Shown in pieces: positions 1-64,000 of a stretch of 64,000 bases of DNA. The position numbers were made by a program, and so were the translations under genes. The notes beneath the pieces are model-generated. The model did not search any database. It was not told the DNA's origin and saw only the letters and a list, made by a program, of their open reading frames with translations. Every line of letters starts with the position of its first letter. The stretch's first letter is position 1. Source of the DNA: Bradyrhizobium sp. (GTDB lineage Bacteria; Pseudomonadota; Alphaproteobacteria; Rhizobiales; Xanthobacteraceae); assembly GCF_022844465.1 (NCBI RefSeq), contig NZ_JALHLP010000001.1:992001-1056000 (forward strand). The letters run 5' to 3'.

Positions 1-1
1 G

Positions 2-568
2 GTCTGCCGGCAGACCGAACGGCGCAACTACCAGGGCAGGGTTGCGATCGGCCACGCCACCAAATTGTCGGCGCTGCCGCCGGGCCGGCTGAAGGCGGCG
101 ACGGCGCGCCTCGCCGAGTGCGGCGTGGCCGTCACCGTGCTGCCGGCGACCGATCTCTATCTGATGGGTCGCGACGCCACCCATAATTCGCCGCGCGGGC
201 TGACGGTGGCGCATCGGCTGGTCGAGAACGGCGTCGTGTGCTCGATCGCCACCAACAACGTGCTCAATCCGTTCACGCCGTTCGGTGACGCCTCGCTGCT
301 GCGGATGGCGAATTTCTACGCCAATGTCGCCCATGCCGGCATCAGCGAATTCGACGCCTGCCTCGACCTCGTGACCGAGCTGCCCGCGCGGCTGATGAAC
401 CTTGGGGATTACGGCATCGCGCCGGGCAACCCGGCCGACCTCGTCATCCTCGACACCGACAGCGGCACCAACGCGATCGCCGAACTGCCCGACATGCTGA
501 TGGGATTCAAGAACGGCCGGCAGGTGTTCGAACGGCGAAAGCCGACGCTGTTTCCCCCGGCGGGTTAG
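2..568 (+). CDS. Amidohydrolase, cytosine-deaminase type (3' part only)
   Basis: The reading frame is open from the first bases of the window, so the start and the N-terminal metal-binding half lie upstream; the TTG at 65 in the ORF track is not a real start. What remains is the C-terminal part of an amidohydrolase. It contains GRVAIGHATKLSALPP, typical of the cytosine deaminase branch, where a His on this strand is a metal ligand, followed by HNSPRGLTVAHRL. Near the C-terminus GIAPGNPADLVILD is the usual beta-sandwich closure of the fold. The family hydrolyses amino or amide bonds of cyclic substrates such as cytosine, hydantoins or creatinine-like compounds. The nearby hydantoinase and ureide genes fit a nitrogen-scavenging role. 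The substrate cannot be named from this fragment. Confidence 0.8.
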   Translation, partial: VCRQTERRNYQGRVAIGHATKLSALPPGRLKAATARLAECGVAVTVLPATDLYLMGRDATHNSPRGLTVAHRLVENGVVCSIATNNVLNPFTPFGDASLLRMANFYANVAHAGISEFDACLDLVTELPARLMNLGDYGIAPGNPADLVILDTDSGTNAIAELPDMLMGFKNGRQVFERRKPTLFPPAG

Positions 569-661
569 CCATTCCACGTCGCCGACATGCCCGGCAATTG
601 ACGCCCCCGCCGATCCGTTGTTGTACTCGGCCAACAACAACAAGTCCCGGGGCAGGAAACC

Positions 662-1882
662 ATGAAAAAGGCCACCCAGATCAGAAGCGTCGAGACGCTC
701 GCCTGCGACGCCGGCTGGCGCAACTACCACTTCGTCAAGATCATGACCGAGGACGGCCTGGTCGGCTGGAGCGAATATGACGAGGGCTTCGGCGCGCCCG
801 GCCTGACCGCGGCGATCGAGCGGCTGGCGGTGCGGGTGGTCGGCAAGAACGCGTTCCAGCACGAGCGGATCTACGCGGATTTGTTTGCGGCGACGCGGCC
901 GGCCGCCGGCGGCGTGGTGGCGCTGGCGATCGGGGCGATCGAGAACGCGCTGCTCGACGTCAAGGCCAAGGCGTTGGGCGTGCCCTGCTACGAACTGCTC
1001 GGCGGCAAGGTCCGCGACCGCATCCGGGTCTACTGGTCGCATTGCGCGACCTGGCGCATCAACCACCCCGATTATTTCAAGCCGGCCATCACCGATCTCG
1101 ACGGCGTCAAGGCGATCGGCCGCGAGGTGCGCGAGAAGGGCTTTACGGCGATGAAGACCAACATCTTCGTCTACAGCGACGGCAAGCCGCAGGGCTGGCG
1201 GCCCGGCTTCGGCACCCCGTTCGAACCCGAGATCAATGTCGACCGCACGGTGCTGCGCAATCTCTGCATGCATCTGGAGGCGATCCGCGACGGCGCCGGC
1301 CCCGACGTCGACCTGCTGCTCGACCTCAACTTCAACGCCAAGACCGAGGGCTATCTCAAGATTTTGCGGGCCATCAAGGACATGGACATGTTCTGGGTGG
1401 AGATCGACACCTTCAACCCGCAGGCGCTGGGCTACATCCGCCGCCAGAGCCCGCACCCGATCTCGTCCTGCGAGACGCTGCTGGGCCTGCGCGAGTTCCT
1501 GCCCTACTTCAATGAGCAGGCGCTGGACGTCGCGATCATCGACACGCCCTGGAACGGGGTCTGGCAATCGATGAAGATCGCCGCCGCCGCCGAGCATTTC
1601 GAGATCAACGTCGCGCCGCATAATTTCTACGGCCACCTCTGCACCATGATGAACGCGCACTTCTCGGCCGCGGTGCCGAACCTGCGCATCATGGAGACCG
1701 ACATCGACCGGCTGGCGTGGGACCACGAATTGTTCACCCATGTCCCCGACATCGTCGACGGCTACCTGGTGATGCCGGACCGGCCGGGCTGGGGCACCGA
1801 ACCCAACGAGGAAGGCCTGCGCGCCCATCCGCCGAAGAGCAAGGGCGGGCTGTTGAGCTACGGGCAGCCGGGAAAGAAGTAG
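662..1882 (+). CDS. Enolase-superfamily dehydratase (mandelate racemase/muconate lactonizing enzyme family)
   Basis: A 406-residue protein of the mandelate racemase/muconate lactonizing group. The N-terminal capping domain (about residues 1-130) includes the EDGLVGWSEYDEG segment and the ENALLDVKAKALGVP helix typical of acid-sugar dehydratases. The barrel carries LLLDLNFNAK and WVEIDTFNP, which supply acidic metal ligands, then SSCETLLG and VAPHNFYGHL near the end. The family abstracts a proton alpha to a carboxylate, usually dehydrating sugar acids, with Mg2+. ATG at 662 has AGGAAACC directly upstream. It follows the amidohydrolase by 93 bases on the same strand and may be co-transcribed. 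The substrate is not predictable; the general call is firm. Confidence 0.85.
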   Translation: MKKATQIRSVETLACDAGWRNYHFVKIMTEDGLVGWSEYDEGFGAPGLTAAIERLAVRVVGKNAFQHERIYADLFAATRPAAGGVVALAIGAIENALLDVKAKALGVPCYELLGGKVRDRIRVYWSHCATWRINHPDYFKPAITDLDGVKAIGREVREKGFTAMKTNIFVYSDGKPQGWRPGFGTPFEPEINVDRTVLRNLCMHLEAIRDGAGPDVDLLLDLNFNAKTEGYLKILRAIKDMDMFWVEIDTFNPQALGYIRRQSPHPISSCETLLGLREFLPYFNEQALDVAIIDTPWNGVWQSMKIAAAAEHFEINVAPHNFYGHLCTMMNAHFSAAVPNLRIMETDIDRLAWDHELFTHVPDIVDGYLVMPDRPGWGTEPNEEGLRAHPPKSKGGLLSYGQPGKK

Positions 1883-1894
1883 CGGTGAGACGTC

Positions 1895-1994
1895 GTCATA
1901 CCCCGCGCATGCGGGGTATCCAGTACGCTGCGGCCTATCCTCTCAGTCATTGCCGTCCCGGCGTACTGGATCGCCCGCCTTCGCGGGCGATGAC
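1895..1994. repeat. Pair of inverted REP-like palindromes
   Basis: Two hairpin units face each other. The left unit has the 22-base perfect palindrome ATACCCCGCGCATGCGGGGTAT (1898-1919) followed by CCAGTACGC. The right unit is GCGTACTGG followed by ATCGCCCGCCTTCGCGGGCGAT (1970-1991) and GATGAC. Each arm begins or ends with GTCAT/ATGAC, so the whole 100 bp is an imperfect inverted repeat of one REP unit with compensating changes in the stems. Such intergenic REP pairs are frequent in Bradyrhizobium-like genomes. The pair supplies the stop codon of the broken Sel1 gene on the minus strand. Confidence 0.8.
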
Positions 1995-2535
1995 GGCGGT
2001 CGTGGGTGGCGAAGCTGCGTCACTCCGCCCTTGCGTGACTGCCTTTCCAGATTCTCGATATGTTTGTACAGCCTCTGCAGCTCATGGGCTGCCTCGACGC
2101 TGCCCTGCTGGATCGCGTGCTTGTACCAGCGAACTGCTTCCTTCAGGTTCGGCTTAACTTCAAGCGCTCCCATTACGTAGATTCGCGCTAACGCGAGCGT
2201 GTGTATAGGTCCTGCGCCGAGTTCAACCGCCTTGAGATGATGGTCGAAGCGCCTGCGGGCTTCCTCATCGTAAGGAACATTGCCGACCCCGACATCGTAG
2301 GCGCTTCTAAGCTGCAAATGCGTTTCGACATCCAAGGGACCAAGCTGGATTCGATATCGTCGATCAACGCATGGACCTCCGATCGCGACAGGCCCGCCTC
2401 GTCGCCCATTCTCGCCAACATGACCCGGGCAGACATATCACCTTCCGCAATTGCTTGGCGGATCAAGGCGAGTGCCTCCGCATTTCGCTTCGCTATTTTG
2501 AGCTCCGTTACTTGGAGACGCCATCCTTCCTGCAT
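1943..2535 (-). pseudogene. Sel1-repeat-like small protein, frameshifted
   Basis: Two minus-strand ORFs join into one plausible protein if a single base shift near 2340-2355 is allowed. The first part starts at ATG 2535 behind a strong GGAGGAG site and runs MQEGWRLQVTELKIAKRN to about ALIDDIESS. The second part continues in another frame with DVETHLQLRSAYDVGVGN and a Sel1-like segment, LKEAVRWYKHAIQQGSVEAA. The last 25 or so residues and the stop are encoded by the REP pair, so the original C-terminus also looks altered. Sel1 repeats are helical protein-interaction modules. This may be a decayed gene or a sequencing error; function is unknown. Confidence 0.55.
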
Positions 2536-2634
2536 GCTCACTCCTCCAGTCAGCCCGTAGCCCGCATGAGCGCAGCGATATGCGGGAGTCTTAACCAAAG
2601 AATCCCGGATGTTGCTTCGGTCATGCTACAGGCT

Positions 2635-4680
2635 TCAACGCAGTTCTATATCCAGCCACCCCAGCGCGTTGACCGTGACGCGGTCGCCGGCGTCGACCAG
2701 TACCGTCGTGGTTTCGGCTTCGATGATCGCGGGACCAGCCAGCGTCTGGCCCGGCCGCAAGTCATCGAGGGCGTAGACCGGCAGCTCGCGCCAGCCGCCG
2801 AGGAAGGCTTGCCGCCTGCCGCGCGGCACGCAAGCCTGCGACGACGGTGCGGGTTTCATATCGGAATCCAGCCGCGGCACCTTGCCGACCGCTGCGACGC
2901 GGGCGTTGACGAAGACGACTTCCTGGCCGGGCGAGGCGTAGGTGTAGAGTTCCTCGTGCCTGGCGTGAAAGTGGTGCTCGATCCGGTCCACCAGATCGGC
3001 CGCGTTCCAGTCGAGGCCATCCAGCGACACGTCGATCTCGAAGATCTGCTCGCCGTAGCGCATCTCGGCGGAGCGCTCGATCGCAATCGGCCCCTTGAAC
3101 CACGAGCGCAGCCGGCCGGCGGCCTGCTGCTCCAGTTGCGAGAACAGCCCGCGCACTTCCCCGGCGGTGATACGCGCGCCGGCGCCGTAATGCGTGCGGC
3201 TGACTTCGTAGCGGAGATCGCTGGTCAGCATGCCCCACGCCGACAAGACCGAGGCCACGGTCGGCACGATGATGCGCCTGATTTCGAGCTCGCGCGCCAC
3301 TTCGGCGGCGTGCAGGCCGGCCGCGCCGCCGAAACTCAAGAGCGCGAATTTTCGGGGATCGACGCCGCGGCGCAGCGTCATCAGGCGGATGCCGTCGGCC
3401 ATGTTCAAATTGATCATGCGGCAAATGCCGGCGGCGGCCTCGATGCGCGACAGCGACATTGCATCGGCAACGCGGTCGATCGCGGCTTCCGCGGCGGCGC
3501 GATCGAGCGGGCGCCTGCCGCCCATGAAGGCGGCGGCGTCGAGATAGCCGAGCACGACATTGGCGTCGGTGACGGTCGCGGCCTGCCCGCCATTGCCGTA
3601 GCAGGCCGGGCCCGGCACCGCGCCCGCGCTTTCCGGCCCCACCCGCAATGTGCGGCCGGCATCGACGCTGGCGATCGAGCCGCCGCCGGCCGCAATGCTG
3701 GCGATATCGAGGCTGCGCAGCGCGATGCGCTGGCCGGCCAGCATGCCGTCGGCGGACAGCGACGCCTGCCCGCCCGAGATCAGCGAGATGTCGGTCGAGG
3801 TGCCGCCCATGTCGAACGGCACCAGATCGGGAATCCCGACCAGTTCGGCGCAGCGCCGGCCGCCGGACATGCCGCCCGCAGGTCCTGACAGCACGGTGCC
3901 GGCGGCAAGCCGCGCGGCTTCCTCGACCGGCGCCATACCGCCATGCGACAGCACGACGAACAGGCTGCCCCTGAAACCGGCCTCGCCGAGCCGCGTCTCG
4001 AGGTTGGTCAGATAGCGCCGCACGACCGGCTCGACACAGGCGTTCACGATCGTGGTCGAGACGCGCTCATATTCCTTGATCTGCGGCAGCACGTCGCTGG
4101 AGCGCGAAATGCTGACGCCGGGCAGCGCCTGTGCCAGCCGGGCGACAGCGGCGAGTTCGTGAACGGGATCGAGATAGGAATGCAGGAAGCACACCGCCAC
4201 CGAGGTCGCGCCTGATTTCTCGATGCCGGCAATGGCGTCGTCGAGCGAGCCCGGGTCCAGCGGGATCAGAACCTCGCCATCGGCCTTGAGCCGCTCCCTG
4301 ACGCCGAAGCGCCGTTCGCGCGGCACCAGCGGCTCCGGCGGCGGCGAGCGCAGATCGTAGCGGTCGGGTTTCAGCCCCTCGCGCATCTCGATGACGTCGC
4401 GATGGCCTGCGGTGGTCAGCAGCGCTACTTTGGCGCCCTTGCGCTCCAAGAGCGCGTTGGTTGCGACCGTGGTGCCATGCACGAGTCGATCGGTGGCGGC
4501 AAGCATGGCCGCGCGCGTGACGTTGAGTCGCCGCGCCAGCTCATCCAGCCCCGCCATCACGCCGATGGATTGATCCGCCGGGGTGGACGGCGATTTCGCG
4601 AACACCGTCCGCCCGGCCTCGTCGGTGGCGACGAGGTCGGTGTAGGTGCCGCCGACGTCAACGCCGATCCTGAACATCAT
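2635..4680 (-). CDS. hyuA: Hydantoinase/oxoprolinase family protein, A subunit
   Basis: A 681-residue HyuA-type subunit. The ATP-dependent hydantoinase/5-oxoprolinase/acetone carboxylase family opens or carboxylates small rings and ketones in partnership with a B subunit. The N-terminus has the actin-like phosphate loop FRIGVDVGGTYTDLV, then HGTTVATNALLERKGAKVAL, and a second nucleotide-binding element DMGGTSTDISLI near residue 280. The ORF track begins at 4803, but the conserved N-terminus starts at ATG 4680, which overlaps the hyuB stop in an ATGA junction and implies translational coupling. Length is normal for the family. Substrate is not certain: hydantoin, 5-oxoproline or a related cyclic amide are all possible. 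Confidence 0.88.
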   Translation of the reverse strand: MMFRIGVDVGGTYTDLVATDEAGRTVFAKSPSTPADQSIGVMAGLDELARRLNVTRAAMLAATDRLVHGTTVATNALLERKGAKVALLTTAGHRDVIEMREGLKPDRYDLRSPPPEPLVPRERRFGVRERLKADGEVLIPLDPGSLDDAIAGIEKSGATSVAVCFLHSYLDPVHELAAVARLAQALPGVSISRSSDVLPQIKEYERVSTTIVNACVEPVVRRYLTNLETRLGEAGFRGSLFVVLSHGGMAPVEEAARLAAGTVLSGPAGGMSGGRRCAELVGIPDLVPFDMGGTSTDISLISGGQASLSADGMLAGQRIALRSLDIASIAAGGGSIASVDAGRTLRVGPESAGAVPGPACYGNGGQAATVTDANVVLGYLDAAAFMGGRRPLDRAAAEAAIDRVADAMSLSRIEAAAGICRMINLNMADGIRLMTLRRGVDPRKFALLSFGGAAGLHAAEVARELEIRRIIVPTVASVLSAWGMLTSDLRYEVSRTHYGAGARITAGEVRGLFSQLEQQAAGRLRSWFKGPIAIERSAEMRYGEQIFEIDVSLDGLDWNAADLVDRIEHHFHARHEELYTYASPGQEVVFVNARVAAVGKVPRLDSDMKPAPSSQACVPRGRRQAFLGGWRELPVYALDDLRPGQTLAGPAIIEAETTTVLVDAGDRVTVNALGWLDIELR

Positions 4681-6344
4681 TCGGAAAGCCGCTCCGCCGC
4701 TGCATCGATCAGGCCCTGCTCGCGGTCGCGGCGGCGCGCCTGCTCCGATCGCTTCGCCGGCGGCCCCCAGCCGCCGCCGCCGGACGAGCGGATCTCCAGG
4801 CAATCGCCGGGGCGCAGCTCGATGCCGACTTCCTTGGTGCGGAGCACGCGCGGCGCCCGGCCTTCGGACAGCAGACGGTAATGATGCGGCTTGCCGTCCT
4901 CGCCGCCGAGCATGCCGCAGGGACCGTGGCGGGCGCCGTCGCCCGCGGTGTTGCCCTTGGCAGGCTTCTCGGTTTCCAGCACCAGATCGAGCGCGACCCC
5001 GAGGCCACCGCGAAACTGGCCGTCGCCGCCGGAGCCGGCGCGGAATTCATGGTGGCGGAAATGCAGTGGAAAGCGCGCTTCGGCGACTTCGAGGCTGCCG
5101 AATTTGAGCCCGCCGACCGAATGCCACTCGCCGATCGACGACCAGCCGTCGCCGCCCGACGACGCGCCGCCGCCGGGGCGCGCCTGGAACAAGTGCCAGA
5201 TGAAATTCCTGCCGGTGCGCGGATCCTCGCCCTGGATCGCGATCCGGAACCTTCGGCTCCAGCCGGCCATCGCGCGCTCCGGGCACGACGCCGACAACGC
5301 CTTGACGATCGCCTCGACGATCTCGTTGGAGGGATGGCTGGTGCACAGCGTCACCGGCCGGCCCGGATCGGCCCACACCACCGTCCCCTGTCGGGCGATC
5401 ACCTTCAGCGGGCGCAGCGCGCCGCTGTTCTTGGGAATCTCGGCGTCGATCAGATAGGCAAACGCCATCGCCACCGCCGCCTGCATGTTGGCGTGCGAGG
5501 AATTGACGAAACTGGTCGATTGCGGATCGGATTGGGACAAATCGACTTCGACGTCGCTGCCGTTCTTGGTCACCTTGGCGGCGATGCGAATGTCGCTGCG
5601 GCCATGGCCGTCGTCGTCGAGAAACGCCTCGCCGTGGAACACGCCGTCCTTCCAGGTCGAAACCACGGCGCGGGTCTGCTGCTCGGTGGCATCGAGGATC
5701 GCCTCCATGGCGGCTTCGACCACCGGTGCGCCGAACTCGGAAAACAGCCGCGCCAGCCGCCGCTCGCCGAGTTGCGCGGCCCCCAGCATCGCGGCGAGGT
5801 CGCCGCGAAATTCGCGGGGGTTGCGGATGTTCAGCGCCAGCAGGTCGAGCAGGTCGTCGCGCAGCTTCCCCGCTTCATACAGCTTGATCGGCGGGACGCG
5901 CAGCCCCTCCTGGTAGATCTCGGTGGCAGCGGGATTGTAGGCGCCATGGGTGGCGCCGCCGATATCGCTCTGGTGCGCGCGGACGATGGTCCAGAGCAGC
6001 CGCCGCCCGCCGGCGAACACCGGCACGAAGGCAGTGAGATCGGGCAGATGGCTGCCGCCATGATAGGGATCGTTGAGCAGGATGACATCGCCCGGCGCGA
6101 CGTCCTTGAAGCGTTGCTCGACCGCCAGCGTCGCCCAGGGCAGCGCGCCGACGTGAACCGGGAGGTGATCGGCCTGCGCGATCAGGCGCCCGCCGGTGTC
6201 GCAGATCGCCAGCGAGAAATCGCGGCTGGAATTGAGGATTTGCGAGTAGGAGGTGCGAAGCATCGCCTCGCCCATTTCCTTGACGATCGAACTCAGCCGG
6301 TGCTGGACGACGGAACGCGTGATGGGATCGACCGTGGCAGACAT
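4677..6344 (-). CDS. hyuB: Hydantoinase/oxoprolinase family protein, B subunit
   Basis: A 555-residue HyuB-type subunit that pairs with HyuA. Diagnostic stretches are the N-terminal DPITRSVVQHRLSSIVKEMG and LRTSYSQILNSSRDFSLAI, the central ILLNDPYHGGSHLPDLTAF, and a glycine-rich C-terminal region ending GDCLEIRSSGGGGWGPPAKR, all usual in this family. ATG at 6344 is preceded by GGGTAAGA. It is the first gene of the hyuB-hyuA pair, and its TGA overlaps the hyuA ATG. The repeat at 6381-6474 lies just upstream. It probably acts in the cytoplasm on a cyclic amide; the exact substrate is not visible. Confidence 0.88.
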   Translation of the reverse strand: MSATVDPITRSVVQHRLSSIVKEMGEAMLRTSYSQILNSSRDFSLAICDTGGRLIAQADHLPVHVGALPWATLAVEQRFKDVAPGDVILLNDPYHGGSHLPDLTAFVPVFAGGRRLLWTIVRAHQSDIGGATHGAYNPAATEIYQEGLRVPPIKLYEAGKLRDDLLDLLALNIRNPREFRGDLAAMLGAAQLGERRLARLFSEFGAPVVEAAMEAILDATEQQTRAVVSTWKDGVFHGEAFLDDDGHGRSDIRIAAKVTKNGSDVEVDLSQSDPQSTSFVNSSHANMQAAVAMAFAYLIDAEIPKNSGALRPLKVIARQGTVVWADPGRPVTLCTSHPSNEIVEAIVKALSASCPERAMAGWSRRFRIAIQGEDPRTGRNFIWHLFQARPGGGASSGGDGWSSIGEWHSVGGLKFGSLEVAEARFPLHFRHHEFRAGSGGDGQFRGGLGVALDLVLETEKPAKGNTAGDGARHGPCGMLGGEDGKPHHYRLLSEGRAPRVLRTKEVGIELRPGDCLEIRSSGGGGWGPPAKRSEQARRRDREQGLIDAAAERLSE

Positions 6345-6380
6345 TCTTACCCGTTATTCTCAGCTAGTTTGGCAGCGGAG

Positions 6381-6474
6381 CGTAGGATGGGTTGAGCCCT
6401 TGCGGAACCCATCACTATCACGAGCCGCAATCGATTTGTATGATGGGTATCGCTTACGCTCCACCCATCCTACG
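6381..6474. repeat. Nested inverted-repeat element
   Basis: The outer arms CGTAGGATGGGT (6381-6392) and ACCCATCCTACG (6463-6474) are perfect complements. Inner arms GCGGAACCCATCA (6402-6414) and TGATGGGTATCGC (6441-6453) pair at 11 of 13 positions. The element fills the gap between hyuB and the aminotransferase gene and could fold into a long hairpin in RNA. It resembles small dispersed intergenic repeats of Bradyrhizobium rather than a coding element. Confidence 0.75.
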
Positions 6475-6484
6475 TTACGCAGCA

Positions 6485-7801
6485 TCACAGCGTGCTTGCG
6501 ACTTCGCCAAGCGCGCCCGACGCCGCCTCGATGATCGCATCTATATCGGCATCCGTCATCGGGGTCGACAACGCCATCAAGCCGTTGCCCGCCGCCAGCA
6601 CGCCGCGATTGAGCAGCGCGCGGGCGAAAACCGTCTGCCGTCGCGTTTCCTCCTCGCTCAGCCAGGCCGAGCGATAGTCGCGAATCTCGCGGTCGGCGAA
6701 ATGAATCTTGAGCAGCGAACCGAGCCCGACCGTGCCGCCGGGCACGCGGTGCCGGCGGAACGCGGCGTCGATGCCGGCGCGCACGGCCGCGCCCATCGCA
6801 TCGAGGCGCGCGAAGGCAGCATCGTCAAGCAGCTTCATCCCGGCCAGCCCTGCGCGCATCGTCACCGGATTGGCGGAGAAAGTGCCGCCATGCGGCAGCG
6901 CCGGCTTGCCGGCGCGCGGATCGAACACCGCCATGACGTCCCTGTGGCCGCCGATCGCGCCGACCGGAAAGCCGCCGCCGATGATCTTGCCGAGCGCGGT
7001 CAGGTCCGGATCGATGTCCCAGATGCCCTGCGCGCCGCGATAGCCCAGGCGAAAGGTGATGACCTCGTCGAACACAAGCAACGCGCCGACCTCGCGCGTG
7101 ACTTTTCGGAGCGCCTCCAGATAGGCGCGGTCGGCCGGCGCGAGGCCAGCGCGGTTTGGCATGGGATCGACCAGCACGCAGGCAAGCTCCCGCCCATGCT
7201 CGCGGATCAGGCTGACGGCGGCCTCGGGGTCGTTGAAGGGAATGGTGACGACATCGGCCAGCACATTGTCAGGCGTGCCCTTCGCATAGGCGATCGAGAC
7301 CGGCGTATTGCGGCCCCAGGCTTGCGGCGTCGGATCGAGGCTGACCTCGGCATAATCATAGGAGCCGTGATAGGCGCCCTCGCATTTGGCGATCTTGGGG
7401 CGGCCGGTATGCGCCCGCGCCGCCTTCAGCGCCATCATCACCGCCTCGGTGCCGGAATTTGCAAACCGCACCTGATCGACCGACGGCAGCCGCGCCACCA
7501 GCAGTTCGGCCAGATCGACCTCGGATTCGGTTGGAAGCCCGAACGCGGTGCCCAGCGCCAGCTGCGCGGTTACTGCCGCCATGAGCGCGGGATGGGCGTG
7601 GCCGTGGATCTGGGATGTGAAGTTGTTGATGCAATCTATGAAGACGTTGCCGTCGATATCCCAGACCCGGCAGCCCTCGCCACGGGCGGCGTAGATCGGA
7701 TACGGCTTCATGAAAATGGTGGTACGGCTGTTGCCGCCGGGCAGGCTCGCCAGCGCCCGGTCGTACATTTTCTGCGACGAGGAATTTGAATCCGGGTACA
7801 T
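6485..7801 (-). CDS. Class III aminotransferase (glutamate-1-semialdehyde aminomutase-like)
   Basis: A 438-residue PLP enzyme of the class III aminotransferase family. It has FANSGTEAVMMALKAAR (cofactor phosphate binding), CEGAYHGSYD, the cofactor-contacting VFDEVITFRLG and the Schiff-base lysine motif ALGKIIGGGFPVGA. The opening LPGGNSRTT and the overall layout resemble glutamate-1-semialdehyde aminomutase, but catabolic relatives near hydantoinase and amine genes usually act on beta- or omega-amino acids. The ORF track starts at 7858; ATG 7801 is preferred because GGAAGGA sits six bases upstream and the family N-terminus begins there. It is divergent from the SDR gene. The role as a catabolic transaminase is inferred. 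Confidence 0.85.
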   Translation of the reverse strand: MYPDSNSSSQKMYDRALASLPGGNSRTTIFMKPYPIYAARGEGCRVWDIDGNVFIDCINNFTSQIHGHAHPALMAAVTAQLALGTAFGLPTESEVDLAELLVARLPSVDQVRFANSGTEAVMMALKAARAHTGRPKIAKCEGAYHGSYDYAEVSLDPTPQAWGRNTPVSIAYAKGTPDNVLADVVTIPFNDPEAAVSLIREHGRELACVLVDPMPNRAGLAPADRAYLEALRKVTREVGALLVFDEVITFRLGYRGAQGIWDIDPDLTALGKIIGGGFPVGAIGGHRDVMAVFDPRAGKPALPHGGTFSANPVTMRAGLAGMKLLDDAAFARLDAMGAAVRAGIDAAFRRHRVPGGTVGLGSLLKIHFADREIRDYRSAWLSEEETRRQTVFARALLNRGVLAAGNGLMALSTPMTDADIDAIIEAASGALGEVASTL

Positions 7802-7963
7802 GGGTTTTCCTTCCTGCGCCAACCCTACAATAAAGGACGCGACGATCTCCGCAATCATGACGGCGGCTTGATCATGCCGGCAAGCAGAACCATGATGCCC
7901 CGCCGGCCGGCCTCCGCTTCAGCCGGTCCAGCGGCCATCAAGACCGCGACCGGGAGTACAGCC

Positions 7964-8743
7964 ATGGATATCACGATGAAAGATCGCGTTGCCGCCATCA
8001 CCGGCGGCAGCAAGGGCCTTGGCCTGGCGATGGCGCGGCGATTTGCCGCCTCGGGCGCAAGGGTGGCGATCCTGGCGCGCGGCGCCGACGACCTCAAGGC
8101 GGCGCGGGAGTTGCTCGCCAAGGATGGCCTCAAGGTGCGCGACTATGTCTGCGACGTCTCCAAGGCGGCCGACATCGCCAGGGCGCACGACAAGATCACT
8201 GCCGATCTCGGCGGAATCGACATCCTCGTCAACAACGCCGGCACGGCGCGGACGATGGCATTCGAGGCCATCAGCGACGAGGCCTGGCAGGAAGATCTCG
8301 ACCTCAAGCTGTTTGCCGCGATCCGCTTCTCCAGGCTGGTCTGGCCGGGCATGAAGGCGCGCAAATGGGGCCGCATCATCAACGTGCTCAACACCTTCGC
8401 GAAGGCGCCGGCCGCATCATCGGCGCCGACCTCGGTCTCGCGCGCGGCCGGCATGGCGCTGACCAAGGTGATGGCGAACGAAGGCGGCGAGCACAACATC
8501 CTGGTCAACGCCATGCTGGTCGGCCTGATCATGAGCGATCAATGGGTCAAGCGGCACGCCGCGCAGGCGCCAGACATGGATTTCGAGGTCTTTGCGAAAA
8601 ACCTGGCCAAGGGCACGCCGCTCGGCCGCATCGGGACGTCGGAGGAATTCGCCAATCTGGCGTGTTTCCTCGCCTCCGATCAGGGATCCTACATCACCGG
8701 CACCGCCATCAACGTCGATGGCGGCCGTTCGCCTGTGGTGTAG
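7964..8743 (+). CDS. SDR-family protein lacking the canonical catalytic tetrad
   Basis: A 259-residue short-chain dehydrogenase/reductase. The nucleotide site TGGSKGLG (residues 13-20), CDVS, and NNAG (90-93) are present, as is the C-terminal GTAINVDGGRSP. The usual Ser and YxxxK catalytic residues are not: the aligned stretch reads SSAPTSVSRAAG, with Thr156 and Arg160 where Tyr and Lys are expected, and INVLNTF where a Ser is usual. It probably binds NAD(P)H but may use another chemistry or be non-catalytic. ATG 7964 has GGGAG upstream; the ORF-track start at 7868 lies in the divergent promoter region. Neighbour genes suggest amino-acid or amine catabolism. Confidence 0.85.
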   Translation: MDITMKDRVAAITGGSKGLGLAMARRFAASGARVAILARGADDLKAARELLAKDGLKVRDYVCDVSKAADIARAHDKITADLGGIDILVNNAGTARTMAFEAISDEAWQEDLDLKLFAAIRFSRLVWPGMKARKWGRIINVLNTFAKAPAASSAPTSVSRAAGMALTKVMANEGGEHNILVNAMLVGLIMSDQWVKRHAAQAPDMDFEVFAKNLAKGTPLGRIGTSEEFANLACFLASDQGSYITGTAINVDGGRSPVV

Positions 8744-8767
8744 CGCATTGTCAGGGACAGTGCCTAC

Positions 8768-8808
8768 ACCCTTCGAGACGACCGCTTCGCGGTCGCCTCA
8801 GGATGAGG
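8768..8808. repeat. REP-like palindrome
   Basis: The segment reads CACCCTTCGAGACGACCGCT and continues TCGCGGTCGCCTCAGGATGAGG. The core CGACCGCTTCGCGGTCG (8779-8795) is a hairpin with a TTC-centred loop, and CCTCAGGATGAGG is a second small palindrome. This is the general form of a widespread alphaproteobacterial intergenic repeat; it is unlike the REP pair at 1895-1994. Confidence 0.65.
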
Positions 8809-8845
8809 TCAACCTTCGTTCCTCATGGTGAACTCAGTGCCGCCG

Positions 8846-8872
8846 AAAAAAGGCCCCCGTCACCGGAGGCCT
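8846..8872 (-). terminator. Intrinsic terminator of the HU gene
   Basis: On the minus strand, GGCCTCC-GGTGAC-GGGGGCC forms a 7-bp stem (one G-T pair) followed directly by TTTTTT. It lies 12 bases past the HU stop codon, the usual geometry for a Rho-independent terminator. Confidence 0.8.
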
Positions 8873-8883
8873 CTTGGCGTTTC

Positions 8884-9183
8884 CTAGACGGCGTCCTTGG
8901 CGGCCTTGACTGGACGGGCCCGGACGATCTTGCGGGCCGGCTTGGCCTTGAACATCATTTCCTCGCCGGTGAAAGGGTTGGTGCCCTTCCGCGCCTTGGT
9001 CGCAGGCTTCTTGACCACGACGAACTTCGCGAAACCGGGAACGAGAAACACCCCGTTCTTCTTCAGCTCCTTGTGGCCGACGTCAACGAGCGTATCCATT
9101 ACGCTCTTGACTTCCTTCTTCGAAACCTCGGTGGAGGTCGCGATCTTTTCGATCAGCTGCGACTTGGACATTTGGGTAGCCAT
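8884..9183 (-). CDS. HU-family DNA-binding protein
   Basis: A 99-residue histone-like protein. The N-terminal helical part reads MSKSQLIEKIATSTEVSKKEV, followed by the beta-arm region GVFLVPGFAKFVVVKKPATKARKGTNPFTGEE, in which NPFTGEE matches the HU/IHF signature NPxTGE. A basic Ala/Lys-rich tail (KPARKIVRARPVKAAKDAV) extends beyond normal HU length of about 90, as in several rhizobial HU proteins. It binds DNA non-specifically as a dimer and shapes the nucleoid. It is monocistronic, with an intrinsic terminator just downstream and a long leader containing a hairpin (9219-9251). The alternative ATG at residue 5 is possible. Confidence 0.93.
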   Translation of the reverse strand: MATQMSKSQLIEKIATSTEVSKKEVKSVMDTLVDVGHKELKKNGVFLVPGFAKFVVVKKPATKARKGTNPFTGEEMMFKAKPARKIVRARPVKAAKDAV

Positions 9184-9218
9184 GGTTGCTCCATTGATTC
9201 ATGGGAAGGCGACGATAG

Positions 9219-9251
9219 GTCGGAAACCGCATAAAAAATAGGGTTTCCGAC
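9219..9251 (-). promoter_or_regulatory. Perfect 10-bp inverted repeat in the HU leader
   Basis: GTCGGAAACC (9219-9228) and GGTTTCCGAC (9242-9251) are perfect complements around a 13-base AT-rich loop containing TATTTTTTAT. It lies 36 bases upstream of the HU start. It could be an operator, a leader hairpin acting on stability or translation, or a transcription pause site; the sequence alone does not decide. Confidence 0.55.
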
Positions 9252-9604
9252 ACTCTGCACAACTATCTCGCTAGTCCAGTTGCACTGATTCGTCCAATTT
9301 TGGCTGTTTTTCAGGCCTTGAGCGCCTAGCGACCCTGTTTTCAAGGGCTGTGAGACACATTGTCCGGCCGGTTTTCCGGCAATCCCGGACCGTGCCGCTT
9401 TCCCTGTTACTACCTGGACGCGAGGCGATCCTTGCACCGGCACGAAAAATCAGCAGGCCGATCGGCCGTTGAACACGTTGTTTTCGGAAAGGATTTTCCC
9501 GATCGCGCCGCGATTAGAAAATGACTCGCATTCCCCTTCCATCGTAACATCGACCGCGAAGGCGGATGCCTGAGCAATCCGCCATACCAAGCTGGAGACT
9601 TCGC
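9252..9604. other. Intergenic region between HU and the ABC importer
   Basis: About 350 bases without a convincing gene; the short minus-strand ORF 9153-9443 overlaps the HU start and has no recognisable features. The stretch must hold the HU promoter (minus strand) and the promoter of the ABC importer operon (plus strand). A small GC hairpin, GCCGG-TTTT-CCGGC, lies near 9365. I see no FNR/FixK-type site in it. Confidence 0.6.
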
Positions 9605-11221
9605 ATGGACTTGACGCGCATCGAGATCAACCGCCGCACCGCGCTGCTGACGTCGGCTGCGATCGCGGCCAACGTGATCAATCCGATGCGCGCCTTTGCG
9701 CAGGAAACGCCGCGCAAGGGCGGCGTGTTCAACGTGCATTACGGCGCCGAGCAGCGCCAGCTCAACCCGAGCATCCAGGCCTCCACCGGAGTCTACATCA
9801 TCGGCGGCAAAATCCAGGAAAACCTCGTTGACCTCGACGCCAAAGGTCAGCCGGTCGGCGTGCTCGCCGAGAGCTGGGAAGCCGCGCCCGACGGCAAGAC
9901 CATCACATTCAAGCTGCGCAAGGGCGTGACCTGGCACGACGGCAAGCCGTTCACCTCGGCCGACGTCGAGTTCACCGCCATGAACATGTGGAAGAAGATC
10001 CTCAACTACGGATCGACGCTGCAGCTGTTCCTGACCGCGGTCGAGACGCCGGACGCCCACACCGCGATCTTCAAATACGATCGGCCGATGCCGCTCAACC
10101 TGCTGCTGCGCGCCCTGCCCGATCTTGGCTACATCTCGGCCAAACATCTCTATGAGAGCGGCGACATCCGCCAGAACCCGACCAACCTTTCGCCGGTCGG
10201 CACCGGCCCGTTCAAGTTCGTCAAATACGAGCGCGGACAATACGTCATCGCCGACCGCAACGAGAATTACTGGCGCCCCAACGCGCCCTATCTCGACCGC
10301 ATTGTCTGGCGCGTGATCACCGACCGCTCGGCGGCGGCAGCGCAGATGGAGGCCGGCGAACTGCATTGTTCGCCGTTCTCCGGCCTGACCATCTCGGACC
10401 TGGCGCGGCTCGGCAAGGACAAGCGCTTCATCGTCTCGACCAAGGGCAATGAGGGCAACGCGCGGACCAACACCCTCGAGTTCAACTTCCGCCGCAAGGA
10501 GTTGTCCGACGTCCGCGTCCGCCGCGCCATCGCGCATGCGATCAACGTGCCGTTCTTCATCGACAATTTCCTCGGCGATTTCGCCAAGCTCGGCACCGGC
10601 CCGATCCCCTCGACCTCGACCGACTTCTATCCGGGCGCCGACACGCCGCAATATCCCTACGACAAGGCCAAGGCCGCGGCGCTGCTCGACGAGGCCGGCT
10701 TCAAGGCGGGTAGCGGCGGCACGCGCTTCCCGCTCAAGCTGCTGCCCGCGCCCTGGGGCGAGGACATCTCGCTGTGGTCGACCTTCATCCAGCAATCGCT
10801 GCAGGAGATCGGCATTCCGGTCGAGATCGTGCGCAACGACGGCGGCGGCTTCCTCAAGCAGGTCTATGACGAACACGCCTTCGATCTTGCCACCGGCTGG
10901 CACCAGTACCGCAACGACCCCGCAGTCTCGACCACAGTCTGGTATCGCTCGGGCCAGCCCAAGGGCGCGCCCTGGACCAACCAGTGGGGCTGGGAGGACA
11001 AGGCGATCGACAAGACCATCGATGACGCCGCCACCGAAGTCGATCCGGCCAAGCGCAAGGCGCTGTATGCCCGGTTCGTCAAGGAGGTGAACACGGAACT
11101 GCCGGTCTGGATGCCGATCGAGCAGATCTTCGTCACGACGATCACGGCAAAGGCGCGCAATCACTCCAACACGCCGCGCTGGGGCTCGTCGAGCTGGCAC
11201 GATCTTTGGCTATCCGCATGA
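9605..11221 (+). CDS. ABC transporter substrate-binding protein, family 5 (peptide/opine type)
   Basis: A 538-residue periplasmic solute-binding protein of the DppA/OppA family. The N-terminus INRRTALLTSAAIAANVI carries a twin-arginine pair and a hydrophobic stretch, suggesting Tat or Sec export with cleavage near RAFA-QE. Family landmarks are the N-terminal ESWEAAPDGKTITFKLRKGVTWHDGKPFTSADVEF and the central VGTGPFKFVKYERGQYV. ATG 9605 is preferred over 9566 because GGAG is seven bases upstream and the signal peptide then has normal length. It heads an operon with two permeases and a double ATPase. The ligand is probably a small peptide or amino-acid derivative; its neighbours point to nitrogen compounds. 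Confidence 0.9.
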   Translation: MDLTRIEINRRTALLTSAAIAANVINPMRAFAQETPRKGGVFNVHYGAEQRQLNPSIQASTGVYIIGGKIQENLVDLDAKGQPVGVLAESWEAAPDGKTITFKLRKGVTWHDGKPFTSADVEFTAMNMWKKILNYGSTLQLFLTAVETPDAHTAIFKYDRPMPLNLLLRALPDLGYISAKHLYESGDIRQNPTNLSPVGTGPFKFVKYERGQYVIADRNENYWRPNAPYLDRIVWRVITDRSAAAAQMEAGELHCSPFSGLTISDLARLGKDKRFIVSTKGNEGNARTNTLEFNFRRKELSDVRVRRAIAHAINVPFFIDNFLGDFAKLGTGPIPSTSTDFYPGADTPQYPYDKAKAAALLDEAGFKAGSGGTRFPLKLLPAPWGEDISLWSTFIQQSLQEIGIPVEIVRNDGGGFLKQVYDEHAFDLATGWHQYRNDPAVSTTVWYRSGQPKGAPWTNQWGWEDKAIDKTIDDAATEVDPAKRKALYARFVKEVNTELPVWMPIEQIFVTTITAKARNHSNTPRWGSSSWHDLWLSA

Positions 11222-11245
11222 CGCCATATCCGCCAAGATAGCCTG

Positions 11246-12223
11246 ATGCGTATCCTTGGCCTTGCGGGGCGGCGGCTCGCCGCCTCGATCCCGACCCTGA
11301 TCCTGATCCTGATCGGCATGTTTCTGCTGCTGCAGTTCGCGCCGGGCGACACCGTCGATGCGATGATGGCGCAGATGGGCGGCGGCGACGCCGCAACGGC
11401 AAAGGATCTGCGAAAATTCTACGGGCTCGACGTCTCCATTCCCGCCCAGCTCGGCAACTACCTCTGGCGCCTGGTGCGCCTCGATCTCGGCTTCTCCTCG
11501 ATCTACGGCAAGCCGGTGGCGTCGGTGATCATCGAGCGGCTGCCGCCGACCATCCTGCTGATGACCGCATCGCTGTCCTTTGCGTTCTTCTTCGGGCTCT
11601 TGTTCGGCGTCATCGCCGCCCGCGGCGTCAACCGCTGGCCCGATACGCTGATCTCGACGCTCGGCCTCGTGTTCTACGCCACGCCCTCGTTCTGGTTCGG
11701 ATTGATGGCCATCGTGGTCTTCTCCGTCTACCTGCAATGGCTGCCGCCCGGCGGCTTCGAGGACATCGGGACGGTTCAGACCGGCATCTGGCGCGTGCTC
11801 GGCATCGCAAGCCATCTGGTGCTGCCAACACTGACGCTGGGGCTGATCTTTCTTGCCATCTACCTGCGCATCATGCGCGCCTCGATGCTGGAAGTGCTCA
11901 ACCTCGATTATGTCCGGACCGCGCGGGCCAAAGGCCTCGACGAGACCCGCGTGGTGACGCGACATGTGCTCCGCAACGCCCTCTTACCGATGGTGACGCT
12001 GATCGGCCTGCAGGCCGGCACCATGCTCGGCGGCTCGGTGGTGGTCGAAAGCGTGTTCTCGCTGCCGGGCCTCGGCCGCCTCGCCTATGAATCGGTGGTG
12101 CAACGCGACCTCAATACCCTGCTCGGCATCGTGTTCGTCTCGGCGCTGCTCGTCATCACCGTCAATTTCGTGGTCGACCTGATCTATGCGCGGCTCGACC
12201 CGCGCATCACGGCCGGGGGCTAG
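11246..12223 (+). CDS. ABC transporter permease, DppB/OppB type
   Basis: A 325-residue inner-membrane permease. It has an N-terminal membrane segment (ASIPTLILILIGMFLLLQFAPGD), the typical periplasmic loop, then about five further segments. The cytoplasmic EAA-like loop YVRTARAKGLDETRVVTRHVLRNALLPMVT docks onto the ATPase, and VVVESVFSLPGLGRL is a DppB hallmark. It begins 24 bases after the binding protein and is followed within four bases by the second permease, so it belongs to one transcript. It forms the translocation channel with the DppC-type partner. Confidence 0.92.
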   Translation: MRILGLAGRRLAASIPTLILILIGMFLLLQFAPGDTVDAMMAQMGGGDAATAKDLRKFYGLDVSIPAQLGNYLWRLVRLDLGFSSIYGKPVASVIIERLPPTILLMTASLSFAFFFGLLFGVIAARGVNRWPDTLISTLGLVFYATPSFWFGLMAIVVFSVYLQWLPPGGFEDIGTVQTGIWRVLGIASHLVLPTLTLGLIFLAIYLRIMRASMLEVLNLDYVRTARAKGLDETRVVTRHVLRNALLPMVTLIGLQAGTMLGGSVVVESVFSLPGLGRLAYESVVQRDLNTLLGIVFVSALLVITVNFVVDLIYARLDPRITAGG

Positions 12224-12227
12224 GGCC

Positions 12228-13058
12228 ATGGACGCGGTCAGGCGCTACTTCAGAAGTCCGGCGGCCGTCGCGGGCCTTGTCTTGCTGATAATCGTGATCG
12301 GAATGGCGGTCAGCGCCGGCTGGCTCTATCCGCGCGATCCGCTGGCGCTGGCCGGCCGCCCCCTGATCTGGCCGTTCTCCAACCCGCGCTTCCTGCTCGG
12401 CACCGACAATTCGGGACGCGATATCGCCGCCCAGATATTCTATGGCGCGCGAATATCGCTCCTGATCGGCGGCGTCGCCACCGTGATTGCGATCCTGATC
12501 GGCGTCCTTGTCGGCGCCTTTTCCGGCTACTATGGCGGCTGGGTCGACACCGTGCTGATGCGGATCACCGAAGCCTTCCAGACGCTGCCAAACTTCGTGC
12601 TGCTGTTGGTGCTGGTCGCCGTGTTCGGCTCGACGCTGACGACCGTCACCATCGCGGTCGGCGTGGTGTCGTGGCCGGCGCCGGCGCGGCTGACCCGCGC
12701 CGAATTCATGTCGTTGCGCAACCGGGAATTTGTCCAGGCCGGACGCACGCTCGGCATGAAGGACATCCAGCTCATGCTCGGCGAGATCCTGCCCAACGCG
12801 CTGCCGCCGGTCATCGTCTACGCCAGCGTCGTGATGGCGGTTGCGATCCTGCTCGAAAGCGCGCTCGCCTTCCTGCGCCTGTCCGATCCCAACGTGGCGT
12901 CGTGGGGCAATCTGATCGGGCTCGGCCGCGACGTGCTACGGGTGCAGTGGTACGTCTCGGCGATCCCCGGCATCGCCATTCTCGTCACGGTGCTGGCAGT
13001 GTCGCTGGTCGGCCAGGGCCTCAACGACGCGCTCAATCCGAGGCTGAAGGGCCGATGA
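12228..13058 (+). CDS. ABC transporter permease, DppC/OppC type
   Basis: A 276-residue permease partner. It has the N-terminal segment [26 protein letters not shown], the DppC signature [27 protein letters not shown], and the EAA loop [36 protein letters not shown] 12228 is chosen because the ORF-track start at 12186 lies inside the upstream permease and the family N-terminus begins here. Its TGA overlaps the ATG of the ATPase gene (ATGA at 13055), indicating translational coupling. Residues near FAG or SWGNLIG at the C-terminus are usual for the group. Confidence 0.92.
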
Positions 13059-14686
13059 GCGCGACTGAACCGATCCTCTCGCTCGATCGCCTCAGCGTTC
13101 GCCTGCCCCGCGGCGCCGACCGGACCCATGCGCTGTCCGAGGTGTCGCTGCAGATCGCGGCCAACGAAATCCTGTGCGTGGTCGGCGAATCCGGTTCCGG
13201 CAAATCGGTGATGGCCAACGCCGTCATGCGGCTGTTGCCCAACGAAGTGACGATCGACGGCGGCCGGGTGATGTTCGAGAGCCGGGATCTCTGCGCCGCA
13301 TCGGCCGCCGAGATGCGCAAAGTGCGCGGCGCCCGCATCGCCATGATCTTCCAGGAGCCGATGACGGCGCTCAACCCGCTGCGCACCATCGGCGACCAGA
13401 TCGCCGAGATGTTCTCGACCCATACCGAATTGTCGAAGGCCGAGATCGGCGCAAGGATGCTCGCCTTGCTCGCCGACGTGCGGATTCCCGATCCGAAGGT
13501 GGCGGCGAAGGCCTATCCGCACGAACTTTCGGGCGGGCAACGCCAGCGCGCCATGATCGCGATGGCGCTGGCGCTCGACCCAAAACTGCTGATCGCCGAC
13601 GAGCCGACCACCGCGCTCGACGTCACCACCCAGGCGCAAATCCTGAAGCTGATCCGCGACCTGCAGCAGCGGCGCCGGACCGCCGTCATGTTCATCACCC
13701 ATGATTTCGGCGTCGTCGCCGAGATCGCCGACCGCGTGGTGGTGATGCAGCACGGCGTGATTGTCGAGCACGGCACCGCCGCCGCAGTGCTGAACCATCC
13801 GCAACATGCCTATACAAGGCAGCTGATCGCCGCCGTGCCGCCGCTAAAGGCACCGCCGCCGCGCCCGCTCTCGGCGGAGAACATCCTGACGATGTCCGGC
13901 GTTTCCAAGACCTACCGCACCGGCGGCTTCCTGGGGCGCGGGGCGCGGGTGACGCCCGCGGTCAGGAACGTCTCGCTCAACCTGCCGCGCGGCGCGACGC
14001 TCGGCATCGTCGGCGAATCCGGTTCGGGCAAGTCGACGCTGGCGCGCTGCATCGTGCGGCTGATCGATCCAGATGCCGGCTCGATCTTGCTCGACGGCCA
14101 GGATTGGGCGAAACTGTCGCGCGAACAAGTGCGCCGCGAGACCCGTCATATCCAGATGGTGTTCCAGGACCCGTTCGCTTCGCTCAATCCGCGCCGCAAG
14201 GCGGCCGAACTGGTGGCGCAGGGTCCGATCGTGCACGGCACGCCGCGGGCGAAGGCGATCGCAGACGCCAGGGAATTGTTCGCGCTGGTCGGGCTCGACC
14301 CTTCCGCCGGCGACCGCTTTCCGCACGAGTTCTCCGGCGGCCAGCGGCAGCGCATCGGGCTGGCGCGCGCACTGGCGCTGAAGCCGGACGTGCTGGTCGC
14401 CGACGAACCGGTGTCGGCGCTGGACGTTTCCGTGCAGGCGCAGGTGCTGAAACTGCTGGCCGAACTGCGGGCGCGGCTCGGCCTGTCCATCATCTTCATC
14501 ACGCATGATCTGCGCGTCGCCGCGCAGATATGCGACCTCGTCGCGGTGATGAAGGACGGCGAAGTGGTCGAGCACGGGCTGGCCGGACAGGTGTTCGGCG
14601 ACCCTCAGCATCCCTATACCCGGGCGCTGCTCGACTCCATCCCCGGCGGCGCGTTTGCGCGCGAGCATGCAATCGAGGCGGTGTAG
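13055..14686 (+). CDS. Double ABC ATPase (DppD-DppF fusion type)
   Basis: A 543-residue cytoplasmic ATPase with two nucleotide-binding domains in one chain, replacing separate DppD and DppF. Domain 1 (about residues 1-255) has Walker A GESGSGKS, signature LSGGQRQR and Walker [13 protein letters not shown]. Domain 2 (about 275-530) has a second [16 protein letters not shown] and [12 protein letters not shown]. Both carry the oligopeptide-type motif HPQHAYTR or [14 protein letters not shown] at the end. The ORF track starts it at 12671 inside the permease; the ATG at 13055 in the ATGA overlap is the real start. It powers the importer encoded by the three genes before it. Confidence 0.93.
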
Positions 14687-14742
14687 CTGCACTCCACGCT
14701 CATTCGCGGGGAGAGGGAGAGGTGGCACCTCGCCCGCTGACA

Positions 14743-16047
14743 TCAAGCCATCTCGCGCGCATCTCTCCGGCGATAGACCAGCAGCATCAGCGGCGCCAGC
14801 TTGCGCAGGAGGCCGTGGGCGACGATCGGCGCAGGCTCCGTGAACGGCAGCGCCAGCTCGCTTTCGCTCACGCCGCGGACGGCCTTGGCCAGTTCATTGC
14901 CGAGCGGGATGGTCAGCGCCACCGCGCGGCCGTTGCAGCCGGTCCAGCCATAGGCGTCGGGGCCGAGCCGGTGGATGCGCGGCAGGAAATCCGTGGTCAT
15001 GCCGACATAGCCGTTCCAGACGTAATCGAACGAAACCTCGCCGATCTGCGGCCATAGCCGCTGCAAGCGCTCGGTGACGCGGGCCTTGATCCGCTCGACC
15101 TTGTTGCCGGGGCCGATCACGGCGCCGCCGGTGACGAGACGATTGCGTGCGTCGTAGCGTGCGAAATAGAGTTCGCCGTGGGTGTCCGACATCGCCTGAC
15201 GGCCCGGAATGATGGTCTTGCGGACATTATCGGACAAGGGCTGCGTCGCCATCTGCCAGGACAGCACCGGCATCACCTCGTGCGCGATTTCAGGCACCAG
15301 CGACTTCGAGAACTCGCCGCTATAGGCGTTGGTCGCCACCACCAGCGCACGGCCGGAGATCTCGCCCCGTGCCGTCTTGACCACCCAGCGGTCGTTGCGG
15401 CGCTCGAAGCTCTCGGCGGGCGATCGGGCGTAGATGCGCGCGCCGAGGCCGAGCACGGTGTGCGCCAGCCCACGGGCCAGCGCCAGCGGATTGATGTGGC
15501 CGCCGGTCCTGTTCCAGAACCCGCCGAACCATGCATCCGATCCCAGCATGTCGCGCGTCTGCTCGCGCGACAGCAATTCGACCGGCGCGCCGAACTTCGA
15601 CCATTGCCGCACCCGGCGTTCGGCGATCTTAATGCGGCCCGGCGAATGAACCGGCTGCACCCATCCGGCCTGTTCCTGCTCGGCCGCGATGTTGTAGCGC
15701 CGAGTCAGGTCAAACAGGCTGGAGGCGCTGTCGCGCAACATGCCGACGAAACGCTCGCCCGCCTCGCCATGCCTGGCGACGATATCCTCGGGATCGGGCC
15801 GCGACAGCGTCGGGATCACCTGGCCGTTGTTGCGCCCGGAAGCGCCCCAGCCCGGCTCCATCGCCTCGACGATGGCGACATCGACGCCGGCCTCGCGCAG
15901 ATGCAGCGCGGTGGAAAGGCCGGTGAAGCCGCCGCCGATCACGATGACGTCGGCCTGCTGCGCGCCGATCAGTTCGGGCAGATCGGGTCCCGGCGGGGTC
16001 ACCGCCGCCCACAGAGAGCCGGGCCAGCGCACGTTGGTCGTCTCCAT
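14743..16047 (-). CDS. FAD-dependent amino-acid/amine oxidase (DAO family)
   Basis: A 434-residue flavoprotein of the DAO family, similar in layout to gamma-glutamylputrescine oxidase. The dinucleotide fold DVIVIGGGFTGLSTALHLREAG is at residues 33-53, followed by EAMEPGWGASGRNNGQV, a strongly conserved FAD-contact segment. The C-terminal half has LVTGGAVIG and YVWNGYVGMTTDFLPRIHRLG and GWTGCNGRAVALTIPLGNELA. It would oxidise an amine or imino acid to an aldehyde or keto acid, passing electrons to oxygen. Start 16047 (METTNVRW) is preferred: AAAGGA is five bases upstream. An in-frame ATG at 16050 is adjacent. It is divergent from the glyoxalase-like gene. Confidence 0.87.
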   Translation of the reverse strand: METTNVRWPGSLWAAVTPPGPDLPELIGAQQADVIVIGGGFTGLSTALHLREAGVDVAIVEAMEPGWGASGRNNGQVIPTLSRPDPEDIVARHGEAGERFVGMLRDSASSLFDLTRRYNIAAEQEQAGWVQPVHSPGRIKIAERRVRQWSKFGAPVELLSREQTRDMLGSDAWFGGFWNRTGGHINPLALARGLAHTVLGLGARIYARSPAESFERRNDRWVVKTARGEISGRALVVATNAYSGEFSKSLVPEIAHEVMPVLSWQMATQPLSDNVRKTIIPGRQAMSDTHGELYFARYDARNRLVTGGAVIGPGNKVERIKARVTERLQRLWPQIGEVSFDYVWNGYVGMTTDFLPRIHRLGPDAYGWTGCNGRAVALTIPLGNELAKAVRGVSESELALPFTEPAPIVAHGLLRKLAPLMLLVYRRRDAREMA

Positions 16048-16123
16048 CATGATCCTTTCTTGCGGGCGCCTGGTCGATCTGGTTAGCTTGGTGCGCGCAT
16101 CATCATGCCGGAGAATAAAGAGA

Positions 16124-16978
16124 GTGGCACTGAAAAACGTCATCGGAATCGATCACGCCGTGGTCATGGTGAAGGATCTCGACAAGGCCGCCGACAACTA
16201 CCGGCGGCTCGGCTTCACCGTGTCGCCGCGCGGCACCCACAGCGCCCATATGGGATCGGGCAACTACACCATCATGTTCGACCCCGACTACATGGAATTG
16301 CTCGGCGTGCTGGCCCCGACCGAGCATAATGCGCCGGCGCGGGCGTTTCTCGCAACCAACGGCGAAGGCATCGAGCGCATCGCCTTCACGGCGGTGGATT
16401 CGGCCGACGGCGCGGAAGAGATTCGCGCGCGCGGTTTTCCGCCGATCGGCCCCACCGATTTCGAACGGCCGGTGAACATGCCCGACGGCACGGTGTCGGC
16501 GGCGAAATTCCGGACCTTTCAGTGGCCGGTGGCGGAAGCGCCGAGCGGCGTGCGCATCTTCGCCTGTCAGCACAAGACGCGCGAGACGGTCTGGATTCCC
16601 GAACTGATGAAGCATGCCAATGGCGCCAGACGCCTGAAGCAGGTGCTGATGGTCGCACCCGACCCGGCGAAGGAAGCCGCGCATCTGTCGCGACTGATCG
16701 ATCGCGAACCACGCCGCGAGCCGGACGGCGCGGTCGCGGTGCCATCAGGGGGAGACCGCGCCGATTTCGTGTTCCTGACCCGGGATCAGCTCGGCAAGCG
16801 CTACCCCGGCGTTCCGCTGACCGGCCTGCCCGAACGCGCCGGCGCCGGGCTCGTGATCGCGGCCGATTTGGCGGCGGCGGAAAAGGCGCTTGGCACCGTC
16901 GGCATCCGCAGCGCCGGCGGCGTCGTGGTGCCGCCCGGCGGCGCCAATGGGACACTGCTCGCCTTCGTCAAGGCATAA
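16124..16978 (+). CDS. VOC superfamily protein with glyoxalase-like domain
   Basis: A 284-residue protein of the vicinal-oxygen-chelate fold. The first module begins IGIDHAVVMVKDLDKAADNYRRLGFTVSPRG, in which His is a potential metal ligand, then MELLGVLAPTEHN; a second module follows with VLMVAPDPAKEAAHLSRLI. This matches the Glyoxalase_3-type arrangement, used by dioxygenases, lyases and isomerases, so the reaction is not fixed. The start is taken as GTG 16124, with AAAGAGA and an upstream GGAG; the longer ORF-track version (15740) overlaps the divergent oxidase gene and is not credible. A TetR gene follows 33 bases later. Confidence 0.82.
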   Translation: MALKNVIGIDHAVVMVKDLDKAADNYRRLGFTVSPRGTHSAHMGSGNYTIMFDPDYMELLGVLAPTEHNAPARAFLATNGEGIERIAFTAVDSADGAEEIRARGFPPIGPTDFERPVNMPDGTVSAAKFRTFQWPVAEAPSGVRIFACQHKTRETVWIPELMKHANGARRLKQVLMVAPDPAKEAAHLSRLIDREPRREPDGAVAVPSGGDRADFVFLTRDQLGKRYPGVPLTGLPERAGAGLVIAADLAAAEKALGTVGIRSAGGVVVPPGGANGTLLAFVKA

Positions 16979-17011
16979 CCGGCGCCACTCGCGGCACCGG
17001 GAAAGCCGAGC

Positions 17012-17623
17012 ATGGCGAAGCGCAGGACCGAACCGGACGACGATGCGGCAGGCAGCCGCCGCGGCCGTCCGCGTTCCGCCGAGACGACGAGCGCTATTCT
17101 GCAAAGCGCCTACGCCCTGATGGCGACCACGGGCCTTGCCGCCACCAGCATCGACGCCGTTGCGCGGCACTCCAATGTTTCAAAGATGACCATCTACAAA
17201 TGGTGGCCGTCGCGAGAAGCGCTCCTGATCGACGCCTTCCTGAACCACGCCTCGCTGATGTTGCCGCTGCCAGGCACGGGCAGGCCCGCGGACCGGCTCA
17301 GGAGCCACGCCGCAGCCTATGCGAAAGCGCTGCAGGGCAAGTTTGGCCGGGTACAGCTCGCGGTGATCTCCGAATGCATCTCGAACACCGGCTCGGCGGA
17401 GATCTTCTACACCCGCTACCTCCGGTATCGAAGGGCGGCGCTTGTCGAACTGATTGCGGCTGGCCAGCAGGACGGCAGCATCGGCGCGATCGGGACGCCG
17501 CATGATCTGTATGACGCGATCTACGGCAGCCTGTTCTACCGCTACGTCTTCGGAATCAGGCCGATCTCGCCGGCACACGCCCGCAAGCTCGTCGACACCC
17601 TGCTGTTGGTCAGGAGCCGCTGA
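17012..17623 (+). CDS. TetR/AcrR-family transcriptional regulator
   Basis: A 203-residue repressor-type protein. The N-terminal DNA-binding domain (about residues 20-70) has SAILQSAYALMATTGLAATSIDAVARHSNVSKMTIYKWWPSREALL, the normal TetR helix-turn-helix; the IYKWWPSRE variant is common in the AcrR branch. The C-terminal ligand and dimer domain is divergent, as usual. It lies 33 bases after the VOC gene, possibly in the same transcript, and its 3' end overlaps the 3' end of the convergent desaturase gene by 14 bases. Candidate targets are the VOC gene or the desaturase, whose upstream region carries a TGTAC-N5-GTACA palindrome. Confidence 0.88.
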   Translation: MAKRRTEPDDDAAGSRRGRPRSAETTSAILQSAYALMATTGLAATSIDAVARHSNVSKMTIYKWWPSREALLIDAFLNHASLMLPLPGTGRPADRLRSHAAAYAKALQGKFGRVQLAVISECISNTGSAEIFYTRYLRYRRAALVELIAAGQQDGSIGAIGTPHDLYDAIYGSLFYRYVFGIRPISPAHARKLVDTLLLVRSR

Positions 17624-18569
17624 CGCCTTCGGCCGGGTTACGCCGCTCGCGGCGAAACCAGCCCCAGGTCTCGCGCGTCACGGCCCGATAACCCTGTCCC
17701 CGAAAAACGATCTGGTCCGCGACGATCCGGTGCAGCTTCGGCAGCGCATGGAACGGGATCGAAGGATAGGCGTGGTGTTCGACATGGTAAGGCATGTTCC
17801 ACGCAAACCATTTGGTGATGATGCCGGTATAGGTGGTGCGGGTGTTGCGGAAGGCACTGCGCGTCCGCTCGCAGCCGGTGTGTTCGGCATAGAGGTAGGG
17901 ACGCAGGAACAGCTGACCGACGATCAGGGGAACGATCCAGACCCAAAGCAGAATCGCGGTACCCAGCGCGAGCGAGGCGAGCAGGAGCACGACATAGAAT
18001 ACGACATAGAGGCGCGCTTCCCTCACGATGATGTGGCGCTTGCCTTCCGGGATCCAGGGCGCGGACGCGTCGCCGGTGACGGCGTGGCGGAGCATCAGCC
18101 GTATCCGGAACGCAACCTGCCGAATGCCGCTATAGGCGATCGCGAGCTGGGTGTCGGATGCGGGGATCGGGCCAACCAGCAGTTCCGGGTCCCTTTCCGG
18201 GTCCTGCGTGTAGCGGTGGTGGTCCCAGTGGAACAGGCAGTAATACTCGTAAGGCAGCCAGATCGCTAAAGACGACAGATGACCGACCGCCAGATTGAGC
18301 GCAGGGCTGCGAAACGCCGTCTTGTGCGCGGTCTCATGCACGACCATGAACAGGAAGGCGACGAAGTAACCCTGCACGACCATGAGCGGCAACGCCCAGA
18401 CCAGGCCATGGGTCGAGGACACCAGCCAGATCAGCGTGCCGAAGAGGCCGATCGCGCCATAATGGCTGGCCGCGCGAACAAGGCCCTGAAGGTCGGATCG
18501 TGCCGACAGTTCGCGAAGCGCGGCCGAAGTCAGCGGCTTTGCTCCCGTTGCGGTGACAGCAGTGCTCAT
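17610..18569 (-). CDS. Membrane fatty-acid desaturase-type di-iron protein
   Basis: A 319-residue integral membrane protein of the fatty-acid desaturase/hydroxylase superfamily. All three histidine boxes that bind the di-iron centre are visible: HETAHKTAF (HxxxH), HWDHHRYT (HxxHH) and MPYHVEHHAYP (HxxHH). Hydrophobic segments flank them (YGAIGLFGTLIWLVSS, LPLMVVQGYFVAFLFMVVH, YVVFYVVLLLASLALGTAILLWVWIVPLIVG). It would insert a double bond or hydroxyl into an acyl chain or carotenoid-like lipid using oxygen and an electron donor. The substrate is not evident. The gene is monocistronic; its 3' end overlaps the TetR gene and its promoter region contains the palindrome at 18617-18631. Confidence 0.87.
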   Translation of the reverse strand: MSTAVTATGAKPLTSAALRELSARSDLQGLVRAASHYGAIGLFGTLIWLVSSTHGLVWALPLMVVQGYFVAFLFMVVHETAHKTAFRSPALNLAVGHLSSLAIWLPYEYYCLFHWDHHRYTQDPERDPELLVGPIPASDTQLAIAYSGIRQVAFRIRLMLRHAVTGDASAPWIPEGKRHIIVREARLYVVFYVVLLLASLALGTAILLWVWIVPLIVGQLFLRPYLYAEHTGCERTRSAFRNTRTTYTGIITKWFAWNMPYHVEHHAYPSIPFHALPKLHRIVADQIVFRGQGYRAVTRETWGWFRRERRNPAEGVSGS

Positions 18570-18616
18570 GGCGCCTTTGCTCCAACAAGCGATCCCAGTC
18601 GCGCGACCCTATTTAC

Positions 18617-18631
18617 TGTACCAAAAGTACA
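18617..18631. promoter_or_regulatory. Candidate operator TGTAC-N5-GTACA
   Basis: TGTACCAAAAGTACA is a perfect inverted repeat with 5-base arms, 47-61 bases upstream of the desaturase start, in an otherwise AT-rich stretch. Placement fits a repressor site over a promoter. The neighbouring TetR protein is the natural candidate, but nothing in the sequence proves that link. Confidence 0.5.
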
Positions 18632-18680
18632 TTATTTTTGCCTGAATGCAATCGCGCCATGACGTGCATGCGCAAAACCC

Positions 18681-19943
18681 TCACGGCTGTTGATGTTCGG
18701 GCTGAACAATCCCGGCAGCCTCCCGCGGCTGGAAATTCTCGATCAGCCGCAGCAGCACCCGCGCGCCGGCATCGGCGTCGAGAAGTTCGACATGCTCGGC
18801 GGGGTGATGGCTGACGCCGCCGCGGCAACGGACGAACAGCATGGCGACATCTGTGATGTCGATCATCGCCATCGCGTCATGGCCGGCCCCACTCGGCAGT
18901 TCGAACACTGGGTAGCCTTCCGCGGCAACGGCCTCCGCCAGTTGCGCCTTCAGCCAGGGCGCGCACGGCACGGTGCGGTTCTCGTGGGTGACGTCGAGCT
19001 GCAACGACAGACCGCGCCGCTTCGCAATCGCCTCGATCCGCCGCACGGTCTCGGTAACGGCGAGCGTGCGCCGGGCGTCGGTCGGCGCACGGATGTCCAG
19101 CGTGAAGGACACGTCGCCCGCGATCACATTGGCGGCGCCGGGCCTGGCGCTGATGGTGCCGACGGTGCCGACCAGGCCGCCGCCATCGGCCTTGCAGAAC
19201 GTCTCGACCGCCACGACGCATTCGGCGGCGCCCGCCAAGGCGTCCCGCCGCTGCGCCATCGGCACCGTGCCGGCATGGCCGGCCATGCCGGAGAGCTTCG
19301 CCGCCAGCCGCGTGGCGCCCGATATCGCCGTCACCACGCCGACCGGGAGGTTTTCAAGCTCCAGCACCGGCCCCTGCTCGATGTGCAGCTCCACATAGGC
19401 ATGGAGTTCGTGGCGGGCGCGCGCCGCCGCGCCGATATGATCGGGATCGAGGCCGAACTGCGCCAGCGCCTCGCGCATGGTGAGGCCGTCGCGGTCGCGC
19501 GCGGCGAGCACGCCCTGGTCGAAGGTGCCGGCGACCGCCCGGCTGCCCAGCAGAGTGGAGGCAAACCGCACCCCCTCCTCGTCGGCGAAGCCGACGATTT
19601 CGACCGCGAACGGCAGCCGCACGCCGCGGCGATTCAGGTCGGCGACGCAGGCGATCGCCGTGATCAATCCGAGCGGCCCGTCCCATTTTCCAGCGTCGCG
19701 CACGGTATCGTAGTGCGAGCCCAGCATCAGGCAGGGCAGTTCCGGGTGCGCGCCCTCGTAGCGGCCGCAGACATTGCCGATGGCGTCGAGATGCGCGGCC
19801 ATGCCGGCCTCGCGCATCCAGGACAATATGAGATCGGCGGCCTTGCGGTGTTCGGGTGAAAGGAAAACCCGAACCAGTTGCCCGCCGATCTCCGAAATTG
19901 CTCCGAGCTGGTTGATCCGGCTTACGATTTCATCGCCGAGCAT
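18681..19943 (-). CDS. Allantoate amidohydrolase / N-carbamoyl-L-amino-acid hydrolase family
   Basis: A 420-residue M20-family amidohydrolase. Metal-binding motifs are GSHYDTVRDAGKWDGPLG (His and Asp ligands) and VGFADEEGVRF (the paired Glu), with HIEQGPVLE and, near the end, SGAGHDAMAM and SHHPAEHV. The dimerisation lid domain lies between. This family hydrolyses N-carbamoyl amino acids, allantoate or ureidoglycolate, releasing ammonia and CO2 from ureido groups. It is the last gene of a three-gene operon, starting three bases after the PuuE-like gene. With PuuE and the hydantoinase genes nearby it points to ureide or carbamoyl-amide use. Which substrate is used cannot be decided here. Confidence 0.88.
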   Translation of the reverse strand: MLGDEIVSRINQLGAISEIGGQLVRVFLSPEHRKAADLILSWMREAGMAAHLDAIGNVCGRYEGAHPELPCLMLGSHYDTVRDAGKWDGPLGLITAIACVADLNRRGVRLPFAVEIVGFADEEGVRFASTLLGSRAVAGTFDQGVLAARDRDGLTMREALAQFGLDPDHIGAAARARHELHAYVELHIEQGPVLELENLPVGVVTAISGATRLAAKLSGMAGHAGTVPMAQRRDALAGAAECVVAVETFCKADGGGLVGTVGTISARPGAANVIAGDVSFTLDIRAPTDARRTLAVTETVRRIEAIAKRRGLSLQLDVTHENRTVPCAPWLKAQLAEAVAAEGYPVFELPSGAGHDAMAMIDITDVAMLFVRCRGGVSHHPAEHVELLDADAGARVLLRLIENFQPREAAGIVQPEHQQP

Positions 19944-19946
19944 GGC

Positions 19947-20885
19947 CTATCCAATATCGAAGGCGCTATCGGCGAGGTGGGAGAGGTTGGCATGCCAGTG
20001 CTGCGCGATCTGAAGCCGCGTCGGCACCCAGACCCGTTCATGCTTTTGGACATAGTCGAGAAAGCGCATTAGCGCCGCGGCGCGGCCGGGACGGCCCACG
20101 ATCCGGCAGTGCAGGCCGACCGACATCATCTTCGGCGCGGTCTCGCCCTCGGCGTAGAGGACGTCAAAACTGTCCTTGAGATAGGTAAAGAATTCGTCTC
20201 CGCCGCCAAAGCCCTGCGCGTTGACGAACCGCATGTCGTTGGCGTCGAGCGTATAGGGAATGACCAGATGCGGTTTCCGCCCGCGCGCCTTGATCCAGTA
20301 TGGCAGGTCGTCGGCGTAGGAATCGCAGAGGTAAAGCAGGCCGCCGGCTTCCATCAGAAGCCTCTGCGTGTTGATCGAGGAGCGTCCGGTGTACCAGCCG
20401 AGCGGCGGCGCGCCGACCGCCTCGGTGTGGACGCGGATCGCTTCCGCGATCTCGGCGCGCTCCTGCGCCTCCGACATCTGCCGGTGCTCGATCCATTTCA
20501 GGCTGTGGCTGGCGATGTCCCAGCCGGCTTCTTTCATGGCCGCGACCACGTCGGGATTTCGTTGCAGCGCGGTCGCCACGCCGAACACCGTGGCCGGCAG
20601 GTTGCGCGCGGTGAACATTCGCCACAGCCGCCAGAAGCCGGCGCGCGAACCATATTCGAACATCGATTCGATGTTGGGGTGGCGCTGTCCGGGCCAGGGC
20701 TGCGCGCCCAGCACGTCGGACAGGAACGCCTCCGAGGCGGGGTCACCGTGCAGGATATTGTTCTCGCCGCCCTCCTCGAAATTCACAACGAACTGAACGG
20801 CCACCCGCGCGTCACCGGGCCAGCGCGGATCGGGCGGGTTGCGGCCATAGCCTCTGAGGTTGCGGGGGTAAGCGGCCTCGGCCAC
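19947..20885 (-). CDS. puuE: PuuE-type allantoinase / polysaccharide deacetylase-fold hydrolase
   Basis: A 312-residue protein of the NodB-like carbohydrate esterase 4 fold, in the PuuE branch known to act as a cofactor-independent allantoinase. It starts RNLRGYGRNPPDPRWPGDARVAVQFVVNFEEGGENNILHGD, a signature of this branch, and has WDIASHSLKWIEH and GWYTGRSSINTQRLL. The ORF track starts at 20918, but GTG 20885 fits better: GAGG is six bases upstream, it lies just after the stop of the DUF3830 gene, and the family N-terminus begins there. The order DUF3830-puuE-allC suggests hydrolysis of a ring followed by its carbamoyl product. Confidence 0.85.
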   Translation of the reverse strand: MAEAAYPRNLRGYGRNPPDPRWPGDARVAVQFVVNFEEGGENNILHGDPASEAFLSDVLGAQPWPGQRHPNIESMFEYGSRAGFWRLWRMFTARNLPATVFGVATALQRNPDVVAAMKEAGWDIASHSLKWIEHRQMSEAQERAEIAEAIRVHTEAVGAPPLGWYTGRSSINTQRLLMEAGGLLYLCDSYADDLPYWIKARGRKPHLVIPYTLDANDMRFVNAQGFGGGDEFFTYLKDSFDVLYAEGETAPKMMSVGLHCRIVGRPGRAAALMRFLDYVQKHERVWVPTRLQIAQHWHANLSHLADSAFDIG

Positions 20886-20886
20886 G

Positions 20887-21300
20887 CTACACCTCTTCGA
20901 ACCGGATCTTCTGCGCACCTTCCCACAGCACGGTCTTGCCGAAGGCGGGCAGGTTTTCCAGCCCCGAGGTCAGGGTGATGAAGTGGTTGCCGGCGAGCTG
21001 GCCCATCTTGCTGGCGAAATGAACGCCGCCATAGGCCAGCAGGATTTCGGTCTCGCTGATGCCGCCGGGATAGAGAATGATCTGCCCGGGCGCGGGATAG
21101 CTGGTGTGGTTCTCGTAGGACACTCCGAAATCGCGATCACCGAGCGGCATCCAGACCCCCTCGCCGCTCCAGCGGACGTGGATCGCCTGGCTCTCGAACG
21201 GCATCGCCTTGCGGAACGCCGCAACCGTCTTCGGCGCCAGCTGCGCCTCGAAACGGGCCTGGAAGGTGAAATCGCCGGCGCGAACAATCAGTTGGCTCAT
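20887..21300 (-). CDS. DUF3830 family protein
   Basis: A 137-residue protein of the DUF3830 family, which adopts a cyclophilin-like beta-barrel. Visible segments are FQARFEAQLAPKTVAAFRKAMPF, VRWSGEGVWMPLGD and NHTSYPAPGQIILYPGG. Members occur beside allantoinase, hydantoinase and amidohydrolase genes, but no reaction is established to my knowledge. It is the first gene of the operon with puuE and allC, with one base between its stop and the puuE GTG. The start ATG at 21300 is followed by MSQLIVRAGDF, with AGAAGAGAG upstream. Confidence 0.8.
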   Translation of the reverse strand: MSQLIVRAGDFTFQARFEAQLAPKTVAAFRKAMPFESQAIHVRWSGEGVWMPLGDRDFGVSYENHTSYPAPGQIILYPGGISETEILLAYGGVHFASKMGQLAGNHFITLTSGLENLPAFGKTVLWEGAQKIRFEEV

Positions 21301-21510
21301 TGCTCTCTTCTTCTGGGTGACACTTGATAGGGTGGTTCAGCACATCCATTGCAGCCGGAATGGCGGGAGGCAAGGGCCAATACGGCGACGCCACCGGCGT
21401 CTGGCGCGCTGCGCAACGCGGGATCGGTATGCAACCGCGGCGGCCGTAAAGGCTTGCTTTCCCCTGATGTTATGCGTTTCATCAGGCCAAGCCACGCCGG
21501 GGACACAGCC

Positions 21511-22584
21511 ATGCCCGCCAGAATTATCGGTATGATCGGCACCCAGCAGGAAGGCGTCGCGGTCCACCTCATCAAGGGCCAGATATCGCGCCAATGGGTG
21601 GTCGATTTCACCCGCCTGCACGAGCAATGGAACTATGATTCCGTTCTGGTCGGCTATTTCGCCTCGGCCGCCGAAGGGTTCGCCATCGCGCTTTATGCGG
21701 CCGACCACACCGAGCGGATCAAGTTCCTGATCGCGCATCGGCCGGGATCGGTGGCGCCGGCGCTGGCGGCGCGGCAGGTCGCAACCTTCGATCAGCTGAC
21801 GCAGGGCCGGATGGCGCTGCACATCATCGCCGGTACCAGCGACCAGGACCAGGCCAGCGAGGGCGACTTCCTGCCCAAGAACGACCGCTATCGGCGCGCC
21901 GGCGAATATCTCGACGTGATGCGCAAGCTCTGGGCCAGCGACGTTCCGATCGATCACACGGGCGAATTCTACCGTCTCAAAGGCGGCTACTCCGACATCA
22001 AGCCCTTTCAAAAGCCCTGCCCGCCGCTGTTCTTCGGCGGCTCGTCGGAGGGCGCGCTGGACATGGGCGCCCGGCACTGCGACGTGTTCGCGATCTTCGG
22101 CGAACCGCTCGCCGAGACGCGGGATCGCGTCCAGGACTTCCGGCGGCGCGCCACAGCCTTCGGACGCCGGGTCGGCTTCAACATGTCGCTGCGGCCGATC
22201 ATGGCGGCAACCGAAGGCGCGGCCTGGGACAAGGCGCAGGCGCTGCTGACGGATGTCGAACGCAAGACCGGTGCTGCACCCGATCCCACCAACCACTCCG
22301 CCGAACGCCTGCTCGGTTACGCCGCGCGCGCCGACGTCCATGACGAGCGGCTGTGGATGGGGATCGCGCGCGCCACCGGCGCGACCGGCAATACGTCGTG
22401 CCTGGTCGGGACGCCGGAGCAGGTCGCGGCCGCGGTGCTGGAATATTACCGGCTCGGGATCGACTCGTTCCTGTTGCGCGGCTTCGAAAATCCGCACGAC
22501 ACGGTCGCGATCGGCCGCGACCTGATCCCGCTGATCAAGGCCGGCGCGCTTGCGATCGACCGGCAGGCAGAAGCTGCCGAGTAG
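21511..22584 (+). CDS. LLM-class flavin-dependent monooxygenase (SsuD-like)
   Basis: A 357-residue luciferase-like monooxygenase resembling alkanesulfonate monooxygenase. Matches include HEQWNYDSVLVGY, IAHRPGSVAPALAARQVATFDQLTQGRMALHIIAGTSD, and PPLFFGGSSEGALDMGARHCDVFAIFGEPL. It would use reduced flavin from a partner reductase and oxygen to cleave a C-S, C-N or similar bond. ATG 21511 (MPARIIGMIG) is chosen over 21349 because GGGGA lies upstream and the family N-terminus begins there. No flavin reductase gene lies beside it; a quinone oxidoreductase follows. The substrate is unknown. Confidence 0.87.
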   Translation: MPARIIGMIGTQQEGVAVHLIKGQISRQWVVDFTRLHEQWNYDSVLVGYFASAAEGFAIALYAADHTERIKFLIAHRPGSVAPALAARQVATFDQLTQGRMALHIIAGTSDQDQASEGDFLPKNDRYRRAGEYLDVMRKLWASDVPIDHTGEFYRLKGGYSDIKPFQKPCPPLFFGGSSEGALDMGARHCDVFAIFGEPLAETRDRVQDFRRRATAFGRRVGFNMSLRPIMAATEGAAWDKAQALLTDVERKTGAAPDPTNHSAERLLGYAARADVHDERLWMGIARATGATGNTSCLVGTPEQVAAAVLEYYRLGIDSFLLRGFENPHDTVAIGRDLIPLIKAGALAIDRQAEAAE

Positions 22585-22668
22585 CGACGTTGCCGCGAAT
22601 CATCGAACACCTCGAAATGACGGCGCGCGGACCTTGCGCTGCACGAAGTAACGCATGAAAGAAATGAC

Positions 22669-23646
22669 ATGAAGGCGGTCGTTGTCGAGAGCTATGATTC
22701 GATCGACGGCATCGCGATCAAGGAAGTCAGCCTGCCGGGCATCTCGGCCGGCGAGGTCCGCGTCAAGATCGGCGCGGCAGCCGTCGGCTTTGTCGACGGG
22801 CTGAAGGTGCAGGGTCTATATCAGACCAAGGACCCGCTGCCGTTCGTGCCGGGCACCGAATTCGCAGGCGTGGTCGATGCGGTCGCCGACGATGTCGGCG
22901 CGTTCAAGCCCGGCATGCCCGTCATCGGCATGACCCGGTCGGGCGCGCTGGCCGAATACATCACCGTGCCATCGGCGGCGCTCAAACACTTGCCGGCGCA
23001 GGTCGCCTTCGAGGCCGGCGCGTCGTTCCAGGCCAATTACCTCACCGGACTCTATGCCCTCGACGCACGCGCCGCGCTACGTGCGGGCGAAACGCTGCTG
23101 GTGCTGGGAGCAGCCGGCGGCGTCGGCATCGCCGCCGTGCAGATCGGCAGGCTGATGGGCGCGCGGGTGATCGCGGCAGCCTCGACCCCGGAAAAGCGCG
23201 AGTTCGCGGCTCGTCACGGCGCCGACGCGACGATCGACTACACCAAGGCGGATTGGCGGGACACGCTCAAGGCGCTGACCGGCGGGCATGGGCCGGACGT
23301 GATTTTCGATCCGGTCGGCGGCGAGGTGGCGCTGCAGGCGTTTCGCTCGATCGCCTGGCGGGGACGTCATCTCGTCATCGGCTTCGCATCAGGCACCATT
23401 CCGGCGCTGGCGTTCAACCTGCCGCTGCTCAAGGGCGGAGCGCTGCTCGGCGTCGACCTTGCCCAAATCCAGAAGCGCGAGCCGGAGACCCACGCCCGCC
23501 TGATCGCGCAGCTGTTCGACTGGCTGGCCTCAGGCAAATTGAAACCGGTGGTCGGCAAGGTGGTGCCGTTCGAGAATTTTCGCGACGCCTTCAAGACCAT
23601 GCAGTCACGGGCCGCACTTGGGAAGATGATCATCAAATTCGGCTGA
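22669..23646 (+). CDS. NADPH:quinone oxidoreductase-like protein (zinc-free MDR)
   Basis: A 325-residue medium-chain dehydrogenase/reductase. The N-terminal GroES-like domain has VRVKIGAAAVGFVDGLKVQG and LPFVPGTEFAGVV; the Rossmann domain has LLVLGAAGGVGIAAVQIGRLMGARVIAAAST, with the quinone-reductase AAGGVG motif, and HGADATIDY. No zinc ligands are seen, which fits the quinone oxidoreductase/zeta-crystallin branch. It would use NADPH to reduce a quinone or alpha,beta-unsaturated carbonyl. It follows the monooxygenase by 84 bases and precedes the DUF2889 gene by 43; all three may be one transcript. Confidence 0.87.
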   Translation: MKAVVVESYDSIDGIAIKEVSLPGISAGEVRVKIGAAAVGFVDGLKVQGLYQTKDPLPFVPGTEFAGVVDAVADDVGAFKPGMPVIGMTRSGALAEYITVPSAALKHLPAQVAFEAGASFQANYLTGLYALDARAALRAGETLLVLGAAGGVGIAAVQIGRLMGARVIAAASTPEKREFAARHGADATIDYTKADWRDTLKALTGGHGPDVIFDPVGGEVALQAFRSIAWRGRHLVIGFASGTIPALAFNLPLLKGGALLGVDLAQIQKREPETHARLIAQLFDWLASGKLKPVVGKVVPFENFRDAFKTMQSRAALGKMIIKFG

Positions 23647-23689
23647 GCCGACTTCATGGGTGCTACAGCGCCGCAACTAGAAAGAACCG

Positions 23690-24271
23690 ATGCCTCCGGA
23701 ACATAACGCCAAGACGGCCCGCCGCCACCTGCATACGCGATCGGTGGAGTGCACCGGCTATCTGCGGGACGACGGGCTCTGGGAAGTCGAAGCCTGGTTG
23801 CGGGATACCAAGCCCTTCGCCCAGCCCGCCGATCGTTTCCGCGGTGAACTGCTGCCGGGCGATCCCGTTCACGATATCGGCCTGCGGCTGGCGATCGACG
23901 ACGACATGCGGATATGCGAGGCGGAGGCGACAATGCGCGCCACGCCCTACCCCACCTGCATCGAGGTCGAGCCGATCCTGCAGCGCCTGGTCGGCGAGCG
24001 CATCGGACCGGGCTGGCGCGAACTGGTCCGGCGCAAGATCGGCCGGATCGAGACCTGCACGCATCTGGCCGAACTGCTCGGCCCCGCCGTGACCACGCTG
24101 TTCCAGACCCTGTCGAACGGCAAGAATCCGGAAGGGCCCGAGACGCTGGACCAGCGCAGCGGCGGCGAGCGGCCGTTCTTCATCGGCGGCTGCCATTCCT
24201 GGCGTACCGACGGGCCGATCGTCGCGGCGATGTTCCCGCAGTTTGCGACCGGGCCGGCGGCAAAGGACTAG
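23690..24271 (+). CDS. DUF2889 domain-containing protein
   Basis: A 193-residue protein of the DUF2889 family. The typical opening is RSVECTGYLRDDGLWEVEAWLRDTKPF, followed by a substrate-like core IGPGWRELVRRKIGRIETCTHLAELLGP. The family is widespread in proteobacteria near CoA-dependent and oxidoreductase genes, without an agreed function. No signal peptide or membrane segment is visible, so it is probably cytoplasmic. It follows the quinone oxidoreductase gene and is convergent with the SulP transporter gene 24 bases away. Confidence 0.8.
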   Translation: MPPEHNAKTARRHLHTRSVECTGYLRDDGLWEVEAWLRDTKPFAQPADRFRGELLPGDPVHDIGLRLAIDDDMRICEAEATMRATPYPTCIEVEPILQRLVGERIGPGWRELVRRKIGRIETCTHLAELLGPAVTTLFQTLSNGKNPEGPETLDQRSGGERPFFIGGCHSWRTDGPIVAAMFPQFATGPAAKD

Positions 24272-24295
24272 GCGGGCAGATCGCGCCGGCCGCCT

Positions 24296-25585
24296 TCAGG
24301 GTCGTTCAACGCGCCAGGGCCGCTTGAGGCGATCGTAGATCGCGAACGCCGCCGCCAGGGCGCATCCGGCAATGATCCCGACCGTAAGGTCTTCGATCAG
24401 CGTCAGGCCGAAGGTCGCGATCAGCACGGCCGCGCTGCGCCAGTCGTGAAGCAGGCGAAAGAACTCTTCCTTTTCCGCCATGTTCCAGCACACCACCACC
24501 AGCACACCCGCCAGCGCCGCGAGCGGAATGAAGCTCGCCAGCGGGGCTGCCACCAGCATGAACAACAGAACGAAGAGCGCATGCGCCATGCCTGAAACCG
24601 GGCTGCACGCGCCGGCGCGAATATTGGTCGCGGTGCGGGCGATCGTTCCGGTCACGCTGATCCCGCCGAACAGCGCAGACGCGACGTTGGCGACGCCCTG
24701 CGCGACGACTTCCATGTTATAACGATGCTTGCGCCCGGTCATGCCGTCGGCAACCTTGGCCGAGAGCAGGCTTTCGACCGCCCCGAGCAGGGTGAACGAG
24801 AGCGCCGTCGGCAACACTTCCAGCACGGCTGAATAGGAGATCGCCGGCAAGCGCGGCGACGGCAATCCACCAGGCAGTTGCCCGAAATGACTGCCGATCG
24901 TCTCGACCGGAAGCTGAAAGAACCAGGCGGCGACCGAAGCGAGCGTCACGGCGATCAGCATTCCCGGCCAGTTCGGCATCAGGCGCCGCAGCAGGAAGAT
25001 CGCCGCCGCCGTACCCACGCCGATAGCAATCGCGGCCGGGGTGATGGTCGGCAGCGACTGCGCGAGCATAGCAAGCTTCGGCAACAGCGGCCCGGGCTCG
25101 GCAGCGGGAAGCTTGAGGCCGCCGAGGTCCTTCAGCTGGCTGGCAAAGATCGTGACCGCAATACCGGAAGTAAAGCCGATCGTGACCGGATGCGGAATGT
25201 AGCGGATCAACGCGCCGAGCCGCAAAAGGCCGATCAGCGTCAGCATGAAGCCGGAAATGAAGACCGTGAGCAGAAGGCCATCGAGGCCAAACCGCGTCAC
25301 GGTGGCCGCCACCAGTACGATGAACGCGCCGGCCGGCCCGCCGATCTGGTAGCGGCTCCCGCCCAGCGCCGAGACAATAAAGCCGCCGATGACGGCGGCA
25401 TATAATCCCCGCTCGGGCGAAACGCCCGAGGCGACGGCGATCGCCATGGATAGCGGGAGAGCCACGATCGCGACGGTCAGGGCCGCCAGCAGATCCCTTC
25501 GAAAACAGCCAAGATCGTACCCCTCGGTCAGGACCGTGACGAGTTTCGGACGATAGCGATGGGCAGAGGCGGAACCGTCAGGCAT
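24296..25585 (-). CDS. SulP-family anion permease without STAS domain
   Basis: A 429-residue SulP/SLC26-type permease with about 11-12 hydrophobic segments. Typical parts are the N-terminal RRDLLAALTVAIVALPLSMAIAVASGVSPERGLYAAVIGGF, GGPAGAFIVLVAATV, and GFTSGIAVTIFASQLKDLGG. Full-length relatives have a cytoplasmic STAS domain of about 100-130 residues; this one ends soon after the last membrane segment (YDRLKRPWRVERP), so it is naturally short or has lost the domain. It may import sulfate, bicarbonate or another anion. ATG 25585 is preferred over 25648. It lies 118 bases after ccoS on the same strand, an arrangement seen near cbb3 genes in other bacteria. Confidence 0.87.
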   Translation of the reverse strand: MPDGSASAHRYRPKLVTVLTEGYDLGCFRRDLLAALTVAIVALPLSMAIAVASGVSPERGLYAAVIGGFIVSALGGSRYQIGGPAGAFIVLVAATVTRFGLDGLLLTVFISGFMLTLIGLLRLGALIRYIPHPVTIGFTSGIAVTIFASQLKDLGGLKLPAAEPGPLLPKLAMLAQSLPTITPAAIAIGVGTAAAIFLLRRLMPNWPGMLIAVTLASVAAWFFQLPVETIGSHFGQLPGGLPSPRLPAISYSAVLEVLPTALSFTLLGAVESLLSAKVADGMTGRKHRYNMEVVAQGVANVASALFGGISVTGTIARTATNIRAGACSPVSGMAHALFVLLFMLVAAPLASFIPLAALAGVLVVVCWNMAEKEEFFRLLHDWRSAAVLIATFGLTLIEDLTVGIIAGCALAAAFAIYDRLKRPWRVERP

Positions 25586-25703
25586 GGCGTGCTTACCAAT
25601 CGGGATTGGGGACTGTAGCGGGGTGCCCGACGAACGAGCATAGCGCAATGCTTTTTCGCCCGGCAGCCGGCGAGAACCCGGCCCCGAACACCATCAATCC
25701 CGC

Positions 25704-25868
25704 CTACGGCGCCGGCTTGTCCGGAGCAGGTTCATCGTCGGCGATCGCCCGCCAGCCCGCGCCATCGAGGTCGTCGTACTGGCCGTTCTTGAGCGACCAG
25801 AGAAATGCCGTCAGGCCGAGAAGACCGAGCGCCAGCGCCAGTGGGACCAGAAATACCAGAACTTCCAT
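25704..25868 (-). CDS. ccoS: CcoS/FixS, cbb3 oxidase assembly protein
   Basis: A 54-residue membrane peptide too short for the ORF track in its real form. It starts MEVLVFLVPLALALGLLGLTAFLWSLKNGQYDDLDG, a single transmembrane segment followed by the CcoS hallmark LKNGQYDDLDGAGWR. CcoS is required to insert haem and copper into the CcoN subunit. Its ATG overlaps the ccoI stop in an ATGA junction (25865-25868), so it is translationally coupled. It is the last gene of the ccoGHIS operon. The ORF-track entry 25704-26282 extends into ccoI and is wrong. Confidence 0.93.
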   Translation of the reverse strand: MEVLVFLVPLALALGLLGLTAFLWSLKNGQYDDLDGAGWRAIADDEPAPDKPAP

Positions 25869-28060
25869 CAGCCGAACTCCCGCGCGCCGCGGTGCGCGCG
25901 AAGCGCGTTCAATATCACCAGCAGCGACGAACCCGACATCGCCGCCGCCGCGACCAGCGGCGTCGCCAGGCCCGCAACCGCCAACGGCACCGCCAGCACA
26001 TTGTAGCCCGCGGCCAGCCACAGGTTCTGCCGCATCAGGAGCAGCGCCTTGCGCGCGAAACCGATCGCGGTGACGACGGGTGCGAGGCGGTCGCCGAGGA
26101 ATACCAGGTCGGCGGTGGCCTGGCTCAGATGGGTCGCGCTGACCGGCGACATCGAAACGTGCGCCGCGGCCAGCGCCGGCGCGTCGTTCATGCCATCGCC
26201 CACCATCAGGACCTTGGCCCCCTGACGCTTCAACTCCTCGATCCGCGCGATCTTTTCGGCCGGCGTCACGCCGGCACGCCATTCATCAATGCCGAGTGAC
26301 CGGGCGGCCTCGCGCACGGCGGGCTCGCGATCACCGGACAGTATCTCGACCTTGATGCCGGCCTTGAGCAAGGTGGCGATCGCGCCTGCCGCATCGACGC
26401 GCAAACGCTGCCGCACGGCGAAAACATGCCGCGCGTCGCCGTGCCTAAAGGCAACCACGGACGCCTCCGGATCACGGCGCAGAGTCTCGTCGGCGATCAG
26501 CTCCGCACCGCAGAATGACGGCCTGCCGAGCCGAACTTCCAACCCGTTGACCCGTCCGCGCACCCCCTCGCCCGCCACCTCCTCGACCCCCTCCAACGGC
26601 GCCCTCGCTCCGGCAGCGCGAGCCACCGCGGCCGCGACGGGGTGATGGCTGGCAAGCGCCAACCGACCGGCGAGTTCGAACACATCAGGCGGAACGCTCG
26701 ACGCATTGGTGACGTCGAGCTCCGGCAAGGTCAGCGTGCCTGTCTTGTCGAACACGACGCGGTCGACCACCGCCAGACGCTCGATGGCGTCGCCGGAATT
26801 GAGCAGCACGCCTGATCGGAACATGGCGCCAGACACCACGGTCTGCACCGCGGGGATTGCCAGGCCAAGCGCACAGGGGCAGGTGATGATGAGAACCGAT
26901 ATCGCGGTGACGATGGCGTCATGCCAGCTCGCGCCCCATGCGACCCAGCCCAGCATGGTCACGAGCGCCGCCGCATGCACGACCGGGGCATAGAGCCGCG
27001 ACGCCCGGTCGGCGAGTTGCACATAGCGCGACCGCGCCTGCACGGCGTTGTCGAGCAGCCGGCCGATCTCCGCCAGCAACGTGGCTTCGGAGGCCGCCGC
27101 CACCCGCACCCGCAACGCGCCGGAAAGGTTGAGCGTCCCCGCATAGACGGCCGCACCCGGCCCTGCCTTTACCGGCAGGGTTTCGCCGGTGATCAGGCTC
27201 TGGTCGATCTTCGACTGTCCCTCGATCACCGTGCCGTCGACAGCGGACCGCTCGCCGGGGCGCAGCAGGACGATATCGCCGGCCTGCACCGCAGCAATCG
27301 GCACCACGCATATTTCGTCGGCGCCGATGTACTTCGTCGCCGTCTCCGCCTTCAACGCCGCCAGGTTTCCGGCCACCGCGCGCGTCTTGCGGCGCATGCT
27401 CTGGTCGAGGTAGCGGCCGGCCAGCAGGAAAGCGAGCAGCATCAGCGCGGCGTCGAAATAGGCATGCTCGGCGTGGTGGATCGTTTCCACCACCGACATC
27501 GCCAGCGCCAGCACGATGCCGATGCTAATCGGAACATCCATGTTGGTGCGGCGCGCCCGCAAGGCGCGGAAGGCCGAAATGAAGAACGGCTGCCCCGAAT
27601 ACGCTGCCGCCGGCAATGCAATGAGCGCCGACAACCAGTGGAAGAAATCGCGCTGCTCCGGGATCATGTCGCCGACATTGCCGGACCAGACCGGGATCGA
27701 CAGCATCATCACGTTCATCGCGGCAAAGGCGGCGACGCCGAGGCAGCGCAGGAGAAAGGCCGCCTGCTCGGTCTCGACCGCCTCGGCGCGCACCGGCTCG
27801 AACGGATAGGCCTTGTAGCCAAGCTCTGCCAGCCGGTCGATGAAACGCGAGGGGTCGAGCGCGCTCCCCTTCCACTCCAGCGCCACACGGCGATCGGTCA
27901 GATTGACCCGCGCCAGCGTCACGTCAGGAAGCGCGGAAAGGCCGCGCTCGATCTTCGACATGCAGCCGGCGCAACTGACGCCCTCCACCGCCAGATCGAT
28001 ATGCGACAGGCCCGGTCCGAGATGGCGGACATAGTGGGAAAAATCTCGCGTCGCCTGCAT
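25868..28060 (-). CDS. ccoI: CcoI/FixI copper-transporting P-type ATPase for cbb3 assembly
   Basis: A 730-residue P1B-type ATPase. The N-terminal metal-binding domain has VEGVSCAGCMSKIERGL (Cys30 and Cys33). Eight membrane segments are expected, with the ion motif ITCPCALGLAIP, phosphorylation loop FDKTGTLT and hinge GDGMNDAPALAAAH. FixI/CcoI exports copper to the periplasm for the CuB site of the cbb3 oxidase. It is third in ccoG-ccoH-ccoI-ccoS; 12 bases separate it from ccoH and it overlaps ccoS by four. Transcription probably starts at the FNR/FixK site before ccoG. Confidence 0.94.
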   Translation of the reverse strand: MQATRDFSHYVRHLGPGLSHIDLAVEGVSCAGCMSKIERGLSALPDVTLARVNLTDRRVALEWKGSALDPSRFIDRLAELGYKAYPFEPVRAEAVETEQAAFLLRCLGVAAFAAMNVMMLSIPVWSGNVGDMIPEQRDFFHWLSALIALPAAAYSGQPFFISAFRALRARRTNMDVPISIGIVLALAMSVVETIHHAEHAYFDAALMLLAFLLAGRYLDQSMRRKTRAVAGNLAALKAETATKYIGADEICVVPIAAVQAGDIVLLRPGERSAVDGTVIEGQSKIDQSLITGETLPVKAGPGAAVYAGTLNLSGALRVRVAAASEATLLAEIGRLLDNAVQARSRYVQLADRASRLYAPVVHAAALVTMLGWVAWGASWHDAIVTAISVLIITCPCALGLAIPAVQTVVSGAMFRSGVLLNSGDAIERLAVVDRVVFDKTGTLTLPELDVTNASSVPPDVFELAGRLALASHHPVAAAVARAAGARAPLEGVEEVAGEGVRGRVNGLEVRLGRPSFCGAELIADETLRRDPEASVVAFRHGDARHVFAVRQRLRVDAAGAIATLLKAGIKVEILSGDREPAVREAARSLGIDEWRAGVTPAEKIARIEELKRQGAKVLMVGDGMNDAPALAAAHVSMSPVSATHLSQATADLVFLGDRLAPVVTAIGFARKALLLMRQNLWLAAGYNVLAVPLAVAGLATPLVAAAAMSGSSLLVILNALRAHRGAREFG

Positions 28061-28072
28061 GGTGAGGCCCCT

Positions 28073-28570
28073 CTAGTTCAACAGCACGCGATTTTTCGAA
28101 AGGAACAATCGCTGGCCCGCCGCGGCGCCTTTCAGCACCAGGTCCCATTGGCCAGGCGCGATCGCCGCCGCACTTCCGCGATAGATGCCGATCCCCACTT
28201 CGGAAAGCTCCACCGGAAGATCGGCGCGCCGGTCGGTCGGCCGCTCGAACCGGCCCTGAAACGTCAGGCCGGACATCGGGCGGCCGTCGCTGTCGCGCGC
28301 CTCGACCCGTAGCGTCGCGCCGCTTTGCCCGCTCCGCTCGACGCGGGCATCGACCTTCCAGTTGCGCGCACTCTGGTCGCGGGCCGTCGCAATCTCCCTG
28401 GCATAGGCGAGGCTGGCGCTGTAGGCGCTGTCGACCTCCGTGCCCGGCAGGGTCTGGATCGCCAGCCGCATCATGACGAGATTGACCCCGATCACGACGG
28501 CGAAGAACGCCACCAACATCAGGAATACCCGGCCACCGGTCAGCGGCCGCGGCAACTGCATCTGGCTCAT
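28073..28570 (-). CDS. ccoH: CcoH/FixH, cbb3 oxidase assembly protein
   Basis: A 165-residue membrane-anchored protein of the FixH family. One transmembrane segment near the N-terminus (GGRVFLMLVAFFAVVIGVNLVMMRLAI) is followed by a periplasmic domain containing GTEVDSAYSASLAYAREIATARDQ and GRPMSGLTFQGRFERPTD. It assists maturation of the cbb3 complex. The ORF-track start at 28678 overlaps ccoG; ATG 28570 has GGAG seven bases upstream and gives the family N-terminus. It lies 16 bases after ccoG. Confidence 0.92.
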   Translation of the reverse strand: MSQMQLPRPLTGGRVFLMLVAFFAVVIGVNLVMMRLAIQTLPGTEVDSAYSASLAYAREIATARDQSARNWKVDARVERSGQSGATLRVEARDSDGRPMSGLTFQGRFERPTDRRADLPVELSEVGIGIYRGSAAAIAPGQWDLVLKGAAAGQRLFLSKNRVLLN

Positions 28571-28586
28571 GTCAACGCTCCGTATC

Positions 28587-30050
28587 TCATGGCGACACGA
28601 AATGATCGGTGGCCGAGGCGACTTCGCCCAGCCCGATATCGGTAACGCGGAAACGTACCGGAACGGATTTGGCGGCATTGCTTTCCGCCGGCGCCGTCAC
28701 CAGCAGCCGCAACTCCGTGGTGGTGTCCCGCGGCAGAACGATCATCGGGCGATCCTTGGTGACGGAATCGGCGCCGACGACGTGGAGCGTGGCGTTGACC
28801 GGGCCATCCATGTCGATCGCGATGACGCGATCGAAGCCCCGCTTGTTCAGGAGGCGTACCGTGTAGGCGTTGCGAATCGAGCCGTCGCTCAGCTTCACCG
28901 CGAGCGGATTGCGATCATGCAACACGCTGATGTCCAGCAGCGTCCGGTTCAGCAACGCGTAGAGCATGATTGCCCCCACGGCGGCGATCATCACGACATA
29001 GGCAACGGTGCGCGGCCGCACGATGCGATAGATCGGCGGCTTGCCTTCCCGCCGCCGGTGGATGTTGATATCGTTGTCGTATCCGATCAGGCGGGTTTCT
29101 CGCCCGATCCGGGTCATCACACTGTCGCAGGCGTCGATGCAAAGGCCGCACTGGATGCAGCCGAGCTGCGAACCATCGCGGATATCGATGCCGGTCGGGC
29201 ACACTGCGACGCATTGATAGCAATCGATGCAGTCGCCGACGGGTTTGCCTAGCGCGCGCAGCTCGTTCGCCTTCTTCAGCGACGTCCGCTTCTCGCCGCG
29301 ATCGTACTTGTAGGTGACGTTCAGCGCCCATTCGTCGGTGAGCGCGGCCTGGATGCGCGGCCACGGGCACATGTAAACGCAGACCTGCTCGCGCATAAAG
29401 CCGGCCAGGAGATAGGTCGTGGCCGTCAGGATTCCGATCCAGATATAGGCGACAGCAGGCGCCTGGAAGGTGACAAGCTGCTTCACCAGCGTCGGCGCAT
29501 CGTTGAAATACAGCACCCAGGCGCCGCCGGTCCACCACGCGATCATCAGCCAGATCGCATGCTTGAGCGCGATCTCGGCGTATCGCTCCAGCTTCATCGC
29601 GCCCTTGGCCGCATCCTTGCGCATGCGCTCGCGGCGGTCGCCCTCTATCATCCGCTCGACCGCGTAGAACAGGTCGGTCCAGACCGTTTGGGGACAGAGA
29701 TAGCCGCACCAGATGCGACCACCCACCGCGTTCATCAGGAACAGCGTCAGCGCGGCGACGATCAGCAGGCCGGTGAAGTAATAGACTTCCTGCGGCCACA
29801 GCTCGATGAAGAAGAAGTAGAATCGGCTGTTCGGCAGATCGATCAGCACCGCCTGGTCCGGGGCGCCCAGGCCGCGGTTCCATCGCACGAATGGCAGCAG
29901 ATAATAGACGCCGAGGCAAAGCGCCATCAGGCCCCATTTGGTGCGGCGGAAGGTTCCGGAAACGCTCTGCGGATAGACCTTCTTCTGGGCCACATAAAGC
30001 GGCCCATCGTCCTGAAGCTGCAGTTCGGTTGGAGTCACGGGCCTGTTCAT
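28587..30050 (-). CDS. ccoG: CcoG/FixG, membrane ferredoxin-like cupric reductase for cbb3 assembly
   Basis: A 487-residue membrane protein of the FixG/RdxA family. It has about five transmembrane segments, the membrane motif GRIWCGYLCPQTVW, MREQVCVYMCPWPRIQ, and two 4Fe-4S sites in CIDCYQCVAVCPTGIDI and GCIQCGLCIDAC. The C-terminal IG-like domain is periplasmic. Family members reduce copper for assembly of the CuB centre. The start ATG 30050 (MNRPVTPTEL) replaces the ORF-track start at 30371, which lies inside ccoP. It is the first gene of ccoGHIS, with an FNR/FixK-type box centred 61 bases before the ATG. Confidence 0.94.
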   Translation of the reverse strand: MNRPVTPTELQLQDDGPLYVAQKKVYPQSVSGTFRRTKWGLMALCLGVYYLLPFVRWNRGLGAPDQAVLIDLPNSRFYFFFIELWPQEVYYFTGLLIVAALTLFLMNAVGGRIWCGYLCPQTVWTDLFYAVERMIEGDRRERMRKDAAKGAMKLERYAEIALKHAIWLMIAWWTGGAWVLYFNDAPTLVKQLVTFQAPAVAYIWIGILTATTYLLAGFMREQVCVYMCPWPRIQAALTDEWALNVTYKYDRGEKRTSLKKANELRALGKPVGDCIDCYQCVAVCPTGIDIRDGSQLGCIQCGLCIDACDSVMTRIGRETRLIGYDNDINIHRRREGKPPIYRIVRPRTVAYVVMIAAVGAIMLYALLNRTLLDISVLHDRNPLAVKLSDGSIRNAYTVRLLNKRGFDRVIAIDMDGPVNATLHVVGADSVTKDRPMIVLPRDTTTELRLLVTAPAESNAAKSVPVRFRVTDIGLGEVASATDHFVSP

Positions 30051-30104
30051 CGCCGGAGTTGATCTGGTGCCATGTTCACTGTAGGCCCGGCTCCGCGACC
30101 GCGT

Positions 30105-30118
30105 TTGATCCACCTCAA
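30105..30118 (-). promoter_or_regulatory. FNR/FixK-type box upstream of ccoG
   Basis: TTGATCCACCTCAA matches TTGA-N6-TCAA. Its centre is 61 bases from the ccoG ATG, so an activator at -41.5 would give a leader of about 20 bases. It separates ccoGHIS from the ccoNOQP operon and would give it independent low-oxygen control. Confidence 0.75.
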
Positions 30119-30151
30119 TCCGGACCCGGCCAGGCCTGGGTTCGGTCCGCG

Positions 30152-31024
30152 CTATTTGCCTCCGCCAAGCGAGTGGACGTAGACCGTCAGCGCCTTGATC
30201 GTCGAAGGATCGAGACGGTTGACCCAGCCAGGCATGACGCCAGCGCGGCCGTTGCCGATCGTCTCGACCAGCGTCGCCTCGTCCGCGCCGTAGAGCCAGA
30301 TCTTGTCGGTAAGATCGGGCGAGCCGAGGTCCTGGTTTCCCTTGCCGTTGTCGCCATGGCACGAGACGCATTGGTCGGCGAAGATTTTCTTGCCGACCGC
30401 CGCGTCGTATCCCGCAGCCGTCAACAGGCCCGACAGCGAGCGGACGTAGTTGGCGACGGTCACGATTTCGTCCCTCTTGAGAACGCCCTCTTTGCCGAAG
30501 CCCAACATGACGCTCTCATGCGCCTTCGGATGGCCGGAACGAATGCCGAACTGAATCGTCTGCATGATCCGGTCAAGGCTGCCACCCCACAGCCATTCGT
30601 CGTCGTTCAGATTGGGATAGCCCTTGGCGCCGGCGCCACCAGTGCCGTGGCAGGGTGCGCAATTGTCGCCGAACACGGTCTTGCCGCGGGCACGGGCCAA
30701 GGCGAGCAAGGCCGGATCCCTGGCGATGTCAGCCAGTGGCGCCGCACCCAGCGCCACCATCTTGTCGCCGCGGACCTTCTCCAGATTGGCAAGCTCGGTC
30801 GCGACTTCCGCGCGGGTCGAGTAGTTCCATATTCCGGTCGTATGGCTCCACAGCAATGGCCAGGCCGGATACACGATCCAGTAGCCGATCGCCCAGACGA
30901 TGGTCGCGTAAAAGGTGATCACCCACCAGCGCGGCAGCGGCGTGTTGAGTTCCTTGATGCCGTCCCACTCATGGCCGGTGGTCGTTCTTCCAGAAACCTG
31001 GTCAATATCGGGGTGTTCGGTCAT
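30152..31024 (-). CDS. ccoP: cbb3 cytochrome c oxidase subunit III (CcoP/FixP)
   Basis: A 290-residue dihaem membrane cytochrome c. An N-terminal transmembrane segment (WWVITFYATIVWAIGYWIVYPAWP) anchors two cytochrome domains with CAPCH (residues 122-126) and CVSCH (219-223). KELNTPLPRWW is a hallmark of CcoP. It passes electrons from cytochromes c to CcoO and CcoN. The real start is ATG 31024, with GAGG six bases upstream; the ORF-track version from 31168 runs through ccoQ. It is the last gene of ccoNOQP. Confidence 0.95.
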   Translation of the reverse strand: MTEHPDIDQVSGRTTTGHEWDGIKELNTPLPRWWVITFYATIVWAIGYWIVYPAWPLLWSHTTGIWNYSTRAEVATELANLEKVRGDKMVALGAAPLADIARDPALLALARARGKTVFGDNCAPCHGTGGAGAKGYPNLNDDEWLWGGSLDRIMQTIQFGIRSGHPKAHESVMLGFGKEGVLKRDEIVTVANYVRSLSGLLTAAGYDAAVGKKIFADQCVSCHGDNGKGNQDLGSPDLTDKIWLYGADEATLVETIGNGRAGVMPGWVNRLDPSTIKALTVYVHSLGGGK

Positions 31025-31031
31025 GATTGCC

Positions 31032-31196
31032 TCACTCCTCGCGCAAGGGCATTCTGGCAGCCTCGTCAAAGGCGGCCTGGTTGCGCGGCCAGAGGGCGTA
31101 GACCACGATGGCGATGAAGATTGCGACAAAGGCCGGTGTCCAGAACGAGGTGACGACGTCCGACGCAATATTGTGGACAGTGAGAATTGCTTTCAT
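31032..31196 (-). CDS. ccoQ: cbb3 oxidase subunit IV (CcoQ/FixQ)
   Basis: A 54-residue membrane peptide that is missing from the ORF track because of its length. Translation of the minus strand gives MKAILTVHNIASDVVTSFWT followed by PAFVAIFIAIVVYALWPRNQ, one membrane segment ending in the WPRNQ motif shared by CcoQ proteins. CcoQ stabilises the cbb3 complex. Its stop is seven bases before the ccoP ATG, and its start is 12 bases after the ccoO stop, in the invariant order N-O-Q-P. Confidence 0.93.
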   Translation of the reverse strand: MKAILTVHNIASDVVTSFWTPAFVAIFIAIVVYALWPRNQAAFDEAARMPLREE

Positions 31197-31208
31197 CGTT
31201 CTGCCTTC

Positions 31209-31943
31209 TCAGCGAAGATTTGCTTTTTCGTTGTAGAGCTTGAAATCGACCAGCGTGCCGAGCATCTGCAGGTAGGCGACCAGCGCATCCATTTCGGTGG
31301 GCGTTCCGGGCTTGCCATCGAAGTTGCGCGCGACCGCTTTCGGATAGCGCTTGGTGAACGCGTCCACGCCGGCATTGTCAGGGTCGGCCTGCGCCCTGAG
31401 ATCGGCGGCGGCATTGGCGATCTGGTCGTCCGAATACGGCACGCCGACGGCGCGGCTGGCGCGCAGGTGAGCCGCGACCTCCGCTTCCACGATTTCCGCC
31501 CGGGACAGGAAGGCGTAACCCGGCATGATCGATTGCGGCACGATGGCGCGCGGGTTGATCAGATGCGTGACATGCCATTCATCCGAATACTTGCCGCCGA
31601 CACGCGCCAGATCGGGACCGGTACGCTTGGACCCCCACTGGAACGGATGGTCGTACATGCTCTCGGCCGCGAGCGAGTAGTGGCCGTAGCGCTCGACTTC
31701 ATCGCGCAGCGGCCGGACCATCTGCGAATGGCAGAGATAACAGCCCTCGCGGACATAGACGTTGCGCCCGGCAAGCTCCAGCGGCGTGTACGGCCTGATG
31801 CCCTCGACCTTTTCGATGGTGCTCTTGAGATAGAACAGCGGGGTGATCTCGACGAGTCCGCCGATCGCGATGACCACGAGAATCCCCGCGACCAGGATGA
31901 TCGAATTCTTCTCGAAGATTTGGTGCCTGGTCCAGAAGGACAT
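31209..31943 (-). CDS. ccoO: cbb3 cytochrome c oxidase subunit II (CcoO/FixO)
   Basis: A 244-residue membrane-anchored monohaem cytochrome c. It starts [33 protein letters not shown] (single anchor) and carries the haem motif CYLCH at residues 68-72 within [14 protein letters not shown], with an axial Met downstream. ATG 31943 has GGAG seven bases upstream and is preferred over the ORF-track start at 31958. It lies 11 bases after ccoN and 12 before ccoQ. Confidence 0.95.
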
Positions 31944-31954
31944 CCGATCGCTCC

Positions 31955-33604
31955 TCATTCCGCCGGCTGAAGGGCGACCGGCGATTGCACTTCCGCCTCG
32001 CCGACGCGCACCGTCATCCAGAGATTATAGGCCATGATCAACGCTCCGATCAGGAACAGCGCGCCGCCCGCGGCGCGAATGATGTAGAACGGATGCATCG
32101 CTTCCACGGTCTCGATGAAGGAGTATTCGAGGAAACCGAGCGAGGTGTAGGCGCGCCACATCAGGCCCTGCAATATGCCCGACACCCACATCGCCGAGAT
32201 GTAGAGCACGATGCCGATGGTCGAGACCCAGAAGTGCCAGTTGACCAGCTTCAAGCTGTAGAGGCCCTTGCGATCCCACAGCCACGGGACCATGCAGTAC
32301 AGCGCGCCGAACGAAACGAATCCGACCCAGCCCAGCGCCCCCGAATGCACGTGGCCGATGGTCCAGTCGGTGTAGTGGCTGAGCGAGTTCACGACCTTGA
32401 TCGACATCATCGGCCCCTCGAAGGTCGACATGCCGTAGAAGGCGACCGACACCACCAGCATGCGCAGCACGGGGTCGGTGCGAAGCTTGTCCCAGGCGCC
32501 CGACAGCGTCATCAGGCCGTTGATCATGCCGCCCCAGGACGGCATCCACAGCATGATGGAGAAGGTCATGCCAAGCGTCTGCGCCCAGTCCGGCAGCGCG
32601 GTGTAGTGCAGATGGTGCGGTCCAGCCCAGATGTAGAGAAAGATCAGCGCCCAGAAATGGATGATCGACAGCCGGTAGGAATAGATCGGCCGCTCGGCGC
32701 GCTTTGGAATGAAGTAGTACATGATGGCGAGGAAGCCGGCAGTCAGGAAGAAGCCGACCGCGTTGTGCCCGTACCACCATTGGAACATGGCGTCCTGGAC
32801 GCCGCCCCAGGCGATGTAGGATTTCGAGCCGAACACCGATACCGGCAACGCGGGATTGTTGCCGAGATGAAGTACGGCGATGGTGACGATGAAGGCGAGA
32901 TAGAACCAGTTGGCGACAAAGATATGCGGCTCTTTCCGCTTGATGATGGTCACGAGGAAGACCAGCAGATAGGCCACCCAGACGATCGTCAGCCACAGGT
33001 CGGCGTACCACTCCGGCTCGGCATACTCCTTGGATTGGGTCACGCCGAGCAGGTAGCCGGTGCCGGCAACCAGGATGAAATAGTTGTAGCCGACGACGAC
33101 GAACCAGGGCGCGAGGTCGCCCGCCAGCCGCGCGCGGCAGGTCTTCTGCACCACGTAGAACGAGGTTGCGATCAGCACGTTGCCGCCGAACGCAAAGATG
33201 ACGGCGGAGGTATGCAGCGGCCGCAGCCGGCCGAAGCTCGTCCATGGCAGGTCGAGATTGAGCGCGGGCCATGCCAGTTGCAGGGCGATCACGAGCCCGA
33301 CCGTAAATCCGGCGATACCCCAGACCACCGACATGACGGCTGCGAATTTGACCGGGCCCATATTGTAGTTGGGCCGGCCGTTGATTTCCTGTGGCGTCAC
33401 CCCCGCGGGCCGGGCGAAATACCGGTTTGCGATGACAATGACGGCGGCCAGGCTGGCGGCGCTCGACAGCAGGGCGTGAAAGGCGAACGCCGAATCCAGC
33501 GCCTTGGCGGCGGCGAACAGGCACAGCAGCGCGGACAGCGCGAAGACCAGCACCAGACCGGCCTCGCCGTGCGTCATCGATTTTGCGGTCTGAGATGGGG
33601 TCAT
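31955..33604 (-). CDS. ccoN: cbb3 cytochrome c oxidase subunit I (CcoN/FixN)
   Basis: A 549-residue catalytic haem-copper oxidase subunit with about 12 transmembrane helices. Conserved elements are [15 protein letters not shown] (His131, low-spin haem), the CuB region [11 protein letters not shown] and [24 protein letters not shown] with the active-site Tyr, and [14 protein letters not shown] with the final haem ligands. It reduces oxygen at high affinity and pumps protons. ATG 33604 is preferred over 33625 or 33631 because GAGAAG lies eight bases upstream. It heads ccoNOQP, with one FNR/FixK box about 67 bases before the start and another about 350 bases before it. Confidence 0.95.
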
Positions 33605-33663
33605 GCGCGGGCTTCTCTTCTTCATGTGCACCGCACCATGATCACGGCTTAGCGAACCGCGAT

Positions 33664-33677
33664 TTGATCGAAGTCAA
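33664..33677 (-). promoter_or_regulatory. FNR/FixK-type box proximal to ccoN
   Basis: TTGATCGAAGTCAA matches TTGA-N6-TCAA. Its centre is about 67 bases from the chosen ccoN ATG, giving a predicted leader of about 25 bases for activation from -41.5. Confidence 0.78.
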
Positions 33678-33943
33678 AAGTTCCCTGGTTTGAATCTTGA
33701 TTGGGGAAAATCACCGGCCAGAAATCGGCCGGTGAGACGATTCGGCAACAGTACGGACCCATCGGCAGTAGCCGTTTCCGCGGATTTCCGCCGGCCCGCA
33801 CGGATGCCGGTCGGTTACCGACGTCGCATGTAGAAGCGTCACGCGCTTCAGGACGTGTGTCCACGGGGCCGGCTGGACGGAGCACGTCATCGCACGGACG
33901 CCTCGCAACAGTGATTCACAAACCGCAAGCTGGCGCCCATGTC

Positions 33944-33957
33944 TTGACGTGGATCAA
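33944..33957. promoter_or_regulatory. Second FNR/FixK-type box in the ccoN upstream region
   Basis: TTGACGTGGATCAA is a good TTGA-N6-TCAA match only 13 bases from the hemN stop codon. It could drive an upstream ccoN transcript starting near 33909. No other gene start lies close by on either strand. Confidence 0.6.
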
Positions 33958-33970
33958 CGTGACCAACCTG

Positions 33971-35305
33971 TCAGACCGCCTTGCTGAAGCGCGCGGCGTT
34001 GACGCGGGTGTGGGGATCGAACACCGCTGCGATGACGCGAACAAGCGAACGGCCCGCCTCGGTGGCCGTCACGACCCGATCCTCGATCCGGACCAGGCCA
34101 TCGCGGGCCAGCGGCTGGAGCAACGCGAACTCCTCGTCGAATGAGAGGTCCGGTGCAGTGATGTCGAGATCGGCGTGAAAGCTGCACATCAGGCTTTCAA
34201 TGGTGCGGGCGCGCTGCCGCTCAGCCGCATCCAGGCGACAGCCGCGCGACGCTGCGAGACGACCGGACGAGATCGCGCGAACATAGCTCGGGACGTCCGA
34301 GATATTCTGGACATATCCGTCCTTAAACATGGAGATGGACGACGCGCCGAAGCCGATCAGGTTTCTCGTCCCATCGTCGGTATAACCTTGGAAATTGCGA
34401 TGAAGCCGCCCCGACGCCGCGGCGCGGGCGAGCGCGTCGGAGGACCTGGCAAAATGATCGATGCCGATTTTCTGGAAGCCACGACCAATGAACTCATCGG
34501 CGATGATCCCGGCCTGATCCAAGCGTTGATCGGCGTCGGGAAGCGCGCGCTCGTCAATTCGCCGCTGGTTGGCCTTCAGGTGCGGCATGTGGGCATAGCC
34601 GTAGCAGGCGATGCGATCCGGCGACAGCGCCGCCACGATCGCGCAGGTCTTGCGAAGCGAGGCGGTGGTCTGCAGCGGAAGGCCGTAGATCAAGTCGAAA
34701 TTCAGATTCAGAATGCCTGCGCGGCGCAGGCGCGCGACGGCGGTTTCGACATCATGCATCGGTTGGCAGCGGCCGATCGCGGCTTGCACCAGCGGATTGA
34801 CATCCTGCACGCCAAGACTGGCGCGGTTGACGCCGAGTCGCCCCAGCCCGTTCGCCAGGTCCTCGGTTACATATCTCGGATCGAGTTCGATGGCGAGTTC
34901 ATGATCGGCCTCGAAAACGAAGCGGTCGCGCAGAACCTGCATGACCGAGGCGAGCCCGTCCACTCCAAGGATACTCGGGGTGCCGCCGCCCCAGTGCAGC
35001 CGGGCGATGCGCATCGGCGCCGGCAAGATGTCGCTGACAAGGGCGACCTCATGCACAAGCGCGCCCCGATAGGCCGCGATGACGTCGTCACGCAACGCCT
35101 TCTTGGTATTGCAGCCGCAGTAAAGGCACAGATCACGGCAGTACGGCACGTGCAGATAGACCGAGACGGCTTCCGCCGTGTCGACATTCTCCAGCCACTG
35201 CCGCTGGTCGATCGCAGCGACGTCAGCCGTGAACTCGGCGGCCGTTGGATAGGACGTGTACCGCGGAACTTGAAGTCTGGCGTAACGGCGGACGATATCA
35301 TTCAC
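33971..35305 (-). CDS. hemN: Oxygen-independent coproporphyrinogen III oxidase
   Basis: A 444-residue radical SAM enzyme. The iron-sulfur motif is in VPYCRDLCLYCGCNTK (Cys56, Cys60, Cys63, with Cys65 as in true HemN), preceded by PRYTSYPTA, the HemN N-terminal signature. LHWGGGTPSIL is the SAM-contact strand and ACYGYAHMPHLKANQRRID is the HemN-specific substrate region. It decarboxylates coproporphyrinogen III to protoporphyrinogen IX without oxygen, supplying haem when oxygen is scarce. It follows a 46-codon membrane peptide gene with a 47-base gap, behind one FNR/FixK-type box. The N-terminal trip-wire motif supports true HemN over HemW. Confidence 0.93.
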   Translation of the reverse strand: MNDIVRRYARLQVPRYTSYPTAAEFTADVAAIDQRQWLENVDTAEAVSVYLHVPYCRDLCLYCGCNTKKALRDDVIAAYRGALVHEVALVSDILPAPMRIARLHWGGGTPSILGVDGLASVMQVLRDRFVFEADHELAIELDPRYVTEDLANGLGRLGVNRASLGVQDVNPLVQAAIGRCQPMHDVETAVARLRRAGILNLNFDLIYGLPLQTTASLRKTCAIVAALSPDRIACYGYAHMPHLKANQRRIDERALPDADQRLDQAGIIADEFIGRGFQKIGIDHFARSSDALARAAASGRLHRNFQGYTDDGTRNLIGFGASSISMFKDGYVQNISDVPSYVRAISSGRLAASRGCRLDAAERQRARTIESLMCSFHADLDITAPDLSFDEEFALLQPLARDGLVRIEDRVVTATEAGRSLVRVIAAVFDPHTRVNAARFSKAV

Positions 35306-35352
35306 GGCGACGTCCTCTTGCGGCGGACGGCTCCGCCGGGAAACGCCATGAA

Positions 35353-35493
35353 TCAGAACGCCCGGCGTTTCGCCGTGGACGGCCCGGCCAGCCGGTTCGG
35401 GCGGGTCTGCAGATCGGCCCAGATCAACACCCCGGCAAACACCGCGAACATGGCAACGACACAGACGGAAAGAATCAACGAATCGATCGGCAT
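35353..35493 (-). CDS. Small single-span membrane peptide upstream of hemN
   Basis: A 46-residue ORF below the size limit of the track in its real form. ATG 35493 has AGAGGAG upstream. The peptide starts MPIDSLILSVCVVAMFAVFAG, has one transmembrane segment (about residues 6-27) and a short positive tail ending PSTAKRRAF. It sits between an FNR/FixK-type box and hemN, so it is probably the first gene of that transcript. Small peptides of this form occur beside cbb3 and hemN genes in related bacteria; no function is known to me. Confidence 0.72.
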   Translation of the reverse strand: MPIDSLILSVCVVAMFAVFAGVLIWADLQTRPNRLAGPSTAKRRAF

Positions 35494-35545
35494 GGTTCTG
35501 GTCTCCTCTGTGGGATAACCATGCCCGCGCGCCGACCTCTCGGCT

Positions 35546-35559
35546 TTGACCTGAATCAA
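35546..35559 (-). promoter_or_regulatory. FNR/FixK-type box upstream of the small peptide and hemN
   Basis: TTGACCTGAATCAA matches TTGA-N6-TCAA. Its centre is about 59 bases from the ATG at 35493, giving a leader of about 18 bases for a class II activator site. Confidence 0.78.
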
Positions 35560-35584
35560 CCAGACCGCGGCTTTGCCAGATTTG

Positions 35585-36304
35585 TTACGCTGCCGCCATC
35601 GCTTCAGCCCGGGCCGGGTCCAGCAGGCGGACGCCGCCGGCGACAATCACGAGCATCTCTTCACGCTCGAACCGGGTCAGCGTCCGGCTCACGGTTTCGA
35701 TCGTCAATCCGAGATAGTCGGCGATGTCCTGCCGGCTCATCGGCAGCGCGATGGTCTGCCGGTCGTCGTCGATCTGTTTCAGGCGTTCGCGCCAGACAAC
35801 AAGGAAGGCTGCAACCTTCTCCTCCGCCGTTCGCCGGCCCAACAGCAGCATCTGTTCCTGCGCCAGCATGAGTTCACGGGCTGCGAATTCGTTGATCCGG
35901 ATCAGAAAATGTGGCCGCTGTCCGATGAAATGCGTGAACGCCTCCCTGGAGAGACGGCACACCGACACGGAATCGATCGCGTCCGCCGAAAAACTGTAGC
36001 GATCGGAAGGCGCCAGGCCGAGAAAATCTCCCGGCAACGCAAAGCCAATCACCTGCCGCCGGCCGTCCGGCAGCAGTTTATACAGACGCGCCACGCCCTC
36101 GGTCAGATTGTGAACGGAACTGGCGGCTTGCCCTGCCGCAAAGAGTCCCTCCCGAGGGCCGAGACGGACGTGGCGAGAGATTCGTTCGAACTCGGCGAGG
36201 TCGGACTGATCGAGTGCGCCACAAATGCTCAACGACCGAACGGCACAGGCCGCGCAACGGCCAGAATTCGCACGATTTGGTTTCGCAGAGATGGTGCGTA
36301 TCAT
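35585..36304 (-). CDS. Crp/Fnr-family regulator with N-terminal Cys cluster (FnrN/FixK1/AadR type)
   Basis: A 239-residue Crp/Fnr regulator. The N-terminal cluster C-x2-C-x7-C (Cys17, Cys20, Cys28) plus internal Cys116 could hold an oxygen-labile 4Fe-4S cluster, as in FnrN, FixK1 or AadR and unlike FixK2. The effector domain has GFALPGDFLGL; the helix-turn-helix SRQDIADYLGLTIETVSRTL carries the E-x2-S-R residues (Glu203, Ser206, Arg207) that read TTGA in FNR. It is expected to bind the 14-mers seen across this region. The gene is divergent from a small cytochrome c, sharing a perfect FNR-type palindrome, which suggests autoregulation. Confidence 0.9.
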   Translation of the reverse strand: MIRTISAKPNRANSGRCAACAVRSLSICGALDQSDLAEFERISRHVRLGPREGLFAAGQAASSVHNLTEGVARLYKLLPDGRRQVIGFALPGDFLGLAPSDRYSFSADAIDSVSVCRLSREAFTHFIGQRPHFLIRINEFAARELMLAQEQMLLLGRRTAEEKVAAFLVVWRERLKQIDDDRQTIALPMSRQDIADYLGLTIETVSRTLTRFEREEMLVIVAGGVRLLDPARAEAMAAA

Positions 36305-36408
36305 TGCAGCGCCTGCTCGACGGCGGAATGGCCGCCATATCTCCAGGCCCTTGATGGGTACGCCAGCGCGGAGACATATTTCATGGTAGTGGTTCCAGCG
36401 GTCGCCGG

Positions 36409-36422
36409 TTGATCCAGATCAA
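36409..36422. promoter_or_regulatory. Perfect FNR/FixK palindrome between the regulator and cytochrome c genes
   Basis: TTGATCCAGATCAA is TTGAT-N4-ATCAA, a perfect match. It is the only such site in the divergent gap. Activation at -41.5 would start the cytochrome transcript near 36457 and the regulator transcript near 36374. Confidence 0.8.
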
Positions 36423-36495
36423 GTTCGGCGACGATTAAAGCCTCATCGTGGATTCTGTTCGGGAGGCCACGTTTCTCCATGGAGTTGGCGCCGCT

Positions 36496-36813
36496 ATGAT
36501 TGGACGAATTCTGGTGGCGCTGGCGTTTGCGCTGGCCGCTGCGACGCCGGGTGTGGCGGCCTCACCCCAACAGCAGCGCGGCAAGACCTTCGCGCTGAAC
36601 AACTGCGCGCGATGCCATTCGGTCGACAGGGTTTCGCCGAGCCCGCTCAAGATCGCACCGCCCTTCCGTATCCTGCACAAGCGTTACCCGATCGAGACCA
36701 TCGCGGAGGCGCTGGCCGAAGGCATGTATACCGGGCACCCCACGATGCCCGCCTTCCAGCTCGAACCGGATCAGATCGGCGATCTGCTGGCGTATCTGAA
36801 GACCCTCGAATAG
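36496..36813 (+). CDS. Small periplasmic c-type cytochrome
   Basis: A 105-residue monohaem cytochrome c. A signal peptide (MIGRILVALAFALAAATPGVAA) is followed by CARCH at residues 37-41 and a likely axial Met84 in HPTMPAFQL, so the mature protein is about 80 residues. The ORF-track start at 36448 would lie upstream of the expected transcription start; ATG 36496 gives a proper signal peptide. It is divergent from the Crp/Fnr gene behind a shared FNR/FixK palindrome. A role as electron donor in microoxic respiration is inferred. Confidence 0.87.
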   Translation: MIGRILVALAFALAAATPGVAASPQQQRGKTFALNNCARCHSVDRVSPSPLKIAPPFRILHKRYPIETIAEALAEGMYTGHPTMPAFQLEPDQIGDLLAYLKTLE

Positions 36814-36863
36814 GCGGATCGCGGCGGTCTGGCGCGCCGCGCGACCAATAGCGCGCCCCTCCT

Positions 36864-37967
36864 CTAGTAGACCTGCACCGTCCAGGCGATCATGTCTTTG
36901 GCAATCCGGCCGAACGCCGCGCTGAACGCCGCGACGGCTTCCGCCGGCGCGAGGGAGGCGAACCTTTCGTTTTCCTCAAACCGCCGCGAGGCGACGACCT
37001 TGCCGTTCTTGTCGACGATCCTGGCCGACAGGCCGATTTCGGCGGCGGGCCCAGGTTCGACCGCGATACGAAACCGCCGGACATCGATCAGGAGCTGAAA
37101 TTCGATCTGGCCGATATCGGCCATACGCAACGGCGCATGCGCGATGTCGTAATTCTCGAAGCTTTCGATCAGCCGCGCCTGGATCAGTTTCGGCAGCGCG
37201 TCAGCCCACATCGCTTCGGCGAATCCCGGGTGTTCCTGCGCCGGCGAGAACAGGAAACGCTGCGTCTCCAGCATCGCCACCGCCGTTGGCTCCGGGATCG
37301 CCCACTGCACATTGATGATCTTGCCGACAGGACCGGCATCCCGCAGCGCCGCCAGATCATAGGTAACTTTCGGCGGCGGGCCGGTCACGCCGGTCATGCG
37401 CTCGAGGCCGGCGACGATGCCGTCCAGCTTGCCGGTGTTGCGGGCGAGACCCTCCGAGAACACCTTGAAGTTGGAAATGGTTTCCTTCAATGCCCCTGAA
37501 TTCTCCGCCAGCACCGAATCCACCTTGCGCAACGCATCGCGCGCGGCTTGCGTCATGCCCTGCCCCGCACCCGGCTCGGCAACCAGCGTCGGCACCTCGC
37601 CGTCCTTTGCGACCAGAATGCCGCCTTCGAGCGCGATCACGGGCACCCCGGTCAGGCCCTGAAACTCCAGGCCGACCTTGGTGTCGGCCCGAACCGGCGT
37701 CGCCGCAGCGACCGAGATGCTCGCATGGACGCCGCGCGGATTGCCGGGCGCGAGACCGAGATCGGTCACTTCGCCGACCCGGATGCCGTTGAACAGCACC
37801 GCGGCGCCAACCAGCAGCCCGGGCACTGAACCCTCGAACTGCACGCGATAGGTCGTGCGCGGGCCGAGCCCGCCGGTGTTCTGCAGCCAGTAGACGAAGC
37901 CGAACACGGCGACGATGGCGGCCAGCACGAAGGCGCCGACGACGACGAAGGGAGCGCGGGTTTCCAT
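36864..37967 (-). CDS. MlaD-type MCE protein with C-terminal ABC-transport auxiliary domain
   Basis: A 367-residue protein. One N-terminal membrane anchor (FVVVGAFVLAAIVAVFGFVYWL) is followed by the MCE domain (about residues 38-116: YRVQFEGSVPGLLVGAAVLFNGIRVGEV). After a coiled region (about 140-190) comes a second domain (about 200-365: KVTYDLAAL to IAWTVQVY) resembling the ABC_trans_aux/PqiC family, normally a separate outer-membrane lipoprotein. The fusion would span periplasmic lipid transport in one chain. It is the last gene of an operon with the MlaE-like and MlaF-like genes, four bases after the ATPase. Confidence 0.85.
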   Translation of the reverse strand: METRAPFVVVGAFVLAAIVAVFGFVYWLQNTGGLGPRTTYRVQFEGSVPGLLVGAAVLFNGIRVGEVTDLGLAPGNPRGVHASISVAAATPVRADTKVGLEFQGLTGVPVIALEGGILVAKDGEVPTLVAEPGAGQGMTQAARDALRKVDSVLAENSGALKETISNFKVFSEGLARNTGKLDGIVAGLERMTGVTGPPPKVTYDLAALRDAGPVGKIINVQWAIPEPTAVAMLETQRFLFSPAQEHPGFAEAMWADALPKLIQARLIESFENYDIAHAPLRMADIGQIEFQLLIDVRRFRIAVEPGPAAEIGLSARIVDKNGKVVASRRFEENERFASLAPAEAVAAFSAAFGRIAKDMIAWTVQVY

Positions 37968-37970
37968 CTT

Positions 37971-38744
37971 TCAACTCGCCTTGGGTTGCAGCATCTGGGA
38001 GCGCTTGCCGTGAAAATAGGCCCGGACCCAGGGATGCCCGGATTGCAGCAATTCGCGCATCGGTCCGATGGCAACGATCCTGCCGTCGGCCAGCGCGGCG
38101 ACGCGGTCACAAACGGTGTTGAGGCTGGCAAGATCATGGGTCACCATGAACACGGTCAACCCCAGCGTTTTCTGCAATGTCTTGATCAGCGTGTCGAAAT
38201 CGCCGGCGGCGATAGGATCCAGCCCCGAGGTCGGCTCGTCGAGAAATACGATCGCGGGGTCGAGCGCCAGCGCGCGGGCCAGCGCCACCCGCTTGGTCAT
38301 GCCGCCGGACAGTTCGGACGGAAACTTGTCGCCGTCCTCCGGCGTGAGCCCGACCATCTCGAGCTTGGCGGTGGCGATCTCGTCCATCAGCGCGTCCGAT
38401 AGCACGAGATTCTCACGCAGGGGAAACTGGATGTTCTGCCGCGCCGTGAGCGACGAGAACAGCGCGCCTTGCTGGAACAGGATGCCCCAGCGCCCGGCCG
38501 CGTCTCGGGTGGCGCGGTCATGGTTGATCGGCGCGCCCATCACCTCGATCTCGCCGCCCTGCCGGGGGATCAGTCCGATGATGGTCCGCATCAGTACCGA
38601 CTTGCCGCCGCCGGAAGCGCCAACCAGGCCAAGGATCTCGCCTTTGCGAACATCCAAAGCGAGGCGATCAATCACGACATGGCGGCGGAAGCCGACTACG
38701 AGATCGCGCACGCGAATGGCAATTTGCCCGCCCGTGTCCAGCAT
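37971..38744 (-). CDS. Mla-type lipid transport ATPase (MlaF family)
   Basis: A 257-residue ABC ATPase. Walker A is GASGGGKS, the signature LSGGMTKRVALARAL and Walker B IVFLDEPTSGLDPI, a combination usual for MlaF/Mkl-type ATPases. The start ATG 38744 lies three bases past the MlaE stop; the ORF-track start at 39458 is inside that gene. It would energise phospholipid or lipid movement between the membranes, with the STAS-MlaE permease and the MCE protein. The direction of transport is not visible. Confidence 0.9.
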   Translation of the reverse strand: MLDTGGQIAIRVRDLVVGFRRHVVIDRLALDVRKGEILGLVGASGGGKSVLMRTIIGLIPRQGGEIEVMGAPINHDRATRDAAGRWGILFQQGALFSSLTARQNIQFPLRENLVLSDALMDEIATAKLEMVGLTPEDGDKFPSELSGGMTKRVALARALALDPAIVFLDEPTSGLDPIAAGDFDTLIKTLQKTLGLTVFMVTHDLASLNTVCDRVAALADGRIVAIGPMRELLQSGHPWVRAYFHGKRSQMLQPKAS

Positions 38745-38746
38745 CG

Positions 38747-39883
38747 CTACATTCCGATCGAGGCAAAGAACACGGCAAACAGCCCGTCGAGCACGATCAC
38801 CAGGAAGATCGACTTGACTACCGAGGTGGTGGTCTGCTTGCCGAGCGATTCCGCGCTGCCCTTGACCCGAAGCCCTTCGCTGCAGGCGACGATGCCGATC
38901 ACCAGCGCCATGAACGGCGCCTTGATGATTCCGACCTGGAAATGGGTGACGGAGACGGCGTCGTGCAGCCGCGCGATAAAGATCGCCGGCTCCATGCCGC
39001 CGTAGGCCCAGGCGACAAGGCCGCCGCCGTAGAGCGCCGCCATCGAGCCGATGAAGCTCAGGATCGGCAGCGCGCAGACCAGCGCCAGGATCCGGGGCAG
39101 CATCAGGACCTCGATCGGGTCCAGCCCCATGGTCGAGAGCGCGTCGATCTCCTCGCGCATCTTCATCGAGCCGAGTTCGGCGGTGTAGGCGCTGCCCGAG
39201 CGGCCGGCAACCATGATGGCGACGATCAGCACGCCGAGTTCGCGCAGCACAAGGATTCCAACCATGTCGACGACGTAGGAATCGGCGCCGAACTTGCGGA
39301 AATGGAAAATGCCCTGCTGGGCGATGATGGCGCCGATCAGAAAGGTGATCAGCACGACGATGGGTATCGCCTGCCAGCCGACGCGGTAGAGTTGGTAGGT
39401 GAACGAGGTCAGCCGCAGCGACCGCGGCCGGCGAATTACGCCCATGATTGCAACGCACAGCGCACCGAGCATCTGGAGGAATGCCGCGATGTCATCGCCT
39501 GCGCCGATGGTGCCGCGGCCGATATCGCCGAGCTTCGCCACCACGGGGTTGCGCGCCGGGGCGGGCGTCGGCGGGTGGCGGTTGACCTGGCGAACCTCCT
39601 CGATCAGCCCGGCATAGTCGTCGGCGATACCGACGACATCGGCGCGATGACCAGCGGCAGTTGCCCGCCGCGACATTCTCTCAAGCAGCCAGGCACCTAT
39701 CGTGTCGAGTTCGCGCAGCCCGGCCATATCGACCCTGACGAAGCTGGCCCGGTCGAGCTGCGGCGCAATATCGTTGGAAAGCCGCTCCAGCGTGGCGGCG
39801 TTGGCCGCCGTCCAGGATCCAACTGGACGTAATTCAAGCGTATCGCCCGATGGCATGGCCGTTGACAGGGATGCGGTTGCCAA
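38747..39883 (-). CDS. MlaE-family permease with N-terminal STAS domain
   Basis: A 378-residue membrane protein. Residues about 10-100 form a STAS-like domain (FVRVDMAGLRELDTIGAWLLERMSRRA), and about 125-375 the MlaE/YrbE permease with FLIGAIIAQQGIFHFRKFGA, LRELGVLIVAIMVAGRSGSAYTAELGSMKMREEIDALSTMG, and a C-terminal LDGLFAVFFA. In E. coli the STAS protein MlaB is separate; the fusion is known in other proteobacteria. It heads the operon MlaE-MlaF-MCE. Its start is divergent from the DUF883 gene, with an FNR/FixK-type site between them. Confidence 0.9.
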   Translation of the reverse strand: MATASLSTAMPSGDTLELRPVGSWTAANAATLERLSNDIAPQLDRASFVRVDMAGLRELDTIGAWLLERMSRRATAAGHRADVVGIADDYAGLIEEVRQVNRHPPTPAPARNPVVAKLGDIGRGTIGAGDDIAAFLQMLGALCVAIMGVIRRPRSLRLTSFTYQLYRVGWQAIPIVVLITFLIGAIIAQQGIFHFRKFGADSYVVDMVGILVLRELGVLIVAIMVAGRSGSAYTAELGSMKMREEIDALSTMGLDPIEVLMLPRILALVCALPILSFIGSMAALYGGGLVAWAYGGMEPAIFIARLHDAVSVTHFQVGIIKAPFMALVIGIVACSEGLRVKGSAESLGKQTTTSVVKSIFLVIVLDGLFAVFFASIGM

Positions 39884-39989
39884 GATGCTGTTTCCACGGT
39901 TGCGTCGATTTTCCTCCTAGGTCGCACGCGACGTACCCGTGTTGACATGCCTCAATGCGTCGCCACGGCGCGGCCCCTCAACGCCCGGA

Positions 39990-40003
39990 TTGACCCAAAT
40001 CAA
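39990..40003. promoter_or_regulatory. FNR/FixK-type box between the Mla operon and the DUF883 gene
   Basis: TTGACCCAAATCAA matches TTGA-N6-TCAA. For the plus strand it predicts a start near 40038 and a 23-base leader to ATG 40061; for the minus strand the leader to the MlaE-like gene would be about 72 bases. Confidence 0.75.
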
Positions 40004-40060
40004 GTAGCGGTGTCGCCGCCTCACCTAGGATTTGCGTTACACAGCGACGGAACGGGCGCG

Positions 40061-40336
40061 ATGTTCAGATCAGGCGAGTTGGGGACCGAGTTGCAGGCGC
40101 TCAAACGCGAACTGTCGCGCCTGCTGGACACGACAACGGATGACGTATTCGACGCCGCCAAGAGCCACGCCGAATCGCTCGCCGAACAGATCAAGACCGC
40201 CGTAAGCGAACTCGGCGAGACCCTGGGCGAGGAAGAGGAACACATCGAACAATTGATAGCGGAGCGGCCGATTGCAGCGCTGGCATCGGCCTTTGCGCTC
40301 GGCCTCGCCATTGGTTTCATGCTGAGGAGGCACTGA
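40061..40336 (+). CDS. DUF883/ElaB-YqjD-like membrane protein
   Basis: A 91-residue protein with a helical N-terminal part (ELQALKRELSRLLDTTTDDVFDAAKSHAESLAEQIKTAV) and a C-terminal membrane segment with a basic end (RPIAALASAFALGLAIGFMLRRH). This is the layout of the ElaB/YqjD/DUF883 family, tail-anchored inner-membrane proteins linked in E. coli to ribosome binding in stationary phase. ATG 40061 is chosen because the ORF-track start at 39947 lies upstream of the FNR/FixK box. The next gene begins three bases later. Confidence 0.82.
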   Translation: MFRSGELGTELQALKRELSRLLDTTTDDVFDAAKSHAESLAEQIKTAVSELGETLGEEEEHIEQLIAERPIAALASAFALGLAIGFMLRRH

Positions 40337-40338
40337 AG

Positions 40339-40827
40339 GTGAACAGCGAGAACGTCGTCAGGCAACTGCGCGCGTTGTGGCGAACCGATCGCATCATCGC
40401 GGAAATCCGGATGCGGCACATGCTGATCGGGCTCGGGCTGCGGGCGTTTGCCGCGCTGATCGCAGCCTTCGGCCTGCTGATGCTGGAACTGTCGGCCTAT
40501 TTCGCGCTGGTGCAGATCTGGAGCGCGATCCTGGCCGCGGCGATCCTTGGCGCCGTCAATTTCGTGATCGCGATCGTGCTGTTCGTGGTTGCAGGAAGAC
40601 CGGCTGCGGGACGCGAACTCGAACTCGCCTCTGAAATTCACGGCCTGGCGGTCGAGGCGTTGCAAAACGAGGCTCGCACCTTGCAATCGCATTTCGCCGG
40701 CATGGTCAGCCATCCCCTGAACAACGTGCTGCCATTGGTGCTGTCGCCGCTGATCACGCTCATCGTCAGGAGCTTGAGGAAGTCCAGGGTCGCCACTCCG
40801 GCTGGTACCCCGACTGAACATAAATGA
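40339..40827 (+). CDS. YqjE/phage-holin-3_6-like membrane protein
   Basis: A 162-residue protein with two central transmembrane segments (LGLRAFAALIAAFGLLMLELSAYFALV and AAAILGAVNFVIAIVLFVVAG) and amphipathic ends. This matches the putative holin/YqjE family, which commonly pairs with DUF883/YqjD genes, so the name implies no phage origin. The start is GTG 40339 with GGAGG eight bases upstream. The DUF883-YqjE pair precedes an unknown gene and a P-type ATPase; all four run the same way behind one FNR/FixK box. Confidence 0.8.
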   Translation: MNSENVVRQLRALWRTDRIIAEIRMRHMLIGLGLRAFAALIAAFGLLMLELSAYFALVQIWSAILAAAILGAVNFVIAIVLFVVAGRPAAGRELELASEIHGLAVEALQNEARTLQSHFAGMVSHPLNNVLPLVLSPLITLIVRSLRKSRVATPAGTPTEHK

Positions 40828-40876
40828 TCGAGACAATACATCGACCGCGCGCCCGCAAATCATGGAGACACAAGAG

Positions 40877-41284
40877 ATGTCCACCCGCCCGAAACCGATC
40901 CTGAACGCTTCCCTGCCCAAGCAGTTCCGGCATATTCGGATAGCTCTCGCCCGCGAACCCGGCCATCCCGAGGGCGATGTCGAGGTCGGCTATATCTTGG
41001 TGGCGCCGCTCGACGCTGACGACCGCATCGACGCGAAATTATGGCGCGAACATAAGGATGCCTGCCGGGTCACGCGCCAGCGTCCGGGTGAGCCGGACCG
41101 GCACGGCCATCTCATTCACCGGCCGGGCGGCGGCTGGGGCTTTCACTATGACGGCGAAACCAGCCAGCCCGATGAGGTCGGGTATCACTTCGCGGACGAG
41201 CGCTTCGTCGTCGGCGAATACGTTTCGATCAACGAGCGCGGCAAGATGCACACCTACCGGGTGACGACAGTGTCACATCTCTAA
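40877..41284 (+). CDS. Conserved hypothetical protein
   Basis: A 135-residue soluble protein I do not recognise. It starts MSTRPKPILNASLPKQFRHI and continues with GYILVAPLDADDRIDAKLWREHKDACRVTRQRPGEPDRHGHLIHRPGGGWGFHYDGE, with many His, Asp and Tyr residues and a small beta-rich appearance. ATG 40877 has GGAGAC nine bases upstream; the ATG at 40862 lacks a site. It is placed between the YqjE-like gene and a P-type ATPase, three bases before the latter, and so may assist that pump or share its regulation. Confidence 0.75.
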   Translation: MSTRPKPILNASLPKQFRHIRIALAREPGHPEGDVEVGYILVAPLDADDRIDAKLWREHKDACRVTRQRPGEPDRHGHLIHRPGGGWGFHYDGETSQPDEVGYHFADERFVVGEYVSINERGKMHTYRVTTVSHL

Positions 41285-41287
41285 CCG

Positions 41288-43831
41288 ATGACGGCGTTCG
41301 CCGGTCTAAGCGAGGCGGACGCACAGGCACGGCTGCAGGCCGAGGGACACAACGAACTCCCCCAATCCGATCGGCGTACACCGTTTCGAATAGCGATCGA
41401 GGTGGTGCGCGAGCCGATGCTGGCGCTGCTCCTGGTCGGCGGCATCGTGTACCTGGCGCTCGGAGATCTAAAGGAGGCGATCATCCTGGTCGCCTTCGCG
41501 ACGATGTCGATCGTGATCACCGTGGTGCAGGAGAGCCGCACGGAGCGGGTTCTGGAGGCGTTACGCGACCTTACGAGTCCCCGTGCGTTGGTCATCCGCG
41601 ACGGTCGACGCCGGCGAATCGCCGGCCGGGACGTCGTGCGCGGCGACCTGATCATTCTTTCGGAAGGTGACCGGGTGGCCGCCGACGCCGTGCTTCTGCA
41701 TTGCCAGGACATGCAGGTCGATGAATCCACCCTGACCGGAGAGTCCGTCCCCGTGCGAAAAGTCGCATGGGACGATCGGGCGGGAAGCGGGCTTCGGCGC
41801 CCTGGAGGCGATGATCTGCCGCAGGTGTTCTCGGGCTCGCTGGTGGTGCGCGGCTCGGGAACGGCTGAGGTGACCGCCACCGGCCAGCGCAGCGAGATTG
41901 GCAAGATCGGCCAATCGCTGGTCGCTCTGGACATCGAGCCTCCGCGCCTGCAGGCGCAGACCCGACGCCTTGTCCGCCTGTTTGCCATCCTCGGCGGCGT
42001 GGTCTGCGTGCTGGCGGTCCTGCTTTACGGGATCACGCGCGGGGGCTGGCTGGACGCCGTGCTGGCCGGAGTTGCGCTCGGCATGTCGATGCTGCCGGAA
42101 GAGTTTCCGGTCGTCCTCACCGTCTTCATGGCCATGGGTGCGTGGCGAATTTCGCTGGCGCGGGTACTCACCCGACGGGCGGCGGCGATCGAAACCCTGG
42201 GCTCCGCGACCGTGCTGTGTACCGACAAGACCGGAACCCTGACCGAGAACCGGATGACGATCGTCGAGATGCGGCTGAAAGACGGTCTCGCGCTTCGTCC
42301 GCAGCACGGGACGGAAATGCCGGCGCCGTTCCGGACGCTGGGCGAGTTTGGCCTGCTCGCGAGCGCGCCGGAGCCGTTCGATCCGATGGAGCAGGCATTC
42401 CATGCCCTGGCGCGCGAGCGGTTGGCCGACGCCGGCTACCGGCATGCGGACTGGAAGCTGGTGCATAGCTACGGCCTTCGGCCGGACCTGCTCGCGATAA
42501 CCAATATCTGGCAGCCAAACGGCGATCGGCACGCATCCGTCGTCGCCACCAAGGGCGCGCCTGAAGCGATCGCGTCCCTTTGCAGACTGAGCGCCGCCGA
42601 CCGCGCGGCGCTGTCGCGGTCGGTAGACGCGATGGCCTCCGCGGGCCTGCGCGTGCTGGGTGTCGCGCGCGCCGCGCATGCGGGAGCCGATTGGCCGGAT
42701 TCGCCGCGCGAATTGGCGTTCGAGGTCCTCGGACTCGTCGGCCTGGCCGATCCACTGCGGGCTGGCGTCGTCGAGGCTGTCCGCGAATGCCGGTCGGCCG
42801 GTATCAAGGCCGTGATGATCACCGGCGACTACCCGGCGACCGCAACAGCGATCGCGCATCAGGCCGGCCTCGAACGCGGCGAAGTCGTCACCGGCGAACA
42901 ACTCGAGGAGTTGAGCGCTGCGGAATTGGCCGGCCGGGTGGAAACGACGCACGTCTTCGCCCGGATCATGCCGGAGCAGAAACTTCGCATCGTCAACGCC
43001 TACAAGGAGAACGGCGAGATCGTGGCCATGACCGGCGACGGCGTCAACGATGCCCCTTCGCTGAAGGCGGCCCATATCGGCATCGCCATGGGCGGGCGCG
43101 GCACCGATGTAGCGCGCGAGGCATCGGCGATCGTGCTGCTCGACGACGATTTCGGCTCGATCGTCAAGGCGGTGCGCCTCGGCCGCCGCATCTACGACAA
43201 TCTGCGTAAGGCCATGAGCTTCATACTCGCCGTTCACGTGCCGATCGCGGGACTGGCCCTGCTGCCGCTGCTGTTCGGCCTGCCCCTCCTGTTCGGGCCG
43301 ATCCATATCGCGTTCCTCGAAATGGTGATCGACCCGGTCTGCTCGCTGGTGTTCGAGGCCGAAACCGAGGAAGACGATGTCATGCGCCGACCCCCGCGCG
43401 ATCCCGACGAGCCGCTGTTCTCATGGCCGCTGGTCGCCTGGAGCGCGCTGCAGGGAGCGCTGGCCTTTGCGCTCGTCGCCGCCATCTACGTCATCGCGCT
43501 CCGATCCGACATGCCAGTGCCGGAAGTGCGGGCGCTGGCATTCGTCTCGCTCGTCGCGGTGTTCGTCAGCTTGATCCTCGTCAACCGCTCCTTCAGCGCC
43601 TCACTGCTGACCGCGCTGCGGCGGCCAAACCGCACCCTGGCGGCGGTACTTGCCGTCGTCGCCGCGATCCTCGCCGTTGTCCTGCTCTGGCCGACGGCAA
43701 GCAGGCTCTTTACTTTCGGGCCCCTGCACGCCGGCGATCTCGCCCTGGCGCTCGGCGCCGGCGCAACCGCGCTGGTGCTCCTCGAAGCGCTGAAGCCGGT
43801 ACTACGCCCTTGGATCCAGTCCCGGAACTGA
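41288..43831 (+). CDS. Cation-translocating P-type ATPase (P2/P3-like)
   Basis: An 847-residue P-type ATPase. It has the N-terminal cation-ATPase domain (LSEADAQARLQAEGHNELPQ), actuator motif DESTLTGESVPV, membrane-4 motif SMLPEEFPVVL (residues 268-277), phosphorylation loop CTDKTGTLTENRM (Asp313) and hinge GDGVNDAPSLKAAHIGIAMG, then about six C-terminal helices. Ca2+ pumps of the P2A group have PEGLP and Na/K pumps PEGLL; PEEFP is different, so the transported ion cannot be assigned from it. It starts three bases after the unknown gene and is probably part of the FNR/FixK-controlled transcript from 40.04 kb. Confidence 0.88.
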   Translation: MTAFAGLSEADAQARLQAEGHNELPQSDRRTPFRIAIEVVREPMLALLLVGGIVYLALGDLKEAIILVAFATMSIVITVVQESRTERVLEALRDLTSPRALVIRDGRRRRIAGRDVVRGDLIILSEGDRVAADAVLLHCQDMQVDESTLTGESVPVRKVAWDDRAGSGLRRPGGDDLPQVFSGSLVVRGSGTAEVTATGQRSEIGKIGQSLVALDIEPPRLQAQTRRLVRLFAILGGVVCVLAVLLYGITRGGWLDAVLAGVALGMSMLPEEFPVVLTVFMAMGAWRISLARVLTRRAAAIETLGSATVLCTDKTGTLTENRMTIVEMRLKDGLALRPQHGTEMPAPFRTLGEFGLLASAPEPFDPMEQAFHALARERLADAGYRHADWKLVHSYGLRPDLLAITNIWQPNGDRHASVVATKGAPEAIASLCRLSAADRAALSRSVDAMASAGLRVLGVARAAHAGADWPDSPRELAFEVLGLVGLADPLRAGVVEAVRECRSAGIKAVMITGDYPATATAIAHQAGLERGEVVTGEQLEELSAAELAGRVETTHVFARIMPEQKLRIVNAYKENGEIVAMTGDGVNDAPSLKAAHIGIAMGGRGTDVAREASAIVLLDDDFGSIVKAVRLGRRIYDNLRKAMSFILAVHVPIAGLALLPLLFGLPLLFGPIHIAFLEMVIDPVCSLVFEAETEEDDVMRRPPRDPDEPLFSWPLVAWSALQGALAFALVAAIYVIALRSDMPVPEVRALAFVSLVAVFVSLILVNRSFSASLLTALRRPNRTLAAVLAVVAAILAVVLLWPTASRLFTFGPLHAGDLALALGAGATALVLLEALKPVLRPWIQSRN

Positions 43832-43844
43832 TACCTCCAGCCCC

Positions 43845-43858
43845 TTGCGATGAATCAA
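43845..43858 (+). promoter_or_regulatory. Variant FNR/FixK-type box before the first UspA gene
   Basis: TTGCGATGAATCAA keeps TTG and ATCAA with the correct spacing but has CG in place of AY in the left half. Its centre is 57 bases before the ATG at 43909, predicting a leader of about 16 bases. The near-identical TTGCGATGCATCAA at 54339 supports it as a real variant. Confidence 0.55.
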
Positions 43859-43908
43859 ATGCGCCGGCCGACAGGACGCTAGATTGTGTCGCGCAAAAGG
43901 AGAATCTG

Positions 43909-44748
43909 ATGGCATTCAAGGATATCTTGCTCACGCTGACCAGCTATCCCGACCCGACCCCGGCGCTGGTGGTGGAGGACGCGGCTTCGATCGCCGCCGC
44001 TTTCGGCGCTCACCTTGCCGCCGTTGCCTGCGAGGCGCATGTCGATATCCCCGGGCATTTCCTGTCCGGCTCGATCGCCGATGTCCCCGGAATGATCGCG
44101 CGCGAAGCCGACAAGAGCCGCAGAAACGCCAAAGACCTGCTGGCTGCGTTCGACGCCGCCGCCGAGAAAGCCGGCCTTCTCCACGAAACCTATCTTGAGA
44201 AATGCGCGACTTTCGCTGTGCCGGACCTGCTGGTCGATTATGCCAGGCTTCGCGACCTCACCATCGTGCCCGTACCGGAAAGCTACGACCAGTGGTATGC
44301 CGAAACGGTAATATTCGGATCGGGCCGGCCAACCCTTGTGCTGCCCGAAAGCCCCCGCCCGCGGCCGTTTGAGCTCAAAACCGTTGCGGTCGCCTGGGAC
44401 TTCAGCCGCGCGGCGTCCCGGGCGGTGTCCGACGCGATTCCCATGCTCGAAAAAGCCAGCAAGGTACGCATCGTCACCGTCACCAATGAGAAGAAGCTGG
44501 ACAGCAAGCATTCGGCGGAGGAACTGGCCAAGAACCTGGCGCGCCATGGGATCGATGTGGTGCTGGACAAGGTCGATGCCGACGGCCGGCCGATCGGCGA
44601 GGTACTTGAGGCCTATTGCGTTGCGCACCGGGTCGACGTTCTCGTGATGGGCGCCTATGGGCACTCACGATGGCGCGAATTCGTTCTGGGTGGCGCAACC
44701 AAGAGCCTGTTGTCGAAGCCGCCGCTCCCGATCCTGTTTTCGCATTGA
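43909..44748 (+). CDS. Universal stress protein, tandem-domain type (first copy)
   Basis: A 279-residue protein with two Usp-like halves. The C-terminal half has [27 protein letters not shown], the nucleotide-binding pattern G-x2-G-x9-G, ending [12 protein letters not shown] 43909 has AAAAGGAG seven bases upstream; the ORF-track version from 43423 runs back into the P-type ATPase. It lies 77 bases after the ATPase and 37 before the phosphorylase gene, so it may head the transcript of the phosphorylase-PRPP synthetase-nuclease trio. Its role in low-oxygen survival is inferred. Confidence 0.88.
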
Positions 44749-44785
44749 CACACCGCCAGCGGCCTTGAAACGCCGCGGAGTCCAG

Positions 44786-46339
44786 ATGGCCGAAGGCAGC
44801 GATACGGACAATTCCCGCCCGCCACTGAAAGTCCGCCGCGTCAGTCTCGACACCGGACGCGAGAACATCGTGGTGATCTCGCGTCACTCCAGCGCGCTGC
44901 GGCCGGAAATATTCCGCGGCTTCAGCCGGGTCGAACTGAAGCGTGGCGCGAAAGCGCTGCTTGCGACGCTCCTGATCACGGACGACGACGCGCTGGTCGG
45001 ATCCGACGAAATCGGGCTTTCCGAGCCGGCATTTCGGCGCTTTGGCGAAGCTGCCGGCAGCCTGGTCACGGTCAGCCCCGCCGCCTCACCTGAAAGCCTC
45101 GATGCAGTTCGCGGCAAGATTCAGGGGCGGGCGTTCAAGCCGGCCGAAATCGACGCCATCATCAACGACCTCTCGCATTATCGCTACTCGGACATGGAGA
45201 TCGCCGCATTCCTGATTGGCTCTGCGAGTTTCATGACCAGCGGCGAGCTTCTCGCCCTGGTCCGGGCGATGGCCGCGGCCGGGACCCAGCTGACATGGCC
45301 GAACCCGATCGTCGTCGACAAGCATTGCATCGGCGGGATACCCGGAAACCGCACGTCCATGATCGTCGTCCCGATCGTCGCAGCGCACGGCCTCACCATT
45401 CCCAAAACCTCGTCGCGCGCGATCACCTCGCCCGCCGGTACCGCCGACACCATGGAAGTTCTGGCCCGGGTCGACGTATCGGCCGAGGAGATGAAAGAGA
45501 TCGTCGCCGCGTGCCGCGGTTGCCTGATCTGGGGCGGGCACGTCAATCTGTCACCGGCCGACGACATTCTCATTTCCGTCGAACGCCCGCTGTGTATCGA
45601 TACCCGCGAGCAGATGGTTGCCTCGATCATGTCCAAAAAGCTCGCGGCTGGCTCGACCCATCTCCTGATCGACCTGCCGGTCGGTCCAACGGCAAAGCTG
45701 GCGAACGCCACCGAAGCGATGCGGCTGCGCAAACTGTTTGAGTTCGTCGGCGATCATTTCGGCATCGCGGTCGAGGTGATCACCACCGATGGCCGCCAGC
45801 CGATCGGCAACGGCATCGGGCCGGTTCTCGAGGCCGAGGACGTCATGGCTGTCCTTGCCAACGAGGCGAACGCACCCGCCGACCTTCGCGAAAAATCGCT
45901 GCGGCTCGCCGCGCACCTCCTGGAATACGACCCGCAGCTTCGCGGCGGAACGGGTTACGCGCGCGCCCGCGACTTGCTCGAGAGCGGCGCGGCCTTGAAG
46001 AAGATGCAGGGGATCATCGACGCCCAGGGGCCCTCGGCCTGCCGCAACGATATCGGCAGACTGACCTTCGATGTCCGTGCCGGCGGTGACGGCGACGTTT
46101 CCGAAATCGACTGCCTGCAATTGAACCGTCTGGCGCGAACCGCAGGCGCCCCGATCGACAAGGGGGCGGGCATCAAGCTGTTCCGCAAGATCGGCGATCG
46201 CGTCGAGAAAGGGCAGCCGCTCTATCGAATTCACGCCTACGACCAGGCCGAACTCGACCTCGCCGTTGCCGCCGCCAAACGCAACAGCGGCTATGCGATC
46301 GGCGCCCGGCATCCGGCATCCAGAGAGACGGCGCCATGA
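44786..46339 (+). CDS. AMP phosphorylase / thymidine phosphorylase family enzyme
   Basis: A 517-residue nucleoside or nucleotide phosphorylase. The extra N-terminal domain (about residues 15-100) and the core [48 protein letters not shown] match the long AMP-phosphorylase type best known from archaea, rather than the shorter DeoA. That type converts AMP and phosphate to adenine and ribose-1,5-bisphosphate. ATG 44786 has GGAG five bases upstream; the ORF-track start at 44657 is inside the Usp gene. Its TGA overlaps the ATG of the PRPP-synthetase gene. AMP as substrate is a family inference. Confidence 0.87.
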
Positions 46340-47259
46340 GCGCCGCCATTCAGAGCCTGCCATCGTCCTCGCGCGACGCGGCACGCCTCGCCGCGCGGCT
46401 CGACATCCCCTTCAACGAGATCACCATCCATACCTTTCCCGACGGCGAAATGCGGGTGACCACCTGTCCGGCAGCCGCCACGACCATCATCTACGCTTCG
46501 CTCGACCGGCCAAACGACAAGCTCATTGCGCTGGCGCTCGCCGTCGAAGCGCTGCGGCGCGGCGGCGCGAAACGTCTCGTGCTGGTAGCGCCCTATCTGT
46601 GCTACATGCGGCAAGATACGGCCTTCCATGCCGGCGAGGCGATCAGCCAGAAGGTCATCGGCCTGTTCCTCGCGCGTTGCGCGGACCGCGTCATCACGGT
46701 CGATGCGCATCTGCATCGCACGCCCGACATCGGGGCCGTGTTTCCCGGCATCGAGTCCGATAATCTGTCGGCCGGGCCTGCGATATCGGAAACGCTGCGC
46801 AAGACCGGCCTAGATCCCACGACGGTGTTAGCGGGACCGGATGCGGAATCCCTGCCCTGGGTCCGCAATCTCGCCGGCCGGCTTGGCCTGTCGCATACCG
46901 TTGCTCAAAAGATCCGCCGCGGCGACCGGTCCGTCGCCATCACCTATCCAGATCCAGCGCGCATTGCCGGCCGCCCGGCGCTGATCGTGGACGACATCGT
47001 CTCATCCGGCGGCACCATCATCGCCTGCGCCAACGCGCTCATCGCGGCCGGCGCAATCACCATCGATGCGGTGGTCACGCACGCGCTGTTCTCGGAACAA
47101 CTGTGCCGGGAGATGACCTCATCAGGCATCCGCTCGATCCGATCGACCTATAGCGTTCCCCATTCCACCAACGCCATTTCGCTCGATGACCTGTTTGTCG
47201 ATGCCCTCAACGGCGAACTGATGCGCGCGGGCACTGCGGAGATTTCACGATGGGAGTGA
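46336..47259 (+). CDS. Ribose-phosphate pyrophosphokinase (PRPP synthetase) homologue
   Basis: A 307-residue Prs-family protein. FPDGEMRV near residues 35-42, PYLCYMRQD (86-94), DAHLHRTP (123-130) and the PRPP-binding loop [14 protein letters not shown] (215-228) are all present. The loop differs from the DMVDTGGT of housekeeping Prs, and the divergence suggests a paralogue with a specialised role. It makes PRPP from ribose-5-phosphate and ATP, or a related reaction. It overlaps the phosphorylase by four bases and the nuclease gene by ten, so the three are probably made in fixed proportion. Confidence 0.88.
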
Positions 47260-48842
47260 CCATCCGGTTTTGCGGCGCGGCGCGTACCGTCACGGGCTCG
47301 TGCTATCTGTTCGAGACCGGCGCGGGACGCTTTCTGGTAGATTGCGGCCTGTTTCAGGGACAGAAAACCCTGAAGGAACTGAACTATAGGGACTTTCCGT
47401 TTCGCCCCACCGAGATCGATGCGGTGCTGCTTACTCACGCCCACATCGATCACAGCGGGCTGCTGCCCAAACTCGTGCGCGACGGCTTCGCCGGCCGGAT
47501 TCACGCGACGCGCGGCACCATCGACCTGTGCTCATACATGCTGCCAGACGCCGGCAGCATCCAGGAATCGGAGGTCCTGGCGCTGAACCGGCGTAACGCC
47601 GCCCGCGGACGCGCCCAGGTCGATCCGATCTATACCCAGGCCGACGCCATCGCTTCGCTGCAATCCTTCACCCCGGTCGAGTACGAAACATGGATCGACG
47701 TGATGTCAGGCGTTCGCGCACGCTACTGGAATGCCGGACATCTGCTCGGCTCCGCCTCGATCGAGATCGAGTTTACCGACGGAAGTACGTCACGAAAGCC
47801 GATGCGCGTGCTGGCATCTGGCGACATCGGACCGGACGCGAAACTGCTGCAGCCAGATCCCGACGCGCCCGCGGGCTTCGACCATGTGATCTGCGAATCG
47901 ACATATGGCGACCGGGAGCGGCCTGCGACCACGCCCGATGCACGCCGCGCGCGTCTGGCCGAGGAGGTCCGCGACGCCGCTGCGCGCAAGGGCGCGCTGC
48001 TGATTCCGGCCTTTGCGGTCGAACGCACCCAGGAACTTCTGGTCGACCTGGTCGCGCTGATGGAACGCGGCGACCTTCCCCCTGCTCCGATTTTTCTGGA
48101 TTCGCCGTTGGCGATCCGCGCCACCGAGGTGTTCCGCAAGCACGCCGAAAGCCTTGATCCCCAGGTCGACCTCCAACGGCTGTTGAGTTCGAGCCAGTTG
48201 CGGTTCACCGAAACGGTCGACGAGAGCAAGGCGATTGCGAGGTTGACCGGCTTTCATATCGTTATCGCAGCCAGCGGCATGTGCGACGCCGGGCGTATCC
48301 GTCACCATCTCAGAAACTGGCTTTGGAACGCCAAAGCCACGGTGCTGCTGGTCGGATTTCAGGCCCGGGGGACGCTTGGCCGGTTCTTGGTCGATGGCGC
48401 AAAGGCCGTGCGTATCCAGGGCAACGAGATCAAGGTCGCGGCAAGCATCCGCAGCATCGACGACTATTCCGGACACGCCGACGGAGCGGAATTGGCGCGA
48501 TGGATCGGCGCGCGCCGACCGATACGGCGCGGCCTGTTTCTGGTCCATGGCGAAGAGCCGGCCGTTGCCGGCCTTGCCGAGCGGGTTGCCGAACGCATCG
48601 TTCCGGCAGCGAAGGTGTTTCAACCGCTGCTGGATGACGTCTACGAATTGTCGGCCGCCGTGCCGATGCCGCTTGACGCCGCCCGCCGCCGCCGTCTGGC
48701 GCCCGAGGCCGTGGTGGCGCTCGACTGGCACAACGACATGTCGAAGCTCGTCCTCGACATCAACGACCGGATCGAGGCCGCCGCCGACGACCGCGCTCGC
48801 GGCGTCATTATCCGGCGCCTGCGGCGCGCGCTGGAGGAATAG
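47250..48842 (+). CDS. Metallo-beta-lactamase fold RNA-processing nuclease (beta-CASP type)
   Basis: A 530-residue MBL-fold protein of the CPSF/YSH1-like class. The metal motif is LTHAHIDHSGLLPKL (His63, His65, Asp67, His68), with NAGHLLGSASIEIE and ESTYGDRERP downstream, then beta-CASP motifs including FAVERTQELL, IAASGMCDAGRIRHHL and YSGHADGAELARWI. The family acts on RNA as endo- or exonuclease. Its ATG lies inside the end of the PRPP-synthetase gene (10-base overlap). With the phosphorylase it suggests an RNA or nucleotide recycling module. It is convergent with the acyl-CoA synthetase gene. Confidence 0.88.
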   Translation: MGVTIRFCGAARTVTGSCYLFETGAGRFLVDCGLFQGQKTLKELNYRDFPFRPTEIDAVLLTHAHIDHSGLLPKLVRDGFAGRIHATRGTIDLCSYMLPDAGSIQESEVLALNRRNAARGRAQVDPIYTQADAIASLQSFTPVEYETWIDVMSGVRARYWNAGHLLGSASIEIEFTDGSTSRKPMRVLASGDIGPDAKLLQPDPDAPAGFDHVICESTYGDRERPATTPDARRARLAEEVRDAAARKGALLIPAFAVERTQELLVDLVALMERGDLPPAPIFLDSPLAIRATEVFRKHAESLDPQVDLQRLLSSSQLRFTETVDESKAIARLTGFHIVIAASGMCDAGRIRHHLRNWLWNAKATVLLVGFQARGTLGRFLVDGAKAVRIQGNEIKVAASIRSIDDYSGHADGAELARWIGARRPIRRGLFLVHGEEPAVAGLAERVAERIVPAAKVFQPLLDDVYELSAAVPMPLDAARRRRLAPEAVVALDWHNDMSKLVLDINDRIEAAADDRARGVIIRRLRRALEE

Positions 48843-48892
48843 CGCTTCCGAGTAGGGTATGCCTCGCATGGGTACTGGCGCACGACACCAAC

Positions 48893-51586
48893 CTACAGTG
48901 CGAGCCTGACGTTGTAGATATCGTGATCCGCCGGATCCGGCGCCACATCGAACCCGAGGCTCCGGCACATCTCCAGCATGGTCGTATTGTCGGCCAGCAC
49001 GTCGCCGGAGATGACCTTCAGTCCCTCGGACCTCGCATATTCGATGATGAGCTGCATCAGGGCCCAGCCGAGTCCCCTGCCCTTGACATCCGACCGCAAC
49101 AGGATTGCGTATTCCCCGCTCTGATAGATCGAGTCCGAGTGGATCCTGACCACGCCCACCAGCTCGCCGGTCGCTTCGTCCAGCGCCACGAAGGCCATTG
49201 CCCGGGCATAATCGAGCTGCGTCAGCCGGGCGATGAATTCGTGGGAGAACTCCTTCATTGGCGCGAAGAACCGCAGCCGCACATCCTGGATCGTGACGTG
49301 GCGCAGCATCTCGTGGATCAGCGGCTCGTCCTCGGGCCTGATCGGGCGAACGAGTGCCCGCCAGCCGTCCTTGACCTCGATATGGCGCTGCCATTGCGAC
49401 GGATACGGCCGCACGGCGAAGTTGGCCGGGCCCGCCCCGCGAAACTTCCGATCCACGCGCCCGACCGCGACGCGGGCGTCGACGGCGAGCACGCCTTTCT
49501 CGTCCGCCAGCAGCGGATTGATATCGAGCCCGCGTATTTCTGGAATGTCGGCGGCCATCTGCGCCAGCTTGACCAGAACCATCGCGACCGCGTCTTTCTT
49601 CACCGCCGGCACATCGCGGTAGGCCGGCAACAGCCGCGAGACGCGGGTGCGTTCGATCAAACTGCGCGCCAGTTGCAGGTCAAGCGGCGGAAGCGCCAGC
49701 GCCTTGTCGTTGATGATCTCGACCGCCGTCCCGCCACGGCCGAAGACGACGACGGTGCCGAAGGTCGGATCGTCCGCCAGCCCGACGATGAGCTCGCGCG
49801 CCTTTGCCCGCACCACCATCGCCTGAACCATCACGCCCTCGATCCGCGCCTCCGGCTGCAGCGATCTTGCCCGCGCCAGAATTTCGACCGCCGCCTTGCG
49901 GACCGCGTCGGCGCTGGTCAGATTGAGGACAACGCCGCCGACGTCCGATTTGTGCAAGATGTCGCGCGACATGATCTTGAGCACGACGGTGGAACCCTGC
50001 GCAAACAACGCCGTGGCGTGAGCGACCGCCTCGTCCGCATCGACGGCCGCAAATGTCGGCACGACGTCAATGCCATAGGCGTCCAGCAGCCCCTTGACCT
50101 CGATCGGATCCAGCCATTGCCGGCCATCTGCCATCGCGGCCGCGACGATCCGGCTTGCGGCCGCCGCGTCCGGCGCAAATTCGTCCGGCATGGCGGGCGG
50201 GACCCGCGCCAGCGCTTCCACCAGTTCCCGATGGCAGACCAGGTGCATGAAACCACGCACCGCATCGTCTTCGGTGGGATAGTTCGGAATTCCGGCGCTG
50301 CTCAGCAGGGCGCTGATCGAATGATCCGCGCCGACCCAGACTGCGAGCACCGGCTTGGGCGACAGGCGATGTTCGGCGCGATATTTCCGGACCACGCCGG
50401 TCACAGTCGCGGCGATCTCGTCGGCGCGCGCGATTGCCGTCTGCACGTTCATGACCAGGACGGCGTCATTGCCGGCGTCGGCGAGCAGAACTTGGAGCGC
50501 CGCGGCGTAGCGGGCGGGATCAGCGTCGCCGATGATGTCGACCGGATTGGATTTCGACCAGGTCGGCGGCAACACCGCGTCCAGCTTCTCGTGAATCGCG
50601 GGCGATAGGCCGGCGGGAACGCCGCCCAGTTCGACCAGCCGATCGACCGCGAGCACGCCGAGGCCGCCGCCATTGGTCAGGATCGCGAGCCGTTTACCAC
50701 TCGCCGCCTTGACCCGCCCGAGCGTCTCGGCACAGTCGAACAACTGGCGCAGGTCCGAAACCCGCAGGATGCCGGCGCGCTGAAACGCCGCCTCGTAGAC
50801 CGCGTCCGCGCCCGCAAGCGCCCCGGTATGGGTCGCAGCCGCTTTGGCGCCCTGTGCCATGCGGCCCGACTTAACGACAAACACCGGCTTGACCCTGGCG
50901 GCTGCGCGCGCGGCAGACATGAACTTGCGGGCATCACCGATCGCCTCGACGTAGAGCAAAATGGCCTGGGTCGCTTCGTCCAGCGCGAAGTAGTCGAGCA
51001 GATCGGCGATATCGACATCGAGCTGATCGCCAATCGAAACGATTCCGGAAAAGCCGATCGCGCGCTGCGCCCCCCAGTCGACCATGCCGGCGGCGATGGC
51101 GCCGGACTGGGAGATCAGCGCAAGGTTTCCCGACGCCGGCATATGCGCGGAAAAACTGGCATTCAGACCGACGCCGGGCATCATGATGCCGAGGCAGTTC
51201 GGCCCGATCAGCCGCATGCCGTATTTTCGCGCGGCCCGTTCCGCCGCGTCGGCCAGCGAATCCGGTCCCTGGCCAAGCCCGGCACTGACGATCACCGCGC
51301 CCGCCGCGCCGCTGCGACCGGCCTCATCGACAAGGCCGGCGATCAATCGCGCCGGCGCGGTGAGCACGACGAGCTCCGGCACAAACGCCAGCTTGGCGAT
51401 ACTGCCGACGGCCGCGACGCCGTCGATCTCGGAGTAGCGCGGATTGACGAGGCCGAACTCGCCCTTGAACTGCGCCTTGCGAATATTGTTCAGAATGGCG
51501 CGGCCGACCGAGCCCTGGCGCGGACTGGCGCCGACCAGCGCGACGGAGCGCGGCGAAAGCAGGTTCTTCAGGCGGTAGGTAGACAT
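48893..51586 (-). CDS. ADP-forming acyl-CoA synthetase with C-terminal GNAT domain (PatZ/Pka-like)
   Basis: An 897-residue multidomain protein. The N-terminal CoA-binding domain (STYRLKNLLSPRSVALVGASPRQGSVGRAILNN) is followed by succinyl-CoA ligase-like domains, with the family His in a SHTGALAGAD-type loop (here THTGALAGADAVYE), then an ATP-grasp domain (about residues 490-710) and a GNAT acetyltransferase (about 730-890: GRGLGWALMQLIIEYARSEGL). This is the order of the protein acetyltransferase PatZ/Pka, in which the synthetase part is often inactive. ATG 51586 has GGAAG five bases upstream. It is divergent from a DUF2892 gene with an FNR/FixK site between. Confidence 0.87.
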   Translation of the reverse strand: MSTYRLKNLLSPRSVALVGASPRQGSVGRAILNNIRKAQFKGEFGLVNPRYSEIDGVAAVGSIAKLAFVPELVVLTAPARLIAGLVDEAGRSGAAGAVIVSAGLGQGPDSLADAAERAARKYGMRLIGPNCLGIMMPGVGLNASFSAHMPASGNLALISQSGAIAAGMVDWGAQRAIGFSGIVSIGDQLDVDIADLLDYFALDEATQAILLYVEAIGDARKFMSAARAAARVKPVFVVKSGRMAQGAKAAATHTGALAGADAVYEAAFQRAGILRVSDLRQLFDCAETLGRVKAASGKRLAILTNGGGLGVLAVDRLVELGGVPAGLSPAIHEKLDAVLPPTWSKSNPVDIIGDADPARYAAALQVLLADAGNDAVLVMNVQTAIARADEIAATVTGVVRKYRAEHRLSPKPVLAVWVGADHSISALLSSAGIPNYPTEDDAVRGFMHLVCHRELVEALARVPPAMPDEFAPDAAAASRIVAAAMADGRQWLDPIEVKGLLDAYGIDVVPTFAAVDADEAVAHATALFAQGSTVVLKIMSRDILHKSDVGGVVLNLTSADAVRKAAVEILARARSLQPEARIEGVMVQAMVVRAKARELIVGLADDPTFGTVVVFGRGGTAVEIINDKALALPPLDLQLARSLIERTRVSRLLPAYRDVPAVKKDAVAMVLVKLAQMAADIPEIRGLDINPLLADEKGVLAVDARVAVGRVDRKFRGAGPANFAVRPYPSQWQRHIEVKDGWRALVRPIRPEDEPLIHEMLRHVTIQDVRLRFFAPMKEFSHEFIARLTQLDYARAMAFVALDEATGELVGVVRIHSDSIYQSGEYAILLRSDVKGRGLGWALMQLIIEYARSEGLKVISGDVLADNTTMLEMCRSLGFDVAPDPADHDIYNVRLAL

Positions 51587-51732
51587 CAGGCTTCCGTATC
51601 CGTCAGGCTGCATCCCCGAGTGAACGCCGGGAGTGTTCAGCCCAATGTGTCCTTTGCGCGACATGGTAGTCCGGCAAGGTCTCGGCCCGATGACGGTTCT
51701 GACCTCGCGGAGCTTCACCAGCCTGCACGTCA

Positions 51733-51746
51733 TTGACACAGATCAA
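51733..51746. promoter_or_regulatory. FNR/FixK-type box between the acyl-CoA synthetase and DUF2892 genes
   Basis: TTGACACAGATCAA matches TTGA-N6-TCAA. For the plus strand it predicts a start near 51781 and a 32-base leader to ATG 51813. On the minus strand the leader to the synthetase would be about 110 bases. Confidence 0.76.
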
Positions 51747-51812
51747 CGCCGACCGCGACACTGCATGATGTCATTTCGTGATACTCATGCAACGGCCAAG
51801 AGGAACGCTTCC

Positions 51813-52019
51813 ATGCCGCTAAATGTCGGAACGGTTGACCGGTATCTGCGGGTCGTGCTGGGGTTGGTGCTGCTCGCCTATGCGTTCCAGGATGGCCTTG
51901 CCATCCAGGGATGGCGCTGGGCCGGGCTAATCGGCGTGGTTCTGCTCGCGACGGGATTCCTCAGGAGCTGCCCGCTCTACTCCATCCTGGGCATTTCAAG
52001 CGCCCGCACCAACAAGTAG
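51813..52019 (+). CDS. DUF2892 (YgaP-like) small membrane protein
   Basis: A 68-residue protein with two hydrophobic segments (VDRYLRVVLGLVLLAYAFQ and GLIGVVLLATGFLRSCPLYSILG). MPLNVGTVDRYLRVVLG and the RSCPLYSILGIS ending are characteristic of DUF2892, which also forms the membrane part of YgaP rhodaneses. The real start is ATG 51813, with AGAGGAA upstream; the ORF-track version from 51633 crosses the FNR/FixK site. It stands alone and is convergent with the PHA synthase gene. Function is not established. Confidence 0.85.
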   Translation: MPLNVGTVDRYLRVVLGLVLLAYAFQDGLAIQGWRWAGLIGVVLLATGFLRSCPLYSILGISSARTNK

Positions 52020-52047
52020 ACCGGGTGCCCACGGCATACCCGCGCCG

Positions 52048-53880
52048 TCATTCGCGCACATAGTCGCCGGGTGCTTGGATCAAGCTCGTCTCATCGGTGG
52101 TTTCGAGGCCCATCCGCGGCGGGTCGATCCGCTCGCCCGATAGCGCGGCCAGCCACCTCGTCCATTCCGGCCACCACGATCCCTCAACCGTTGTGACGGT
52201 CTTGAGCCATTCGTCGGGGCCGGCATAGGTGGCGTCGGCCGCCTTGGTTCCGGCGCGATAGCTGTGGCCCTGTTCGCCGGGGGGCGCCACGATCCCTGCA
52301 TTGTGACCGCCGCTGGCAAGCAGGAAGGTCACGTCGGCATCGACCTGATAGTGGATCTTGTAGACCGATTTCCACGGCGCGACGTGATCGCGAACGGTCC
52401 CGACCACGAACATCGGCGTGTGAATATCCGACAGCGAGATCGGCTTACCCTCGACCATGTACCGGCCTCCGGCCAAGTCGTTGTTGAGGAACAGCTTGCG
52501 CAGATATTCCGAATGCATCCGGTACGGCAGGCGGGTCGCATCGGCATTCCAGGCCATCAGATCGCTGGGCGCCGCCCGCTCTCCCAGCAAATAGTCGCGG
52601 GTGAGCCGCGACCAGATCAGATCGTTGGAGCGCAGCAGCTGGAACGCGCCCGCCATCTGCGTGGTGTCGAGGACGCCACGTTCCCACATCATGTCCTCCA
52701 GAAACGCGACCTGGCTCTCGTTGATGAAAAGCGTCAATTCGCCGGCTTCGGTGAAGTCGGTTTGCGCCGCCAGCAAGCTGATCGACTTCAGCCGGTTGTC
52801 GCCGCCGCGCGCCATGGTCGCCGCTGATATCGCCAGCAGCGTCCCGCCGAGGCAGTAGCCCAGCACATGAACCCGGCGGCCGTTGACGATACCGCCGATG
52901 GTGGCGAGGGCTGCTTCAACGCCGAGCTTTCGATAGTCGTCGAAGGCGATATCACGATCGGCGGCGTCCGGATTTCGCCACGAGATCATGAAAACGGTGA
53001 AGCCTTCGCCGGTGAGAAACTTCACCAAGGAATTCTGCGGCGACAAATCGAGGATGTAGTACTTCATGATCCAGGCCGGCACGATCAGAATCGGTTCCGG
53101 ATGCACCTTGTCGCTGGTCGGATAGTACTGGATCAACTCGATCAGTTCGTTGCGGAATACGACCCGGCCGGGCGACGTCGCGACGGTTTCGCCGACGACG
53201 AAGCCATCAGTCCTGACGGATCCAAGGCCCGCCGCCGCAAGGCGGGCCCAGTCACTGCGCAAGTTCTGCCATCCGCGCACGAAATTCGCGCCGCCGCTCT
53301 CCAACGCTTTCCGCAGTACCTCCGGATTGGTCGCGGCGAAGTTAGAGGGTGACAGCACGTCGAGCATCTGCCGCACCGAAAACTCGACAATCGCTTCGTT
53401 CTGCTTTGCCACCCCGCGCACGCCGGTCGTCGCGTCATGCCACCATTTCTGACCGAGCAGAAACGCCTGGGCCATGAGATTGAACGGCGGATGTTGCCAT
53501 TCAGGCCGGTCGAAACGCCTGTCTTGCGCTTGCGGCTTGATCAGCGACCACGGGGCCTGCCCCGCCGCGAACAGGCGCCCGGCGTCCACAAGCGCTTGCT
53601 GTGAAATCTCGATCTGTCGCTGCGGCGAGGAGGCCAGATGCGCGAGCCAGTCCGTATAGGCCAGCACCAGCGCGACCGGCGAAATGCCGCCGCTCAGGCG
53701 CGCGGTCATCGCATGCAGGGCGCGATCGGCCTGATGCGCTTCGGCCGGCGCCACTGGTGAGGCCGGCGGCTCGGGAGGCACCGCCGGCCGCACTTCGCTC
53801 CGGCCCGCGGCATGGTTGCGAAGCGGCAATACGGTCACTTTAGCCGTCGGCGAGTTCGGTTCCGGACGGATGCTGTTCAT
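52048..53880 (-). CDS. phaC: Poly(3-hydroxyalkanoate) synthase, PhaC family
   Basis: A 610-residue class I-type PHA synthase. The N-terminal PhaC domain (FDRPEWQHPPFNLMAQAFLL) is followed by an alpha/beta-hydrolase core with the lipase-like box GYCLGG (nucleophile Cys343), and a C-terminal GGHNAGIVAPPG with the catalytic His. It polymerises hydroxyacyl-CoA into storage granules. The N-terminal 60 residues are Pro/Ala-rich and variable. It follows the phasin-like gene by 34 bases, so both are probably driven from the variant FNR/FixK box at 54339. Confidence 0.9.
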   Translation of the reverse strand: MNSIRPEPNSPTAKVTVLPLRNHAAGRSEVRPAVPPEPPASPVAPAEAHQADRALHAMTARLSGGISPVALVLAYTDWLAHLASSPQRQIEISQQALVDAGRLFAAGQAPWSLIKPQAQDRRFDRPEWQHPPFNLMAQAFLLGQKWWHDATTGVRGVAKQNEAIVEFSVRQMLDVLSPSNFAATNPEVLRKALESGGANFVRGWQNLRSDWARLAAAGLGSVRTDGFVVGETVATSPGRVVFRNELIELIQYYPTSDKVHPEPILIVPAWIMKYYILDLSPQNSLVKFLTGEGFTVFMISWRNPDAADRDIAFDDYRKLGVEAALATIGGIVNGRRVHVLGYCLGGTLLAISAATMARGGDNRLKSISLLAAQTDFTEAGELTLFINESQVAFLEDMMWERGVLDTTQMAGAFQLLRSNDLIWSRLTRDYLLGERAAPSDLMAWNADATRLPYRMHSEYLRKLFLNNDLAGGRYMVEGKPISLSDIHTPMFVVGTVRDHVAPWKSVYKIHYQVDADVTFLLASGGHNAGIVAPPGEQGHSYRAGTKAADATYAGPDEWLKTVTTVEGSWWPEWTRWLAALSGERIDPPRMGLETTDETSLIQAPGDYVRE

Positions 53881-53914
53881 CGCTCGCCTTTACGCTGGTA
53901 CATAGACAACCGCG

Positions 53915-54277
53915 TCAGTTCAGCGAACGTCCGTTGATCAGGTTGGACGTCGTCGCAATCATCCGTTCGCCGTGCTTGAACAGCCGCTCGGAATCGCGAC
54001 GGAAGAAGTCGAGCTGGTGCTGGCCACACTCCTGGCACAACGTCCTGACGTCCTTGACGGAATGCGCGCCCGCCATTTTCGCGACGAACTCCGTCAAGAG
54101 ATGCATTTCTGTCCGCGTTCTCTCCATCATCGCGTCGCTGACGAACATGAGCTCCTCGAACATCATTCGTTGCGTACCGAACATGAATTCGAGCATGCTC
54201 TGGTTCAATCTGGAGGCCTCCGCCTCTGCGGCCGACTGGGATGGACCTGACGAGATCCGTTCGGACAACTCTGCCAT
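53915..54277 (-). CDS. Phasin-family granule-associated protein
   Basis: A 120-residue helical protein resembling Phasin_2. It has long amphipathic stretches (LNQSMLEFMFGTQRMMFEELMFVSDAMMERTRTEMHLLTEFVAKMAG) and no signal peptide or membrane segment. Phasins coat PHA granules. ATG 54277 has GGAGG nine bases upstream; the ORF-track start at 54352 lies inside the box region. It is immediately upstream of phaC, which supports the call. The two internal Cys residues (CQECGQHQ) are unusual for a phasin. Confidence 0.78.
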   Translation of the reverse strand: MAELSERISSGPSQSAAEAEASRLNQSMLEFMFGTQRMMFEELMFVSDAMMERTRTEMHLLTEFVAKMAGAHSVKDVRTLCQECGQHQLDFFRRDSERLFKHGERMIATTSNLINGRSLN

Positions 54278-54338
54278 GACAACCTGCCTCCAGTTCTGGG
54301 AACTCCAACAAGCGATACGTGCCGAAACCAAGCGGTCA

Positions 54339-54352
54339 TTGCGATGCATCAA
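54339..54352 (-). promoter_or_regulatory. Variant FNR/FixK-type box before the phasin and phaC genes
   Basis: TTGCGATGCATCAA differs from TTGCGATGAATCAA at 43845 by one base. Its centre is 68 bases before the phasin ATG, giving a leader of about 27 bases. Confidence 0.58.
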
Positions 54353-54376
54353 ACTGGGCGGAACAAAGCAGTCGGA

Positions 54377-55210
54377 TCAGTGCGACATCAACACCGGTAC
54401 GGTCAGCACGTTGAACATGCCTTGGGTGACGCCGCCGAGAATTCGCTCCTGCAATCGCGAATGGCCGTATCCGCCCATCACCAGCAGACCCATGTTGCTT
54501 TCCGCCGCAATCGACAGAATGGCGCCTTGAACATCGCTGCGCTCCGCCGTCAGCCGCTGGACCCGCGCCGGAACGCCGCGCCGGGCCAGATGGCGGACGA
54601 GCAGGTCTGAGGACGCCTCGCCCGCTTCCTCATTGACGGCAATCACGGTGACGGCTTTCGCGCCCATCAGGAACGGCATCGCATCGCGCATCGCACGGGC
54701 GGCGAGACGGCTGCCGTCCCAGGCGATCCCGACATGATGCGCATCGAGCGGCCCCTTGTGAATGTAGGGAACCATCAGCATCGGTCCACCGGAATTGAAC
54801 AGGACCTGCTGGGGAATTTCGTTGTCGTAACTTGGCCTGGCGTATTCCGGCTGCAACACGATCGTCATGTCGTAAAGCCGGGCCAACGCTCCGATGGTCT
54901 CGCCGGCCTCGGCCGGGATCGCCGCGATGGACCTGACGGAGTAGGCTATTTCGGCGAGCTTGGCCTCGACCTCGAACACGGAAATCGCAGCGTTCGCCCT
55001 TTCCAAAGCGCGCTCCTGTTCGACTCCCATCACGGCGGCCATGGCGGCGCCGCCTCCCTCCACCAGCATTCCGGCGGCGCCCATCGATTCGTATCCGATG
55101 GCCACGGCATCGAGATGCGACCGGCGTGCGATCGTCAGTGCGACGGCGACGTCGACCACGGGCCTGACCGGACGCTCCGAGGGAATATGGACCAGAATGT
55201 TTCTGAACAT
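54377..55210 (-). CDS. Universal stress protein, tandem-domain type (second copy)
   Basis: A 277-residue tandem Usp protein. The C-terminal domain has MGLLVMGGYGHSRLQERILGGVTQGML with the G-x2-G-x9-G nucleotide pattern, ending VPVLMSH; the N-terminal domain begins MFRNILVHIPSERPV. ATG 55210 has GGGAG eight bases upstream and replaces the ORF-track start at 55303. A clear FNR/FixK-type site is centred 86 bases before it. It is unlike the other two copies in its N-terminal half, so the three are not recent duplicates. Confidence 0.88.
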   Translation of the reverse strand: MFRNILVHIPSERPVRPVVDVAVALTIARRSHLDAVAIGYESMGAAGMLVEGGGAAMAAVMGVEQERALERANAAISVFEVEAKLAEIAYSVRSIAAIPAEAGETIGALARLYDMTIVLQPEYARPSYDNEIPQQVLFNSGGPMLMVPYIHKGPLDAHHVGIAWDGSRLAARAMRDAMPFLMGAKAVTVIAVNEEAGEASSDLLVRHLARRGVPARVQRLTAERSDVQGAILSIAAESNMGLLVMGGYGHSRLQERILGGVTQGMFNVLTVPVLMSH

Positions 55211-55289
55211 CGTTCGATCTCCCAACCTTCGCAAAGGCCGCGCATCGTGCACGCCAGATACAGCGTACCCGGCGGGTGGCTGATCGAAG

Positions 55290-55303
55290 TTGATGCACAT
55301 CAA
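55290..55303 (-). promoter_or_regulatory. FNR/FixK-type box before the second UspA gene
   Basis: TTGATGCACATCAA is a perfect TTGAT-N4-ATCAA palindrome. It predicts a transcript start near 55255 and a leader of about 45 bases. It lies 18 bases past the CHAD gene stop. Confidence 0.78.
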
Positions 55304-55320
55304 ACCCGAGACCAGCTACG

Positions 55321-56214
55321 TCAGCAGGCCCCGGCCTGCTTGAGGGTACGATGGGCTTTGACCGCGGCATTCAGCAGTTTTTCCCTCCGCCGGCGATAGC
55401 CGGGCGGACGCTTCTTGCCGCGCTGGCCATCGCCAGGCGCCGTGGCTTGTAGGCCAAGCTCGGCAAAGCGCTTGAGGTCGCGGAGGTCGCCCAACGCGCG
55501 CTGGAGCCGCTTCGCCGGTCCATGAAACCGGCGAAAATCGGCGCGGCGGCGCACGGCGACCGTTTCCGTCAACGCCTCCAGCATGTAACGGAAGCGCTTG
55601 GCCTTGATCCGCAGGCTGTGGCGGCGTGATTCGCCCAGGGTTTCCAGATGCCGCCCCTTGCGGATCAGCCGCCGACGCCAGCGGTTCAGTTCGCGTGCGC
55701 AATAGGCTTGGAGCGGTGCGGCACCCTCTTGCCTTGTCAACCACGATCCGTGTTCGATCCAGCTTTCCATCGCCGCGATCAGGCGTCGAAACCGGGCGGA
55801 GCGCATGCTACGAACCAGCCGGCGACCGTCTTGCCTTCGGTGTTGATTGAACCGCTCGCCCAGCGCGCGTTCCGCCCATGCCCGGTATCGCTTGTGGCGC
55901 GCGTACTCGGCGACGACGTCGCCGTCGCGCGCGGCCCCGAGAGAGATGTTCAGCCACGCGATCTCCCGTTTCAGGCGGAGCCATTCCCTGTCGACTGCAA
56001 TCGGGGCAAAGAACGTGACGGCGGCGCGCAGCCGCGTGATTGCGACGCGGATCTGATGCAGGGCCTCGGCGTCGGCGGCGCCGGCACGGCCATGATGCGT
56101 CTTGATGATCGCAAGGCAATCCCGCGCAATCTCTTGCAACGCGGTCGCGCAATCATGTTCGCCCGCCGACGTCCTGGCACGGCCACGCATTCCAGCTGGG
56201 CGGCTTTTAATCAT
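55321..56214 (-). CDS. CHAD-domain protein
   Basis: A 297-residue basic, helical protein with a CHAD domain. Landmarks are ALHQIRVAITRLRAAVTFF near residue 60, with the conserved His, and HSLRIKAKRFRYMLEAL near residue 210, again with His followed by basic residues. CHAD proteins bind inorganic polyphosphate, often on granules. The many Arg and Lys residues fit polyanion binding. ATG 56214 overlaps the stop of the kinase gene (ATGA), so it is the third gene of adh-kinase-CHAD. No triphosphate tunnel (CYTH) domain accompanies it. Confidence 0.85.
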   Translation of the reverse strand: MIKSRPAGMRGRARTSAGEHDCATALQEIARDCLAIIKTHHGRAGAADAEALHQIRVAITRLRAAVTFFAPIAVDREWLRLKREIAWLNISLGAARDGDVVAEYARHKRYRAWAERALGERFNQHRRQDGRRLVRSMRSARFRRLIAAMESWIEHGSWLTRQEGAAPLQAYCARELNRWRRRLIRKGRHLETLGESRRHSLRIKAKRFRYMLEALTETVAVRRRADFRRFHGPAKRLQRALGDLRDLKRFAELGLQATAPGDGQRGKKRPPGYRRRREKLLNAAVKAHRTLKQAGAC

Positions 56215-57788
56215 CCGTTGTCGACCGGTATGGAGGCAGTCAGAAAAGCACAGGCTCGGCGCAGGGTGTCGCCAGCCGTTCCGGAGGCGTCGACCATCGG
56301 CCAATCGACGGGCCCAATTTCCAGTGTATCCTGCTTCAGGGCAACCTCAAGTGTCGCATCGGAGGCATCGTTCTTTCTCCGTTCGATCCTGGCAAGCCGG
56401 GTGGCGAGATCTGCAGTCAGAAACAATCCGACGAAGCGCGCCCTACCCGTGATCGCCAACCTGGAAATCCTTGCCCGCTCCGATTCCCGCAGACAGGCCG
56501 CATCGAGCACTACCGAACACCCATGGGCGAGAACTCGCTGCGCAACGCTCAAAAGTCGATCATACACCTGTTCGGTGGTCCCGGCTTGATAAGCAAGGTC
56601 CGGCAGCGCCACAGTTTCGCTGACGCCGAACAGGCGCTTGCGAATAACGTCCGAGCGGACAATGAGCGCGCCGGGCGGCGGCTCGATCAGGCCTGCGAGT
56701 CCACGCGCGAGCACCGACTTTCCTGTCCCCGACAGGCCGCCGATCGCCACCAGCATTGGCGGCTTTGGCGCGATCAGTCGCAAAGCAAGATCGAAGTAAT
56801 TCCTGGCCTCCCTCCGAGCCGCCTCGCCCGCCCGGGCCTGCTCGCTCTTCATGAACGACACATGCGCGCGGACCGCCGCCCGCATCGACAGGAACAGCGG
56901 CAGCGAGCCGAGGCCATCAAGATCTTCATCGCTGGCCGCGGCAAGGTATCGATTGAGCACGACGTTTGCCGCAGCACCTTGATTGAAGTGGATCATGTCC
57001 ATCAGCGTAAAGGCCAGATCGTAGAGAACGTCCGTGGTGGCGATGACCGGATCGAACTCGATCGCATCGAACAGCAGCGGCCGGTTGTCGACCAGGGCAA
57101 TATTGGCGAGATGGAGATCGCCGTGACAGCGCCGGACGAATCCTTGTTCGGCGCGCCGCCCGAGCAGCGATCGAAGCTGCGCCGCGCGATGGTGGCTGAG
57201 CGCGTGGAGCCGGTCGATGGCGGCGGCGTCAAGTCCGGCCACCGCGTGAAACGCCGCGGTGTTGCGGTCGATGATCGACGCGATGGAGGCGAGCCAGGCG
57301 CTGCCGTCGGCACGCGGCGCCTTGTTGTGGGAAAGCAGGATCACGTCGGCCACGGCGACCGCCAGCGCCGGATCGATCGTGGCCGAGGCCGCAATCCGGT
57401 CAAGCGCCCGCTCCTCATCGAACCGCATCATCTCGACCGCCCATTCGACCGGGATGCCAGCGCCGTCGACTTCCAGCGTACCGTCGGGCCTGCGCGTGAT
57501 CGCGACGACGCGCCGGTAGAGTTGCGGGGCATTGCGGGCATTGACTTTCAGCTCCTCCTCGCAGGCACGCTTGCGCTTCTCCAGCGTCGAGTAATCCAGG
57601 AACGGCAGGCGAACGGCGCGCTTGATTTTCAGCGCCCGATCGCCCCCGAGGAAAACCATCGAGATGTGGGTGTCGATCCGCTTGCCGCCTTTCGCCGCGC
57701 CAAAGCTCGACGCATCGAGGAAATCGAGCACGCGCTGCTGGTCGGTCCCGGCGGCCCTGTCCACCTCGACCGGCCGTTGTTCGGTCAT
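56211..57788 (-). CDS. Two-domain phosphotransferase: APH-like domain fused to AAA-type kinase
   Basis: A 525-residue cytoplasmic protein. The N-terminal half resembles aminoglycoside/choline kinases: VRRCHGDLHLANIALVDNRPLLFDAIEFDP holds the catalytic HGDLHxxN loop and the metal-binding Asp. The C-terminal third is a P-loop kinase with Walker A GGLSGTGKS and a zeta-toxin/gluconate-kinase-like core VLDAACLRESERARISRLA. This arrangement is common in bacteria near usp and CHAD genes, with no defined substrate. ATG 57788 overlaps the stop of the alcohol dehydrogenase gene (ATGA). The ORF-track start at 58382 is not real. Confidence 0.85.
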   Translation of the reverse strand: MTEQRPVEVDRAAGTDQQRVLDFLDASSFGAAKGGKRIDTHISMVFLGGDRALKIKRAVRLPFLDYSTLEKRKRACEEELKVNARNAPQLYRRVVAITRRPDGTLEVDGAGIPVEWAVEMMRFDEERALDRIAASATIDPALAVAVADVILLSHNKAPRADGSAWLASIASIIDRNTAAFHAVAGLDAAAIDRLHALSHHRAAQLRSLLGRRAEQGFVRRCHGDLHLANIALVDNRPLLFDAIEFDPVIATTDVLYDLAFTLMDMIHFNQGAAANVVLNRYLAAASDEDLDGLGSLPLFLSMRAAVRAHVSFMKSEQARAGEAARREARNYFDLALRLIAPKPPMLVAIGGLSGTGKSVLARGLAGLIEPPPGALIVRSDVIRKRLFGVSETVALPDLAYQAGTTEQVYDRLLSVAQRVLAHGCSVVLDAACLRESERARISRLAITGRARFVGLFLTADLATRLARIERRKNDASDATLEVALKQDTLEIGPVDWPMVDASGTAGDTLRRACAFLTASIPVDNG

Positions 57789-58768
57789 GGCTGCAACACG
57801 GCGGCGCCGGTGATCTGCCCGGCACGCAACATGGTCAAGACCTCGTTTGCCTCCCGCAGCGGAAACGCGGTCGTATGCGTCCTGACGCCGGCCTGCGTGG
57901 CGACTTTGAAAAACTCTTCTCCATCCCGGCGCGTGAGGTTGGCGACCGAAAGCAGTTGCCGCTCGCCCCAGAGGACCTGATACGGGAAGGACGGGATATC
58001 CGACATGTGAATGCCGGCGCACACCACCCTCCCGCCCTTTCGTACGGCGCGCAATGCCCGCGGAATCAGCGCGCCGACCGGCGCGTAGATGATGGCAGCG
58101 TCGAGCGGCACCGGAGGCTGGTCCTCCGACGCTCCGGCCCACTCGGCGCCGAGCGATCTCGCAAGCCGCTGGGCCTCCGCGTCGCCCTCCCGCGTGAAGG
58201 CATGGACCGAGCGGCCTTGCCATCGGGCAACCTGCGCGACGATGTGCCCGGCTGCGCCGAAGCCGAAGATGCCGAGGTGCCTTGCATCTCCCGCCATCAC
58301 AAGCGAGCGCCAGCCGATCAGTCCGGCGCAAAGCAGCGGAGCGATCGCAACGTCGTCGCCTTGCTCGCCGAGCGGAAAGCAATAGCGGGCATCGGCGAGA
58401 AGATGCGTCGCAAACCCGCCGTCACGCGTGTAGCCGGTAAAGCGCGGGCGATCGCAAAGGTTTTCCCGGTTGCTCGCGCAATAGGCGCATTCGCCGCAGG
58501 TGTAGCCGAGCCAGGGAACGCCGACGCGGTCGCCCAGCTTCAGCGCGGTTACGCCCTTCCCAAGCGCCTCCACCCTCCCGACCACTTCATGGCCGGGAAC
58601 GGTGGGGTAGGTAATTCCGGGCAGCTCCCCATCGACGACATGCAGGTCGGTCCGGCAGACGCCGCACGCCCCGACCTTGACCCGAACGGTCCCGGGGCCG
58701 GGCACAGGATCCTCCCGCTGCTCGAGCAGGAGCGAAGCACCCGGCGCTGTCAGGACCATCGCATGCAT
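57785..58768 (-). CDS. Zinc-dependent alcohol dehydrogenase (AdhP/AdhA-like)
   Basis: A 327-residue zinc alcohol dehydrogenase. Catalytic zinc ligands lie in GACGVCRTDLHV and PTVPGHEVVG; structural zinc ligands in CGECAYCASNRENLC; NAD(H) binding in GIFGFGAAGHIVAQVARW. This branch (YjgB/AdhA-like) reduces or oxidises small alcohols and aldehydes. ATG 58768 is chosen: the ORF-track start is a TTG seven codons upstream. It heads an operon with the kinase and CHAD genes and is divergent from Hsp20, sharing an FNR/FixK-type site. Fermentative redox balancing under low oxygen is plausible. Confidence 0.88.
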   Translation of the reverse strand: MHAMVLTAPGASLLLEQREDPVPGPGTVRVKVGACGVCRTDLHVVDGELPGITYPTVPGHEVVGRVEALGKGVTALKLGDRVGVPWLGYTCGECAYCASNRENLCDRPRFTGYTRDGGFATHLLADARYCFPLGEQGDDVAIAPLLCAGLIGWRSLVMAGDARHLGIFGFGAAGHIVAQVARWQGRSVHAFTREGDAEAQRLARSLGAEWAGASEDQPPVPLDAAIIYAPVGALIPRALRAVRKGGRVVCAGIHMSDIPSFPYQVLWGERQLLSVANLTRRDGEEFFKVATQAGVRTHTTAFPLREANEVLTMLRAGQITGAAVLQP

Positions 58769-58824
58769 CTTTTGATCGCCCTCACGCAACCGTGTGCACC
58801 CTAACCTGGCCGACCTGACCCGGT

Positions 58825-58838
58825 TTGATCCTCGTCAA
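58825..58838. promoter_or_regulatory. FNR/FixK-type box shared by adh and hsp20
   Basis: TTGATCCTCGTCAA matches TTGA-N6-TCAA. Activation at -41.5 gives leaders of about 22 bases to adh (minus) and 39 bases to hsp20 (plus), so it could serve both genes. Confidence 0.76.
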
Positions 58839-58911
58839 ATGGAGCCTTGTTCCTGCGCTGTATCCTTGATTTTGCCAGTGCGGCTCTAGCGACTTTAACG
58901 AGGAGGCAAAC

Positions 58912-59382
58912 ATGAATGCGAAATCCGTGATCCCGGTTGGAACCCAGCGCGCGATCGCCCGCCGCGAAACCAACCCGTTCTCGCTCCTGCAGCAGGAAAT
59001 CGACCGGCTGTTCGAGGGCGTAACCCGCAACATTCCCGGCCTCGCCACCACCAACATGCCCAGCATGGACATCAGCGAGACCGACAAGGCGATCGAGATC
59101 ACCGCCGAGTTGCCGGGGCTGGAGAAGAAGGACGTCGAACTCAACGTCGCCGACAATCTCCTGACCATCCGCGGCGAGAAGAAGAACGAGCGCGAGGAAA
59201 AGAACAAGGACTATCACTTGGTCGAGCGCAGCTACGGCGCGTTCTCGCGTTCGGTCGAGCTTCCGGCCGGCGTCAAGGTCGAGGACATCACCGCCGAGAT
59301 CGCCAATGGCGTGCTCAAGGTGACCGTGCAGAAGCCGGCGCCAAGACAAGCCAAGCAGATCGAGATCAAGTCGGCCGCGTGA
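58912..59382 (+). CDS. Hsp20/alpha-crystallin small heat-shock protein
   Basis: A 156-residue small heat-shock protein. The alpha-crystallin domain spans about residues 45-145, with DISETDKAIEITAELPGLEKKDVELNVADNLLTIRGEKK and a terminal GVLKVTVQKPAP, the usual GxLxxxxPK-like end. It holds unfolding proteins in oligomers. ATG 58912 has GAGGAGG upstream. The leader does not show an obvious ROSE-type anti-Shine-Dalgarno hairpin, so control seems to come from the FNR/FixK-type site rather than an RNA thermometer. Confidence 0.92.
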   Translation: MNAKSVIPVGTQRAIARRETNPFSLLQQEIDRLFEGVTRNIPGLATTNMPSMDISETDKAIEITAELPGLEKKDVELNVADNLLTIRGEKKNEREEKNKDYHLVERSYGAFSRSVELPAGVKVEDITAEIANGVLKVTVQKPAPRQAKQIEIKSAA

Positions 59383-59392
59383 TACGGCACGG

Positions 59393-59420
59393 ACGGAGCG
59401 CTCTGTTTGGAGCGCTCCGT
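59393..59420 (+). terminator. Strong hairpin after hsp20
   Basis: ACGGAGCGCTC and GAGCGCTCCGT form a perfect 11-bp stem around a six-base loop, 11 bases after the hsp20 stop. The following CGTTCCTTC is only weakly T-rich, so it may be a terminator, or a 3' stabilising hairpin with partial read-through into the CBS-BON gene 44 bases on. Confidence 0.6.
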
Positions 59421-59463
59421 CGTTCCTTCAAGGATGATTTAAGGCAGCTAACGGGAGATCGCG

Positions 59464-60192
59464 ATGCGCGCCCACCAGATCATGACACGCCCCGTCGTCA
59501 CCATCGCACCGGACGCCACGATCATGGAGGCCGCCAATCTCATGTTGCGGCGGCACATCAGCGGGCTCCCGGTGGTCGATCCCGCCGGCAGGCTGGTCGG
59601 CATCGTCTCGGAGGGTGACTTCCTTCGCCGCAGCGAGATCGGCACGCAGCGCAAGCGGAACCGCTGGCTCCGCTTCCTGTTCGGCGCCGGCTCCGCCGCG
59701 AATGACTACGTCCAGGAGCACGGTCGCAAAGTCTCCGAAGTCATGACCAGCAAGCCGCTCACGATCGCCGAGCAAACGCCTCTTGAGGAAATCGTGAAGG
59801 TGATGGAGACCAAGGGCGTCAAGCGCCTGCCGGTGATGCGCGGCGACAAGCTGGTCGGGATCGTCTCGCGCGCCAACCTGCTGCAGGCGGTCGCCAGCCT
59901 TGCCCGCGAAATTCCCGATCCGACGGCCGATGACGACCATATTCGCGACCGCATCATCAAGGAATTCGAGAAGAACGACTGGAGCCCGTTCGGCCTCAAC
60001 GTCGTCGTGCGCGACGGCATCGTTCATCTCAGCGGCGTAATCACCGACGAGGAAGCGCGCCGCGCGGCCAAGGTGGCGGCGGAGAATGTCGCCGGCGTGA
60101 GGAAGGTTCACGATCATCTCTGCTGGGTCGAGACGATGTCCGGGATGTACCTGGAATCGCCCGAAGACATCGAGATGGCAAAAGCCGATTAG
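59464..60192 (+). CDS. CBS-pair protein with C-terminal BON domain
   Basis: A 242-residue protein. A CBS pair occupies about residues 1-145 (MRAHQIMTRPVVTIAPDATIMEAANLMLRRHISGLPVVD, and VSEVMTSKPLTIAEQTPLEEIVKVMETKGVKRLPVM). A BON domain follows at about 150-225 (FGLNVVVRDGIVHLSGVITDEEARRAAKVAAENVAGV). CBS pairs sense adenine nucleotides, while BON domains often contact membranes; here there is no signal peptide. It lies behind hsp20 and the hairpin, and is convergent with another CBS gene. Energy-status sensing in the low-oxygen state is inferred. Confidence 0.88.
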   Translation: MRAHQIMTRPVVTIAPDATIMEAANLMLRRHISGLPVVDPAGRLVGIVSEGDFLRRSEIGTQRKRNRWLRFLFGAGSAANDYVQEHGRKVSEVMTSKPLTIAEQTPLEEIVKVMETKGVKRLPVMRGDKLVGIVSRANLLQAVASLAREIPDPTADDDHIRDRIIKEFEKNDWSPFGLNVVVRDGIVHLSGVITDEEARRAAKVAAENVAGVRKVHDHLCWVETMSGMYLESPEDIEMAKAD

Positions 60193-60198
60193 GCAGAG

Positions 60199-60221
60199 AA
60201 AAAGGCGGCGCGCCCCACGCC
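60199..60221 (-). terminator. Possible weak terminator between convergent CBS genes
   Basis: On the minus strand GGCGTGGGGCGCGCC is followed by GCCTTTTT. The stem is short, so this is only a candidate terminator for the CBS gene at 60236. Confidence 0.35.
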
Positions 60222-60235
60222 GATCTGGACGCGGC

Positions 60236-60655
60236 CTATACGCGGGCGGTCAGCGCCCGCATGACGTCTTCGCGCGCAATGATTCCCGCCAGCCGCTGCC
60301 CGCTATCCAGCACGGGGATGCTCTTCATCCGATGATCCACCATCAGCTGCAATACCCGTGTCAGCTTGGTTGCCGGATCGACATAGATGAATTCCGGCAT
60401 CATGGCTTCCCCGACCGTTCGCGACAACAATTCGTCGTAGGCCGGAACCATGCGCCCCGGGTTGAACGTAAAGCATTTCAGGAAGTCGAATTTACTCATG
60501 ATACCGACGATGTCGTCGCCCTCGCGGACCGGATAGCAGTTGAAGTCGTCGTCTTCGAACATCCGCTGCAATTCGCGCATGGTGGTGTCGCGGGTCACGG
60601 TCTTGACCGTGCGTGTCATGTACTGTCCGGCGGTGGCTTCGAGGAATCTATGCAC
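60236..60655 (-). CDS. Two-CBS-domain protein
   Basis: A 139-residue protein formed almost entirely by a CBS pair: GQYMTRTVKTVTRDTTMRELQRMFEDDDFNCYPVREGDDIVGIMSKFDFL and GEAMMPEFIYVDPATKLTRVLQLMVDHRMKSIPVLD. The start is GTG 60655 with GAGGGG six bases upstream. It lies 27 bases after the third Usp gene on the same strand and is probably in its transcript. CBS pairs bind AMP, ATP or SAM and regulate partner enzymes; no partner domain is attached here. Confidence 0.87.
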   Translation of the reverse strand: MHRFLEATAGQYMTRTVKTVTRDTTMRELQRMFEDDDFNCYPVREGDDIVGIMSKFDFLKCFTFNPGRMVPAYDELLSRTVGEAMMPEFIYVDPATKLTRVLQLMVDHRMKSIPVLDSGQRLAGIIAREDVMRALTARV

Positions 60656-60682
60656 GACAGCCCCTCGTCATCCTCAACTGCG

Positions 60683-61510
60683 TCAGCGGGACAGGAACGC
60701 GCAACGGCGCGATTCCATTGCAAGATGCCGGGTGACGCCACTGAGCGCCCATTCGCGCAGGCGCGAGTGACCATAGGCGCCGGCAATCACGACGCCGGCA
60801 CCGACATTGGCGGCTACCTTCTCGAGCTGCTCGGTGACAACGGCGGGCCTTTCGGGAACCGTGGTGTGGGCCGCGATACCGTGGCCGCGCAGCCACGCGG
60901 CCACGTCGGCAACGTGCGACAACGCTTCGGCGCGACCATCGTCCTGCTCGGGAATTTCCGTAATCGTGACCTCCTTTGCCGCGGCCAGGATCGGCAGCGC
61001 ATCAAACACCGCCCGACGGGCCTCGCGCACGTCCTTCCAGGCCACCAGGACACTTCTTAAGTCGAGCCACTGTGCCGCCGGCGGCACCACGATGAGCGGG
61101 CGTCCGGCCTGCATCACCAAGTCGCTCGGATCCGCGGCTGCGCCGGGATCGACCAGGGTCTCGGAACGGGCACCGACCACGATGATATCGGCGGCCCTCG
61201 CCTGCCGCAGCATGTAAGGTACCGGCAACCCTCGGGCGGAGCGCCACTCGACCGAAGCGGCGCGCTTCGCGACCGAGTCCCGGAATTCCGCCTCCAGTTC
61301 CGATAGCCGCCTGTGGATGGCGGCGGCTTCCTCATCGAGCATCTGCTGCGCAAAGGCGCCTTCCGCGAAATACATGGGCGGCCTGAGGTCCGCAGCGGCA
61401 ATGCCCAGAACCCGCGCCCCAAAGCGTTCGGCGATATCTCCGGCCACCCGGAGGCAGGCACCGTTGGGGCGGTCGAGCGCCAGACCGACCATGACCGTTT
61501 TGTAGTCCAT
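60683..61510 (-). CDS. Universal stress protein, tandem-domain type (third copy)
   Basis: A 275-residue tandem Usp protein starting MDYKTVMVGLALDRPNG. The C-terminal half has AGVVIAGAYGHSRLREWALSGVTRHLA, in which the last Gly of the G-x2-G-x9-G pattern is shifted by one position (SG), so nucleotide binding is less certain than in the other two. ATG 61510 has GGAGAAGG upstream; the ORF-track start is a GTG one codon earlier. An FNR/FixK-like site lies 75 bases upstream. It is divergent from fixL. Confidence 0.87.
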   Translation of the reverse strand: MDYKTVMVGLALDRPNGACLRVAGDIAERFGARVLGIAAADLRPPMYFAEGAFAQQMLDEEAAAIHRRLSELEAEFRDSVAKRAASVEWRSARGLPVPYMLRQARAADIIVVGARSETLVDPGAAADPSDLVMQAGRPLIVVPPAAQWLDLRSVLVAWKDVREARRAVFDALPILAAAKEVTITEIPEQDDGRAEALSHVADVAAWLRGHGIAAHTTVPERPAVVTEQLEKVAANVGAGVVIAGAYGHSRLREWALSGVTRHLAMESRRCAFLSR

Positions 61511-61578
61511 CACCTTCTCCAGGGCCGGGGCGGGATGCCCTTACATCATTCATCGTAAATGCCCGTCGCAAATCGAAA

Positions 61579-61592
61579 CTGACCTAGATCAA
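61579..61592 (-). promoter_or_regulatory. FNR/FixK-type box before the third UspA gene
   Basis: CTGACCTAGATCAA has one mismatch to TTGA-N6-TCAA. Its centre is 75 bases before ATG 61510, predicting a 34-base leader. The gap to fixL is longer (173 bases), so the Usp gene is the likelier target. Confidence 0.6.
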
Positions 61593-61765
61593 CAACCTTG
61601 CTCCTTGCAGGACATGCAGCCGCTGCCGACGGCACCGCCTCCGGCGACCTAAAATCTCATTTTACTTCAACAGGTTGAATGATAGCATGAATTTGCTCGC
61701 GGTTTCCTTGCGCATGCTTGTCGGTGTGCGATATCTGGCGTGCGGAAGCGATTGCAAAGCGAAGA

Positions 61766-63310
61766 ATGATCGACACCAACTCACCGTTCAGTCAGCCGTT
61801 TCGCGATCAGGATCACCTCGATCGCGACGGCATCGGCGAATCCGATGTCGGCACCTGGGATCTTGAATTCTCAACCCGAAAGTTGGTCTGGTCCGACACC
61901 ACACGAAAGCTGTTTGCGGTCGAACCCGAAACGCCGATCGACTACGATCTGTTTCTTTCCCTGCTCGATAGCGAGGAACGCGAGCGCACGGCAACGGCCG
62001 TGCTGGCGTCGATCAACACCGGATGCGACTTCGACATCCAGTACCGGGTACGGCGGCATTCCGATGCGGGTCACTGGGTGCGAGCATTCGGCGGCGTCGT
62101 TGGAGGCCCCGACGGCAGCCCGGCGCGGCTTAGCGGCGTCGTGATCGACATCGACCGCGAGAAACGGCTGGAGGATGCCGTCCGGACTCGCGAGAGGCAC
62201 TTTCGTTCGATCCTGGAAACGGTCCCTGACGCGATGATCGTGATCGACGCGCATGGGATCATGCAATTCTTCAGCAGCGCCGCCGTGCGGCAATTCGGCT
62301 ATACCGAGCCGGAGACGGTTGGAATGAACATCAGCCAGTTGATGCCGGAGCCGGACCGCAGCCGGCATGACGCCTACATTGCCCGATATCTGAGCACGGG
62401 CGAACGGCGTATCATCGGCATCGGCCGCATCGTCACCGGCATGCGCAAGGACGGCACCACGTTTCCGATGCATCTCACCATCGGCGAGATGCAATCGGGC
62501 GGCAAGCCGTACTTCACGGGCTTCGTTCGCGACCTCACGGAACAGCAGCAGACCCAGACGCGGTTGCAGGAATTGCAGTCCGAACTGGTCCACGTCTCTC
62601 GCCTCAGCGCCATGGGCGAGATGGCTTCCGCCCTCGCCCACGAGCTCAATCAGCCCCTGTCAGCAATCAGCAATTACATGAAGGGATCGCGCCGCCTGCT
62701 GGCGGGAAGCACTGACGCCAACGCTCCCCGGATCGAGGCCGCGCTCGATCGCGCCGCCGAGCAGGCGATCCGCGCCGGCGACATCATCAGGCGGCTGCGC
62801 AACTTCGTTGCGCGGGACGTCGCCGAGAAGCGGGTCGAGAGCATTTCAAAAATGGTCGAAGAAGCCGGCGCGCTCGGTCTGACCGGCGCCCGCGAGCAGG
62901 GCGTGGTGCTGCGCTTCAACCTCGATCCGACCTGCGACCTGGTGCTGGCCGACCGGGTCCAGATCCAGCAGGTGCTGGTCAACCTGTTCCGTAACGCGCT
63001 GGAAGCGATGGCGAGCTCGGGGCACCGCGAGCTGATAGCCGCAAACACCAGGGCCGCAGACGACATGGTTGAAATAGCCGTTTCCGACACCGGAGCCGGT
63101 TTCGCCGGCGATGCGCTCGCCAACCTGTTTCAGCCGTTTTTCACCACCAAGGATTCCGGCATGGGCGTCGGCCTCTCGATCAGCCGCACGATCATCGACA
63201 CCCATGGCGGCCGGATGTGGGCGGAAACGAACGATTCCGGCGGCGCAACTTTCCGTTTCACCCTGCCCGCCGCGGCTGCCAAGGATACGACCGATGTCGC
63301 AACGTCATAA
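61766..63310 (+). CDS. fixL: Oxygen-sensing haem-PAS histidine kinase FixL
   Basis: A 514-residue sensor kinase. It has a first PAS domain (about residues 25-140) and a haem-PAS domain (about 142-260) containing [23 protein letters not shown], in which His201 is the haem ligand and Arg221 the distal residue (His200 and Arg220 in B. japonicum FixL). HELNQPLSA holds the phospho-accepting His292; the ATPase domain has [14 protein letters not shown] and GMGVGLSIS. No membrane segment is seen, so it is soluble. ATG 61766 is preferred to the TTG at 61718. fixJ starts inside its last codons (17-base overlap). Confidence 0.94.
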
Positions 63311-63911
63311 CGTCTATGTCATCGACGACGATCCGGCGATGCGCGATTCGCTGGATTTCCTGCTGGGATCGGCCGGCTTCGGCGTGCGCCTGTTCGATTC
63401 CGCCCAGGTTTTTCTCGACGAACTTGCAAACCTGGGTCCCGGCTGCGTGATCACGGATGTGCGGATGCCGGGCATCGACGGAATGCAGTTGCTGCGTCAG
63501 CTGAAGGCCGGCGGCGGCAGGTTTCCGGTGATCGTCATGACCGGTCATGGCGACGTTCCGCTTGCCGTCGAAGCGATGAAGCTCGGGGCGCTCGATTTTC
63601 TCGAGAAGCCGTTCGAAGACGACCGGCTGATCGGAATGATCGAGACCGCCTTGCTGGAAAAGGAAAGCGGCTCAAGGAGCGAAACGCTTTCGGCCGACAT
63701 GGCGGCGCGGGTTGCCTCGCTCACCCCCAGGGAACGCCAGGTAATGCAGGGGCTGGTGACCGGTCAATCGAACAAGGCGATCGCCAGGGAATATGACATC
63801 AGCCCCCGCACGGTGGAGGTCTACCGGGCGAACGTCATGACCAAGATGCAGGCGGATAACCTGTCCGAGCTGGTCAGGTTCGCGATCCGGGCGGGAATTG
63901 TCGGCGATTGA
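63294..63911 (+). CDS. fixJ: Response regulator FixJ
   Basis: A 205-residue response regulator. The receiver domain has [14 protein letters not shown], the phospho-acceptor Asp55 in [37 protein letters not shown] with the conserved Thr and Lys, and a LuxR-type helix-turn-helix [40 protein letters not shown]. FixL phosphorylates it at low oxygen; it then activates fixK-type genes. ATG 63294 is inside the end of fixL; the ORF-track start at 63111 is not real. In relatives fixK2 often follows, but the window ends first. Confidence 0.94.
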
Positions 63912-63921
63912 GCCAAGTCAA
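63908..63921 (+). promoter_or_regulatory. Candidate FNR/FixK-type box at the fixJ stop
   Basis: TTGAGCCAAGTCAA fits TTGA-N6-TCAA and overlaps the fixJ stop codon. It would place a start near 63956, where an ATG (63956) opens a frame running off the window. It may be chance; the next gene is not visible. Confidence 0.4.
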
Positions 63922-64000
63922 ACCGGCCCGCCGGCAAGCGGTTTACGCTTGACACATGATCGATGCCCGAAACAGCTCCAGCTCCAGCGGAGAAACCGGA

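Follow-up and report, generated by a model that had tools for sequence, protein, structure and literature searches.

A phosphorylase gene and a divergent PRPP synthetase gene conserved as a pair in Pseudomonadota: a possible route from nucleotides to PRPP in Bradyrhizobium

The gene unit and its low-oxygen setting

The window, that is, the whole stretch of 64,000 nucleotides of Bradyrhizobium sp. DNA that was analyzed, contains a run of same-strand genes spanning 40061-48842, with the following features in it or just upstream:

39990..40003, + strand: candidate FNR/FixK-type box TTGACCCAAATCAA, from a pattern scan and sequence reading
41288..43831, + strand: P-type cation ATPase gene (ORF), in the same gene run as the trio below
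~43909..44748, + strand: universal stress protein gene (Pfam Usp)
44786..46339, + strand: NMP-phosphorylase-type gene, 517 aa
46336..47259, + strand: divergent Prs gene (ribose-phosphate diphosphokinase, PRK07199 subfamily), 307 aa
47250..48842, + strand: beta-CASP metallo-nuclease gene (RNase TTHA0252-like), 530 aa, an optional member

The ORF coordinates confirm that the last three genes overlap, by 4 bases (ATGA) between the phosphorylase and Prs genes and by 10 bases between the Prs and nuclease genes, as a sequence-only reading of this DNA had stated. The Usp gene ends 37 bases before the phosphorylase gene, is followed by the trio in the identical order on a B. septentrionale plasmid, and probably forms one transcription unit with the trio. 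The P-type cation ATPase is a recurrent neighbor, found at 26 loci by cluster count. The box lies approximately 58 bases 5' of the likely first start codon of the run (40061), and is one of 13 FNR/FixK-like boxes that the pattern scan found in the window, compared with 0.96 expected. The orthologous operon of B. diazoefficiens, bll3117-bll3116-bll3115, is FixK2-dependent and induced by microoxia; all three genes were raised at 0.5% O2 in both proteome and transcriptome, and deletion of fixK2 lowered bll3117 6.6-fold and bll3115 30.6-fold (PMC6515984, PMC9104804). These published data, together with the number of boxes, bear out the low-oxygen setting that had been proposed from the sequence. 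Across the family an FNR-type box stood upstream at no more than 6 of the 122 loci (against a background of 1.1%), so that a family-wide conserved FNR/FixK box was rejected and oxygen control appears to be lineage-specific.

The phosphorylase and its predicted reaction

The phosphorylase scored 703.9 bits against TIGR02645 (cut-off 434.6) and 701.3 bits against PRK04350 (cut-off 434), but reached 490.3 bits against the AMP phosphorylase equivalog TIGR03327, for which the cut-off is 535; we therefore predict that it works like an AMP phosphorylase and do not file it as a member. Its closest PDB match is the AMP phosphorylase TK0352 of T. kodakarensis (4ga5; E 6e-104), to which it is homologous from end to end, including the N-terminal domain. 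Equivalents of G168, S194-S199, T203, D256, S264 and K288, the annotated ligand and catalytic residues of the T. kodakarensis enzyme, are all present in the window protein. In all 62 non-fused bacterial sequences these ligand residues are conserved, apart from a single replacement of T203 by Ser and a single replacement of A196 by Ser. One position that differs is Lys179 of the bacterial phosphorylases, where TK0352 has Val. Since the protein is of the NMP-phosphorylase type and has all of the annotated ligand residues, ribose-1,5-bisphosphate (R15P) is its expected product.

The database names would make the protein an ordinary thymidine or pyrimidine nucleoside phosphorylase, with which it does share a fold and a name, and matches at 1e-38 and weaker. 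We regard this as very unlikely, because the profiles of those enzymes score far under their cut-offs (TIGR02644, 190.7 bits against 409; TIGR02643, 143 bits against 571; PRK05820 likewise), and because the protein carries an extra N-terminal domain, while a sister clade carries a fusion to PhnN, described below. Moreover, the position of Arg168 in PyNP, the base-contacting residue of that enzyme, is occupied by Glu266 in the window phosphorylase, a Glu conserved with archaeal AMP phosphorylase. The archaeal relative, an enzyme of the NMP phosphorylase/pentose bisphosphate pathway, catalyzes NMP + Pi -> base + R15P (PMC9700705). That the bacterial phosphorylase is predicted to cleave NMPs in the same way is well supported at the level of sequence, and the TIGR02645 score and conserved ligand residues uphold the earlier proposal of an R15P-forming enzyme.

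Partners of the phosphorylase: divergent Prs, PhnN and the nuclease

Among 398 Pseudomonadota genomes, the divergent Prs was present in 42 of the 47 that have the phosphorylase compared with 2 of the 351 that lack it; conversely, the phosphorylase was present in 42 of 44 divergent-Prs genomes and in 5 of 354 Prs-less genomes. Phosphorylase and divergent Prs thus occur together in about one in ten of the Pseudomonadota genomes sampled, and at nearly every locus their genes lie side by side. This co-occurrence and adjacency argue that the arrangement is not due to chance, and across Pseudomonadota the pair is strongly conserved as a unit. Rare co-occurrence of the trio, which the sequence-only reading had named as grounds for abandoning its proposal, was therefore not what the survey returned for the pair, although the nuclease proved to be optional. 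Inspection of the neighbors of the Prs gene in the two genomes having Prs without the phosphorylase (G330 and G362) found no telling gene.

The window Prs belongs to the PRK07199 subfamily (NF005537, 360.8 bits, cut-off 322); PRK07199 scores range from 261 to 432 bits for the divergent Prs proteins and do not exceed 168 for canonical Prs. It has the catalytic Lys/Arg pair (K192, R194), the metal His (H125) and the Asp pair of the PRPP loop (D219 and D220), and the catalytic, metal and PRPP-loop residues expected of a PRPP synthase are present in 35 or 36 of 36 sequences, with K195, R197, D171, D221 and D222 (E. coli chain numbering) retained in all 36. The ATP-site and catalytic residues are shared with the canonical PRPP synthases of the same family (E. 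coli Prs; M. jannaschii Prs, 1u9y). Unlike these, the divergent Prs forms a subfamily of its own, marked by the invariant residues H127, R128, E171, S172 and W175. In its R5P loop, Ser replaces Asp225, as in M. jannaschii Prs.

Thirteen phosphorylases, all from Prs-lacking genomes, have an N-terminal PhnN domain (TIGR02322, 164-209 bits, cut-off 156), and no such fusion was found in the 58 Prs-carrying genomes. The fusions form one clade and therefore trace to one event, which took place in a different metabolic setting; p-values for the mutual exclusivity of fusion and Prs overstate independence. PhnN is ribose 1,5-bisphosphokinase, which converts R15P to PRPP; its fold is unrelated to that of Prs. 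Its known roles are in phosphonate breakdown and, in E. coli, in a side route to NAD; it is not known as part of a unit with a nucleotide phosphorylase. In the fused clade PhnN occupies the place that Prs has elsewhere, and each of the 81 phosphorylase genomes checked has at least one of the two, PhnN or the divergent Prs. At 9 of 13 fusion loci the gene immediately upstream is that of NadC, a user of PRPP, which in Variovorax stands next to a TctC binding-protein gene; Bug27, a TctC protein, binds quinolinate (PMC11452294).

PhnN also exists as a standalone protein. Outside the order, where genomes with and without Prs differ more clearly, it was found in 4 of 4 Prs-lacking and 6 of 39 Prs-carrying phosphorylase genomes, the former having been picked for the lack of prs beside the phosphorylase. 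The Bradyrhizobium sp. genome itself has one (C1:1161522, 202.7 bits), approximately 120 kb from the phosphorylase and neither adjacent nor fused to it. However, 17 of 20 phosphorylase-less control genomes of the order also have PhnN, which makes a standalone PhnN a weak candidate as stand-in for Prs in Bradyrhizobium.

The third gene encodes a protein with Beta-Casp, RMMBL and Lactamase_B domains (Pfam) that matched PDB 2dkf at E 1e-70. By sequence it is closest to RNase TTHA0252, which it matches over 440 residues with all MBL and beta-CASP motifs shared, HAHIDH, SGHAD and VHGE among those present, and it bears about 80 additional residues at the C terminus. Against the profile of the Type VII CRISPR Cas14 nuclease (NF045584) it scored 338 bits, below the cut-off of 800. 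The nuclease gene occurs in approximately half of the loci, on either side of the pair, and is missing from nine phosphorylase-Prs genomes. The nuclease is consequently an optional accessory and not the obligatory first step that had been supposed; its family and position suggest that it probably feeds the pair with NMPs released from RNA.

A possible route from NMPs to PRPP

The reading we favor, somewhat likelier in our judgment to be right than wrong, is a two-enzyme core, NMP -> R15P -> PRPP, with an optional nuclease and switched by FixK2 in Bradyrhizobium. The phosphorylase would convert NMP and Pi to base and R15P, and the divergent Prs, where other family members have PhnN, would make PRPP from R15P, the donor being either ATP, with release of ADP as with PhnN, or ADP, with release of AMP that the first step could reuse. 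Ribosyl phosphate would in this way stay activated for base, NAD or amino-acid synthesis. The nuclease, where present, would supply NMPs from RNA, and the Bradyrhizobium operon would be turned on at low oxygen via FixK2, as published for the ortholog. It is the fusion of PhnN to the phosphorylase in the sister clade that makes PRPP the most likely destination of R15P, and the replacement of Prs by PhnN there lends support to the earlier suggestion that the divergent Prs handles the sugar phosphate, probably R15P.

The archaeal pentose bisphosphate pathway passes R15P to an isomerase and then to Rubisco, whereas the bacterial phosphorylase is paired with Prs or PhnN. R15P isomerase (TIGR00511) was not found over the cut-off in any of 57 genomes (141 against 314 bits in the Bradyrhizobium sp. 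genome), though the profile passed its cut-off in three control genomes. The sequence-only reading had neither isomerase nor Rubisco in view; a Rubisco large subunit is in fact encoded in the same genome, 430 kb from the trio. Since 20 of 42 phosphorylase-Prs genomes have no Rubisco and no isomerase passed the cut-off in the 57 genomes, we regard the archaeal route as extremely improbable here. The phosphorylase might instead drain AMP from Prs (R5P + ATP -> PRPP + AMP) and so pull PRPP synthesis, R15P being a by-product. AMP is indeed both product of Prs and substrate of AMP phosphorylase, and the genes are adjacent, but PhnN yields ADP and no AMP while consuming R15P, so the fusion would make no sense, and the isomerase needed to clear R15P is again missing over the cut-off; we consider this quite unlikely. 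A more serious competitor, still improbable but well above these two, is that the phosphorylase yields R15P while the divergent Prs is an ordinary R5P diphosphokinase, linked to it by shared nucleotide salvage, with R15P dephosphorylated or passed to another enzyme. Retention of every canonical catalytic residue is consistent with a plain R5P enzyme, and the standalone PhnN of the Bradyrhizobium sp. genome could consume R15P. Against this, a normal Prs is already encoded alongside the divergent one, 33 of 46 genomes with the latter have no PhnN over the cut-off and would be left with R15P but no known consumer, and the divergent family has invariant residues of its own.

If the two-enzyme core is correct, bacteria would draw PRPP directly from nucleotide-derived R15P, on a branch distinct from the archaeal isomerase-Rubisco route and tied to the FixK2 low-oxygen program of soybean symbionts, and a function would be assigned to a large family of phosphorylases and to a PRPP-synthetase subfamily. 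It is possible, though doubtful, to go further and speculate that the PRK07199 'PRPP synthetases' are R15P phosphotransferases, perhaps with ADP as donor, forming PRPP from NMPs together with the phosphorylase, with AMP as a catalytic intermediate and a saving of energy at low oxygen. The ADP version (R15P + ADP -> PRPP + AMP) would have the normal products and leaving group, with the reaction shifted by one phosphate. In the sister operons, NadC and the PhnN-phosphorylase fusion would then run a cycle in which PRPP is recycled and quinolinate is decarboxylated to nicotinate. The PhnN-fused branch predicts a new route of quinolinate breakdown, and also corrects an annotation that masks the phosphorylase half of the protein. 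A literature search on the bacterial set returned gene-list entries only; a 2019 review of R15P metabolism lay outside the search and may contain an earlier mention. The usual database label of the phosphorylase is 'thymidine phosphorylase family protein', in our view a mislabel.

Layout and identity of the three genes

The genes for the phosphorylase, the divergent Prs (ribose-phosphate diphosphokinase) and the nuclease were found at the position claimed by the sequence-only reading, with overlaps of 4 bases (ATGA) between the first two and 10 bases between the last two. A Usp gene ends 37 bases upstream.

about 43909-44748: Usp gene
44786-46339, + strand: phosphorylase gene
46336-47259, + strand: Prs gene
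47250-48842, + strand: beta-CASP nuclease gene

The genome, 5.0 Mb in size, shares its genus with several of 6-9 Mb; among named organisms it is closest to Bradyrhizobium, Afipia and Rhodopseudomonas.

The phosphorylase scored 704 bits against the TIGR02645 profile (cut-off 435), missed the cut-off of the AMP phosphorylase equivalog TIGR03327 (490 bits against 535) and fell far under those of the thymidine and pyrimidine phosphorylase profiles. Its best solved relative is the T. kodakarensis AMP phosphorylase (4ga5, E 6e-104), with a match that covers the N-terminal domain. We take G168, S194-S199, T203, D256, S264 and K288 to be the annotated ligand and catalytic residues of that enzyme, and these were kept in 62/62 non-fused bacterial sequences except for two single substitutions (T203 to S and A196 to S, once each). 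The archaeal Glu250 and Arg251 are likewise kept, as Glu266 (62/62) and Arg267 (60/62), whereas PyNP has a base-contacting Arg at the position of this Glu. Phosphorylases that form ribose-1,5-bisphosphate (R15P) from 5'-mononucleotides (NMPs) are already known in archaea (PMC9700705).

The window Prs scored 361 bits against PRK07199 (cut-off 322). Across whole genomes, members of this subfamily scored 261-432 bits and canonical Prs no more than 168, and by score the two separate cleanly. The divergent Prs retains the catalytic Lys/Arg, the metal His, the PRPP-loop Asp pair and the ATP-site residues, and its family has near-invariant residues of its own (H127, R128, E171, S172, W175, S223, H276 and N279, window numbering). 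The nuclease is a beta-CASP protein resembling TTHA0252 and is separate from a second RMMBL protein in the genome.

The phosphorylase and its partner kinases

A survey of 398 Pseudomonadota genomes identified a full-length-type phosphorylase match in 47, a PRK07199 Prs in 44 and both in 42 (Fisher 1e-48, a statistic that ignores relatedness). In the loci compared the two genes are usually adjacent. The nuclease gene follows them in loci of the Bradyrhizobium type, precedes them in another large group and is absent from the remaining loci. When a comparable nuclease was sought in genomes with the pair, none was present anywhere in nine, and some others had one away from the locus. Given this variable placement and outright absence, the phosphorylase and Prs together make up the core, to which the nuclease is an accessory.

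The set is also carried by conjugative plasmids of Bradyrhizobium septentrionale and Phenylobacterium zucineum (L203, L204). At four Bradyrhizobium loci (L101, L112, L198, L199) prs is cleanly lost, the phosphorylase and nuclease alignments lying 18-73 bases apart. Genomes G330 and G362 (loci L200 and L201) have divergent Prs without the phosphorylase, and the neighbours gave no clue to a partner.

Five survey genomes contained the phosphorylase without PRK07199 Prs. Four of these proteins have an N-terminal PhnN domain (TIGR02322, 164-186 bits, over the cut-off), and in the fifth genome, G210, the phosphorylase is broken. A second, independent sample of the same order yielded 27 new phosphorylase genomes, 16 with divergent Prs and 11 with none; the latter had a PhnN fusion (9) or standalone PhnN (2). 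Eight more genomes, selected because no prs adjoined the phosphorylase, had Prs elsewhere (2) or PhnN (6). Divergent Prs or PhnN was thus present in 81/81 genomes with an intact phosphorylase. PhnN is a kinase that converts R15P to PRPP, and since the phosphorylase is fused to it, we infer that the phosphorylase product is R15P, destined for PRPP. The weight of this partner swap is limited, as all fusions form one clade and standalone PhnN is frequent in the same order (17/20 controls). The fusions (L067, L072, L076, L080, L188-L193, L195-L197 and L202 5500-7653) are annotated as PhnN. Genome G552 has two phosphorylases, one with a divergent prs fragment next to it (L194 6485-6817) and another, at a different site, fused to PhnN; this is possibly a transition state.

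In the proposed route, NMPs, putatively supplied from RNA, would be converted to R15P by the phosphorylase, and R15P to PRPP by the divergent Prs. An R15P isomerase over the cut-off was found in 0/57 genomes searched. The Rubisco large subunit occurs in 22/42 genomes, this one among them, and Rubisco is therefore not a regular partner of the pair.

PhnN fusions beside nadC

A NadC gene lies immediately upstream of the fusion in 9/13 genome loci, and the three NadC proteins tested scored 313-327 bits with TIGR00078. On the Variovorax sp. SRS16 plasmid NZ_LR594669 the order is nadC, a 717-aa protein whose annotation mentions PhnN only, and a TctC binding protein. Bug27, a TctC protein, is reported to bind quinolinate, with nadC and phnN noted next to its Variovorax orthologs (PMC11452294); the word "phosphorylase" is absent from the main text of that paper. 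The operons suggest a quinolinate-to-nicotinate cycle with catalytic PRPP, in which NadC would convert quinolinate and PRPP to NaMN, CO2 and PPi, the phosphorylase domain would convert NaMN and Pi to nicotinate and R15P, and the PhnN domain would use ATP to convert R15P to PRPP. In the fused clade the Glu266 position is Thr, Asn or Val, and the Asp equivalent to D256 is lost in 5/13 phosphorylases, changes that would be in line with a different base. With a pyridinium base this Asp may be dispensable, because the base would depart as neutral pyridine and need no acid. In the largely open-access literature searched, no account was found of this NadC/PhnN-phosphorylase operon, nor any that treats the bacterial phosphorylase and Prs together as a pathway.

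Low-oxygen regulation

In B. diazoefficiens, bll3115 (MBL), bll3116 (Prs) and bll3117 (phosphorylase) are up in microoxia, with protein log2 changes of 2.9, 4.4 and 2.1 and transcript increases of 15.4-, 7.7- and 5.1-fold, respectively (PMC6515984). They form a predicted operon, bll3117-bll3116-bll3115, whose FixK2 box lies at -74; deletion of fixK2 lowered bll3117 6.6-fold and bll3115 30.6-fold (PMC9104804). They are the probable orthologs of the window genes, as judged from their product names, from the order of the genes and from the high identity between Bradyrhizobium loci. The window contains 13 FNR/FixK-like boxes (<=1 mismatch) versus 0.96 expected, and the region that they span, 29214-58838, looks like a low-oxygen regulon island; the box at 39990-40003 precedes a same-strand gene run that ends with the three genes. 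Only 6/122 clusters of the family have such a box upstream, so oxygen control of the set is not universal. The 14-mer TTGATCCTCGTCAA is present twice in the window, at 58825-58838 and at 43571-43584, the latter copy within a cation ATPase gene.
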